64,000 bases of DNA, taken from Salvelinus alpinus (lineage: Eukaryota > Chordata > Actinopteri > Salmoniformes > Salmonidae). The stretch covers positions 36,038,430 through 36,102,429 of the forward strand of contig NC_092094.1 in assembly GCF_045679555.1 (NCBI RefSeq), given 5' to 3'. The notes under the pieces are model-generated. The model saw nothing but the letters and a program-made list of their open reading frames with translations, had not been told where the DNA came from and did not search any database. The position numbers were made by a program, and so were the translations under genes. Below, in pieces: positions 1 to 64,000 of the stretch (positions are counted from its first letter, which is position 1; the number at the start of each line of letters is the position of its first letter).

Positions 1-10
1 GGCTCCAGGG

Positions 11-156
<146 letters not shown>

Positions 157-1620
157 TTGGGACGGTACAAAATACCAAAATGTAAACGGGGGATAAACGT
201 GATATAGATGTACTTTTCTAGGTGAAATCAAGGGCAGTAGGAGTAATCTGCATTACTTCCTCAATTAAAATACAAAAAAATATGATTTATAATGAATCAA
301 AGGCCCCCACTGGCCAGGCTGGAACAGAGAGTCTGGCTGAGGGCTAATGTTGGGGACGCTACTCGGCGGCAGACTTTAAAGCATGTGTAAACCCCGAGCA
401 ATGAGACATGTAATTTGTGGTGAGCTTGGGCCAATACGGGGACAGGCTTTCAGGGGGTGTCGGAGGCAGAGAGGAAGCACAGATAAGATTTCTCTGCAGG
501 GCAGGTAGAGTGTGTGGGCAGCCATGGTGCTCGGAGCTAACGCTGAATAAATATTTCAAATATGCTCAGCTCAAGTCTTATCGACTAGGGAGAGCGAGAG
601 AGAAAAAGAGGGCGAGAAAAGAGAGAGATGCTGCATTCTACTGAGAGCGATAAAGGGGAAATCTCATCTCCCTCTTGAGCATGACCATATCAGCTATAGA
701 AGCTCCACAAAAGAATGTATACACAGTTCACACAAATAAACCATTGGTATACATAGAAGAGTTTCTGATAATCCATGGCCATATATATATTTTTTTAAAG
801 GAACCCTTGTTTTACTTACTACAGTGGCTTTTAAGTAATGTATGCCATGGAACAACAGTAAATCTAACAATAAATTCATATCTAAACTCCATCAATTTGA
901 ATCAAATTCCAACAACTACTCTGGAAATGAATTTAATATTTATGAATCTAATTTAGTTTATCTGAATAATGATGAATAAACAAGGAAATTGAAGGTTTCC
1001 AAATCAATTCATGTTAGCTAAGAAAATTCTGCGGCTAGTTAGGTGCCAGTACTAGGGTACAGTAGTAATAGTGGGCTCTTTATCAAAGGGAAGGGAAGAC
1101 AAGAGAAGAGCGGCAGGGCATTAGCATTAGCTTGCAGGCCCGGTGTTGGCCGTTGTCTCCCTGCCTGTCTGACACATGCCAAGGCTGGAGCATATCTGGA
1201 GGCAGGGTGGAGTGAGGCTGGACCAGGGTTGGACCAGGGTGGTCAGCAGGGGCCCTGTGGTGCCTGTCAGTGGTGGCCACTCCGACCCCAAGCTCCAGCA
1301 CTGGCCACAAGTGTTTAATCCGTGTCGGGAGCGTTAACACTGAACGACCTCCTGGGTGACAGATCCGCCATGCGAGCCTTTTCCCCCCGAGGAGGTGGGG
1401 AGGGAGGGAGTGGCGTGGACTCTATTTCCCTTCCCTCCCTGTCAGCTCGACTCACAGACACATTAGCGCGCCGGGGCCGAATCCTGCCCAGTCACAGCAA
1501 CACACAGGGGCGGTCAGGTCGCAGGCTCTGCAGCAGCCGCCTGGGGAGGTGTGTCCTCTGTGACTGGGAAGGTGGTGAGCGTGTTAGAGGCAGTCATTAT
1601 GATACAGCACACACCACAGG
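157..1620. other. Non-coding stretch, presumed mctp2 intron
   Basis: No recognisable exon or repeat was found. A purine-rich GAGA-like patch lies at about 590-640. The segment from 1030 to 1600 is more GC-rich than its surroundings. It is presumed intronic because mctp2 exons lie to the right and the missing 3' exons of that gene should lie further left. Confidence 0.4.
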
Positions 1621-1649
1621 GCCAAAGAGCTCTATTTTCATGTCATTCA

Positions 1650-2420
1650 ACAAATGTAAACGCCTGGAGTTTGCTAAATGGCGTTGGCACTTGGATTGGA
1701 ACTGGTGCTATGGTAGGATGACATGAAAATAAAGCTCTTTGGCCATGAACAGCAGTGGTGGGTTTTGCGTCAAAATAAAGTTTTATATGCAGAAAATAGC
1801 CCCATAATTACTGTAAAATATGGTGTTGGAGCTTTGATGTTTGCTTCCACTGGTCCTGAGGCCCTTTTTAAGGTCAACGACATCATGACCTTTACCCAGT
1901 ACCAGGACATGTATGCCAAAAATATGGTTGCCTCGGCCAGGAGGCTGAAACTTGGCTGCAAGTAGATCTTTCAGCAAGACAATAACCCCAAGCACACATC
2001 AAAATCCCCCCCAAAATGTTAATTGACCACAAAATTCAACATTTTGCAATGGCCATCTCAGTCTCCGGACTTCAACCCCATTGAAAACCTGTGGTTTGAA
2101 TTAAACAGGGCAGTCCATAAACACATACAAAGGATATCAAGGATCTGGAAAGATTCTGTATGGAGGAATGGTCTAAGATCCCTCCCAGTGTGTTCCCCAA
2201 TCTGATAAATCATTTTAGAAAAAGCCTCAGTGTAGTTATCCTCGCAAGGTCAGGTATTGAAAACAGGGGTGCTAATAATTCTACCCCTATCTTTTTGAGA
2301 GAAGACATTTCTCAGAGCAATTGTATTATTAATTTTCTTGAGCATAGAGCATCAGTATTTGTATTATTTATTTATACATTCTTTTTTTGCTAAGGGTGCC
2401 AATAATTTTGGACCGGACTG
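1650..2420 (+). pseudogene. Tc1-like transposase relic (5'-truncated)
   Basis: Plus-strand fragments in several frames read like a Tc1/mariner transposase. They include a segment with the motif LFGHEQQWW at about 1737 and a later one with [14 protein letters not shown] near 2055-2090, where the catalytic Glu lies in PIENLW. The frame is broken by stops and frameshifts, and the 5' inverted repeat and DNA-binding domain are missing. The right end reads GCCAATAATTTTGGACCGG and stops at a TA dinucleotide (2421-2422), the normal Tc1 target. It is a dead copy inside a presumed intron. Confidence 0.8.
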
Positions 2421-2424
2421 TAAA

Positions 2425-3780
2425 ACCGCTACAGACACAGAGACAAAGCACCACGGCGGATGCACCAACACAGAGGGCTGCAGTGTTAATCATAGCAACA
2501 TCATCTGGCTTGTTTATCCTCTTTCATGCCACTTTATCATATTTCAAAAAGTTAATGAAAATGAATATATTTCACAATACAAGCCAATAAACAATACAAG
2601 CCAATAAACTTGAATATAATGTTTATTATTTTGAAGGAAATATGTTATTTTAGCGCTCTAATTGAAAGAGGACAACTGTCTGCCAGAGAAAGGCTCTCTG
2701 TATTATAGGAGGAAGCGTCTCAAGGTTACAGTTACCAGCTAGCCCCAAGACCTGTCAACTGACACACTGCAATCCACTATGGCGACTCAATAACAACAAT
2801 ACTGATTTTTCTTTTTTAAAGAAGGCATCGCTTAATGTTTCCAGATACTAATATCCTATTCTTTAATAATTAATACATCTCAGACTACTTTCTAAATCAT
2901 GCACACACATCACCATCAAGGGCTGTCTCCCTCTCCCTCCCTGCCACATTCCCACTGCAAACTCTGTGAGAACTCCCACAGCCATAGAGTTTAAGAGTGT
3001 AACCCCCTGAGACTGCAAGAACCCACTCCTTTAAGGCCAGCCAGCCGAGCCACACACAGTCCTCCAACTTTTTAAACAGAAAGAAAGCAGATGCAGAGAA
3101 AGGAACAAGAGGAAGTTTCTCAGGCACTTACGCAGTTTGACTTTACACTCCTCTCACACTCTTCTGGTCATACATACTGCATTACTGCATTGCAGTAAAC
3201 CAAAACGGGGCAGATCAGTGCTCACCAAACATGTCATTTTGGGGGACTGTGTTAAATAGAATAATTATAACAGCGCTGATTATGCCTTTGATCCTGGCCG
3301 TCCTGGTATTCTGGGTAATAGCCCCGGCCGCCGCGGAGGGGGGCGGGTGCAGCGACACCTCACAGGTGGTCCCCCGGGACCACTGGATCCAGATCTGACC
3401 CTGTCCTGCTCTCATCTGGGAGACAAGGAGTCTATCAGCCCAAAAAAGCAGCCTTGGCAGCTGCCAACTGTGTTTACAGCTGCACCGCATCAAACATTCA
3501 TCAAATACCATCTTTACATTCTGTGATGTGAGGCAATCAGCATTTCACAGGCTGTCAAATGATGTCTAAAACAGTTGCTACCTGGCAGTGTCAAAAAGAA
3601 AATGGTTCAAATAATCTCATAAGGTATACAGGTTTCTTTCTAGTCAGAACTCCTGACAGACGAGACTAGCTCATATGTTAAAATATTAATTCTACCTAAA
3701 TACTTAAAGCGCTCTAATGACAGCAAAGCTCAAAATCAGCTTTCAAGTGTAAATGACCCCCTTTTCATTTTTATACTTAC
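2425..3780. other. Non-coding stretch with a short GC-rich patch
   Basis: No exon could be supported. Positions 3310-3380 form a compact GC-rich, CpG-containing patch in AT-rich surroundings. It could be a small regulatory island, but no site is identified. Confidence 0.35.
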
Positions 3781-3990
3781 ATCCATTTCATCTAAATCAA
3801 AATTGTTCTCAACTTTAAACTTCTGAAACAGATTAATATGGCCAGCTAATACATGCTCATTTAGTATGTTTGAGAAACTTCTGTTCTGTTGGTCCAGCGG
3901 ATCCACAGAATGGAGGATTTCACTTTCACAGTATTTTCCCATGAAGGATTCTAGTTGGGAACAGTAAGCGATCTCCCATCAGGCTCTCCA
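3781..3990 (-). other. Unrecognised exon-like segment
   Basis: On the minus strand a frame opens after a TGA at about 3978. It encodes a stretch of ordinary protein composition (it includes HSVDPLDQQNRSFSN and FDLDEMD) and ends exactly at a strong splice donor, GAT|GTAAGT, with the GT at 3780-3779. The neighbouring frame immediately upstream is also open and protein-like (it includes ALLNYVVESLMGDRLL), so a frameshifted or partly decayed exon is possible. The family is not recognised and it does not resemble the expected C-terminus of MCTP2. It could be an exon of an unknown gene, a processed gene fragment or chance. Confidence 0.3.
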
Positions 3991-6360
3991 CTACATAGTT
4001 CAGCAGTGCTATAGCTCCCTCTACAGGCACTGGAAATGTCTGCAGGAAAGAACTCTGGGTGACCCCTCTCTCTGCAGTTGCTGCTGATGTATAGCACATT
4101 CATCTAGCTCAGTGTTGGGAAGAAGCACATTTAAAAGGGAGTTATTTGATGAAGATTTTAGCTGTCACGCTCTCTCTCTCAGAAGAAGGGGACATGCCGT
4201 TGTTGTCAAACTTTAGAAAAAGGCACTTCCTAAGCTCATTACTGTAGCATAAACAAGCACTGAAAAATATATACATTTCTTGTTTGCATTTCCGTTCACT
4301 GATGAGGAGGTTTATGAGGCTTTGCAGGAGAAAAAAAATTAATGTGTGAGAAAGATTATTTTAACATGACCTAATTAGAATGTCACCTATGGGTGGAAAA
4401 TCCAAGGTATAACTTCACTTACAAAGGAGATTACGCAATCAGAATCAGTAACCTCCAGCCTTGCAAAAAATTACAGTGCTGCAGAAGTTTGCATTCTTTC
4501 AAGGCTTCCTCTTCGCATTATAATACTCTATGGCAGCAGAATGCCTGATGAGCCATCAATCTTGATTTCAAAACTGAGTACATTATATACCCAATTTACT
4601 CAGAATACATACTTATCTGATTGCCACAGGGAAAAGTTATGTGCCTGAGAAGTTTATACAAAATTCTAACATTCTCCATACTTCCCTCTGTTAACATAGA
4701 CCAGACCTGATGTAGACCTACAGGGCAAAACATTGCCAATGCAGCTCATGGGAGATTAGATTGCAGTGTACTTTTTGTCAGACAAATCTCTCATACAAAC
4801 TAAAAATACTTCACACATACCAAAAGGTATTTTATAACGCACACATGAAGATCCACATTCCCTGAATTGACTGCTTCATCTGAGCAGCAATGTATACTGC
4901 ATGTTGTGAGCAGGTCAGAGCATTAGCCTATGGGACTTACAGCAGCTTGGTGGCTAAGGCTTCCTGGTAAGGCACTAGCGAAGGATCCCACAGTCCTGGG
5001 ATGAAACCACATCAGCGGTAATGCATTACAGGATGCATATGGAGTAAAACAGCAGGAATGGTCTAGCTGGCTGATAAATAATGTATTGTAATGTATATTA
5101 AAGGCTGAGCCAACACTGCAGCCGTTCCTAGCAGCATATTCTGAGAAGCAGCAGAAGCAGAGGCAGAGTGCTGCTGTAGAAAAGAGCAGACAGTATTCTA
5201 ATTATGCACATCTGAGAGGCAAGCAGAGGCCATCTGTCAGTGTCTGAATCAGTTACCTTATTACCAGTGCCTAAAGATATAAATATAGGAGAGGGAGCTG
5301 CTTTCATTAAGGCACACGGTGGCATGCTGCTTCAGACGGCTCCAAACACAAACTTAATTGCAAATGAGGACTTGTTGTGAGGAGGAGTGGCCCTAGTGTG
5401 GCTGTGCTGTCGCTGACCCCGCAGAGGGCCAGGGCACTAGCGTGTGTAGTGGTATGCCACAGGGCTTGTAATGGCTGTCAAGGCCCCTCGGCTGCCCTCT
5501 CGTCTCACATGGCAAGGATTTTGTCTGTCTGTGTTTTTACTCACGCCCAGGAGTTCTCTTTGACTGTCGATCCGAAGGCCATATTCAGGCTATGATTGTT
5601 GCTGCTCATCATGCAGTGAGGTGTTGTGGATGAGATGCCTGATTAGAAATCAGAACTTTTCTCCGGTCTAACTCTATCTGCTGGTGAGTGGGTGATAAAC
5701 ACTACTTATTTATCAGCAGGCTGATTCACTCTCTCCTCAGGCAAGTCTCAGACACCTTTGACACCAGCGCTTTGGGAAGCACACCTCATTCCAGAGGAAG
5801 CCATAGGGCTCAGTGGACTGCAGATAGCCAGACTGCTGTATTGCAGTGTCTGTCTCTAAATAGAACTGCCTGGGTACCAAACTGTCCATCTTCCTCACAA
5901 TGAAGATAAGACAACACACAGAAAACATTTCCTTACTTTCAACAGGAGCACTATGCTCATACTAAATCAACAAAACATCTATCTACTTAAAGTATACATA
6001 TTTAGATCGATTTTTCCCACAGTAATAAAATAATGTACACATTTCTGGCAGAGGTATGCCAGAGTAATCCCTGTTTTTCCCTCCCCAGATCTCCTATTTG
6101 TGGGCTGGTCTTGAACAGCAGGTGTAGTAGAAGTGAAAAAGAAAGACTACCACACTCTGGTGGCCTGCACAGCATCTCATTTTAGATGGGTGCCAGGAGA
6201 TGGCCCTATACCGCTGACCTGTCACCTGTCAGCCGGCCTACACTCCTGCTTTCCTGACTGCCTGTTCTCCTGCATGGCTGACTACCTGCCTTTCTCCCTC
6301 CCAGTCTCTGCCTATCTGTCTATGCGCCTGCATACAATATACTCTACCTTCCCGTCAGTC
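3991..6360. other. Non-coding stretch
   Basis: Mostly AT-rich sequence without a supportable exon, transposon end or tandem repeat. Presumed intron of mctp2. Confidence 0.35.
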
Positions 6361-6364
6361 AGTA

Positions 6365-6608
<244 letters not shown>

Positions 6609-7375
6609 TCCATACCTGTACCACAGGCTCTGATATGGTGAGCCAGGCCATTGCCTGAGGGGACATCCACCTGAGGATCAGTGAGCAGGGTTTAAAGAAT
6701 ACACCAGGTATGAAATGCACGTCATCCCGAAACAGAACATAGAGAGGAATAAAGGCTGTGAAGACAGGGATCTGTCTGTGACCGCTTCCTCACCCTGACT
6801 TGACGCTGCCAGGGCTTTATGGCAAGAGGATGCTCTTAATCATGACATTACATGTACTTTAAGGGGGATTCATGGGGTGAAATAAAGATTATTTCAGCTT
6901 AGGGCAATAGATCACAACGCCTCATTAAAACCTCTAAACAGAGACATTTATACAAGGTTCAAATCTCCCAGGCCGACTGTCACTCCTCCTCCACACAGAA
7001 AAGCAGGGGGAAGGCTTTACCAGGAAGTCAGATGACCAAACGGCCAGACCGAAGCCCTTCACATAAAGCCCTAGTGCCAGAAGAACACTGAAGGAAGACA
7101 AGTGGGGTTTGAATTAAAGGATAGAGCACAGCTTCTACTTTACTTTCAAATGCAAAATGAAGATGAAGATGGGAGCTTTGATTCATTGGAAGTACGTGAC
7201 TGAGAAACAGTAACAAGAATCTAGATACGTATACCTGAATTAACCATACTGTCCATTATCTATTTCACAGAGACGAAGGAAAGGGTTCAAATGTTCTGCA
7301 GTGAAATAGGACAGAGACACCACTTGCACAGCCCAAGGCTTAGCGCTAGTTCATTAACATGGGGCAATGACTTAC

Positions 7376-7495
7376 CAGGAAGGCTATTATACTCCGCTGC
7401 GTGCTCTCCCACTGAAAACAGCTTTTAATGTACTGTAACGTATGCAGCACTGCCATGGTGATTTTCCGAACTCTGTAGATATTCTGGACAAGAAC
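7376..7495 (-). CDS. mctp2: mctp2 coding exon 16 (last exon in window)
   Basis: 120 nt, 40 codons, phase 0 both sides. It encodes [20 protein letters not shown] and SIIAFL. The donor CTG|GTAAGT cuts at the start of the first membrane segment. The following exon, which should encode a WNFELYMIPL-like helix, was not found in the window. Confidence 0.92.
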
Positions 7496-10400
7496 CTAAT
7501 GGGAAAATCAGATGGCAAATGGCAGTTAGCATGATTTGATTAAAAGCTTTATTTGTATGATTCATAAGCAGGTTTATTCAGGTTTACTCAAGGCCTTATT
7601 TGCTGCTGTGTGGCTTTATTAGTTTGATGTCTGGAGCTAATAAAGCCAATTAGTTAGACTATGACCAATCAAAGCTTCTATGCTGCTTGCCTGTGACAGC
7701 TTTGTTTCTGTTATATGAGGGGCATGTTCCAGTACTCACATTTCACTCCTTCATCCAACAAATTGTATCTACCATGCTTTATGTGTATAAATCATGAATT
7801 TTAGATTATATAGGCCTAAAATTCATTGCTAAAACAAACCTTTTTGGCAAATTTTGGGTTGTCCTCCAGGAATTTTTCCTCTTTTGGTTTGAAGGTTCTG
7901 ATGCCGGCTCTAACCTGAGAAAGATATTACAAATGATCAAAGACAAATACAATCCAAAAGCAATGAAAAGGAAACTCAATGCAATGGGAAAACTCAGTTT
8001 ACAGTGAGTACGGTATATGACTGGGTCATCTGTCAAAGAGCATTAGCTAGGCTAGAATCAGCCAGTGAATTCTTACTGGGTTATAGTGGACTTCCATCAC
8101 CAGTGAGATGGTCCCTTTGGCCGGACCCCCCCAGTTCGCTTTCTTTAACCCCCGGGTGACCTGCTGTCCATTCTGAACCTGTAGCGGTGGAAAATGCATT
8201 ACAATCAATAGCACCTCTCTGACCCATGACATGTTTTACGACTTGTCAATGTCAATGAATAAACTATAAGCCCATTATAAATCCAAGGATCCCCATTTTA
8301 CTGTGAGTAATGGAATGGCCACTCTGCCCAGAAAGTCTGGGGCTTTGTCTCCGTCTTCACCAAAGACCGTCAGCTCCAAAACATCATGGATGTCCTTTAT
8401 TGGGCTGCCAACAGATAACCAGTTAGTCCGAATCCGAAGGAATACATTCACTTGCATCAATGTATACAAAGTACACTAAAAGACCAAGTAAAAACACATG
8501 TACAATGTAAAGACTTTTTTCCACTCAGGGCTGAGTGTTTTGTAGATGGTGTGAGTCTGTAGCCTGCTGTTCCCTAGCTCCAGTACACAGAATGGATCAC
8601 TTTTCCCTGCAAAGAAAGAACAAAGCTGTGTTAAAATGTGTGTGCAATTGTAGATTAACTTAGCCATAGAACTTAACCAGTTAAAACGGTACTGGTTAAA
8701 AGTGATATATCACCATTGAGATCAGTTGATGTGAGATCTGTGGCACTGACAACCTTGACTTGAAGGAAGCCAACCTCCCTCAAATGTTTGTGAGAGTTCT
8801 TCAAACTCTGCAAAAGTAAAATGATACAAACAGTCTTACTTAAATGTATTAACGCAAGCTAGTATTCCTAGAGAGCTTTTGAAATGTACTTACTTATCTA
8901 CTAGTAGCACTTATATTAATTCAACCATGTAAAATGTCAAAAGTGGCATGAATAAATAGTAATATGTCACTAAACATGCTAACATATTTCTCTAGGATTT
9001 GGTCCCTCTCGTCTGGCTGTTCCAGGGGAGTTTTGTTGAGTTCGTTGATGGACACCCCACAGCAGGGGTTGAGGGTGACCAGGAACACCAGCCTGCCCTT
9101 GTCTTCGTCCAGGACATGGGTGTAGAGCTGCTGTGTGGCTACTGGCAGCCTGGACAGGTCCACCTCAAACCTAGATAATGATGGGATCAGTCTTCAATAT
9201 CACTACTTAATAAGAATCAAATTAAAATCAAATCAAATGTATTCATAAAGGCCTTTTAAGAGCAGCAGATGGGACAAAGTGCTTATACAGAAACCCAGCC
9301 TAAAACCCCAAACAGCAAGCAATGCATATGTCTATTTGAAAGAACAGCAGTCGTACCACAAAAACAACACTATCAGAATAAAGCAAATCAATACTCACAT
9401 TCCCCAGGATTCCTCGCTCTTCCTGCCTCTCTTAGCAAACACCTCCACCTGCAGTGGCTCCAGACAGTCCTCATACTTGTTGAAGTCAAACCTCTCCCTC
9501 CACTGAGGGTTGGCTTGAACGCACAGGTTCTGGGGGAGAGAGAAAGAGCAGAGTGCTGATACAGTACTGTAGCGTGGGTGGGCACTGGCACAATCACACA
9601 CAGAGCCTGGTGTGGAGCAGTGTCAGGTTTAATGCAGTGTCACAGTGAGCAGAGACTACATGACAGGTGGATTAAGTCTTCATTCAGTGCTACCAGGAAG
9701 GGGCGGGGGAGAGGAGAGGAGGGTTTTTTGTGTGAGCGCACCTCAGCCTCCTCTCTGGGATCGTAAACACTGACAGCATCCAATTAGAATTAGCTTTGTT
9801 CAACAAACAAGCTGAAACGAAACCAGAGAGGTTTACAGAGAAATGACATGGAAACACAAGACGGGCGCACTGCGGAATCATCAGGGGGGAGGCCAACAAG
9901 TAGAGGTAGATGAGCAGGGCATGCTGGGTATGCAAATCAAGTAAAGCATAGTGAAGCCCTCCACCTGAAGGAGAGCATAGTGGGGAGATTGTACAGTGGC
10001 AGAGAGGCCCAGTCTAATGAGCTGCTCTGCCATGTCCCAGTGAGCCAAGGTGGAGGTGAGCCACTGACAGGCACCTGCTGAGAGTAAGGGAGGGAGAGAA
10101 GGAGAGAGAGGGAGAGACAGAGAATGAGAGAAAGTGGGTGGTGAAAGGCCGGTGGAAAGCATGTGCAAAGGGTAGGGGAAGAGAAAAGAGGAAGGGAGGA
10201 GGCAAAAAAAACAAGGAGAAATAGATTGAGAAAGAAGCTCACCTTGCTCTTGTACTTCTGCTCTCCCAGTCTGTAGCGCACATAGATGTCCCCCTGGACA
10301 TTTTCAGGCATGTCCTGTCCCTCTACCAGGGTGATACCAAACACTCCACTCCACAGCTGGCTGTTCTTGGTGGCCTCAGCCGAGCGCTGGGTCTGGGCTT

Positions 10401-13400
10401 TATCTTGGGGCTGGGTTTGGTCCCCCTTTTGGTTCTGGCCTCCCTAAGAGACACAAACATGGACACACAGCTGCATTAAGACACCCTCCATGACAGAACT
10501 CTCTGAGTGGCTACCCCACTTCATTCACCTGCCCCTCAAATCTGGCACCTCATTACATATATAGATTGCATGAAAGTACTGTAGGACTCCGCTAGGCTCC
10601 AGACCCTCTCTGTTTGAGAACATTAGCCCATCTCCAGTGACAGCAGCAGAGCCACACCAGCGAGGAGAGGTGCGGTTCCTGGAGAGAGGGAATGTCAGTG
10701 AGCAGAGCACAGCAGCCAGATGTCCCTGGCTGTGACAGTCCCACTCATCACAGACCCAGAGACAGAGTGGGGGGAGGCAGGACACTTGGCATACTGCACA
10801 GGAGACAGCAGGCAGCAGTGAGTAATGATGCAATCCAACCACACAACCCTCTCATCAGCAAATTATGCATGGGTGTACATACAGTCTGGAAATGATATAT
10901 ACAGCATTGTACACATTGGTCTATTCTTCACTAAATCCCAAACCAAAATGTTGACTGTCTTCAGTGATATCTCTTATCTCAATTGTCCAATCCAATTTCT
11001 AAAATCAACTATTAGGGTGTTAAATGTCCAGGATGTCAAAACACTGAGACATCCAGGACAGCCCCTCCCAAATGATCCAACAGTCCTGCCGTGACACAGT
11101 GGGAAACAGAGGAGGAGAAACAGGCCTTGATATGTGTCCCTGTGTTAAAGTTCCCTTGAGCCTGTGCAGTGATAGGCCGTCTCTTTCAAAACAAACAGCA
11201 GAGAGAGAGAGAGGTTGTGTGGGCTGACTAATTAAAGAGCAGGGCTATAATCTGCTCTGACCTCTTTGATACTCTGTCTCCCTCTGCTGCCTTGGCCGGC
11301 ACAGCTTCAAACGGCTCCCCTGCCACCCCGTCCCTCCCATCTCCTCTCCCCTTTTCTCCAGGGTCACCGCCCACACCGCAGCCCAGGGCCCAGGCCGCTG
11401 GGGATCAGAGCCTGTACGTCGGTCTCAGGGACCTGCATTAACATGGAATACCACGGCACAGCGCTGCTCGGCCCTATAAATACCTCTGCTCTGCTCTCTA
11501 CAGAGGAGGAATACAGAGGAGTGGAGGATCGACATAAAGCAGGGCCTGGCCAAGTCATCCCAAGTGTTTATCTTGGACACAGTTCTATCTCAGCGGCCAA
11601 TAAAACAATTCCACTTAACTGTAAGTGGCCCCTAAAGAGAGTCTATTCCTGGTCCTAAAAGGGGTATGCGATTGCTTCCATATGGTGGGACAGCATGGGG
11701 ACGAGCAGGATGAGCTCAAACCTAGGTCCATTTGGCTGGTACCTCGGCTCTGTCCATCCACAGCTGTGATATTACATCCTAACATCTGGGTTATTGCCCG
11801 CTATGCCTGGGAATTATCAACCTCGCAAATCTTCGGCATCCCACACTGGCAATGTGCCTCGAACATCAGAGCAGGCCCCCCCTCTCTCCCACACGGCCTC
11901 CTCCAGACAGAAACACTATCAAGCAAAGCACAGAAACAGAGTTTTACTGGGGCAGTTGCCATTCACTGCATCTGTGGTAGTTGTCTCTGTGGTAGTGTTG
12001 AGAGTGAACAGGAGTGGGGAGTAGCAGTGGGAGATGAAGAATGACTAGGAGCTTAGTGCTCAGTCCCGGCCACCAGATAGGTGTCAAATGGAACAGTAAT
12101 TTAGAGAAATATCATCTTTGCTAAAAATATGGATTCAAACATCACATTAACATTGTCATACGGCCACCGAAATGTCTTGGTACCGCCATCTGCCTCTGCT
12201 AAATGACAGGATAAATTTGCACCACGATTTGATGAACATTTTCACATCTCTCTATCTGCCCATTTATCCATCTGCAGAGCATACAGTGACTATGTGAATT
12301 GTGTTTTATTTCTTACCTGTTTAACACCAAACTCAGATTCAGAGAGAGATGAAACAGTGGCAGATGAAGTGACTGGATAGGTGTGAGAATAAACCCACAA
12401 GCACCATAATGAGAAGAGCACCAGTCCAAAACACAACAACACTAACTGCATCCAATTTCAGCCTTCATCACAATGCTTCAAATGAGAGAGCTGTATTACG
12501 GGCTGTATATTAAACCCAAAAAGGCTCTACTCCAAACTGTGCTTAGTCAACATGTAAATATGATGTTATCATGTTTAGATCATTTCTAATGCATGGTTTA
12601 GTCTGACACTTGACTCTACACAATTCCAAATAGAAAATGCAACTTGTCATTATGAAACCATGTGTACGAAATACATTATTTAAGGTTGAAAATGCATGCA
12701 CAAAAACCAAAATCCTGGGACTATACTTCGCTCTTTGTTATGATCGTCATATATAATACAGTGATCTACTGCCACCTGCTGCTGGATATCAGGCACAATC
12801 TCAGCCATATTTGGATTTCTCTGACTAAAGTAATGGTTATACTGTTAGTAAGTCTAGTACTGTATGTCTATTCTAGCAATAGACATTGGCATATACTGAC
12901 ATTGAACAGATTTTAGAATTAGATGTACACAACAAAATTATGCAAGTAGAAAGGAGACCAGTGGAAAATAGAACATTCTAAATCCTACCCTCTTTTTCTG
13001 GTGCCATTTCTGTAAACGAGAAGAAAGAAAATCAGGAAATTTTGAAAATATAGTGATTGAAAATATTGACGTTGAAAATTAGAGATGTAACATTAGACTC
13101 CAATCAAATGAGGCTTACACGTTTTTTGATAGTAGCGTCTCTAAAAGTGAGGCATGTGTCCATGACGATGACCCCCATGTCATCCTCCAGACTGTTGGGG
13201 TCCTCTAGACTCAACACCATCTCACCGGTCCTGGACAGAGAGAGACAGAGACGTACTGCAGTTTACTAGATAATACTGAGTGATTAGCAGAGCATGTGTA
13301 TTACTCACTTGTCTAATTCAAGGTTTTTGATGAGAATCGTGCTGGAACCCATGAAGTCATCAGTGGTTAGGTCCTTATCATAGACCTGCAACAGTTAGAA

Positions 13401-16400
13401 ACACCATATTCAATATAAAAACTGTATGTCAATCAGGTTTGGCACAATGAACTGTTATTGCATGCCAGTTTTGTATCCTTTGCAGGCCATAGTTATGACA
13501 TGATTAGAGTGTCAATCTGTCACTTTTATGACAATATAAGTACATTGTCGTTCATTTGTAGGTGTTACTTAGACAACCTAAGTTAAAACAACTCACCCTC
13601 ACGTCAACAACCTGCTCTCGATCCTGCAGGGGGAAGGAGAAGGACTCGCTCCATTTTGGATTTAGGTTCTTATACACAACTTTGCTTTTGTAAATCGTCT
13701 TCCCTTCCAGTTTGAACTTGACATAAGGATCACTTGTACCTAGAGATTCAAAAACAAAACGGAATGTTCAGAAAATAGCAGATAAAAGCATTATCAGATT
13801 ATCAACACAATCAATCATGATATGAGACAAATTCGTACTTGCAAAGGGGTGTCATTTATACAACAATTGTATTTTTTTTTTTTTAAACGTACAAAATGTA
13901 ATATATATGAAACAGGAAACAAGTCAGATCCGCACAAATTAGAACACACACACCTTCCCTCCCAGCTAGATATATCAAAGAGCTTTGTGAAGGACTGAGA
14001 TATGCAGGGATGAGGTACACCGCACATGTATTTATGAAAACAGAGGGATGTATCTGTTTAATTGTGAAAGAGAAGAAAGTCTCGCCAGCATGAAGCAACC
14101 AGCAAATAAAGTCCTGAAACCAGGAGCAACCAGTGTTAATCTCACAAGCCTGTTAAGTAAGTCGGCCTGGTGGTGGGGTGGGGGGACGGGGCGTCTTTGT
14201 CTCAGCCATGGTATGAAGATTGCCTGAAAAATGAAAGCCAGTCCCATGCCTTCATTTGTATGGAGAAATGAAAGGGTGCTTGAGAAAACCTGCAGGGAGG
14301 CTTGAATCACATGACAAAGGCCCTGTGGGGATGGGCTGTCAGGCCTGTCAGCTCCCCACTCCAAATGAACATCTCCCAAAGGCAGGCAGGACCCACAGCA
14401 GCTCCGCCCTGCCAGTCTGACAGGAAAACCTCCAGGCAACTTGACAGGAGGAGAATGTGGCAGCCAGTGAGGAGAAAAGCTCTGGCGTGACAGAACGGTG
14501 ACCATTGAAATTAACCGCGAAAAAAGGGGAGAACAAAAAAAGAGAAGTGGGGGCTGGTGGCGAGGGTCCTTTCAGAATATGTAATGACAGTGGATGGTGT
14601 TGGTGGGTCTCAGGCACCGTGTTGATTGTAGGGCAAACAGTGGAGAGGCAGGGGGCGTGTGGGGATTGCATCATCATCATGGTGCCATCCTGTCAGGAAA
14701 AGTAAGGTCTCAACTAGCAGGGAGCTGTGGCCCGAGACGACAAGGTTAGTGAAGCCACGGCGACAGTTACATAAGAAACCTTAGCACAAGCTGAGGGTTA
14801 CATAGAGAAAATAATATAGCCTACATATGGCAGCAGCGGTCAGTCAGGCAAAGAGGTGGAACTTAAGATTGCAGACAAAAAACATGTTTGATTGAATTTC
14901 AGCCAAAAACCTCCAACCGATATGTTCATAAAATAAAATAAACAATATGTTCCAGAGATGTTTGGCTTTCAATACCAGCGGAGAAATGAATAAAGTCCAT
15001 GTTGTGTCTTTCAAACAGCAATTCAGTTTATGGACAGTTGATGTCGCTGCTTCCCCAAACTAATTGCATTGCATCCCTACAAGCCCACAATGACAGTGGG
15101 CAGATGACTGAGGAAATGAACAATTGAGGTATGCATATGAGAAATATTTTAGTTGTATTTTGAAGGGGAGACTACATCATATTCAGTAAATATTAAATAT
15201 AACAATCAATCATTTTGGGGATACAAACCCCAAACAGTCAGTAGTATTCCACAAGCCTTCGGTATCTTATCTGCTGTATATAATGGAATGTCATGCACTG
15301 GGTGTACAAAACATTAGGAACACCGTCCTAATATTGAGTTGCACCCCCTTTTGCTCTCAGAACAGCCTCAGTTCGTTGGGGTTTGGACTACAAGGTGTCG
15401 AAAGCGTTCCACAGGGATGCTGGCCCATGTTGACTCCAATGCCTCCCACAGTTGTCTCAAGTTGGCTACACTGATTGAAATGGATTTAACAAGTGACATC
15501 AATAAGGGATCATAGCTTTCACCTGGATTCACCTGGTCAGTCTATGTCATGGAAAGAGCAGGTGATCCTAATGTTTTTTATAAACTGGGTGGTTCGAGCC
15601 CTGAATGCTGATTGGCTGACAGCCATGGTATATCCGGCAGGTAGCTTAGTGGTTAGAGCGTTGGACTAGTAACTGAAAGGATGCAAGATCGAATCCCCGA
15701 GCTGACAAGGTAAAAATATGTCGTTCTACCCCTGAACAAGGCAGTAAACTCACTGTTCCTAGGCCGTCATTGAAAATAAGAATTTGTACTTAACTGACTT
15801 GCCTAGTTAAATAAAGGTTAAAAAAATAATGTAATCAGACCGTATACCACGGGTATGACAAAACATGTATTTTTACTGCTCTAAGTAAGTTGGTAACCAG
15901 TTTATAATAGCAATAAGGCACCTCGGGGGTTTGTGGTATTTGGCCAAAATACCACAGCTAAGGGCTGTGTCCAGGCACTCTGCGCTGTCTTGTGCATAAG
16001 AACAGCCCTTAGCCGTGGTACATTAGCAATATATCACACCCCCTCGTACCTTATTGCTTAAGTATACTCAGTATATGACATGCCAACATATCAACATCTA
16101 CTGTCCTATACAGACCAAAATAATAAGTATGACATAAGTTAACATAAACATTTACAACCATTGTGATTTAAGATTAGGGATTTCCTTCAATGTGTTCAGA
16201 ACACTATGAGTTAGAGCAGAAAGGTCCAAACTTCCTAGGATGTATTTTAGCAAGCCTCCAGCAGGTGGCAGCTTGTCATTTGTGGTGGGAAAATGTTATT
16301 TAACAGCAACAGTGAAACATTGCATGAACTCTCCAACTGACAAAAAAATGTTGTGTCTAAATTTGCATTGGTTATGAAAACCATACCACATAATTTGTTT

Positions 16401-19400
16401 CTCCACACATGTTGTTAACAAAGAAACAGCCAGAGTGCATCGCATCTATTCAACACACCACTGAGAATACTATGGTGGAGCCTGGCTGGCAAAACACACT
16501 TCTGCACTATACGAGTTATCCATCTTTTTCAAAGTGATAGAAATATACATCTAAGATATACCAACCCCATGTAACCTTCTCTGTAGTGTAACTGCTCAGA
16601 TGGAGTTGGGCAAGGTGTGCTTCCTTAAGGGAAGGTTCCTGGGTGTGTTTTGGCGTCAGAGTCTGGTCTGACTGGAATCACTGTCAAAAATACATTCCAC
16701 ACAGTTAGGGGCCCTTTGTAATGTATGTGCTTCAACTAAAAATGCTTTCTTGATGACATGTTCAAAATCAAGATCAACAAAGTAAATATGATGAATTGCT
16801 TTGTCATCATCCTACTCACGGCATAAGGGACACCTTCTCAAGTTGAAAGTATGTATCTATCAATATACCCAGCATGCATCAGACTTTACATTCATCCATA
16901 TGTAGACCTCCAGAAGTACCAGGTTCTTTTCGTCCACGTACCATTGCGGTCTCTGATGACCAGGTTCCTGCCCTCCTTCAGGTTGACGGTGAGGAGGTAC
17001 TTCTGGATAGGACCAGGTGGGCCCCTTGCTGCCATAGCCTGTCAAGGAAAGGAATCACATTAATACGATGCTTTATAGTCTAAAGTCTTAGTGTTGTCCA
17101 TTATCGTTGACACGGTCAGGACATCCAAGTCCAGTACTCACATTGTTGCCTGCTTGACCCTGCAAGGGCTGGGCATAGAAGTCATTGTGCTCATTGGGTA
17201 ACTAAGGGAGAAAAAAATGTAAGCTTATCAAAAAGACATCTACAAAGTATGGAACAAATGTAGATGTTATCATGTTCAGTCATGTTGTTTACCACTTTTT
17301 AACCTCAGGTACTATAATTGTACCGGCAACCAGTAAGGCAGGTTTGTAGCCTCAACCATGTCTGGCCTTGTAATAAGACAGATCTACATTTAATACAATG
17401 GAAGTGACTTCAGCTCGAAATAATGTTTCTTCTGCTCAGCATATACATTATATGAGTATAGGGATTGCTATCTGCAATGGGATTTCTGACAAAGAACCAC
17501 AGAAGCGTTGTCTTAAAGATAGAATCTTATTTTAAACAATAACAAAGCGGCCACCCGCCTCTGTTTCGTAACCACTCTCTATGGATACAAGGACTGACCG
17601 TCCATGAAATCAAAATTAAAATTATAGTTTTAACCATGTTTTTAAGCTACTGTATACCGTGTTTAATCGAGTACTCAAACGGAAGTCAAAACTCGATCTT
17701 TAACCAGAGATTCATTTTTTTATAATACTGTAAAACGGTCTGATTTATTTCATAACTCTGGTCAAAATTGAAAACAGGGCGACAGGTAGCCTAGCGGTTA
17801 AGAGCGTTGGACCAGCTCAAGCTCTCCTATCACTGCACAACTAGCTCCATGAGTAGGGCCCTGTGTTTTGGTTAATCATGTTGCATGACCTGGATTTTTG
17901 TCGTTATTTAAAGCTTTTCATCAAACTGTCCGATTTCCTTTTCATGTCAGATGGGTCAGCGCCATCATCATTTTGGGTTGAATTCTAATTTCTGGAAATG
18001 GCTAAAAATAAAGGTTCAAATCCAGATCGTTTGACATGATTAACCAAAACACATGTCCGTATCCATGAGAAATCATATGCTTATCACGTACAAAGAAACA
18101 TTCTCAGAGGGCAACAATCTCGTATTACATCCTTTGCCACTGCAAAGCACTGCTGTGACCCTGCCTGAGCCAAGCAGGTGACACAGCTCATTACGGTTTT
18201 GATTAATGATTCTCAACTGGCACTTGTGTTTTATTGACTGAATATAGACTGAACAAAAATATGAACGCAACATGTAAAGTGTTGGTCCCATGTTTCATGA
18301 GCTGAAATAAAAGATTACAGAAATGTTCCATATGCACAAAAAGCTTATTTCTCTCAAATGTTGGGCACAAATTTGTTAACGTCCCTGTTAGTGAGCATCT
18401 CCTTTGCCAAGATAATCCAGCCACCTGACAGGTGTGGCATATCAAGAAGTTGATTAAACACCATGATCATTACACAGGTGCATCTTGTGCAGGGGACAAT
18501 AAAAAGCCACTCTAAAATGTGAAGTTTTGTCACTCAACACAATGCCACAGATGTCTCAAATTTTGAGGGAGCGTGCAATTGGCATTCTGACTGTAGGAAT
18601 GTCCACCAGAGCTGTTGCTAGATAATTTAATTTTAATTTCTCTACCATAAGCCGCCTCCAACGTAGTTTTATAGTAACATATCCAACTGGCCTCACAACC
18701 GCAGACCATGTGTATGGCGTTGTGTGGGCGAGAGGTTTACTGATGTCAACATTGTAAACAGAGAGCCTCTTGGTGGTGGGGTTATGGTATGGGCAGGCAT
18801 AAGCTACAGATAACAAACACAATTGCATTTTATTGATGGCAATTTGAATGCACAGAGATACCGTGACGAGATCCTGAGGCCCATTGTCGTGCCATTCATC
18901 CGACGCCATCACCTCATGTTTCAGCATGATAACGCACAGCCCCAATTCGCAAGGATCTGTAGACAATTCCTGGAAGCTGAAAATGTCCCAGTTCTTCCAT
19001 GGCCTGGATACTCATTAGACATGTCACCCATTGAGCATGTTTGGGATGCTCTGGATCGACGTGTACGACAGCGTGTTCCAGTTCCCGCCAATATCCAGCA
19101 ACTTCGCACAGCCATTGAAGAGGAGTGGGACAACATTCCACAGGCCACAATCAACAGTCTAATCAACTCTATGCGAAGGAGATGTGTCGCGCTGCATGAG
19201 GCAAATGGTGACCAGATACTAACTGGTTTTCTGATCCACGCCCATCTGTGACCAACAGATTCCTATCTGTATTCCCAGTCATGTGAAATCCATATATTAG
19301 GGACTAATGAATGTATTGACTGATTTCCTTATTATTAACTGTACCTCAGTAAAATCTTTGACATTGTTGCATGTTGCGTTTATATTTTTGTTCAGTATAT

Positions 19401-21420
19401 ATGGGGAAATTTGATTTCAGTTGATATTTAATTACTTAACTTACCTTTCCATAGTCCTTTTGATTCCTAACATACCACTGCCGATGTTGCTTCCTTTTTG
19501 AAGATTGTGTTGAAAGATTTGATATTATGGTTTCAATAAATGAATCTTAAATGGCAATATTTTTTTCTGCGATTTTATATATATATATATATATGAGTCA
19601 ATTTAGCAATTAGGATGTGTTATCTGTAATGGTTATGATCAATTAGGCATTGTTCCGCACTGTTGGCATATAGATAAATGCAACAACAACAGAAATCCAG
19701 TGCGGGCCTTGTGTTCTAATTATTATATATATTTTTTCATTCGAGTACTCTAAAAAAAATCCTGCAAGTACTCAGATAATCAAAACATTTCAAATGCCCA
19801 TTCCTATCACATTTACATTGTTTACAAACATTGAGAGTAAAACAACTTCATATTTTGGGTTCTGATGAGGTATGATAGTTGAACTAAGCTCATAAGGAAT
19901 TTCTAAGTTATATTCTTCAAAAATCAATGGGTATATATCATTAAATTATTCCAAAAATGGATGTAGCAATTAGGGTTTCTAGCTTTAAGCACAATCCATG
20001 ACTTTAAAGTGTATCTATTGTAGCTGATCTGGAGACTGATCATAGAAAACTTCTAGGCATAGAGTCAGCATAACAGCTCAAGGGTGTGAAAACCCAGACC
20101 ACAGTATTTGAATATGAAAAGAGAGCTTGCAAATGCTAATAAGAACATAGTGACAATGCACTGCTTTAACACACTGTACTGTGTCTTGGTCATTAAACTA
20201 TCCTCCTGTATTACTGTCACATAGAAACATGTATTTTCTATCAAAACGTGTCTGAAATCTGTCAGTCCGCATTTAGACTTTACACTGTATGCAGTAGGTC
20301 TATAACTATATCTGTGGAGGGTATTGTAAAGTACAAGGTTAGTATGGTATCTGACCTCAATGTCTTCCTGGGGCTCCCTGCAGAAGATGTCTCTGATGTT
20401 AGTCGAGAGGGAGGGCTCCCTCATATCCAGGTCCTCAGAGTCAGTGGGCCAGAACGAGTAGGCTTGTTCCTCGAACGGGGTTCCACACACAGAACCGTCC
20501 CCACTGTCCGCAGGGGTGCCCATCCTGTCCGGGGTGCCCATTCTGTCTGCCCTGTCCACTGGCAGAGACCATCTATCTGGAGGGATGTTCAGTCTGTCAA
20601 GTGGATTTGTAGGAACAGACCATCTAACTTCTGCTGGTTGTTTCCCTCGCTCCCTGGAAGCAGCCAGTCTCTCTGTAACCAGGTTTGTTTGGTCGGAGAG
20701 AGAAGAAGCAGATCTTTCAGCAGATGCACTCACTCTGTCGCTAAAAGTGACCACTCTGCCTTTAGAGATGAACAATCTTTCTGTAGAAACATTCATTCTC
20801 TCTACTGAAGAAGTCAATTTTGGTGTGGGCACAGGAATATGTGGAGCATTTGATCTCGGGGTAGGTGGCTTCCTTCTGTCTACTGCTGTTCTTACTCTGT
20901 CTGCTGAAGAAGAAGAAGCAGAAGAAGTAGATCTCTCTGCAGGTGTGTTCCGTTTGTTTAATGGCGTGTGGATTCCGCCCATAAAGGTTGCCATGTCCTC
21001 CTCTTCAGATTCTTCATAGAGAGTTTGTGTCTCCACAGGTGCAATCCTTCTAGATCCAGATAGATTCATGTTATCTATGAAAGTCAAATCATATACAGTC
21101 TTTCTACCTGAGGGGCCTGCATCAGTTGCAGTCAGCCTGTCAGTGGATAGAGGGACTGAGTTAACAGAGGCGTTATCATCGGAGCCTGAGGAGCTGTCAA
21201 AGAAGATGGCGTCTGGGGCTGTGCAGAAGGTACTGTCTGTGGGAGAGGGTTCAGCCTGAACAAACCTCAGGTCCGGCACTGATATACTGCGCCTGTATTG
21301 CAGGGGCTTGGGCTTCTTCTTCTCCAGTTTCCCTGGGGTCTTCTTCTTCTTTATGTTGTTGAACTGGTTCTTGGTCTTCTCACGCAGGTTCTCCCACACA
21401 GTCTTCTTCTTTGCGTCCAT
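7376..21420 (-). CDS. mctp2: MCTP2-like multiple C2 and transmembrane domain protein (16 coding exons, 3' end outside window)
   Basis: MCTP proteins are endoplasmic-reticulum-anchored membrane proteins with three C2 domains, which in this family bind calcium and sense lipids, followed by two membrane segments. The 16 exons listed below join in phase into 897 codons. The order is a Ser/Arg-rich N-terminus (residues 1-355) with the MCTP2-like start VW..L..K.KN and motif [10 protein letters not shown]2A (about 389-507), C2B (about 560-690), C2C (about 710-825), then a linker ending just before the first membrane helix. MCTP2 is preferred over MCTP1 because of GNSRLQTHT in C2C and the N-terminal SVPDL motif. 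The start is the ATG at 21420-21418, 43 nt inside an exon whose acceptor is at 21465-21464. C2A keeps its acidic calcium ligands; C2B lacks them, as in human MCTP2. The N-terminus is much longer than the human one. C-terminal membrane exons were not found down to position 1 and should lie further left. Confidence 0.93.
7840..7914 (-). CDS. mctp2: mctp2 coding exon 15
   Basis: 75 nt, 25 codons, phase 0 both sides. It encodes [20 protein letters not shown], the basic linker between C2C and the membrane region. Confidence 0.92.
8077..8178 (-). CDS. mctp2: mctp2 coding exon 14 (end of C2C)
   Basis: 102 nt, 34 codons, phase 0 both sides. It encodes [20 protein letters not shown] and [11 protein letters not shown]. 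The ending corresponds to the human YLEMDLIYNP segment. Confidence 0.93.
8302..8404 (-). CDS. mctp2: mctp2 coding exon 13 (C2C loop 3)
   Basis: 103 nt, phase 2 in, phase 0 out. It encodes [20 protein letters not shown] and [12 protein letters not shown]. The first Asp of the usual VFDEDGD loop is Gly here (codon GGT at 8361-8359). Confidence 0.95.
8504..8606 (-). CDS. mctp2: mctp2 coding exon 12 (C2C)
   Basis: 103 nt, phase 1 in, phase 2 out. It encodes [20 protein letters not shown] and [16 protein letters not shown] is the MCTP2-type form (MCTP1 has RLLTHT). Confidence 0.95.
8714..8807 (-). CDS. mctp2: mctp2 coding exon 11 (start of C2C)
   Basis: 94 nt, phase 0 in, phase 1 out. It encodes [20 protein letters not shown] and [12 protein letters not shown], the C2C entry with its first loop-1 Asp. 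Confidence 0.92.
8984..9170 (-). CDS. mctp2: mctp2 coding exon 10 (end of C2B)
   Basis: 187 nt, phase 2 in, phase 0 out. It encodes [27 protein letters not shown] and [10 protein letters not shown]. The donor TAT|GTTAGC is a weaker match than the others in this gene. Confidence 0.94.
9399..9529 (-). CDS. mctp2: mctp2 coding exon 9 (C2B)
   Basis: 131 nt, phase 0 in, phase 2 out. It encodes [20 protein letters not shown] and [16 protein letters not shown]. The loop-3 Asp positions are replaced, so C2B is unlikely to bind calcium. Confidence 0.95.
10243..10443 (-). CDS. mctp2: mctp2 coding exon 8 (linker and start of C2B)
   Basis: 201 nt, 67 codons, phase 0 both sides. A Gln-rich linker ([20 protein letters not shown]) leads into [20 protein letters not shown] and [10 protein letters not shown], the first half of C2B. 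Loop-1 calcium ligands are absent, as in human MCTP2 C2B. Confidence 0.94.
10444..12988. other. mctp2: mctp2 intron without recognised elements
   Basis: No exon, transposon end or tandem array recognised. Minor purine-rich and pyrimidine-rich patches only (for example 11190-11215 and 11270-11360). Confidence 0.4.
12989..13009 (-). CDS. mctp2: mctp2 coding exon 7 (21-nt microexon)
   Basis: Seven codons, KWHQKKR, between a good acceptor (CGTTTACAG) and donor AGG|GTAGGA, phase 0 on both sides. It matches in position and character the basic Trp-containing linker after C2A in human MCTP2. Its size makes regulated inclusion plausible. Confidence 0.78.
13119..13230 (-). CDS. mctp2: mctp2 coding exon 6 (end of C2A)
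   Basis: 112 nt, phase 2 in, phase 0 out. It encodes [18 protein letters not shown], which closely matches the end of C2A in MCTP2. The donor is taken as CGT|GTAAGC; a GT two bases earlier would break the frame into the next exon. Confidence 0.93.
13309..13385 (-). CDS. mctp2: mctp2 coding exon 5 (C2A loop 3)
   Basis: 77 nt, phase 0 in, phase 2 out. It encodes [15 protein letters not shown], keeping the loop-3 aspartates expected for calcium binding. Confidence 0.94.
13597..13739 (-). CDS. mctp2: mctp2 coding exon 4 (C2A)
   Basis: 143 nt, phase 1 in, phase 0 out, donor AGG|GTGAGT. It encodes [20 protein letters not shown] and [10 protein letters not shown], the hallmark C2 core with the calcium-ligand Asp of SDPY. 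Confidence 0.95.
13740..15290. other. mctp2: mctp2 intron without recognised elements
   Basis: Nothing beyond a short A/T run at about 13870 and GC-richer sequence at about 14160-14480. No exon could be supported. Confidence 0.35.
15297..15578 (+). repeat. Inverted-end repeat family A, copy 1 (internally deleted)
   Basis: It starts GTGTACAAAACATTAGGAAC and ends with an imperfect reverse complement (GATCCTAATGTTTTTTAT). Segments such as TTTAACAAGTGACATCAATA recur in the opposite orientation at 36561-37078, so this is a dispersed family with inverted ends. Copy 1 lacks most of the internal part seen in copy 2. Confidence 0.75.
15579..16068 (+). mobile_element. MITE-like dispersed repeat interrupted by a SINE
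   Basis: The segments ACTGGGTGGTTCGAGCCC (from about 15584) and CCGTATACCACGGGTATGAC (from about 15840) read as one repeat split by a SINE at 15636-15828. Internal inverted pieces are visible: TATTTGGCCAAAATACCACA before and GGTACATTAGCAATATATCA after a shared core of AAGGGCTGTG / ACAGCCCTTAG. The sequence type is recalled as common in salmonid introns. Confidence 0.65.
15636..15828 (+). repeat. tRNA-derived SINE (HpaI-type)
   Basis: The head reads GTTAGAGCGTTGGACTAGTA followed by a B-box-like GATCGAATCC, derived from a tRNA. The body has CTGTTCCTAGGCCGTCATTG and the tail is GCCTAGTTAAATAAAGGTTA with an A-rich end. The tail motif is shared with the LINE 3' end at 32.8 kb. It is in an mctp2 intron, antisense to the gene. 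Confidence 0.85.
16080..16930. other. mctp2: mctp2 intron without recognised elements
   Basis: AT-rich sequence leading to exon 3. No element or exon recognised. Confidence 0.35.
16942..17038 (-). CDS. mctp2: mctp2 coding exon 3 (start of C2A)
   Basis: 97 nt, phase 0 in and phase 1 out. It encodes [20 protein letters not shown], the first strands of C2A with the first acidic loop. It is very close to the human MCTP2 equivalent in this region. Confidence 0.92.
17142..17201 (-). CDS. mctp2: mctp2 coding exon 2
   Basis: Twenty codons, [20 protein letters not shown], phase 0 on both sides, between CCCTTAG and AAT|GTGAGT. It forms the linker before C2A. Because its length is divisible by three it could be skipped without a frameshift. 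The upstream intron (17202-20355) contains a Tc1-like element. Confidence 0.8.
17779..17815 (+). repeat. SINE head fragment
   Basis: GACAGGTAGCCTAGCGGTTA and AGAGCGTTGGACCAG match the tRNA-derived head of the SINE at 15636, but the remainder is absent. Confidence 0.7.
17862..18054. mobile_element. Short inverted-repeat element (MITE)
   Basis: The left end TGTGTTTTGGTTAATCATGT is mirrored by ACATGATTAACCAAAACACA at the right end. The match continues inward over about 40 bp on each side (GACCTGGATTTT / AAATCCAGATC). There is no coding capacity. Confidence 0.75.
18247..19396 (+). pseudogene. Tc1-like element, copy 1 (inactive)
   Basis: Both ends carry the same inverted sequence (CTGAACAAAAATATGAACGC at left; GCGTTTATATTTTTGTTCAG at right), next to TA. 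The 3' half of the transposase is readable at 18823-19251 with a DGNL Asp, HDNAQP (second Asp) and SPIEHVWD (Glu), the DDE signature. The N-terminal DNA-binding half is largely deleted and frames are broken. It sits in mctp2 intron 1, antisense to the gene. A longer copy of the same family is at 30907-32300. Confidence 0.88.
19397..20355. other. mctp2: mctp2 intron, AT-rich
   Basis: A short (TA)n run lies at about 19575-19594. The reading frame of exon 1 continues past the donor to a stop at 20065. No other feature is supported. Confidence 0.4.
20356..21420 (-). CDS. mctp2: mctp2 coding exon 1
   Basis: 355 codons, phase 0 at its donor (GAG|GTCAGA). It encodes a basic start (residues 1-40, Lys-rich), RRSISVPDL at 43-51, an acidic patch EESEEED at 136-142, a degenerate Ser/Arg-rich repeat region at about 162-305, and an acidic tail ending in PQEDIE. 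The reading frame continues past the donor into the intron, which makes an intron-retained short form conceivable. An acceptor 43 nt upstream of the ATG implies at least one 5' non-coding exon, not located. Confidence 0.92.
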
Positions 21421-21463
21421 GCTGAGTGGTGCAGGCAGCAGACCACACCTTTTCACACAGAGA

Positions 21464-21945
21464 CTGCAACAAGATGAAGTAGTATCAGCATTATTGTTTA
21501 AGTAGTACTGTCTACTGAACTCTTACAAAAAAAAAGCTTCAGGCCTGACAAACATGATTCCACAATTGTTTTGGTTCTTATTATAGGAGTGGCATTCAGG
21601 GACGCTTTTGGGCGCAAACTCTGAATCTATATTGGCACAATGCCCTGAGTGATACTGTAATGATACAATGATACTTGCCAAGCTTTTGGTACACAAATCA
21701 CATTGTTATTCAATTTACTGTAGGAACTGCCGTTTACTCGTATCCGTTCACTACTCACTCCTACTGATGACATGGGGTAAAAAAAAAGCCACAGAGCCAA
21801 AAAGATACATCCACAATATTAGGTGTAGCATCTTGTTACGGTAGAGAGAAAGATGAGTTTGTTTCGATAATACTAGGCCCAGTGCAGTCAAAAACATGAT
21901 TTTCCTGTATTTTATATACATTTCCACACTATGGAAATAGTGTAT
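21464..21945. other. Upstream flank of mctp2 exon 1
   Basis: Contains the acceptor of the first coding exon (GTTGCAG ending at 21464). No promoter, CpG island or 5' non-coding exon can be identified by eye, so the transcription start is probably further right. Confidence 0.4.
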
Positions 21946-21947
21946 AT

Positions 21948-22079
21948 ATATTTCACCTTTATTTAACCAGGTAGGCCAGTTGAGAACAAGTTCTCATTTA
22001 CAACTGTGACCTGGCCAAGATAAAGCAAAGCAGTGCGACAAAAACAACAACACAGAGTTACACATAAACAAACGTACGG
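21948..22079 (-). repeat. LINE 3' end (antisense copy)
   Basis: On the minus strand it reads GTACGTTTGTTTATGTGTAA, then ACTTGTTCTCAACTGGCCTA, ending in TTAAATAAAGGTGAAA. The same sequence ends the LINE fragment at 32369-32895 on the plus strand. Confidence 0.8.
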
Positions 22080-23738
22080 AATAATACTGTGAAATGTTGA
22101 AAATTATGATAATTTAAGTGTAAGAGTGGTTTGTTCTTGCTGTTTGCTAAGAAACTATTTGTTTCTTTTTCACAATTTTCAATGAAAACAATCACAGTAA
22201 GGTATTTAAATTGTCACCCATAAATTTGATATTGAGATAAAAACAGCTGCATTGGACCTTTAAGATTAAGAAATTCAATGTCAATAAGAGACATCCAAAT
22301 AGGCCATTATAATCTGACCTCATCCCTCTCCTCTCCCCCTCTCACTCTCTCAAAATCAAATGTTCTTTACCTGGGCCTAGGCAATATCACCACAATCTAT
22401 GAGAGGCCCACATCAGACATAGAAAACTAAAATCATTGTAAGCCTATTCTATAGAGATTGGTTAACAAACCATCATAATATAACAGCCTCAGAATTTGGA
22501 TAATTAAATATGATGAAACAGCCACATACTTGCTTAGACAGTTACAACGCCGCTCCACAACCTTACAAAGAGGAAATAGAAATATGTTCCAAGTCTGTTG
22601 TCTCAGGAAACTTCCAGAGAGCTAGTCAGTGGACTGCCCTCAGACAATAGTATGGTGAAAATGAGGAAGTCCCTTTCAAATGAACTTAAAAATACATGCT
22701 CTTGCTTCTAGACAGGTTTGATGATTGGGTGGAGAGCAACAGCAGGGCCAAACAGGCCACACCAGTCCCACCAGGTGAGTTTCATTACTTAGTGATATTT
22801 TCCATCCACTAATAGCAGGTTGAAAAGGTGGATTATAGCACAATGTATACCTTTACTGTACTTAGCATATTATTTAGAAAGTCAGGGAAATCCTCAAGTT
22901 ATGGAAGTGCTTCATAACAAAGGAACAGAGTAGGTAACTGTGATAATGCTCCCAAAAAATACTAACTAGCTGCTGACAGACGGGAAAGCCTTGCTTGTTC
23001 AGATTGTTGGTTTGTTTGTTTGTTTACATTGTGTTTGTTTTATCATGAATAGTCATATTTTCAAGTTTGCTGTTGTTCATAAGTATTACAAGAAACAACG
23101 TGCATATTTATTTTATTAGTCAAACAATCCCAGATGATGGATTCTGAGGCATGGAGTCTGAGGCATAGTAAAGAATGTAGGCTGTGTTAACTCATGACTG
23201 ATCTCCAGCTCTTACATCCAATCACTGCATCACTTGTCTATAGAGAACATAGCCAGGCTACGTTTCTTTAATTAATCTCTAGTTATTTACAGTGCGACAT
23301 GGTTTAGCCTAAGCTCATCAAAAGTGAGCATTTATGTTTGCTGAGAATCAACAATAGCTTTCTGTCCACACATGGATGCTAATACAACAGGCCTAGCAAT
23401 GTTCACACACTGATTTTCTATGCAGCACAGAGGTGACTCTGTGACAACAGACGCGTTGGGAGTCTGGACCAAGCCTTGTTCAATATTTGCTAATGTCTTA
23501 AAGAGCTCAGGCACACATGAAAGAAGCCCCAACTTGGCAACCAGTTAAAAGGGAGGAGTGGGGACCCAGAGAGGGCAAGCCCCTGTGGCAGGTGGCCTGT
23601 CGCCCTCCTTCTCAAACAGTCCAAAACCCTGCAAGGTTACTTTACACATGCACACTGGACTAATTCCAGCACCATGCACAGCTGGCCCATAATACTGAAC
23701 CTCAAAAACATGTCCTCAAAGCACATGCAAGCTGTTAC
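22080..23738. other. Intergenic, no recognised elements
   Basis: No exon, inverted-end element or tandem array could be supported. A small TTTG-rich run is at about 23005-23040. Confidence 0.35.
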
Positions 23739-24784
23739 CTACAGATTTGTAACGGGCTAATGCAATTTTCCATTAACCGTTACAGGATAGGTACTTTTTG
23801 CGTAGCACAGAGAAATTTCGGCCAACATCTTCGTTCTCGATTTGGCCAAACATCTAAAATTGTTTTAAGATGGTCATACAATGAATCATTTAGCTGTTTG
23901 ATTTTGAATTTTAGGACTCCTTTAGGTATCTTTTTTGTCAATAAAAAATGTATATAATAAAATATTGAATTTGGCCTTTACTACTATAGCCCATAGAAAC
24001 ACATTGAATAACACATTCAGAAATGGCAAAAAAAACGGTCAAAAAACCTATCATAAGGAATAAGGTTTTGAAGTGTCTGTCCTATATCTAGGAGAAATAA
24101 TAATAATAAATATTATTATTATAAATAAATAAATACAAATTTACACATATATAACTCGACGGTACCAACTCGACACATCGACGGTACCAACTTCAGACCA
24201 CGGGGCTTGTGGGGGTCGTAGAGCAAAAAGGAGACCACCATCATGTTCATCATGTTAATTTTTCCACAGAGTGGTTTGTAGGCCATACATTTTGGACGGT
24301 ACAGACGTTTTCTTTGAGAAGACCAATTTTCGGGATGTCTCATGGTCTGACAAACACTGTTGTAGCTTGGCCACCTTCCACTGCTAATGCGGAAGGCTGA
24401 CATAGGCTGATGCTGTGGATTGAGACGCAGCCCATGGCAAAAAATATATCTCTAGCTTAAATTGATGGATTTTGATTGGATTTTTATTATTATGTTACTT
24501 AGATTGACACACCAGTTCATGAATATACTCTCTTAAATAGCCAAGATGGCAGTGTACACATTGTTGGATTACTTAATGGAGAAAAAGATGTCATTATTTT
24601 AATAACAGAGCATTTTCTAAATTCAATAGAACCACTTGCAACTGGACACAGACATTTTAGATGTTTGGCCGAATCGAGAACAAAGATAATATCGGCAAGT
24701 TAATGTTGGTCTCTGTGCTACACCAAAAGTACCTATCCTGTAACGGGTAATGAAGAATCGCATTAGCCTGTTACAAATCTGTAG
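23739..24784. mobile_element. Non-autonomous DNA element with long terminal inverted repeats
   Basis: The left end CTACAGATTTGTAACGGGCT is mirrored by the right end GCCTGTTACAAATCTGTAG. Similarity continues inward for about 130 bp on both sides, including TTACAGGATAGGTACTTTT / GTACCTATCCTGTAACGG and TTTGGCCAAACATCTAAAAT / TTTTAGATGTTTGGCC. The interior has no recognisable transposase. It holds a short local repeat of CGACGGTACCAACT at about 24157-24192. No convincing flanking duplication was found. Confidence 0.8.
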
Positions 24785-26459
24785 CTCAAAAGCTGTCAGA
24801 GGACAGAGATTTGTAGATCCTAGCCTGTGATCATGACTCTCAGTTCCCTTACATTACACATAAGAGTCATTGAACGAAGGCATCTTATGTACAGGGGAGT
24901 TTTGTTAAGAGGCCAGACGCTCGGTCTAAACATTAACACGCATCGCTTGCGGTACAGTTTTGGAAGCATAAGGACCTTGTCTTTTATCAGCAAGAAACAT
25001 AAAAATAAAAATAGATGTTAAATTGATACACACCTTTATGAGGTTACGGTAAGTTAGCCAGATCTCCATGTTACAGCGCGTGTTTACGGAAGACAGAGGG
25101 ACCACCTGTGCTAATTAGCTATCTAGCATGCTCCGAACACCTGTGTGTAACAGAAGAAACATGTTGTCACTGAAAAATACTGTAGGCTGCAACTGTGATA
25201 AAGCTAGTTAAAACAGTGTACAGTAAGTGTGTATTTTGCATTTGTGAAATTATTTTGATGTTATATGAAAGTAAAGGGCTTTATGTTTCTAGAACTGCTT
25301 CGCAAACATTTAGATGGAGTATTTGGCTGGCCTCTGAAAATAACATAATATCCTTGTACCTTATTAGGGAATAAGGGTACAGTAACATTAGGCTCCTTAA
25401 GAGTACATCTTGGGCTATGTAGACCCCTGAAAGATAGACAGTAACACGGCGCTTTCAAGTGGCGTTGGTCCATTCAAGGGGATAAAATGCCCTCATTGGA
25501 GTTTCTTTCTGCATTGCATTGCCATAGATCTATTGGAAAGTGAAGTTGCTGCTAATATTTGTATCTGCAAGCTCTCATTCCACCTTGGCAAATCCATAGG
25601 GTCAAGGATAGACCGACTGCTTGTTTGTGCAGGCTATAACACTGCTCACATGCATGAGATGGAATGAGGCATTAATCATATAAAAAAGATGATCACAGTT
25701 GTTCTGGCTAAATCTAAATTATTCAAGACCCCAGGCAGTATTCCATTTTCATAGTTTCAGAACAAACTGTTATTAATAATTTGTAAATGCATTATAAACC
25801 ATTAATGAATGGGTTATAACAAATTGGTCAATATAGTGTGATAGCCAGTCAGTGCTTGCCAAATAGTGAGCCACTATTTACCTCCAGCAATTAACCATTT
25901 TAAAGGCACTTACAAATTAGCATAATATTGAACGCTTATGTATCATCATGCAACGTTATTTTCAATGGCTGCACAGTTAAACAATAGTTATTTTCTCACT
26001 TTGGATGTGATGCATTGTTGCTCTGTCCCAGAAATGGTCGGTTTTCAGACCAATGGTCAACTCCCATGATGTGTCTTGCCCCATGTTTGAAACCCTGATG
26101 ATACATTTGTACCCTGATTTATTCCAGGAATGAAGGACTCGTCTGAAGAACTCAATCCATATTACTAGTGTGGTTCGCTGGGTTCTGAGAAATGTCCACG
26201 ATTTTGTGAAATCTGCCCATCTGTGAAACGCGCTTGAAATACAGACGACCTGGAACATGCCCAGAATGTTCACGTGACAGTGTGTCGTGAAGAATCAGGG
26301 TGGACATTGCTATGAAAAGTGTGCAAGCGCCAGACAGAAGAGACTGAGCGAAATAAACGTTGTTCACAAGGTACAGATGTTGACAGAGGCGAGAGGGTAA
26401 ATTCTCGAAACAATTTGTTTCACCTTCGGATACAGAGTTCTGCTGGAGGATTTAGCACT
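24785..26459. other. Intergenic, unresolved
   Basis: No known element was recognised. Minus-strand frames at 25977-26273 and 26152-26367 are open but overlap each other and resemble no known protein, so neither is called. Confidence 0.35.
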
Positions 26460-26830
26460 CTGTCAAATAGCTAAGTTGCTAGCTAGCTACCGTTTGCTAG
26501 TCCCCCTTCCTACCTAGCTACTAGGAAACGTTAGCTAGCTAGCATTAGGTAAAGCCTAAAATGTATTTTTGAATATAGAAATGATGCTAGACGATTTAGC
26601 ACTAGTTCATATTTAGCATGATATAGTTAGCTAGTGTGATGGCTAGTTAGCTTTGCTAGCTAGCAAACGTTAGGTGCCAGCTAGAAAGCCAACATCAACA
26701 TGACAGAATTTCCATGTGTTTAGCTGGCGTTTTTGGATTAGTACGCTAGCTAGCTAGTTATCTAACCTTTAAACTCAGGTAGCTTTGTCTAGGTAGGTAG
26801 CTGACAAGTTAGCTAGTTAGCATCCTTTGT
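26460..26830. repeat. TAGC-rich low-complexity region
   Basis: Dense, irregular runs of (TAGC)n, for example TTGCTAGCTAGCTACC, TTAGCTAGCTAGCATTAG and ACGCTAGCTAGCTAGTTA, with a smaller patch near 27220-27300. The sequence is largely self-complementary. Confidence 0.8.
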
Positions 26831-26870
26831 CAGCAAACTAGTGGTTCCATTTTTAAGAATAACGTACTGT

Positions 26871-27155
26871 AATGAAACAGCAGGGAGCAGGTCTCAAACC
26901 CTCGACCTTCTAGCCCGAGGTCCGGCGCGCTATCGACTGTGCCACAAAATCATGCTCGTGTGGCAGAGTCGATTTCCGTGTTTATAAACCCAGGGTCGTT
27001 ACACTACTCCCTCCTTTCAAAGAGCGCGTCCTCGCGCTAGCTTGCGACTCTACGTCTTACAGGAACGCGCTCACCGGCCAAGCACACGCACTGTCGTGGA
27101 TGCAAGGTCCGATCACTTCTGACACCAGTGTAATGAAACAGCAGGGAGCAGGTCT
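26871..27155 (-). repeat. tRNA-like dispersed repeat between 26-bp direct repeats
   Basis: On the minus strand, 26941-26885 reads TGGCACAGTCGATAGCGCGC then GAAGGTCGAGGGTTTGAGAC, resembling A- and B-box regions of a tRNA-derived SINE head. The segment GTAATGAAACAGCAGGGAGC occurs at 26871 and again at 27130 in the same orientation, each followed by AGGTCT. The piece between is GC-rich and CpG-rich (27001-27120), unlike its neighbours. Confidence 0.6.
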
Positions 27156-27299
27156 AGCCCCAGGTACAGTACTACTGTATAAGCAAAATTGTGATAACTA
27201 GCAAACCCCTTTAATCTGTGATAGCTAACGTTAGCTATTAGTGTTCGCAAGTAATGTTGAACACTAGTAACGAAAGCTAGCTATTATTATTGTTATTAT

Positions 27300-28995
27300 T
27301 ATTATTAACTAGCAGTGGATAACATAAGTACCTAAGCCTAAATGGTATAAATCATGATAATGATGATACTAGAGTTGTGTAGCTGGAGTGTCTGTGCTAA
27401 ATTGTCATAAATTCCTTTTCTCTCCCACAGATCCCTCAGACTCCAGGATGGGAAAATGCTTAACAAGAAAGAAAAAGATGGAGACACAGAAGAAGACCAT
27501 GAGACCCGCTGTTTTATTTTAAATCGTTAATCTGTTGACATTTTATATTCTGACTTGTAACATTAATGTTAAAAAGGGTAGAAAAAGACACCCCCTGTTT
27601 ATTTAAATTAGCTAGGCTACTCACTATACCAATGATAGGCTACAGATTTGAGTCACTGCGATTAAAATTGTTTTCCCAATGTATCTTTCTATTAAATTAC
27701 ATTTTGTTCTTACTATGTAGTACATGTTTGAGGAGAGTGTATGCTATAAATGTTTGCAACTCGTTAATAAATAGGCAGAAGGTTTCCACTTTTTAAGGTA
27801 TATTTTATATATAAATGTTAAATGTTATAAATGTTGGTAACTCATTTGTTAATGTTCATAGGTCTGCCACTTTAAAATAAGGTATACTGTACAGTTTACA
27901 TGTTTACAGTTTACATGATGGTAAATCATTTATAAATGATTTGAGAGTTCACTCAGAGCTTAGACATACTTATAGGCGGTATTATCACTACATTCATGAG
28001 AGTGTCTGCTAAATGAATAAAATGTCAAATGTTTAAAAAAAATACGAATGGTGGGTATGAAGAACAAAACATTCAACGTTGTGAGAGGATAACTGCTCCA
28101 CTGTTTCACCAACCAAAGGTATTACAGTTACCATTTCACATCAGAGACTTCACCATACTTGGACTGTCACAGAGAAGTGGTAAGTGTGTTGAAAATATCT
28201 GGTAAGAGGTAATATGTTAGGAATGATGATTGAATAATGTTCCGGATGTACATTTGGCCAGGGTTTCAAAGGTGGATCAAGACACATGAAAACCAACCTT
28301 TCCTGTTCCTGGGACAGAGCACCAATTCATCACACCTAAAAGTGTGAAAATAATTGTTTCAATGTGCAGCTATTGAAATTAAGGTCGCATGATGATACAT
28401 AAGGGTTAATCTCATAAGCATTTGTACGTGCATTTATAAATTGTTAATAACTAGGTAAATATTGGCTCCGTTTTTGGCAAACTGACCAGTTTTTGCACTA
28501 TTTTGACGCAATATAACTGTTTATTTACATATGATTAAATAATCGTTAATAGGGTAATTAAACCCTTACTAATGGAACCTTATTGTAATGTGTTGGGTAT
28601 TAGCCTGCATAGAGATCAAATAAACTAACATTTATTTTTTACTTAGGCGGTATTAGGCTTGGGTCGGGCCCTACCTTTGTTTCAATGTTTACAGACCTAC
28701 CTTGGTTGGTATTTGAAAATGCTAGTGAGACAGGAGTGGTGTAACTGGTGTTGCTTGTTTTAACAAGCAGGCGCGGCGTCTGCCACTGGATCCCATAAAT
28801 CCACGCATCGAATGATGATCATCCAAGGATATTTATTTAGACTAAACTATGTTGTAAAAAAGCCCAATCTGCTCCCTTCCTCTAAACCTAACTTTCCCTC
28901 ACAGGCCCCTTAGTTCCCCCCAGTCCTGTTATGGTGATATCGCACCATCTCAGCTGTCCATCACAGCGCTTTGGTTTCAGCCAGTGTTCCCAAAA
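27300..28995. other. Intergenic, mostly unresolved
   Basis: Contains a fragment like a SINE tail at about 27992-28016 (GAGAGTGTCTGCTAAATGAA). An acceptor-like site and short frame lie at 27418-27526. No gene can be supported. Confidence 0.35.
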
Positions 28996-28998
28996 GTA

Positions 28999-29100
28999 AC
29001 CTTTATTATTCAACCTTTATTTAACTAGGCAAGTCAGTTAAAATCAAATTCTTATTTACAATGGCGGCCAATAAACACTAACCAGAACAGCAAAGGACAA
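28999..29100 (-). repeat. SINE/LINE tail fragment (antisense)
   Basis: On the minus strand it reads AAGAATTTGATTTTAACTGA then CTTGCCTAGTTAAATAAAGG, the same tail as the SINE at 15636-15828. Confidence 0.75.
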
Positions 29101-29149
29101 GGCATATTGACATTAAGGAGAGGCATGCTTAGCCGAGTGATCATAAGGG

Positions 29150-30085
29150 TAACATACCATACTAAATGAAAATGTGAATAAAACTGTAAATACATAATGC
29201 TCCCATGCATACATGCTGTATGCTACAGTAGAAACAACAACATGATATACAGAAAATAAGGCACGTACTTTGATAGGAACACACACATTATTATTGTTAT
29301 TATTTGTTAGGAAAACAATAATGAAGGCAATGCGAGCGCAAGCCAGAAAATGTATCAGGGGGAAAACGTTTGTGCAAGACTACGGAAATGTCTGCATACT
29401 TGATCTACGGAAACACTGGGAAAGTGCTTGGGCTCTCCTTGAAGAGACAAGTTTGTCCGACTCAGTAATGCCTCAAACATAAATTGTCTGCAACAGCGAA
29501 ATGGGATACTTCTATGTGAATTAATGAGGAGGCGGAACACACCTCAATTCAAACTGTTGTTAGAAAATAAAACATGTTCGAAAATAATTCAAAATTTACA
29601 GGTTGAAACATAACCTGCCCGCTAATTATCTGTAGGCTAACTGTCCTGTTGCATAACAATCACATTTTGTAACAGTGAGTGCATTCTGACATCACTTGCA
29701 TAAAACAACTCAGGCTGGGGCAACCTTTAGAGATATTTGGAGCGTGAAAGTACCAACAAACGGGTGTGATCGTTCTATAGTGGTCCCTGTTGTGTATGAT
29801 CACACCGGTGTGATTAGAAGGCTTGATTAGAACGTCCGATTGACGCAACAATCAGCATTTGAGCTGGCCACACTTTTTTTTCACAGAAACATTTTGCACA
29901 AACACAGTCCTTACTAAGTTATGTCCAGAATATGACCAGTTTATTTTTTGGATGCAATGTTCAGACATTCACAGAAGTAGCGACAGCATAACACAATCAT
30001 CCAAACCCGGAAAATGTAGGCTACGTTTGTCCTAGCGCTAACTGAGGAAAGATTTTAGGCTATGACCGGTTATTGTGAAATGTAT
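29150..30085. other. Intergenic, no recognised elements
   Basis: No element or exon could be supported in this stretch. Confidence 0.3.
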
Positions 30086-30090
30086 AATGT

Positions 30091-30231
30091 ATTTACATTT
30101 AGCAGACGCTCTTATCCAGAGCGACTTACAAATTGGAAAGTTCATACATATTCATCCTGGTCCCCCCGTGGGGAATGAACCCACAACCCTGGCGTTGCAA
30201 GCGCCATGCTCTACCAACTGAGCCACACGGC
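30091..30231 (-). repeat. tRNA-derived SINE with V-SINE-type tail (antisense)
   Basis: On the minus strand the head is GTGTGGCTCAGTTGGTAGAG with a B-box-like GGGTTCATTCCCC. The 3' region is GTCGCTCTGGATAAGAGCGT then CTGCTAAATGTAAAT, the tail shared by many fish SINEs. Fragments of that tail also occur near 28000 and 46620. Confidence 0.82.
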
Positions 30232-30906
30232 TTTGTTATTGGTATATTGGCTTTTGAGAAGTAATGATTATAGATTAAATTCCTGTTCAGTTAGGCGCTA
30301 TGCCTAGTTTGGAGTCAGTGGTGTGTATTCATGGATGCCAAGGGAAGCCAGGCTTCTCCAAATATTTGACCAATAAAAAATGTCAATGATAAAATAATGT
30401 ATATTTCGTCTCTGTGTTTTCATAATTTCCCTTCAATTTGCAAGTGGCTGAATCTCACCTGAGAAATCACCCGAATGAGGGAAACAGTGCCCCTCTGTCT
30501 CAGTATGTGTAGCCCATGTTTCTGACGCTATCTTAACCAAAAGAGTATGACATGTTGCCGCTGTAGCATTTGATTGATTGATGCCAGAAAGCATTTGGCC
30601 TCCCTTGATAAAAAAAGTATGAAAAAATGAGTCAATCAGTATTGAGCTGAGCTCAACTGTGGGTTGTCCTGGCACAGCAAAACGCCCCCTCAAAGGGGAG
30701 GCCAGTTTGGATTTGGCTTCCAGCCAATCAAATCACATCCAACGCTAAATGTAATTCTCAGAAAAACGTGTCTGTTTCTGGTCTACTTATGTTGTTGTCC
30801 TGCAGAAGCTAGCTTCTAAATCGTCCTTTTCCTAAGCCATGGATGGAGATGGGGATTTGGACTTGTGGTTTTGACTTAGATATAGACAATGCTCACATTA
30901 CCTGTA

Positions 30907-32300
30907 CTGAACAAAAATATAAACGCAACATGTAAAGTGTTGGTCCCATGTTTCATGAGCTGTAGTAAAATATCAAGGAAATGTTTCATACGAACAAAAA
31001 GCTTTGCCAAGATAATACATCCACCTGACAGGTGTGGCATATCAAGAAGCTGATTAAACAGCATGATCATTACACAGGTGCACCTTGTGATAGGGACAAT
31101 AAAAGGCCACTCTAAAATGTGCAGTTTTGTCACACAACACAATGCCACAGATGTCTCAAGTTGAGGGAGCGTGCATTTGACATGCTGACTGCAGGAATGT
31201 CCACCAGAGCTGTGACCAGATAATTTAATGTTAATTTCTCTACGTAGTTTTAGAGAATTTGGCAGTACGTCCAACCGGCCTCACAACCGCAGACCACGTG
31301 TATCAATGCCAGCCCAGGACTTCCACATCCGGCTTCTTCACCTGCGGGATCGTCTGAGGCCAGCCACCCAGACAGCTGATGAAACTATGGGTTTGCACAA
31401 CAGAAGAATTTCTGCACAAACTGTCAGAAACCGTCTCAGGGAAGCTGCGTGCTCGTCGTCCTCACCAGGGTATTGACCTGACTGCAGTTTGGCGATGTAA
31501 CCCAACTTCAGTAGGCAAATGCTCACCTTCGATGGCCACTGGCACGCTGGAGAAGTGTGCTCTTTACGGATGAATCCCAGTTTCAACTGTAGCGGGCAAA
31601 TGGTGTCGTGCGGGCGAGCGGTTTGCTGATGTCAACGCTGTGAACAGAGTGCCCCATGGTGGGATTATGGTATGGACAGGCATAAACTGCAGACAACAAC
31701 CACAATTGCATTTTATCGATGGCAATTTGAATGCACAGAGATACCGTGACGAGATCCTGAGGCCCGTTGTCGTGCCATTAATCCGCCGCCATCACCTCAT
31801 GTTTCAACATGATAATGCACAGCCCCATTTTGCAAGGATCTGTAGACAATTCCTGGAAGCTGAAATTGTCCCAGTTCTTCCATGGCCTGGATACTCACCA
31901 GAAATGTCACCCATTGAGCATGTTTGGGATGTTTTGGATCAACGTGTACGACAGCGTGTTATAGTTCCCAGCAATATCCAGCAACTTCGCACAGCCATTT
32001 AAGAGGAGTGGGACAACATTCCACAATCAACAGCCTGATCAACTCTATGCGAAGGAGATGTGTCGCGCTGCATGAGGCAAATGGTTGTCAGACCAGATAC
32101 TGACTGGTTTTCTTAACCACGCCCCTACCTTTTTTTAAGTATCTGTGACCAACAGATGCATGTCTGTATTCCCAGTCATGTGAAATCCATAGAATAGGGG
32201 CCAATTCATTTATTTCAATTGACTGATTTCCTTAAATGAACTGTAACTCAATAAAATCTTTGAAATTGTTGCATGCTGCGTTTTATATTTTTGTTCAATG
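30907..32300 (+). pseudogene. Tc1-like element, copy 2 (inactive)
   Basis: The ends read CTGAACAAAAATATAAACGC and its inverted partner, each bordered by TA (30905-30906 and 32301-32302). Transposase pieces are in several frames. An N-terminal helix-turn-helix part (about 31228-31480) includes MGLHNRRISAQTVRNRLREA, and a catalytic part at 31640-32002 has HFIDGN, HDNAQP and SPIEHVWD. Frameshifts and a stop after QQLRTAI (TAA at about 32000) inactivate it. It is the same family as 18247-19396. Confidence 0.88.
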
Positions 32301-32368
32301 TAGCTAGCTAACTTAACTGATTCATTGTTGCTCATGTTAGGAAGTTAGGCTAGCAAGCATTTCAGCCT

Positions 32369-32895
32369 ATGACAACAAAAACTAAAAGCATACTGTATGA
32401 CAGAGCCAAAGCCAACACTTCCTTTGGCCGCTTTTCCTTCCAGTTCTCTGCTGCCAATGACTGGAACGAATTGCAAAAATCATTGAAGCTGGAGTCTTAT
32501 ATCTCCCTCTCTAACTTTAAGCATCAGCTGTCAGAGCAGCTTACCGATCACTGTACCTGTACACAGCCAATCTGTAAATAGCACACCCAACTACACCATC
32601 CCCATATTATTACTTACCCTCTTGCTCTTTTGCACCGCAGTATCTCTACTTGCTAATGCTAAATTGTAATTATTTAGCCTCTATGGCCTATTTATTGCCT
32701 TCCTCCCTACTCTTCTACATTTGCACACACTGTACATAGATCTTTCTGTTGTGTTATTGACTGTACGTTTGTTTATGTGTAACTCTGTGTTGTTGTTTTG
32801 GTCGCACTGCTTTGCTTTATCTTGGCCAGGTCACAGTTGTAAATGAGAACTTGTTCTCAACTAGCCTACCTGGTTAAATAAAGGTGAAATAAATA
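32369..32895 (+). repeat. LINE 3' end
   Basis: The first 213 nt encode a 70-residue C-terminal piece with the motif FGRFSFQFSAANDWNEL, as seen at the end of fish non-LTR reverse transcriptase proteins, followed by a stop. The 3' untranslated part ends GGTTAAATAAAGGTGAAATA with an A-rich tail, so the copy is strongly 5'-truncated. The tail is shared with the SINE at 15636-15828 and the antisense copy at 21948-22079. Confidence 0.8.
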
Positions 32896-32936
32896 AAATA
32901 AATTTAAAAAAGAGCCATATACTGTTTTGCCAACAT

Positions 32937-33037
<101 letters not shown>

Positions 33038-33535
33038 AGAGAGAGAATTCAATACCGTGGACAGCCGCATGATATTTAGCAACATTGATTTGACTAAATT
33101 GTTTCAGGTATCTTCAAGTTTGTTTTCACTGTATTGAGCATATAGCATTGTTGATATGATGATTTAAATGTTTAACTTGAAATGGTGCTGGAATAGCTGA
33201 GGCAGTGCTGATGTTATCTTTCGGCTTATTGCGGTAACCCCGGGGTTCTAAATCAGTAGTTGACCATGCTGCAGGTCATAACTGTTTGTTACATGCAATA
33301 TTTACTTTGTGGACTTTGTGATGAAACCAACGTATGTGTAGTTGAATTTATTCCGCCATTGTGTGACTGTAGTGTTTTTGTTGTCTCTGCCTTATTGTAT
33401 ATCACGGTGGCGTATGAAGAAATGGGTTATAAAGCAACAACACAATTATCACAACAGGTTGTAATTTTGGCTTTTCTACTGACTTGGCTTGGCTTCCCAA
33501 CTGATATTTACCCATGCACCGCCACTGTTTGGAGG

Positions 33536-35806
33536 CGATCTGCAGAAGCCAGTCATAGCTTCAGTTAAATAGGCCTACTCATGGATCCAGCTCACCTTCT
33601 AGCTCAAAACCTGTAAATAAACAGCATTTTGCACCTGATTCCATCTGACTCCTTATGATTCACACACCCCTGACAGTAGGGTCCACTATTTACTGGTAGT
33701 AATAATGTTAGCATATTCATGGTGGTAAATAAATTGAATGAATATGGACAGGCTATGCAGGAGTTCCAGTGTTAGATATGGATGTGAATAGATTGTTTTT
33801 ACACCACCTGCTGGTAAGTATTGGTACTGCACTCTTCCACACTAGTTCAACATTCTTGCCTGTCTACATCATGGTTTTCCCACAATATCAGTGAAAGTTA
33901 TACTAAATCAGTAATAGCAATGTGAACAATTCAGTTTCAAAATGCACTTACTGCACTTATGTATTATGAGAGCCAACTTGGGCTGATCTATATAAAATGA
34001 TGCATGCGAATAATTATGACACTCCTCTCCATCACTCCATTATGAAGGCACATGGAGTTAGTGTTTGAGCATACATTGAGGTGTTTAATAATGCTGACAG
34101 TCTCTATTGTTTGGGACATCACAGGTGGACAAAATCTAGGTAAGAAAGTTGTTCACTTAATTTACAGAATAAGTGAGAGAACCTAAAATAGACAGTAGAA
34201 GCCAATAGTTTTACTTTAGTGAATGGAGAATACACATTTTTACAACAATCTCTAGCATGGTATCTTAGTCATTCAATAAAAAGTTCACTAGAATATTTAT
34301 TGTATAATGAAGATAAAACAACACATTCAAGGGAAATAAAATGCAGATTAACTTAAAATTCTCTCTTGATTTTGTTTCATTCATGGCAACAAAGTCCAGC
34401 TTGTGCCGCCAAACGGTTTGAGCATCCAAACCGCAAACAGCTTCTTGAAGTGAACTATTAACTACAAACAATTACCAAATACATAGTTCTGTTTAGAAAA
34501 GCCATACAGCAAAGCAGTGTACTCTTGCACAGCAAAGTGAAGAAAGCTCTTTCAACAAAGTTCCGTTGTCTCCTATAATCCTGTTCTTTCACATTCAATA
34601 GTTGTGCAGGTTTTTACACAGCACATAGACCAAAGGAGCAAGTGTATCACTTTACGTTCTCTATACATTCCTTGTGTGAATCTTATTTCAGGGGAGGGCA
34701 GAGTGGAAAAGACTAACCAGTCTCTATGTTCTGTAATGTATGTCAGCTGCTTTAGCTGTAGCGGCGTTAGTTTGGAGCTATGTGAGGCTTTTCTTGATTT
34801 ATAACATGAGTAATTCTTTGGGATAAGGCTATTTTCTAACCGTGCATATAAAGAGTGAAGCTAGAAAAATTCCCTGATATCCTATCAAGTGCTAAAGTGT
34901 GCATGTCATTTGTAATGAAGCTATGAAAAAAAGACTGCTAAAGTCTTATTAGAATAGTGTAATGGTATTATTGCTGTTCTGTAACCTGACGTGTTCAAAT
35001 GGATATTAAATAAGTTATGCTGTGTTTCTCATGCATGTCTAAAATAATTTGTTCAAAAAGGTAGACATTGATAAAATTTTATGTGCAACTGGCTATCCAG
35101 CTCCCTGACTATATGGGACATGCAATAACATTTAATAGTAGATTGGACCCTTTAAGTGACGTTTTTTAAGGGTCCGCATCTGGGCAGAGTATGAGTTGGA
35201 AACTGCATAGATCACTATTGGCATATTGCCAACTGCTATGGATCAAATGAAGGGGTGGAGACAGGTGTGGAGGAGAAACACACAAGGGAAAATATAGCAA
35301 ATGTAAAGAGATACTCCTTTTGTACAGCAAACTTCTCATACAAATGTGTGCAATCCAGCAGTGTCGGATCAAGTCTATTCTGTTGCATTGTCTCTAGTAT
35401 GTATTAGCTGCTGAATTATCTGACACTTTACCACTGTGGGGATGGGGTATAATGCAAGCCAAGGCCACATGTAACAGACAATGACGTACATGCTTGCATG
35501 GTCTGATATGCACACACAGGCAAATATACAACAGTGAAACAGAAAATGGCTGCTGCCACTCACCAGTACTACACCCTTCTTATGGGATCATGATTTCAGG
35601 GTTGTTCATTTCCTACTAGTGATGGGCCTCAAACATAGGGTATTTTGCTGTGCCAATTTATAAAACGGATTAATTTTATAAATAATCATGACTGAGGATT
35701 ACATTTAGGCTATGCTATTTACAATGTTTGCAACTTAAATTACTCATAAGTGTGAACAATTTCACCAGAGAGTGATCCATCAATGGATCATTTAATTAAT
35801 CATAAA
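33536..35806. other. Intergenic, no recognised elements
   Basis: AT-rich; no element end, tandem array or exon could be supported. Confidence 0.3.
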
Positions 35807-37189
35807 TGGGTCGTTCCACCAATTCGGTGCCTTTTGAGAAGTATTAACTTGGTATAAATTTTTTTTGTTGATTCCACCTACTTTTTACATTCTGTTATAA
35901 AGAGCATATGTTCAACTTCAGAAACTAGTTTTCCCATCTCAAGAGGCTAAATCAAAAAATGAAGTGTGGGAAGTATGGGTGCTGAGGGTGCTGCAGCAAC
36001 CCTGAAAAATCTGAATAAAACAAAAAACAAATCAGCCATAAATCCCCTTGTGACAGGGGGAATGGAAGCTTGTTGTGTGCAACAGAGAGTGGCAATTGAA
36101 TGCAAGCTTCACACATAAAAAAAAAAAAGCCTGTGTATCTATGAGTAACAAGGTTGACGTATTAATGCTCAACCCACTCAGTTTTCCACCACAAAACACC
36201 AGAAAATTGCCAAAAAGAGTAGAACCAGCTCACCTGCTTTTACTGTATGATTTGACCATTAGATGTTCAATATTTATTTGGAAAAAATATATATTTAAAA
36301 AGGAATAGTTTCACCATATTAAAACGAGAGTTCAGTTCACGTAACTGGGGTGACCTTAAAATGAGGGACAGATGTAAATGAATCATTATCACATGAAATA
36401 AATAATCTCCAGAAATGACTTTGTCAAAGCAACAAAATAACTAGGGCTTTACAATGATGGTGAAACTTAGAGAGATTTTGCGATTAAGTGGGTTAAAATC
36501 TTCCTTGAAGTGACACGGGATTTTGGGCACTTTAGAAAGCCTTTATTCATATTAAAAAGTATATTAGTGTACAAAATGCTTTCCATGACAGACTGACCAG
36601 CTTAATACAGGTGAAAGATATGATCCCTTATTGATGTCACTTGTTAAATCCACTTCAATCAGTGTAGATGAAGGGGAGGAGACATGTTATTAAAGAATGA
36701 TTTTTAAGCCTTGAGACAATTGAGGCGTGGATTGTGTATCATTGCCATTCAAATGGTGAATGGGTAAGACAAAATATTTAAGTGCCTTTAAACGGGGTAT
36801 GGTAGTAGGTGCCAGGCGCACCGATTTGTGTCAAGAACTGCAACTCTGCTGGGTTTTTCACGCTCAACAGTGTTCTGTGTGTATCAAGAATGGTCCACCA
36901 CCCAAAGGACATCCAGCCAACTTGACACAAATGTGGGAAGCATTGGAATCAACATGGGCTAGCATCCCTCTGGAGTCCATGCCCCGCAAATTGAGGCAGT
37001 TCTGAGGGCAAAAGGGGAGAGGGGGTGCAACTCAATATTAGGAAGGTGTTCTTAATGTCTTGTACACTCAGTGTATATTAAAGTGCACTTAATATAACAT
37101 AACAGGCTTTTAAAATGCAATATTGGTGCACAATTTCTACTTCAAATATCAAAGTGACGCAAAAGGCACTCTTTTCGTGGAGCGACCCA
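35807..37189. mobile_element. Inverted-terminal-repeat element containing repeat A
   Basis: The left end TGGGTCGTTCCACCAATTCG, continuing GTGCCTTTTGAG, is mirrored by the right end CAAAAGGCACTCTTTTCGTG, continuing GAGCGACCCA. This gives terminal repeats of about 30 bp. The interior is AT-rich without a transposase. A copy of family A (36561-37078) lies inside it near the right end. Confidence 0.65.
36561..37078 (-). repeat. Inverted-end repeat family A, copy 2
   Basis: It is in reverse orientation to copy 1 at 15297-15578. TATTGATGTCACTTGTTAAA and GGTGCAACTCAATATTAGGA correspond to parts of copy 1. This copy keeps the internal segment missing from copy 1. The end reads CTTGTACACTCAGTGTA. Confidence 0.75.
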
Positions 37190-38778
37190 AATAGGTTTAT
37201 TGGCATGGTTCATGAAATGGCATGTCTTTCAATCGAGCAAAGCACAATCACAACGGATGGTTTTTCAATGCTGAGATGGGACCTTGGGTTTGAAAGTTGG
37301 CAGTGTATTCAGCAGCTACAGGCAAATAGCCTAACCCTAAACCATATTTTCCTCAGCGTTGAGATTATCCTTCACAACATAAGATATAGTGGAACTTTAA
37401 CCTTACATCACTGTTATTACAATTTGTTAAGGACAGACATTCACCACTATTAAAGGGAAAACAACCCAAAAAACTACTCTCTGGAAAGAAAACCACTTTG
37501 ATTATAACGGTAGTAATTAAAATTTGAAGAAAGTACAGTATAATTAACAAAATAGTAAATGTTAACCAGTGAATAATCTACTTAATAAGGATCTCGCCCT
37601 GTAAACATGGCAGTAATCCACAAAAATATACCTTTTTCTTGAATCTGGTGATGGTACAATACATACGTACTTACACCAAGGTGATATATATATATATATT
37701 AAAGTTGCTATTTACATAACAAAAGAAAGTGTTTGGCTCAAATGTTTAATTTAACAAACAGAACACAAGTGTTCATGGCTTGAGATATTGATTCAAGATC
37801 TGGCTTGCATGTCTTTATAATGTTTGTAACAAAGCACAGTAAAAACAAAACAAAAATTAACAATTGTTTTTGAGAGAATTGCTAGGAAACCATAGCTACA
37901 AAATAACAGAAAGAAACGTACAGTACAGCTTTGGCTTACATTACCAATGAATTGTTGGAGCAATGAGAAGATTTCTTGCTATTACCATGTTACCAGTTCA
38001 ACTGGACAATTTCCCATAATGTTAATGTCCCATATATCAGATTATAAAATTAATGTTATTATTGCAATATACTTTTTCCTATTTATTTTAGAACTAAACA
38101 CATGACTTTGAGCCATGTCCTTCCCATACAGGATAGCTTTTCCTGTCTAAAACCACACAAGGGAAACCTCTTTCAAATGAAAAACAACTCTTTTTAGTCT
38201 CGGAGGTCGAAATTGTTTTAAAATTTGATTTCACATCTATTGATTTAATAAGTTAATAGAAGAGACAAATTGAGACAAAGTTGTGTGAGATTAAAGTCAT
38301 ATGAGGTTACACCATGTAGTGAAACATGAGCTCTAACAGTGGACGCCACAAGCAGGGGCCCTCAGCCAGCAGGCAACACTCTGACTTTTTGGATTGTTTG
38401 TAACTTGCAACCACAACAGCAAAAACAGCAACTACAAGTGCCAGACTAGACCAGTAACTACAATAATCTAGATTCGTTTTTTTCTTCTTTTTTTTCTTTG
38501 AACATCAGACTCCTGCAAACATCTAATTCGCAACCAGTACCTGATAACATCTGTTTGTGTACATAATTCAGTCCAACTACTTGAATGGTTTTCTTATTAA
38601 TGTGAGACGTATTTAATTTATTTGCCATTCTCCTTCTTACAAAATGAAATGGAGTTAAATAATAATATTATAATGATAACTATAAGGACCTTTCCTACCC
38701 CATCCATCTCTCCCCCAAGTCTACCCTCTCCCTCCCTCCGTCTGACTAGCTGGTGACTGGAGGCCTGACTGAGTGACT
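37190..38778 (-). other. mef2a: Probable 3' untranslated region of mef2a and downstream flank
   Basis: This AT-rich sequence follows the mef2a stop codon. Minus-strand AATAAA motifs occur at 38622-38617 and 38087-38082. Which, if any, is used cannot be told. A short (TA)n run is at about 37685-37699. Confidence 0.5.
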
Positions 38779-39139
38779 CTATGTCACCCAGGTGTCCATG
38801 CGCATGCGCTTGACAGAGGGGCTCTCCCTGTTGTCCTCGGTGCCGGCTGGGGGTCTGCCCAGCCCCATGGACGAGGAGTGGAAGTCCGGCCGGTGGTCTT
38901 CGCGGTCGCTGCCATCGTACGAGCTGCAGGAGGAGCTGAGGCTGTCCACTGGCGAGCGGCCCAGGTCCTGCCGGCTGGACGCCTGCTGCTGCTGCTGCTG
39001 ATGCTGCTGCTGCTGCTGTTGGGGGAAGCCAGAGGAGGTGACGCGCTCCCGCGGTGGGGAGATGGGCTCTGACTTGATGTTGATGTTCTGGCTGGTGTTG
39101 ATAGAGAGGTTGGAGCCCTGAGGTAGGTGACCACCACCC
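38779..39139 (-). CDS. mef2a: mef2a last coding exon
   Basis: 361 nt, phase 2 in, ending at TAG (38781-38779). It encodes [20 protein letters not shown], a 13-residue tract of six Gln, one His and six Gln, [20 protein letters not shown] and [14 protein letters not shown], the conserved C-terminal nuclear-localisation region. IKSEP is the sumoylation/phosphorylation switch motif known in MEF2A. Confidence 0.97.
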
Positions 39140-42100
39140 CTGTAGAGAGGAACAGCACGGGGTCAGTGGCCATTTGGATAGTAACATAGATCAGGTGCTT
39201 GGAGTGGTGGTTGGAAAATTGACATTTGAAAGAGTCCAAGCTATGTACTTTGAACGTGTATATAATGTGTGCACTGAATATTCTATTAATGTGTGGGTGT
39301 CTATGTGTTTGTGTGTGTGTTTGCTAGTGTGTTACTCACACCAAAGAGCTGAGAGCTGCCTGGCTCAGTTGATGTTGTTGCCATGCCGACATGGAGCCCA
39401 AAGAGAGCCCTGGAGAGCCGAAGCCCTGTAGGGAGGAGATCTCTGCACTGCTCAGGGAGTACTCTGCAACAACAACAGCACCAGAGAACAGTGAGTTACA
39501 CACACTCCCCCTCCCACTGCTACTGCAGCAGCACCTCTCACCACAGGAGACCAGCCCAATCAGTAACAGCCAGGCAGGCAGCACCGAGGCAGCCGTGGCA
39601 GGGGACAGAGTGGTAGACTCACCGGTGTTGTAGCCGGTGGGCATGCCTGAGTAGACCAGGCCTTGGGGGGGCAGACTGGGTGTGGTGACAGACACTACTG
39701 GGGTGGCCAGTAGCTGGGACTGGGAGCTGCTTATCCTGTGGGTGTTCTGTAAACAGTACAAAGAAAACAGATTTAATGAAGAAAACAACCCTGTAGGGTG
39801 CTGTAAAGGCTTACTGTGGTGAACCCAAAGTGCAAGATGGTAAATTAATATAGCTAAAAACATGTTACAGATATGTTGTGTATATATTAGCTGGACAGCA
39901 TTTTTTTAAAAGTCATAATATGATAAGACTATAATAACTTAGCAATGAAAAATGTGTTGCAATACTACTTCCCACCAAGAGGTGGCACTGTAGCTTCATG
40001 TCACAATCCAGATAACGTATTGAGCCGTGTTTGTATTATATGATGACTGTTTGACAATATGTGTTATAAGAAAAAAACTATATCCCATAAAGACTTAAAT
40101 ACTGTTTTTGTCCAATATTGATAGATTGAATGTTGTCTGTGGGTAAATCTGTAAACAGATTATGGATCATCAGAAACAGGAATACCGTTTTACCATACAT
40201 ACATTTACCATACATACACAATAGTGGGATTTTGTGCTGACATGCACTCGTTGTTGTATTCCGATTTCCTTACAAGCTAATGTAAATGCTCTTCAGCACT
40301 CAAATTGTTTATAGACTGTGAATAAAGAAAATGGTCAATTCAATGACTACCAAAGATGTCTAAAAAAAACAGATGTCTTACTACTACTGCCAGAAAGAGA
40401 GACAGGTCCTTCATTTTTTATAACATATAGTAGCTCCTACATATCTCCTAAAAAAACGCAATCCTGGGTGCAGTGGCTGCATGCTGTCCCAAGCACACAG
40501 TCACAAAACACAGTGCCTTCATGGAGTAGCAACAGGATCACACAAACTCTGAGAATGCCAATCATGGCAGGCACTCATTAGGACCACAAACTCACTGGTC
40601 AAATGTTGGGTCATTTATAGATCTATGGATGCTTTAGTCAAATCTTCTGAGAATATAGTATTCTGTTCATTATGTACCCACTAATATAAATGTTTAATGC
40701 TACACTTGTTTGTTCTGATGTGAAAGTGAGACTATTTTGCTAGCACCTAACAGAGGCAAAATGGCAGAGTTAGCATGAGCTGCAGGACTGTTTGTGATCT
40801 GGGTGGGAATAACATCAAGAGACACCTTTTACTGCATCGATCTAGGAAACACATACAGCATGTCATATCATATGATTACTCTGTGATCTGAGCAGCTCTG
40901 GTATGGCAATTTGTAATATAGTGCAGTTGAGGGTTTAATTTGAGGCAATATTGCATCATGACAGTTTGATAACTTCCTTGGAAATATCCGCTGCTCCTAC
41001 TCTCTCCAACCAGATGACATCATCCAAAAACAAGCTTCTCTAAGAATGACATAATCCACAATGAAGTAATCTGCCCCTCCCCATGAAGAACAATCCCAGA
41101 TTTCAAATCTGTTCTTTGGAAATTACTTTGTAGTTTTATACATATTACAAAACCTTTTGTTTAAAACAATTATACTGTTGAAGTCAGAAGTTTACATACA
41201 CCTTAGACCAGGGGTGTCAAAGTCAAATGGACGGAGGGCCAAATAAAAAATTTAGCTACAAGCCGAGGGCCGGACTGTTCGAATGTTCATTGAAAAAATT
41301 TTAAATGACGCATATAGTCTAGTGAACCTAATTGAACCTACTGAAAACCTAACAAATATATTCCAATATGATCAGATAAATAAAGCAATATTTTCTTATG
41401 GCTCTGTCAGTAATCTTTAATTTTCAACAGACACAAAAGACAAATTTCCTTTATATAAAAATCCCCATAACATGAACATTAAATGAAAGAAACCGGTATT
41501 CAAGGCACCATCAGTAGCCTATATTTTCTATTTTAGCAAAAGTGGGCTAAATTTACTTCAAAGAAAAAAACAATAATAGCAATTTTCTATCATCCACTCA
41601 ACTGAAATATTTTTAAAATATAATTGGATTGAAATACAATAAAATAAAGTGCAAAAATCTATTAATCAAAAACAACACTTTGTTTAAGGAGAAGTAACAT
41701 GCAGTGAAAACAAATATTAAACTTTAACTTTTAAACTTGAACTGAGTAAAAACTCTAAATATGTGATTGCACAGTAATGTTCACTTGTTTGAGGTTGAGG
41801 GTGATACTTGGTGGTGTCCCATCTTTTCCACAAGTTCATCAATGTTCGGGGTAAGGCTCTGAGCTGAGGAAATCCTCAGAATTGAGTGGAGGTGTTCAGC
41901 AGTAAGTCGACTTCTGTGTGATGTTTTGTTCAGGTTCATCAAAGAAAACAGTTGTTCACACAGGTATGTGCTGCCAAACATAGACAACGTTTGAGCAGCC
42001 TGGATGCGCAGCTGGGGCATTGTGTCGGGGAGGAAACGGGCGAACTCCGCAGCACCCACTGCCGCATATTTTGCCCTCAGTGCATCATTGCATTGGAGGT

Positions 42101-45100
42101 CAATCAACTCCATTTGGAGGTTTGGTGGTGAGCTTTCCACGTCAACAGCAAATGGGTTACCGAGCAGTTCCAACCTGCTTTTTTGTGCTTCAAAGTCAGC
42201 AAATCGGCGTCGAAAGTCAGCGGCAAGCATACCTATTTTATCAGCCAACTGTGCGCTCGGGAACGCACTGGTAGAGAGCTTCTCTTTCATGGTCTGGCAG
42301 CTGGGAAAGTGGCTCAAATTTTCTTTCCGCATCTGCGTCTCCCACAGAGTCAGTTTGGTTTTAAATGCCTTCACTGTACTGTACATATCAGAGATGACAT
42401 GATCCCGACCCTGCAGCTGCAAGTTCATTGCATTCAGATGACTCGTAATGTCACACAGAAAAGCCATTTCACACAGAAACATTTCGTCTCGGAGTTGTGT
42501 TGTGTCTTTCCCTTTGCTGTCCAAGAACAGACAAATCTCCTCACGAAGCTCGAAACATCTTTGAAGCACCTTTCCCTGGCTTAGCCATCGCACCTCTGTG
42601 TGATAAGGCAAATCACCATGCTCCGTTTCTAACTCCGTCAGAAATGCCTTGAACTGGCGGTGATTCAAACCTTTGGCTCTGATAAAGTTAACTGTGCGCG
42701 TGATGATGCTCATTACATGCTCCATTTTCAAGGCTTTACCGCACAACGCTTCCTGGTGTATGATACAATGATAAGCTGTCAGCTCACCTGTCGCGTTTTC
42801 CTCTTGCATCTTTTCCCGTATCTTCGCCACCAGTCCGCTCCTGTGTCCACACATCGCAGGTGCTCCGTCGGTTGTCAAACCCACGAGTTTTTCCCAAGGC
42901 AGCTCCATCTCATTTACACAGCAGCCTACTGCTCGGTGCGTCACCGTTGCATTGTGGGAAATGTAGTATTGGTGCGTGTAAAAGATCTGCGGGCTGCCGG
43001 CTTGCTGCGGTCTGCGGGCCGGTTCTAATAATAAATCAAGATCATCCCAGGGGCCGTAAAAAACCTTCTCGCGGGCCGGATGTGGCCCGCGGGCCTTGAC
43101 TCTGACATATATGGTCTAAGGCATATATGTCAGAGTCAAGGCCCGCGGGCCACATCCGGCCCGCGAGAAGGTTTTTTCCGGCCCCTGGGATGATCTTGAT
43201 TTATTATTAGAACCGGCCCGCAGACCGCAGCAAGCCGGCAGCCCGCAGATCTTTTACACGCACCAATACTACATTTCCCACAATGCAACGGTGACGCACC
43301 GAGCAGTAGGCTGCTGTGTAAATGAGATGGAGCTGCCTTGGGAAAAACTCGTGGGTTTGACAACCGACGGAGCACCTGCGATGTGTGGACACAGGAGCGG
43401 ACTGGTGGCGAAGATACGGGAAAAGATGCAAGAGGAAAACGCGACAGGTGAGCTGACAGCTTATCATTGTATCATACACCAGGAAGCGTTGTGCGGTAAA
43501 GCCTTGAAAATGGAGCATGTAATGAGCATCATCACGCGCACAGTTAACTTTATCAGAGCCAAAGGTTTGAATCACCGCCAGTTCAAGGCATTTCTGACGG
43601 AGTTAGAAACGGAGCATGGTGATTTGCCTTATCACACAGAGGTGCGATGGCTAAGCCAGGGAAAGGTGCTTCAAAGATGTTTCGAGCTTCGTGAGGAGAT
43701 TTGTCTGTTCTTGGACAGCAAAGGGAAAGACACAACACAACTCCGAGACGAAATGTTTCTGTGTGAAATGGCTTTTCTGTGTGACATTACGAGTCATCTG
43801 AATGCAATGAACTTGCAGCTGCAGGGTCGGGATCATGTCATCTCTGATATGTACAGTACAGTGAAGGCATTTAAAACCAAACTGACTCTGTGGGAGACGC
43901 AGATGCGGAAAGAAAATTTGAGCCACTTTCCCAGCTGCCAGACCATGAAAGAGAAGCTCTCTACCAGTGCGTTCCCGAGCGCACAGTTGGCTGATAAAAT
44001 AGGTATGCTTGCCGCTGACTTTCGACGCCGATTTGCTGACTTTGAAGCACAAAAAAGCAGGTTGGAACTGCTCGGTAACCCATTTGCTGTTGACGTGGAA
44101 AGCTCACCACCAAACCTCCAAATGGAGTTGATTGACCTCCAATGCAATGATGCACTGAGGGCAAAATATGCGGCAGTGGGTGCTGCGGAGTTCGCCCGTT
44201 TCCTCCCCGACACAATGCCCCAGCTGCGCATCCAGGCTGCTCAAACGTTGTCTATGTTTGGCAGCACATACCTGTGTGAACAACTGTTTTCTTTGATGAA
44301 CCTGAACAAAACATCACACAGAAGTCGACTTACTGCTGAACACCTCCACTCAATTCTGAGGATTTCCTCAGCTCAGAGCCTTACCCCGAACATTGATGAA
44401 CTTGTGGAAAAGATGGGACACCACCAAGTATCACCCTCAACCTCAAACAAGTGAACATTACTGTGCAATCACATATTTAGAGTTTTTACTCAGTTCAAGT
44501 TTAAAAGTTAAAGTTTAATATTTGTTTTCACTGCATGTTACTTCTCCTTAAACAAAGTGTTGTTTTTGATTAATAGATTTTTGCACTTTATTTTATTGTA
44601 TTTCAATCCAATTATATTTTAAAAATATTTCAGTTGAGTGGATGATAGAAAATTGCTATTATTGTTTTTTTCTTTGAAGTAAATTTAGCCCACTTTTGCT
44701 AAAATAGAAAATATAGGCTACTGATGGTGCCTTGAATACCGGTTTCTTTCATTTAATGTTCATGTTATGGGGATTTTTATATAAAGGAAATTTGTCTTTT
44801 GTGTCTGTTGAAAATTAAAGATTACTGACAGAGCCATAAGAAAATATTGCTTTATTTATCTGATCATATTGGAATATATTTGTTAGGTTTTCAGTAGGTT
44901 CAATTAGGTTCACTAGACTATATGCGTCATTTAAAAAATTTTCAATGAACATTCGAACAGTCCGGCCCTCGGCTTGTAGCTAAATTTTTTATTTGGCCCT
45001 CCGTCCATTTGACTTTGACACCCCTGCCTTAGACCAATACATTTAAACTCAGTTTTTCACAATTCCTGACATTTAATCCTAGGTTGGGATGGTGTTCTTC

Positions 45101-48100
45101 AGCTTGCAAGCATCCCCCTTTCTCCTCCAAACATAATGATGGTCATTATGGCCAAACAGGTCTATTTTTGTTTCATCAGACCAGAAGACATTTCTCCAAA
45201 AAGTACGATCTTTGTCCCCATGTGCAGTTGCAAACCGTAGTCTGACTTTTTTTATGGTGGTTTTGGAGCAGTGGCTTCTTCGTTGCTGAGCAGCCTTTCA
45301 GGTTATGTCGATATAGGACTCGTTTCACTGTGGATATAGATACTTTTGTACCTGTTTCCTCCAGCATCCTCACAAGGTCCTTTGCTGTTGTTCTGGGATT
45401 GATTTGCACTTTTCACACCAAAGTACGTTCATCTCAAGGAGACAGAACACGTCGCCTTACTGAGCGTTATGACGGCTGCGTGGTCCCATGGTGTTTATAC
45501 TTGCGTACAATTGTTTGTACAGATGAACGTGGTACCTTCAGGCGTTTAGAAATCGCTCCCAAGGATGAACCAGACTTGTGGAGGTCTACAATCTTTTTCT
45601 GAGGTCTTGGCTGATATCTTTTGATTTTCCCATGATGTCAAGCAAAGAGGCACTGAGTTTGAAGGTAGATCTTGAAATACATCCACAGGTACACCTCCAA
45701 TTGACTCAAATGATGTCAATTAGCCTATCAGAAGCTTCTAAAGCTATGACATCATTTTCTGGAATTTTCCAAGCTGTTTAAAGGCACAGTCAACTTAGTG
45801 TATGTAAACGTAGTTTGTTAACAAGACATTTGTGGAGTGGTTGAAAAACGAGTTTTAATGACTCCAACCTAAATGTATGTAAACTTCCCACTTCCCCTGT
45901 ATGTAACGATGTGTATCCAAACTACTTTCTTGAAGTAACAAGACGCAGGAGTGATAATGATCTGTCTAACAGTTCTAGTGAATGTGTGCATCGTGTGCTC
46001 ACTCACAAACAAACATAAACATTCAAGCATTCCCTGAACAACACATGGGAGTGGCGGTGCACATGGAGTGGCGGTGTTGTGGGGCACAGGACATTAGACA
46101 GGTTGAGGCATCTTGCCAGGTTCATAACATGCAGTGAAACACTGACGCTGTTCTTCAATTCTCAATTTAGTCTTTATAAAAAGAAAATCCATTCAATCAA
46201 ATAAATTCAATAAACTCAAGGTATTCAAATCTACAGTTCAAGAACAGCCTTCACTCCTGAACATGTTATTACTGATCTATTTGCCTCTTGTTGTTGTTAC
46301 GATGAAATTGAAAGTGTGTTCATTCAGCCATTTTTCTCAAAACTCACCAAATCTATTTCCTCCTCCTCCGACTGCTCTCAACAGAAGAGAAGAAGAGAGG
46401 CAGGGTTACAAGAGAAGGTCAGGATGGCTTCTACAGTCACCCTTTTGATGTTGAAATCCAAAGTCCTAATTGCCTGATTGTATTCCACGAGTAAAAGTCA
46501 TCTAGACGTGCCTGCCCTCTAGACTTAAATATTCACTCTGTCCTCTGCTATTCATGTTACCTTGCAAAACCTTCTTTGTCAAATGCAATGTCTTTGTCAA
46601 AGGAAATACTGTACAATGCTTTGGATAAAAGTGCCTACTAAATGCCCATGTTATAACACTTTAGTTTGGGTTTGTGACCATTTCAGAGTAAGACCTATCG
46701 TTTTTGAACCCATAACTATTTGCTACTCAGAAAGTTACTGGTGTAAAACCAAAATGGGTCAACTTTAGAGTCAATTATTAAAGACACTAGCAAGAATGGT
46801 TTAAGTCAGCAAACACACTTAATGACTTGGACTCACATTGAATAAGTGCTTAACCTCTCATGCATCCATCTAATTACATCATCAATCCTGAGGCTATAGC
46901 TTGACTCATTTGGAAGGCTCTCCACTTACTTTAAATAAAACTGAGTTCAAGAAACTAAAACTGACTAGTTAGGTCAACTCAATGCAAACTGTAATGTCAT
47001 CAAATATGTGTAGCTATCTATAAAGTAGAGTAGTCAATGAGGTGCAAGTCAATGTAATACATTGATACCTGCATATTGCACATTTTGTTTCACCTAGTAG
47101 ATTATAGGAGTCTCTGTATGTGAGGCCTACTGTTCTGCTAGACAAGAGGCTAACTGGAAGCCCCTCTTCCTTCTTCCCTGTGCTGAGGGACTGACTGTGC
47201 CCTGGCCAGGACTGTCTTAATAATACCCACACTCAATCAATAGCAGCAGGAAGACACGACAAGGGCGACAAGATATTATCTGGCTCACACTCTGGGCCCC
47301 TGATTAAGCCTTCATCCCCACTCTGTCACACTGAGATGTGATTAATTTAATACCATTATGGCCTAATGACAGGCTGTCTGAAGACCTGCCAGCCCACAAC
47401 GCTGCCTTAACCCATCTGGAACGCTGCGTTTACACTGACAGAGCAGAGCCGAGCAGGCCTTCCCTTTTGTCTCAATACTACTGACATATTCAGGACTTCT
47501 AGAATCTCTCTGTCTGAAACATTGTAATCCTGCTCAATAGTTCTAATAACGAACACTAAGGCTGCGTTTAGACAGGCAGCCCAATTATGATCCTTATTTC
47601 ACTAATTGGTCTTTTGACCAATCAGATCAGCTCGGAAAAAGATCTGATGTGAAAAGATCTGATGTGATTGGTCAAAAGACCAATTAGTGGAAAAAATATC
47701 AGAATTGGGCCGCCTGTCTAAACGCAGCCTTAATTGCTTTGTCCTTGTGATGTGTGAATCTCTGTGTTGTGGAAGCTACTCTGAGAAGATAGTTTACCAA
47801 GTTACCAATTACTTCACACTGAAAGAAGTTAAGCTACACTAATGCCACCCCTACGGAAAAAAAGTTTAACTAAAGTTACTTTAAAAAAGTATTGTGTAGT
47901 TCCAGTAGTTAGCTACACCGCTACATGGCAAAACAGTAATTAACTACTGAAAACACTACCTAGATTTGAATTTAGTTCAACTACCACCAAGCTACTGCAA
48001 ATGTAGTTAAAGGACTATATGTAGTTCACTACTCCCCAACACTGGAAGCTCTGTGGTTTGGTTTGGGAGCTCTACCACTTCCATATGTTGGCATGGTAAC

Positions 48101-51100
48101 ACACACATGTTGATCCCTTTCTCCAGGCTGGTAGATGTATCAAATCAAATCAAATCAAATTGTATTTGTCACATACACATGGTTAGCAGATGTTAATGTG
48201 AGTGTAGCGAAATGCTTGTGCTTCTAGTTCCGACAATGCAGTAATAACCAACAAGTAATCTAACCTAACAATTCCTAACAATTATCAGGGGTACCCACGC
48301 CATGGTAACCTCAGGTATATTTACCATACAAGTGTCTTGGAGGAACTCCCATTGCTGAGAGCTCCAGCAACATGTACTGTAGGTTGGAAAGAGTCATTGA
48401 CTGGTTAATGTCTGAAACCTTTTCTTCCCATTTAGATTTATGGCCATGGCAGTGTAGTGCAGCCTCAGATGCTCAATGTGGTCAGAGCTCTCTGCACATT
48501 CATTATCAGAATTAGAGAGGGCCTCTAATTTCAATATTTATAATTGAGTAACTGTTAAGGCACCTGGGGCCTCAATTATAAATGTTGTGTACGCACAGAA
48601 TATGCTCAAAAACACGCAAATGTTCGCATTTATAAAAATGTAACTTGACTTGAGAATGTGCTTATCGTCCCGCAATCTTTAGACCATATGTAGGACTACA
48701 CAGTTTCTAGTGGTTGAGGTATTGCATTGCAAGAAGGAAAAACTACCCTATGTGCAAATGGGGAATATACTGTATGATGACACTCTTATTCATAACAAAA
48801 ATCCGAAGCGCAGTTTAACTTAATGGTAGAACAGACGGCTCACCTTTTCCATTGACGTTTGATGTCTGAATACTGTAATGTGAAATTTCTTGAGTAGACA
48901 GTATTTTATTTATATACATCATAACCATTGCAGCATAAATTCCTCACTTTCTCTGGCCACGATGAGTTCATATTACCAAAGTAGCCGTACAAAAAATGAC
49001 CATGTGCGTCTCTCATATAATTGGGCCTATTAGATAGGCTATTATAATTTCAATCGTTTTTACTCTATGCATCCAAAAGGGAGCGCGGTTTATAACTTAC
49101 AGTAGAATTGAACAGGTGAACAGACAGTTGATCTTCCGCATTGAAATGTGTAGACTACCACTGTAAGTAGGCCTATTGTAGTTTACATTTTTTCCCAAAT
49201 AGACAATGTTTCAGAATTCGCGGACAGCGCATTTTTAGGTTCGGGAAAAAGTAAATGCAAAACAGTATTGAATTCAAACGATCTGTTTACAAGTCCACAA
49301 CAATTTCTAATTGTTTCAGAAATGGTCATATACAGCAAATGTCACTGCAAAAGAAAACATTCTGCCAACACAATATTTTTGTAAAATGTACGCAACGGTT
49401 ATAAATGTGGCCCCTGGGCCTCAGAGATACAGTATAGCCTAGCTAGCTGCTGTGCTGTTTGTGTTCTTGTCACCGTCCAGAATCTAGCTCCTGTAGGTGA
49501 TCAAATAAAAATGCAGCATGAGAACAAATGCAGCTCGCTGATTGATGTTGATGTAATAAGTGAATCTAGGCTGCAAGTAAACCTGTCCCACCAGGAATGA
49601 AGCACGAGGTTCTCAGACAGCACTGATATCCTCAAGCAAGGAGGACCATTTCTCTTGCTCCAAAACATTTCCAACATTGCACACTATACCACAATAATAC
49701 CATCACAATCCTGTGAGGGGGAAAATAAAACTCCCTCTGTTGCACACATGTGAGGGACAAAGAAGCCAAAATCGGTGCAGCCCCGAGGTAGATACACACA
49801 GTGTTCTACCAGTCAGCTCATGTGCAGTGAGGAGTGGGGACTGTAGGCTACTCACCAGTGGGGGCATCATGCCTTTGCTAGACGGGGGGATCAGCACTCT
49901 CAGGTCTGGCTTGCGGTTGCCCATCCCCATGTTCCCTCCAGGGGGCGGTGGAGACTTGGTGGGCATGACTTTCCCCAGGCCGTTCCCGCTGGTTGCGCCC
50001 AGGAGTCCCGGAGAGCCCCTAGGGTTGACAAAGCCGTTCCCTGCAGAGAGAGACAGAGACAGAAGCCGTCATGGGACTGTGAGACACTACAACAACAGTC
50101 ATCTGCCAAATCTCCAACGCACCATTTCAAAGCTGCATAGCTTGCCACGGCACGCAACGTTAAGTGTTCCCAACCCTCTGGGAAGTTTTAATAGTCTCAG
50201 ATAATTATCCTGCACATTTACCAAAATACAACGTCCATTTCAGAATTGATGAGCCTTTCATTCCTGCTGTGAGTGACGATATCAAAGTCAACTCCTTGTA
50301 TCCTGGGATGAGGAGCAATTCACTTAACAAATGTACTGTGACTGCTGTTGAAGGTGGGAATAGCAATCCATTACAGTTGGGTAAAACTGTTTGCTAAGGA
50401 TTGTTATGGTACTTTTTTGGTGTGACAATATGAGAATACTATGTCAAGCTACAGTATGCAAGACTATCTATGTACTGATTGTACTGTATTCGTAGTACTA
50501 TATACGTATGTGTGGACTGTCATTTTTTCTTTACTCTAATGGTAGATTTACAGAACAATGAGTCATAAGGCTGCTGGTTTACCCCCCACCCAGAGTCACT
50601 TCCTGTGGCAACTGTTCTAAAACAAAGTGAAAGCAGGCACAGGGCAATGACACCATCTCAGAGCTGATCAGGAGAAGGACCAGTACAGTACATGTCGCAC
50701 AATGCCTGGACTGGGGCTGAAGTGAGCTATATATGCAATGACATGCTATGCTATGAAATCAATGTGAGAGTATTTGCAAATGCACTAGCAGTTTATATCT
50801 CTTTTTGATGCATTATTCAGCTATAATCATTCTGATGAATCAGAACATTGAAAAAATGGATATCAGAATCTGGAAAATAATGAGAAACAGAGGGATGAAA
50901 GAATCAATGCTATCTAGTATTTCATCAACAGATCAGTGTCACACTTCAACAAGTAACTGAGCACTCCATTGTGTTGTATAGAGCCCAGTGAAACACAAGC
51001 AGGCTGCAGGATAAGCAGGACCTAGTGACATAATGGAACAATCACCTCTCTAGCTACAGATAAGAACCCCCACAATACACGGCCACAATAAACAGTTATG

Positions 51101-54100
51101 AGACATACAATGGTATGTCACAGCTGAATCAACAGCATATGCAACGCAAGCTACTATCGCCCCCAGCACTCGCTTTCATCTTATACTGCAGTAAAACTAA
51201 GGTGCACGCATATAATTAGCTATGTAAATTACCCAAACCCTACAAATAGGAGACACTGCTATTGCTTATAACAAAAAAAAATTGAATATTTTAACATAAA
51301 TATAGGTTCATTGGAGGACGAGCACCACATGGGTCAACAACAGTTGCAAAGAAGGTATCTTCACTATCAAAAATGTGATAAATCTGTCTAACTTATAATT
51401 CTTTGTTTCTGAGAAAGATGTATTATTTTCTGATAAGACAAAACCCTGGTTGTGTATTTCCACACAGAGGTTTCTTCTCTTCTCGGCTCTACTCAGAAAA
51501 AGTTGTGGGGGTGGGTGGGCAAATCAAGCGAGGCAATATCTGGGCTGGTGTTTGGGAGGGGGAGGGTCCTGACTGTAAAAGGTGCAGCAACACAGCTCTG
51601 ATAATCATCCGAGGCCTATGGTATCATCACAGGGAATCAGTTCAAAATGAAAATCTGTTGTTTCACAAACGTGAATGTGTAGGCATTTCAGGCAGTAACT
51701 ATGGCGTAATGGAGAAAAAACATGCTCCTTGAAGCTAGTTGTACATAGCCTACAGCCAGTTGTGCACAAAAGCAACATGCAGAATTGTACAGTACATTTG
51801 TGCAGAGCATAATGCCTGAAATTGCTGATTAGCAAAAGACTTAGACATAATTGAAGCCAGTATCCATTTAAAACAGTCACTAAAACGGGCACCATTACAA
51901 GACAAAACAACTATTTCTGCCTTACAGTACATATCACACAAGCCTTTTGGCAGAAACATCTTTGCAGATTTGTTTTCTGTGTGTTATCTGAACCAGAATA
52001 GTTCTTCTGCCATCAAATCATCAGTGAATGAACCTAGAACATGTAGAATGTTTAGTTTCTGTGTTTGGGTAAATAAATATACTCTTTGTTGTAAATAATT
52101 AACACCGCCCACCGTGGGAGCAGGATTACATAAGAGGCTGTATGTACCACTCAAACATTTAGTTTTCATCTGAACGTAAGACAAAATAAACTCTGTTGAC
52201 TAAATTGTGCTTTCACTAGAATGCATTGAAGAGCAAGTGATGCAGAACTGACCAGACCTGACTGTCATTAGGCGAACACCAGAGGAACTTGAGTCTCAGT
52301 GAGGGAAGAGAATATGCATACATGAATGAGAAAAGATTAATGGATGTGAATCAAGAGCTTCTAATAGATTAAGTGGAAAAGAGAGCAAATTCTAATAATA
52401 GCGTCCATTAATGAGCCTGGATAGAAACTCTTTAGCGGGTGCTCTGGTATTGTTTTGGCTCAGGAAACAGAGAGCAGGGCCACAGTTTGTGAGACTGCAG
52501 TGCAGTCACTCACTCACTAGTTGGTTGTTCCAAGAAATCCATATTCCACTTGGAGGGCCCTTCAGTATAAAAACAAATACAGTTTAGAATGCTTTCTTAA
52601 TGGAAGAAACACACACTGGAAGTGGTGATCCACTGGGAACAACGGCTTCCACGGTTCTCAAGAAATAGAGGAATAATATGTTCAGATAGACTCTTTTTGA
52701 CACACAAACAGCCCTTGCAATCGCTCTTTAAGAGCCTGTAACTCTCCAGTATTAATGAAGGAATCTGCACAGCTTGCAGGCATATTGCATAAGAGAGAGA
52801 AGAGTCACATCCCCTAACATTCTGACAAGCTCTCATTCTTAATGCTCAACAGAGTGAGAGAGAGCATGGAAAGAGTGAAACTGTGTGCAAAGCATCTCTA
52901 ATGCATCGAGGAGTGTGACTGTATCACACAAAGAATTCCACATTGGATTGCTAATTAGGTGTAAAAAATGATATCACAGAGTTGCTTTAATTACATCCAT
53001 ATCATTTATGTTTGAGCAAAGCATAAGAAGTTCATAGCCTTCTCGTGAGCCAAGGTTTAGGTATTTGAACGAGAGCCAAAACAGATGGCTCATTTTAGAC
53101 AGAACAATTGAAAAATAATTGCTATCAAAAACTGCTCTCTGAAAATACAGAATTAAAATACAGCTACAACAATTTGCCTGCAAAACCAGAATACTGTATG
53201 TTGTGAGTGAATATTCTGACCCTCACTAGGCTTATGTCATGATCACTTGGTCCCAGACTATCATGTGGAGCCCACTGCTCTCCACTCTCCTTATTTATCA
53301 TGATTCATGTCTGCAGAGCACTGGGACTGAGCCACTGTGAGACCTCTCCACACTTAGAAGAAAGGGTTCCAAAAGGGTTATTCGGCTATCCCCATAGGAG
53401 AACCCTTATAACCCTCTGTAGAAAGGGCTCTACATGGAACCAAAAAGGGTTCTCACTGGAACCAAAAAGGGTGCTACTTGGAAGCAAATGGGCCTTTCTA
53501 CCTGGAACCAACAAGGTTCTTCAAAGGGTTCTCCAATGGGGACATCCAAATAACTCTTTTAGGTGCCTTTTTTTCCTAAGACTGCAGGAAGAATAGGTGA
53601 GCCCTTCCCCCTTATTTAATCTTAAACACTGGCTTTTATGCAACTCATGTGCTAAATTAACATCACCCCTCTGCAGAGCCTCATTTACCCGAGGTGCCTG
53701 TAATGTTCTAGGAGTGAAATGACTGTATGAAAATCTAATTTCTGCTCAACGTAAGATGTGGTGTATTAACAGAAACACACTTTCATGTGTTAGTTTGTCA
53801 GCTGCCAAATCCTGTTATGATCTCAGATTGAAACCAGACTCATGTTCATTCTTAATGAACACATATAGTCAACTCATATCACATGTGGTAAAGACCTCCT
53901 TCACACTGCTGCAGAAAGGAAACTATGAAAACGGCTCCAAAAAGCTTTCAAGCTACAGTTCATATGCTTCCACAATGTGGAAGAGAGAAAAGCTAAGGTG
54001 CAATGACATGCCATGTCATGTCCATGGACAAAATGATTCATTTGCACTTTGCCGGTGTACGTCAATATGAAGAAAGAGTTTTCTTTCTGAGGACAAGTGC

Positions 54101-57100
54101 TGGCATATCAGATGAGATTAGGGTTTGGATCAGTGCTGCCATTCCCTAGGCTTAATCAGCGACCCGGAGCATTTCCCAGGACACTCTCCGTGCTTGTAAG
54201 CCCCTCTTAGTGGCGATATCAAGCCACACCACCGGAGGAGAAAAGAGAGCGAGCAACAAGACAGAACTGGTGCAAAAGGCCTCTCCTCTCCCAATAGCTG
54301 CTGCTTGTGAAAAATCAGAGCTATGTAAGGAATGGCCATCTGACAGCAGCACTGGAGAGAGAGAGGTTTCTCTTCCAAGCAGTCTGTGTCTGCTGTTCTA
54401 CCCAGTTTGGTACAAACAACAGCTGCAGTCTCCTGCCATTGTGCCAACGGCTGACACCCCTCCCTTGGCATGGGGGCGGCACAGCACCCCACAACCTTAC
54501 CGCTTACCCAGCACAGGGACAGGACTCCGAGCACTGCCAAAGACCAAATATTTCACTCAGCCCTGACTGAAAGCATCGAATCACCTCACCAACCACAGAC
54601 TCAAACTTATACCCAGCATATCTAGGCTCACAAAGCAGGACATAATTAAATGTATAATCTATAGCTTTAAATATAGCTTCTGTTGATTCCATAATGTATT
54701 TTCACTACTATCATAATACTGTATCATATGAGACACAGTGGCCTGTCTGGTAGGTAGAGGGTTAACGTCCACCTGCCTCTGCCTCTCACACAGCACATAG
54801 CAGTCATGACAGGCTGTCCGGTCATTGTGTACAGAGGACTTAGAGGGATGTCATGGCCGGAATACCTCCAGGGTTCTGCTGGCCTAGGCATCTTGCAGGC
54901 TCTCTCCAGCCTTATAAGGGCTGCCATGGTACTGGGAAAAACAGATGCACCTGTCAATAGAGGGAAGGAAACTAGAGGAGGGAGGGTGGGATGGAGGTGT
55001 CAGTCTTAAAGGAAATACTGTGTTTATTTACCTTCCAAAGAGAATCTGCCGCCTGAACCCTACCTTTTAATATGTTAACCCTTTCAGGCACAAACAAGTT
55101 CACAATGAAAGGATAGTCCTAAGAAAATATATAGTGACTGCTGTTATCCCTAAACCCCAAACAAAACTTGTACCACAAACATGTTTGGAGCGACACAAAG
55201 TGAGCAGCCGATTGAGAACAAGAGGCAGTCTTGATCTGTTACTATCCAGGAGGAACAGATGGACGTGTGACCTTCCTGGTGTCCTTGGTGGTTTGATTGT
55301 GTGTCACCATAGCGGTTGGCCAGACATTAGCAGCTGCTGCCATTTTCCTCTGTTACTGTACTCAACCATCTACGCCTCTTCTTTGGAACACATTGGCAAA
55401 AAAGATCTGTCCCTTTGGACTGACTTTTGGAGCTTTGGATGCAATCACTACACCAACCTGTCTAGCTGCAGTCTGAATAATATACTGAACATACAGCATC
55501 TCTGTCAGGGTACTGAGGACAGAACAGAACAGACACTCAGCTTGGCTGTCTTGCTATACAGTAAGAACAGTGTACCATCACTAGAACATGGATATGAAGA
55601 CCATGTTAACTAACTGCCTTCAATGTTCCAAATACTCACAGACAGACAACAAATACAGTCCACTCGCATGCAATAAATGACCAAGAATCTGACAAAAGCC
55701 GTCGATGACCATGTCGCAGGCACATGTACATGTATACAGACAGTGAGGTGAGGGCCTATTGGGCAGAGCCACAGACAGTGAGGTGAGGGCCTATTGGGCA
55801 GAGCCACAGACAGTGCCTATTGGGCGGAGCCACAGACAGTGAGGTGAGGGCCTATTGGGCAGAGCCACAGAGACCTAATGAGTTCCTCCTGGAGGACCTA
55901 CTGTACCCGCTGGGCTGGGGCTCACGCCACGCTGGCACTGCCAGGTCTGTCCTACCCAGCATGCCACCTAATGAGATGCACAAAATTATATTATTAACCA
56001 TCTGTATCCTTCAGCTGGGAGCCACAGGGATCAGGGAAGAGCTGCACTCAATCCCTCCAAAGAGGCTGGGGTCATTCTCTCAGTTATCCACTGCCGTAGA
56101 GCATAATATGAGGTGTCTGGAAATGTTTAGGATTTAATAGTGGAATACATGGAAACAACATGCAACAGCATACTTCCATCACTTCTACCACTACTGGGAG
56201 CTATCAGTGAGAGGGAATGCATTCTCTCTGGTTCTATGACGAGTGGGCCATTGGCCCTGTCCTTTCTTTGTGCAGTCATCCAAGTCAAAGTTGTCAAGGA
56301 ATGGCCCTAAGTCAAAGTGTTTTCTTTAAGGCAACAATGCCAGTATTCCATAGTTTGTAAAGGGACATGTTCAGGTCCACACTTTAGTACTCTGACCACA
56401 ACACCACCAGCCAGTAGCCTTGCTTTTGTATACATATTAAGGTAATAACCTAGTACAAGGAACTGAACAGCAGAATATTATTTACCTGTGAATCTACCCA
56501 CTGAATAGGTATACAGCAGTACTGTATGTGTTTGGGTACAGTAGGTACTTTACAGGCAAAGTGCACATGAATTCAGCTGTAAACGGAGTGAATGAGATGG
56601 CAATAAGGCTAAAGACTGCCCTGCTGTTTCAGTGGCTCCCCAGAGAATAGAGAACTTGTATTTTACCCAGCTAGGTGGTCATGCTGCAGTTGTGGTTACC
56701 ACTTTTCATGTGACTGAAATGAATACAAAAGCCATACATTACTTATTTCCAATGCAGATGGACTTCAAGCATAGTGCTATTTTTACCATACAGAACTCTG
56801 CATCCTGCTGAGGCATGGACTGGCTGAATGCACAGACCACTCCGCACAACACAGAGGATGTAGCTATAGTGTCAAAACATTACTAGGTTATCCCACTTCC
56901 TGTGAGCAATACAAGTCTTAAAAAGGTGTCAAACATGAGTAATAATACAGCTATTACTATAAACAAGAGCGGTAAACAAGTGGTAACATGAGCTCACTGA
57001 CACCACTGGACATTTGCTTGAGTCATGAAAGATCCTTTCAAATAAGTGGGACTTTTTTTCATAATAAACTAGATGCAAATAGGCCCATTGCAAACATATA

Positions 57101-59792
57101 TCAGGCAAATATGGAGAAAGTTATATCTGGAAGACCAAGAGTGAAACTGGTGGATAAAGATCTGATTCTTTACCACCATGGATGTAGAGTCAGTTGTAGT
57201 GAGAGAAAACAAACGGTGAAATGTAACAGTACTGACCTGCATTGCCTTGACTAGGGGGCCTCTGCTGGCCCCCACTGGAGCCCACATTCCTGTGTAAGGA
57301 GGCCTGAGCTGGAGAGAGCATCCCACTGTCGCTCAGAGAGGCTGTGGCCTGGGCCAGGGCCTGGCTGCTCATGGAGCCTCCTGGGTTGTAGGACATGGTG
57401 TTCTGGTTGGAGACTGGCACTGCCACATGCATGGAGAAGTTCTGCTGGGGCAGCGCTGTGGGCTACAGGAGGGAAACACACAGACATGGGGAGAATCAAA
57501 GACCTGGCACTGGGCTGAGGGTCACAGGGGGAAGGAGACGGCAGAGATGGCATCTGTGATGGTGCCACATCAATCATATTGGTATGGTTAACAGAGCAGT
57601 CCTATTAACTGATGGCAAACCAACTGCAGCTGGCAAGGTGTTCATGTTCCTAATCCAGGTTGCTTATAAAAGTGTATCTTACACTCTTACACATTCACTT
57701 CTATTAACAACATTAGTCTGATTGGCCAAGAAATGACCACAAATAAATATACCCTTGGTTTGTAATGGGATTAAACAATAACGTTCTTGAATAATATGCT
57801 TTAAAGTGGAATCTGAAAAATTGCTGTACTACATATGATACTGTCATAAGCTTGTATAATATATTTATAAATAATATTGCAAAAAATGTATAAATTAACA
57901 CTATGTTATTGTAAATGCACAATACAATCATTTTGCTATATAAAATCATTACACATCACTGAAAACATTACATATTCCAAAACATGCCCATTAGCAGTGC
58001 TGTGTACCAGGTGTTCAGTCTTGCATTGTAATAGTCAGCACTGCAAAACAACGTTTTCTCTTTTAATCAGGATAGTGTAATTGTGTAATTTCCAACAATA
58101 TGAAAGCATTTTGGATAAAAACGTATAGTAAGAATGACGAGTTATAATCACTTGACGTTAATATTACTCTACTCCATGTCTGTGCAGTGCTAACTATCCA
58201 CAGTGTGTGAGAGTGACTGTTGACGGTGAGACCACTCCATTCAGCATAGTCCAGTGAGGCAGTCAGTTAGTGATATTATTAGTGTGTTAATTGCAAACAG
58301 TGGTGCCCTCCATGTCAGAATTAGAGAAAACAACAGTTGAAGCACTATACTTTATGCAGGATTCTATGATTGCCACCCGCAATAAGATCACTCTTGTCTC
58401 AAGGTAAAGCTCTGTGTAATGGTAGTAGCTTGATGAAGGACTGGAAAATACACAGTGATAGTCCACTGATGTTGTACTTTAGGAGGACTGTACACTTTAA
58501 AAAAGATCTCCCCTTTGCTTATTGTATGGTCTCTCCTAGTTCCCCATCTCCTAGTGGGGCGTCCTCCATTCACTTCAGAAAATCATACACTTAGAAAAAA
58601 CGGTGCTATCTAGAACCTAAAAGGGTTATTCAGCTGTCCCCATAGGAGAACCCTTTGAAGAACAATGTTTGGTTCCAGGTAGAACCCTTTTGGGTTCCAT
58701 GAAGAACCCTTTCCACAGAGTGTTCTACGTGGAGCCCAAAAGGGTTCTTCAAAGCGTTCTCCTATGGGGACAGCCAAAGAACATTTTAGGTTCTAGATAG
58801 CACCTTTTTTTCTAAGAGTGTATGATTTGCCCAGGTGAATGGAGGACGCCCCACTAGGAGATGGGGAACCAGGAAAGACCATACAATGAGCAAAGGGGAG
58901 ATAAACATTTTTTTATTTCCCCAGTCACATGATCTGGCCACTGTGGGACTAAAAGAGATTCAATTTTCACATCTGCTTGGGGGTGAAAATTGGGTTTTGG
59001 GGAAAAAACATCAATCACCAAAGCTAGAGAACCAGTCAATATTTAAGCCAGAATGGGAATCATTTTTTTTCCAGGGGGAAATGTACATTGATAATAAAGA
59101 AGCTTCTCCTCTGGAATAAAAAAAATGCACTTTCCTTTTCATATAGTTTTCAAATGTTTCAAATAATGTGAAGAAACGTGATAATTCCAAAATATCTTTG
59201 AAAAGGTTAAACCTATCAACAACAATGTGATCTTATCAGGCTGTGCCAAAAAATAACTTGCAGTACAAATCAACAAAATAAACAATTACACTTCCAATGA
59301 ACAGAAAAAAGGTTATGCTTGAATAGTCCATGTTTGCTTATAGTAGTTGACAGAGGTTGCAGGGGGATAATGAACAAATAAGAACAAATAAAAACCAAAA
59401 GGTCAAAATCTTTTGTGCCACAAAGCCAAGCAGCAAAAACATTGCATTTACTTACGATTTTATGATTTCTCATCATATTATCAAACTCCTCATTAATTTT
59501 TTTATATTTTTCTTCTGTGTGAGGGGTGAGGACATATGAGGCATCGGGGTCCGGGCTATCACAGCCTCTGTGTTCTTTCTTGTTTAGCGCCTGTAGTGAA
59601 CATCAACATAAAAACAGGAATCAACACAAAATGGCAGGAGAGGGAGGAAGTACTTACACCACAGCGCTTGTACATTAAATCACTCTCTTCGCTTAGTTTG
59701 CCGAAACGGTCGTCCATGAGGGGGCTGTGCCCAAAACAGTCATCTGGATCAGGACTGGCACACAGGTCATTATGGCCTTTGTTTCTTAATTT
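38779..59792 (-). CDS. mef2a: MEF2A transcription factor (3' part; MADS exons outside window)
   Basis: MEF2A is a nuclear MADS-box factor that binds A/T-rich sites and activates muscle and neuronal genes. The window holds seven exons: two alternative alpha exons and five shared ones. Using one alpha exon gives 385 codons including the stop, in phase throughout. The N-terminal MADS/MEF2 domain (about 86 residues in the family) has no match in the window and must lie right of 64000. Diagnostic segments are [20 protein letters not shown] (alpha2), [69 protein letters not shown] and the C-terminal basic [14 protein letters not shown], typical of MEF2A. The C-terminus has a polyglutamine tract broken by one His. 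No exon for the SEEEELEL-type beta insert was found. Introns carry a hAT palindrome, a Sleeping-Beauty-like element, foldbacks and a minisatellite. Confidence 0.95.
39340..39463 (-). CDS. mef2a: mef2a transactivation exon
   Basis: 124 nt, phase 1 in, phase 2 out. It encodes [20 protein letters not shown] and [19 protein letters not shown]. The donor is GGT|GTGAGT, not the GT two bases earlier, because only this choice keeps the frame to the last exon. Confidence 0.94.
39623..39746 (-). CDS. mef2a: mef2a transactivation exon
   Basis: 124 nt, phase 0 in, phase 1 out. It encodes [20 protein letters not shown] and [20 protein letters not shown]. It begins exactly at the NTQR point, so it joins directly to PPL of the previous exon when the beta insert is absent. 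Confidence 0.96.
39747..41170. other. mef2a: mef2a intron without recognised elements
   Basis: AT-rich; no beta-type microexon, element end or tandem array could be supported. Confidence 0.35.
41201..41208. repeat. Target-site duplication, left (CCTTAGAC)
   Basis: Eight bases immediately before the CAGGGGTGTCAAA end of the hAT pair. It is repeated exactly at 45027-45034. Confidence 0.92.
41209..43113 (-). mobile_element. hAT element, left arm of inverted pair
   Basis: 1,905 bp. The outer end is CAGGGGTGTCAAAGTCAA and the inner end, read on the minus strand, is CATATATGTCAGAGTCAA; these resemble each other as imperfect hAT terminal repeats. It carries the transposase remnant at 41781-42908. 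The right arm is its near-perfect inverse. Confidence 0.92.
41781..42908 (-). pseudogene. hAT transposase, N-terminally truncated (left copy)
   Basis: 375 residues from the first in-frame ATG. It resembles the hAT transposases related to GTF2IRD2. [11 protein letters not shown] near the start carries a catalytic-type Asp, then [11 protein letters not shown] and KTVNFIRA-like [14 protein letters not shown] follow, with [20 protein letters not shown] in the middle. The C-terminal dimerisation motif is [14 protein letters not shown] with [13 protein letters not shown]. The zinc-finger domain and the first catalytic Asp are missing, so it cannot be a complete transposase. The frame stays open upstream of the ATG to the inner end of the element. 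Confidence 0.9.
43114..43121. other. 8-bp spacer of the hAT palindrome (GTCTAAGG)
   Basis: It separates the two inner ends (ACATATATG and CATATATGT). It is the exact reverse complement of the flanking target duplication CCTTAGAC. Confidence 0.93.
43122..45026 (+). mobile_element. hAT element, right arm of inverted pair
   Basis: 1,905 bp, the same length as the left arm and its inverse, ending TTTGACACCCCTG. Only a few differences were seen, for example TTTTTTCCGG at 43172-43181 where the left arm implies TTTTTTACGG, and a shifted A/T run near 44934-44942. Confidence 0.92.
43327..44454 (+). pseudogene. hAT transposase, N-terminally truncated (right copy)
   Basis: Same 375-residue product as the left copy, with no amino-acid difference in the shared frame. 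Upstream codons back to 43123 are also open, but there is no earlier ATG in frame. See the left copy for motifs. Confidence 0.9.
45027..45034. repeat. Target-site duplication, right (CCTTAGAC)
   Basis: Exact repeat of 41201-41208. Sleeping-Beauty-like sequence resumes directly after it, showing that the pair was inserted into that element. Confidence 0.92.
45080..45660 (-). pseudogene. Tc1 transposase remnant of the Sleeping-Beauty-like element
   Basis: The minus-strand frame at 45409-45176 includes [20 protein letters not shown] and [14 protein letters not shown], the paired-like DNA-binding domain of Tc1 transposases. It then breaks by frameshift. The catalytic part is deleted. Confidence 0.82.
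45901..47556. other. mef2a: mef2a intron, mostly unresolved
   Basis: A short fragment resembling a SINE tail occurs at about 46615-46645 (TTTGGATAAAAGTGCCTACT). No exon could be supported. Confidence 0.35.
47557..47732. mobile_element. Palindromic MITE
   Basis: TAAGGCTGCGTTTAGACAGG at the left is mirrored by CTGTCTAAACGCAGCCTTA at the right. Inside, CTAATTGGTCTTTTGACCAA is mirrored by TTGGTCAAAAGACCAATTAG. The whole 176 bp can fold into a near-complete hairpin. Confidence 0.85.
48138..48290 (+). repeat. Dispersed repeat starting with (ATCAA)n
   Basis: A run of AAATC units leads into TTGTATTTGTCACATACACA, TGGTTAGCAGATGTTAATGT and GAGTGTAGCGAAATGCTTGT. The sequence is recalled as very abundant in salmonid genomes; the class is not certain. 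A small related (AAATC) run is at about 9222-9240. Confidence 0.6.
48291..49855. other. mef2a: mef2a intron without recognised elements
   Basis: No exon or element end supported. Similar short phrases around 48570-48600 and 49380-49420 (TATAAATGTTGTGTACGCACA; GTACGCAACGGTTATAAATGT) look like inverted ends of an element of about 850 bp, but the match is short. Confidence 0.35.
49856..50040 (-). CDS. mef2a: mef2a transactivation exon
   Basis: 185 nt, phase 1 in, phase 0 out. It encodes [40 protein letters not shown] and [19 protein letters not shown]. The human protein has about 20 more residues (a GGMLSTTDL segment) just before this; no exon for them was seen here. Confidence 0.96.
50041..53350. 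other. mef2a: mef2a intron without recognised elements
   Basis: No tandem array, element end or exon supported. The expected human-like GGMLSTTDL exon was looked for here and not seen. Confidence 0.35.
53351..53580. mobile_element. Foldback MITE (AGGGTTC family), copy 1
   Basis: CTTAGAAGAAAGGGTTCC at the left is mirrored by TTTTTTTCCTAAG at the right. Between them lie many AGGGTTC / GAACCCT units and the pair GGCTATCCCCATAGGAGAAC / GGGTTCTCCAATGGGGACAT. No coding capacity. Same family as 58590-58818. Confidence 0.8.
53581..55738. other. mef2a: mef2a intron without recognised elements
   Basis: No supported feature. Confidence 0.3.
55739..55873. repeat. 35-bp tandem repeat, four copies
   Basis: The unit begins CAGTGAGGTGAGGGCCTATT and continues GGGCAGAGCCACAGA. 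The third copy lacks the GAGGTGAGG part and has GGGCGGAG instead of GGGCAGAG. Confidence 0.93.
55874..57236. other. mef2a: mef2a intron without recognised elements
   Basis: No supported feature. Confidence 0.3.
57237..57462 (-). CDS. mef2a: mef2a transactivation exon
   Basis: 226 nt, phase 0 in, phase 1 out. It encodes [40 protein letters not shown] and [12 protein letters not shown]. The order matches the human segment after the alpha exon. Confidence 0.95.
57463..58505. other. mef2a: mef2a intron, AT-rich
   Basis: No supported feature before the foldback at 58506. Confidence 0.3.
58506..58902. repeat. Foldback of about 400 bp enclosing a MITE
   Basis: The left arm starts ATCTCCCCTTTGCTTATTGT and includes CCCCATCTCCTAGTGGGGCG. 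The right arm has the inverse, CGCCCCACTAGGAGATGGGG and ACAATGAGCAAAGGGGAGAT. The inverted similarity runs unbroken from these flanks into the MITE at the centre, giving arms of about 185-195 bp. Confidence 0.9.
58590..58818. mobile_element. Foldback MITE (AGGGTTC family), copy 2
   Basis: CACTTAGAAAAAACGGTGCT at the left is mirrored by GCACCTTTTTTTCTAAGAGT at the right, with TGTCCCCATAGGAGAACCCT / GTTCTCCTATGGGGACAGCC inside. Same family as 53351-53580. Confidence 0.85.
59456..59590 (-). CDS. mef2a: mef2a alpha2 exon (mutually exclusive)
   Basis: 135 nt, 45 codons, phase 0 both sides. It encodes [40 protein letters not shown] and RNHKI, almost identical to human MEF2A. It is separated from alpha1 by only 67 nt (59591-59657). 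Same length and phase as alpha1, as required for interchangeability. Confidence 0.96.
59658..59792 (-). CDS. mef2a: mef2a alpha1 exon (mutually exclusive)
   Basis: 135 nt, 45 codons, phase 0 both sides. It encodes [40 protein letters not shown] and KRCG, matching the alpha1 alternative of vertebrate MEF2A. Acceptor TTATTTCAG, donor GGT|GTAAGT. Confidence 0.93.
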
Positions 59793-60231
59793 CTGAAATA
59801 AAATTGCACAATTCACACACAATGTATACTGCAGGAAACTCAGTCTACTACCACATGACTCTCTGTCTAGCTAGGTTATAATACATCCCCTACAAACCTG
59901 TTCCCAGAACAAAACATGAACATTGTCAAAAATATAAACATGTAAGGCATCATTAAAGTCAAGACGCAAATTTATTGAATAATTTAATTATTCATAATGC
60001 AACCATTATAATAAACCTGCCCTAGCATGTACATTTATAAATAATAAAACATATTTTGAATTAATTTCTTATTTTTTGGCCTGCCAGTGTGCTGGTGTGA
60101 GCTGGGAACGATACAAGTACTGTACTCCTATGCAATGGTTGACAATGACAGAGAAATTGAAATATCACTCCTTATCCTTTCATCATTTAGAGACCTTCAG
60201 CACGGGAGAAACAAAATATTTATCTGTCTCT
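59793..60231. other. mef2a: mef2a intron upstream of the alpha exons
   Basis: No MADS-domain exon and no element is visible here or anywhere to the right edge. Confidence 0.5.
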
Positions 60232-60352
60232 GACCCTTTCTCTGTCCTCTCTCGTTGTCTCTCTCGCCCCTCCCTTTCTCTCTCCTCTATCTCCCTCCCT
60301 CTCTATCTCCCTCCCTATCTCCCTCCCTCTCTATCTTCCCCCTCTCTCTTGC
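60232..60352. repeat. Pyrimidine-rich (CTCC/CTAT) low-complexity tract
   Basis: About 120 nt of imperfect CTCCCTCC and CTCTAT runs on the plus strand, purine-rich on the coding strand of mef2a. Confidence 0.85.
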
Positions 60353-61052
60353 TGTATGTGTGTGTTTCAATACATATTTCATTATCTTTCAGTTATCATA
60401 AGCCACCCAGCTGGAAGACACCCCGGCATAAGAGGATCCCACAGAGCAGCAGTTCAAACCGTTGCAGACTTTAATTCTGCATGGTTGCCACTCGCAGGAT
60501 CTTATCAATGTTAAGTAATGTAGCAAATAAAATAGTTTATTATATGTGGTCAAAGACGCTTATTAGAGCATGAAATGGAGCGATTATTGTAAGAGGAACG
60601 AGCACACAGTGTGGTGTGTTGTGATATAGAAATCCAATGAGATTAGTTTTACATCTTAAAAGAATCCCACACTATAAAACAAAGGAAATAAAACCAGTGT
60701 TGTGTTTGTGGTAACTTTCTATCAGAGGAGTGGTTCTCTTGGCTTCGTTAAGAGTCTGAATGACGGTGCTTACATGAGCTGATGACAGCTCGTGACAGCA
60801 TGTGATATCAAGCCAGTCAGAGCAAATCAAGCTTAATTTATATGTGTGTTGTTCAGGTTCCCCTAGCAGGCTGGTGCAGGTCCAGAGCTGTGACCTCCCC
60901 TGTCTCCGGGCTGCCTCTGAGCCGGATGTCTACAGCAAGGCCACTGACTCCTCTGGATGGAGAGGTCACAGTGTGAGGGAGTGTAGTTGGGCCCAAAGAC
61001 ACTAATGAGCCCTTAGTCTCTGCCTCCGTCTCCATCACCCTGGAGGTGCTGG
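60353..61052. other. mef2a: mef2a intron without recognised elements
   Basis: No supported feature before the TG tract. Confidence 0.3.
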
Positions 61053-61203
<151 letters not shown>

Positions 61204-61610
61204 CATGGTCGTTGCAGCAGCAGCTGGCGTCTTCTGACAGCTCTCTGACAGTACAGTGGTGTCTCGGCTGATCTCTATCTAACAACGTGTCTTACCCAAC
61301 CCTGCTTACAGTAGCTACCAACACGCTGACGAGCTCTGTATGACACATTACTGTTGGATTTCCTAGGCTTGAAATGTTGTGAAACATAACTTGGTTACAA
61401 TGTACCTGTCTACCAAGGCTCAGTTGATCCCAGCAAATTGACCAGTACTGAATCAAACGACCCTCTACTCTAGTTTAGGCACATAATGAAATGGTGTATA
61501 AGATAAAAGCTTAAGCAGGAGAACTCTGAAAAGTACCTAAATCTCATCAGTCATATCTGTCTGACAGTGTTGCTGAGGAGAGAGAGAAAGTCTCATGAGT
61601 AATGAATGAT

Positions 61611-62087
61611 CAAAGCCGGCCCTAGCCTTTTGGGGGCCCTAGGCAATTTTCTTAGTGGCCCCCGTTTTGAATGGCGAATAGGAAAAAAATATGTTTCATA
61701 GTTAATTTCCTGCAATTCTACACATTTTTCCATGACTTATGCATTGTTAATATGATATCTGAGTGAGATTGACTAACAACATCATTGGGGGCCCCCTGTA
61801 AGTCAGGGCCCTTGGGCAAGTGCCCTTCGTGCCCGGGCGATAATTTGACCAAGTACAAGTTTAGTTAGCTGGCTAGACTAACTTAACAATCTAAAAAAAA
61901 TTAATTGATTGACTGTCAGTGACTAACATAACATGAGAAAAACTGCTGATGCACAATCAAATGTCGAAATTGCACCTTGTGTATTCTACTATTTTAACTC
62001 TCAACAGTTGAGACTCCAACTGAGTTACCTTATAGGCCGGGGGCCCTAACCAACTGCTTATGTCGCTTATGCCTAGAGCCGGCCCTG
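61611..62087. mobile_element. Non-autonomous hAT element with 8-bp target duplication
   Basis: 477 bp. Left end CAAAGCCGGCCCTAGCC; right end on the minus strand CAGGGCCGGCTCTAGGC. It is flanked on both sides by TGAATGAT (61603-61610 and 62088-62095), an exact 8-bp duplication as made by hAT transposases. No coding capacity. Confidence 0.88.
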
Positions 62088-62095
62088 TGAATGAT

Positions 62096-62676
62096 ACACA
62101 ACATGTGTAAATGTGCAGTTAGATGCACTTGTTTTTGGTGTGGTACAGAGCAGGGGCATTCTTCTCCCAAAAAAAAACACCTCCCTGGTTCATTTCCTGT
62201 TTACTAAGGCTGCTCTTTAGTTAGGCTCCCGTAAAGGCTGTGTTTACTACGGAAACTATGCACTTTCTCCACCAGTCTGCCACAGATCTGATCGGGACCT
62301 GCAAATTAAAGTCCCAACCTGCTCATTATGGGAATAGCTGGTTTGGGCTGGTCGGCCATGGCTGTGTGAGATGGGCAGGGCAGCAGGCAGCACTTCCACA
62401 ACAAGCCTCCAACCAGCCGCACCCCTCTGGTCCTTGGCCGTGATCACTCAGAGAGGGGCCAGTGGAAACATCCAGTGCCAGGGACACTCAGCATTCAGAA
62501 CAAACCATGGAACATGTTGCAATGAGACTAAACAACACAAAGCCTAACAACGAGTGCTCATATCTAGGTCATTGTCCATAAGAGATGGATTCATAAGTAA
62601 ATATTGATCACTCTGATTAGAGATGTCCTGAAATGCAACATCACTTAAAATGAGGACATAATCATGCGCGCCTAAG
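62096..62676. other. mef2a: mef2a intron without recognised elements
   Basis: No supported feature. Confidence 0.3.
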
Positions 62677-63390
62677 AAAGAGTGAATATTTCCTCCGAGG
62701 TGCTCCTAGCTGAGCATGCTAAAGAGTGAATATTTCCTCCGAGGTGCTCCTAGCTGAGCATGCTAAAGAGTGAATATTTCCTCCGAGGTGCTCCTAGCTG
62801 AGCATGCTAAAGAGTGAATATTTCCTCCGAGGTGCTCCTAGCTGAGCATGCTAAAGAGTGAATATTTCCTCCGAGGTGCTCCTAGCTGAGCATGCTAAAG
62901 AGTGAATATTTCCTCCGAGGTGCTCCTAGCTGAGCATGCTAAAGAGTGAATATTTCCTCCGAGGTGCTCCTAGCTGAGCATACTAAAGAGTGAATATTTC
63001 CTCCGAGGTGCTCCTAGCTGAGCATACTAAAGAGTGAATATTTCCTCCGAGGTGCTCCTAGCTGAGCATACTAAAGAGTGAATATTTCCTCCGAGGTGCT
63101 CCTAGCTGAGCATGATAAAGAGTGAATATTTCCTCCGAGGTGCTCCTAACTGAGCATGATAAAGAGTGAATATTTCCTCCGAGGTGCTCCTAGCTGAGCA
63201 TGCTAAAGAGTGAATATTTCCTCCGAGGTGCTCCTAGCTGAGCATGCTAAAGAGTGAATATTTCCTCCGAGGTGCTCCTAGCTGAGCATGCTAAAGAGTG
63301 AATATTTCCTCCGAGGTGCTCCTAGCTGAGCATGCTAAAGAGTGAATATTTCCTTCGAGGTGCTCCTAGCTGAGCATGTTAAAGAGTGAA
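62677..63390. repeat. 44-bp minisatellite, 16 copies
   Basis: The unit starts AAAGAGTGAATATTTCCTCC and continues GAGGTGCTCCTAGCTGAGCA then TGCT. Sixteen full copies and a partial one were counted. Variants cluster: CATACT after copies 7-9, CATGAT after copies 10-11, CTAACT in copy 11, and CCTTCG in copy 16. The unit is not a multiple of three and is not coding. Confidence 0.97.
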
Positions 63391-64000
63391 GGTCTGGGAC
63401 AGCATGGCCGTTATTCCTCCTTAAATGACTTGGCATGTTTCGGGTGTCCCACAGACGCTGCCCGCAGCTCCCAGTAAATGGATCACTAAATCAGCACATG
63501 GCCAAACAGGTGTCTCTCTACCAAACACCTGTCAGGCCCTGGTTCCCCGGCCCAGCCAATCACAAACAGTCTCACACCGACATGGCCTTAGAAGGAGCCA
63601 CATGGAACCCTGAAGGCCATCAAACATTCCCCCAGCCAAGGATTTTACTCCATAATATAAATATATCAAAGTATTGGTAAAGCAATTCAAATCTTACACA
63701 AAACCTAGAAAACAAAACCAACCAACTCTGAACGCATTGGGTACAGATGGCATTTCAATGTATAGTTTTGATTTACTTTTGGTTGAGTTGTCAACTAACG
63801 TGAAATCAACAAAACATTTCACCATGTCACTGCATTTAGGTTAAGAGTTGGGTGGAAAAAAACATGAAATTATCTTATGTTGATACAATGTCATCACAAT
63901 TATTTGTTGTTGTTGAAATGACATGGAAACAGCGTTGATTCAGACAGTTTTTGCCCGGTGGGAAGTATGGTAAACAAAATCCTAAATAAAACAAGCGTCC
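63391..64000. other. mef2a: Non-coding to window end, presumed mef2a intron
   Basis: No supported feature. The last 300 nt (about 63735-63960) resemble a dispersed repeat in style (TTGATTTACTTTTGGTTGAG, TTGTTGAAATGACATGGAAA), but no second copy is present to confirm it. Confidence 0.35.

Follow-up and report, generated by a model that had tools for sequence, protein, structure and literature searches.

An inverted dimer of a hAT transposon with near-identical arms in Salvelinus alpinus, at positions 41201 to 45034 of the window (the whole 64,000-nucleotide stretch of DNA that was analyzed), carries at its center an 8-bp spacer that is the exact reverse complement of the target-site duplication at its outer borders. 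Read from the assembled sequence, its layout is X-E1-X'-E2'-X, where E1 and E2 are the two transposon copies, X is the target-site duplication and X' is the reversed copy. We think it probable that this structure arose by two successive hAT insertions, drawn from different source lineages, at one 8-bp target, with a later inversion of the center. Known processes are neatly combined in it.

The presence of a long palindrome in the assembly was confirmed, and its features are listed in Table 1. Both arms measure 1,905 bp, and when aligned arm to arm they differ at 3 of 1,905 pairs, with no gaps; the mismatches fall at element positions 89, 90, and 1849, numbered from the outer (left) end. The spacer is bounded to the base by the right ends of both copies, and within the window the sequence of X occurs at the two outer places only and that of X' as the spacer only. 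A random 8-mer would match the duplication or its complement with a probability of 2/65,536, which rises to 2/4,096 once the central TA typical of the family's targets is taken as given, and because X' is exactly the reverse complement of X, an accidental origin of the spacer is very unlikely and every model of formation is constrained. When joined, the flanks form one Tc1-like end, belonging to a repeat that we take to be Sleeping Beauty, and the flank of locus L007 contains an uninterrupted relative that aligns across the joined site. These results bear out much of an earlier note on this DNA, which had described two near-identical 1,905-bp arms in opposite orientation around an 8-bp spacer, a perfect outer duplication, the resumption of the interrupted Tc1-like sequence beyond it, and a head-to-head arrangement, in line with the outward course of the transposase remnants from the center. 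We also accept the recent age that it gave the palindrome; the reverse-complement relation of the spacer to the outer duplication is an addition to it.

Table 1. Features of the inverted hAT dimer, in window positions
Feature	Positions	Strand	Remarks
Outer target-site duplication X, CCTTAGAC	41201..41208	+	Inside Tc1-like end; matches the nnnTAnnn target of the hAT family
hAT copy E1	41209..43113	+	Left end CAGGGGTG... outside, right end ...CATATATG inside
E1 transposase remnant, 387 aa, C-terminal	41781..42944	-	Lacks the N-terminal part found in the 2,658-bp long form (L081)
8-bp spacer X', GTCTAAGG	43114..43121	.	Exact reverse complement of X
hAT copy E2, inverted	43122..45026	-	Unlike E1 at 89, 90, and 1849; 90T and 1849G common to L072
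E2 transposase remnant, 387 aa, C-terminal	43291..44454	+	
Outer target-site duplication X, CCTTAGAC, second copy	45027..45034	+	

Searching the genome (2.37 Gb, 928 contigs, one assembly) with E1, and taking the 40 best of 460 candidates scored by likeness to E1, we found at least 41 full-length matches, all 100% identical after rounding. Of the 47 full-length copies compared, 41 came from this likeness-ranked search, and because copies were chosen by likeness to E1, the identity values are unable to date the family. Genome-wide, exact matches to the 23-bp right end number 185 (93 + 92). A letter-by-letter comparison found identical 8-bp flanks in 41 of the 47 full-length copies, in keeping with the earlier assignment of the element to the hAT type. 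The exceptions are the window pair, the pair L002/L003 described below, and L029 and L035, which have mismatched 8-bp flanks. TA occupies flank positions 4 and 5 in 68 of the 69 distinct right ends fetched (of 185), the 69th reaching an N gap. We class the element as a young hAT; it has the 8-bp target-site duplication of that superfamily and the nnnTAnnn target consensus of the Buster group, given for Buster-type hAT elements in the available portion of a published account (PMC3517528).

A 2,658-bp long form, at L081, contains a 638-aa frame in which zf-C2H2_12 scores 37.9 bits and passes its Pfam cut-off of 27.3. DUF4371 reaches 20.2 bits in the long form, below the cut-off of 32.1, and PF05699 (hAT dimerization) matches weakly both the 638-aa frame (12.7 bits, E 0.12) and the 387-aa remnant (13.6 bits, E 0.06), with a cut-off of 21.4. 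For the remnant, a Pfam search at E up to 0.01 gave no match; PDB sequence searches produced nothing credible, and the phage records searched gave no match. The 1,905-bp form is probably an internal shortening, by 753 bp, of the 2,658-bp form, and since it encodes only the 387-aa C-terminal part, against 638 aa in the long form, it is probably non-autonomous.

Single copies of the 1,905-bp element were found elsewhere in the genome, and E1 is letter-for-letter identical to 17 of the 39 copies compared. E2 carries 89T, 90T, and 1849G. Among the 69 distinct right ends, 1849G occurs elsewhere only in L072 (contig C12), which has its own clean duplication, TTGTAGAG, and also carries 90T. With 1849G and 90T common to E2 and L072, and E1 the same as 17 other copies, these variants suggest that E1 and E2 came from two different source copies, and E2 is better taken as an insertion from another source than as a mirror of E1. 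Positions 88 to 91 form the boundary of an A/T run that shifts in many copies; since sites 89 and 90 vary recurrently, the claim of separate sources leans on 1849G, present in one other copy. L072 may descend from E2, and the argument for separate sources would then fail. Fold-back duplication of one copy is disfavored, as the arms carry different sub-lineage variants.

The markers at 89/90 and at 1849 stand in the dimer in the phase of L072 and of the common type. Because this phase is kept, a single simple crossover is arithmetically confined to 144 of 1,905 positions, which lie no more than 88 bp from an outer end or 56 bp from the center, and an ordinary mid-arm crossover is disfavored. 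Judged against these present-day copies, each arm appears to keep its own variants, one in the L072-type phase and the other of the common type.

Target preference was described with a matrix of 34 insertion sites, both strands added, from which we left out L032 (whose flank is that of L017), L040 (the window), and copies with unequal flanks. The preference is roughly palindromic and extends past the 8 bp. In this matrix, a duplication adjoining a right end stays a good target (mean change, +0.5 bits), and one adjoining a left end turns poor (mean, -5.7 bits). The window site scores 8.84 or 10.52 bits beside a right end, depending on orientation, against 8.23 bits for the empty site, and 4.35 or 2.73 bits beside a left end; the score of 10.52 bits is attained at 3e-5 of other window positions. 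Since the duplication at the right end keeps its score, second insertions are predicted on that side, and the sole dimer found genome-wide with the exact right-8-right and right-8-left patterns is right-to-right, as the matrix predicts. The matrix by itself would not favor inverted over tandem dimers, and it does not account for the absence, by exact pattern, of head-to-tail dimers.

Identical sites are re-used, since one position, GTCTAGGG, of a repeat that is presumably LINE-like is occupied in three distinct flanks (L017, L048, and L077, among 69 right ends; related by eye). The same 8-mer is found in L032, which may be a duplicate, since over 128 bp its joined flank is identical to the one of L017. 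Matching positions of related repeats are occupied in opposite orientation by L005/L037 and by L020/L022. The Tc1-like end with CCTTAGAC has 191 exact intact matches genome-wide; no other insertion at the joined empty site was found in the loci searched (69 of 185 right ends), and the site therefore bears no sign of a hot spot there.

Looking for other dimers, as the earlier note had proposed, returned by exact pattern one right-8-right junction genome-wide, the window's own, and no right-8-left tandem. An unflipped dimer, with X as the spacer, was not found either; the window contains the only exact right-8-right dimer genome-wide. Among the 58 distinct left ends for which flank was fetched, none has another element end in the 60 bp before it. 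At locus L081 (contig C1), copies of the 2,658-bp form face each other right end to right end across a 100-N gap, with differing outer 8-mers (CTCTAGCC versus AGTTAAAC); given this center and these borders, it was left out of the count as a second dimer. A composite or fold-back element would be a dimer at more than one locus, and the exact pattern occurs at one. The earlier note is right about the single outer duplication. One such junction by exact pattern among 185 right ends gives no sign of a dimer moving as a unit. We depart from the earlier note where it read the structure as one insertion and not two independent ones: E1 and E2 carry variants from different sub-lineages, and the spacer is a third, inverted copy of the target.

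Two plain insertions yield X-E1-X-E2'-X, and the observed X' therefore requires an inversion of the center; two plain insertions without such a flip are ruled out, as the spacer would be the same as X. In the history that we favor, a first hAT copy would have inserted into the Tc1-like repeat, giving X-E-X, and a second copy, in opposite orientation, would have entered the X beside the first copy's right end. The resulting X-E1-X-E2'-X would have formed a palindrome of 3.8 kb with 8 bp at its center, and inversion of those 8 bp would have left the present X-E1-X'-E2'-X. The flip would likely have been brought about by polymerase template switching or by repair of a break at the center from an inverted sister alignment, and a center-local event fits the marker phase better than an ordinary crossover does. 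We infer the flip in the window from one case, and the same holds for the order of the insertions, the precedence of X over X', and what caused the flip, all of which are inferred.

A second inverted pair, L002/L003 on contig C36, consists of copies 1,694 bp apart between which CTCTATAC and CTCTACAT are exchanged. We rejoined the flanks as they would have stood before an inversion and required an alignment to begin before base 120 and end after base 180 of 300. Other repeat copies spanned the first junction in L057, L043, L075, and L026, at 83 to 92% identity, and the second in L070 and L066, at 77% and 71% with gaps; these last two are not independent, since the copies at these loci are L017 and L032. 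Against the junctions as they stand in the assembly, 0 alignments passed the same spanning test, some overrunning by 8 to 13 bases. Both the window pair and L002/L003 combine opposite orientation with inner flanks that are inverted or exchanged. L002/L003 shows, as far as the assembled sequence goes, that inversion between inverted copies of the element occurs in this genome. In L002/L003, copies of the same family act as the ends of a small inversion.

Other origins have to be weighed against two insertions and a flip. A single step, in which two copies took part in one transposition complex or a fold-back copy was made and the reversed target became the center, is unlikely. It would agree with the single outer duplication, the near-identical arms, the target-derived spacer, and the one such junction found genome-wide by exact pattern, and it would make a separate flip unnecessary. 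However, simple fold-back copying agrees poorly with the different sub-lineage variants of the arms, the two new junctions coincide exactly with transposon ends, and, on reasoning, we could work out no chemistry that directly sets X' between two right ends. The specific proposal that one coupled hAT event could leave one outer duplication together with a reversed target between right ends, so that dimers would be born flipped, strikes us as quite improbable.

It is also rather unlikely that the dimer was made at an identical 8-bp site of a different Tc1-like copy and jumped here reversed by means of its two left ends. The many exact matches to the Tc1-like end (191 in the genome) speak for such a composite, and because no crossover would be required the marker phase would be accounted for; yet the joined empty site held no other insertion among 69 distinct right ends of 185, the genome contains no other exact dimer, and two left ends would have to function as a pair, a purely hypothetical requirement. 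An assembly artifact is highly improbable. Palindromes are hard to assemble, as the gap between the facing right ends on contig C1 illustrates, but the window dimer has no gap, and a fold-back read should repeat one flank twice, whereas here each flank is a different half of one Tc1-like end. An exact inverted target between exact transposon ends, with lineage-marked arms, would hardly come from error.

The available portions of published accounts offer parallels to two insertions with a later flip. Exchanged duplications are taken as the mark of ectopic recombination between inverted transposons in an account of the Drosophila inversion 2z3 with Galileo (PMC2775673), where copies in opposite orientation, the inverted segment between them, and the exchanged inner flanks resemble L002/L003. 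Galileo belongs to the P superfamily and a chromosomal segment was inverted, whereas in the window only 8 bp are inverted and a single target site serves both copies. In yeast, template switching reversibly inverts spacers between inverted-repeat arms, with a preference for long arms (PMC8604942); the inverted spacer between perfect arms is the likeness, although those arms are about 10-16 bp and the spacers 2-5 bp, compared with 1,905-bp transposon arms and a spacer that is a target-site copy. Mar, from an account of Buster-type hAT elements and MITEs (PMC3517528), shares the 8-bp nnnTAnnn duplication and the derivation of non-autonomous forms from a longer element, but it comes from Drosophila, and dimers are unmentioned in the available text. 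The hAT MITE arrays at inversion breakpoints in Atlantic cod (PMC12368964) are likewise fish hAT derivatives with copies close together and a link to inversion, but they consist of about 167-bp units in long inverted repeats, and 'TSD' appears 0 times in the main text. In the available portion of PMC3942097, consulted for the target consensus of hAT groups, the authors state that target preference was not among the things they studied. Among the open-licence papers listed, no title or abstract opening described an inverted hAT dimer whose target-site spacer is reversed.

The window dimer is a readable case of the origin of a long palindrome in a large genome. By the route proposed here, a transposon with a palindromic target preference would re-enter its own duplication at one specific end, and the center would then flip. 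The reversed 8-bp duplication is a recognizable scar, by which the center-flipping of natural palindromes would become countable in genomes.

On contig C36 (10104713-10110216), two copies of the hAT element, at loci L002 and L003, were found in opposite orientation with 1,694 bp between them. The target duplications were exchanged between both copies, and repeat alignments were regained once the flanks were re-joined in pre-inversion order. The pair marks a small transposon-mediated inversion. At a further locus (L081, contig C1:32919400-32927700), two copies of the 2,658-bp long form point their right ends at each other from either side of a 100-N assembly gap; they differ by 3 mismatches over 2,656 aligned bp, and their outer 8-mers are unlike each other.

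Four other loci (L017, L032, L048, and L077) carry the element at the identical GTCTAGGG position of one LINE-like repeat. The flanks of L017 and L032 are identical.

The window also contains several other repeats (see table). Its 8-bp-period tandem repeats are mutually related and lie far apart, and the two dispersed repeats, spaced about 12.6-12.9 kb apart, are 86-93% alike over several blocks.

Repeats other than the element in the window
Feature	Window positions	Remark
8-bp-period tandem repeats	2-215; 6341-6646; 60990 onward	
44-bp minisatellite	62538-63541	inner copies 97-98% alike
Two related dispersed repeats	18248-19317; 30906-32214	direct orientation

Between element copies, the point where a run of A gives way to a run of T shifts at element positions 85-95 (window 41293-41303), with the states A7T3, A6T4, A5T5, A4T6, and A3T7; outside these positions, differences among the 47 full-length copies compared were nearly all singletons. 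A shorter derivative, retaining approximately positions 1-301 and 1358-1905, was found at L051, L055, L063, and L073. Because the same derivative is present at four loci, this MITE-like deletion form of the element seems to have spread itself.
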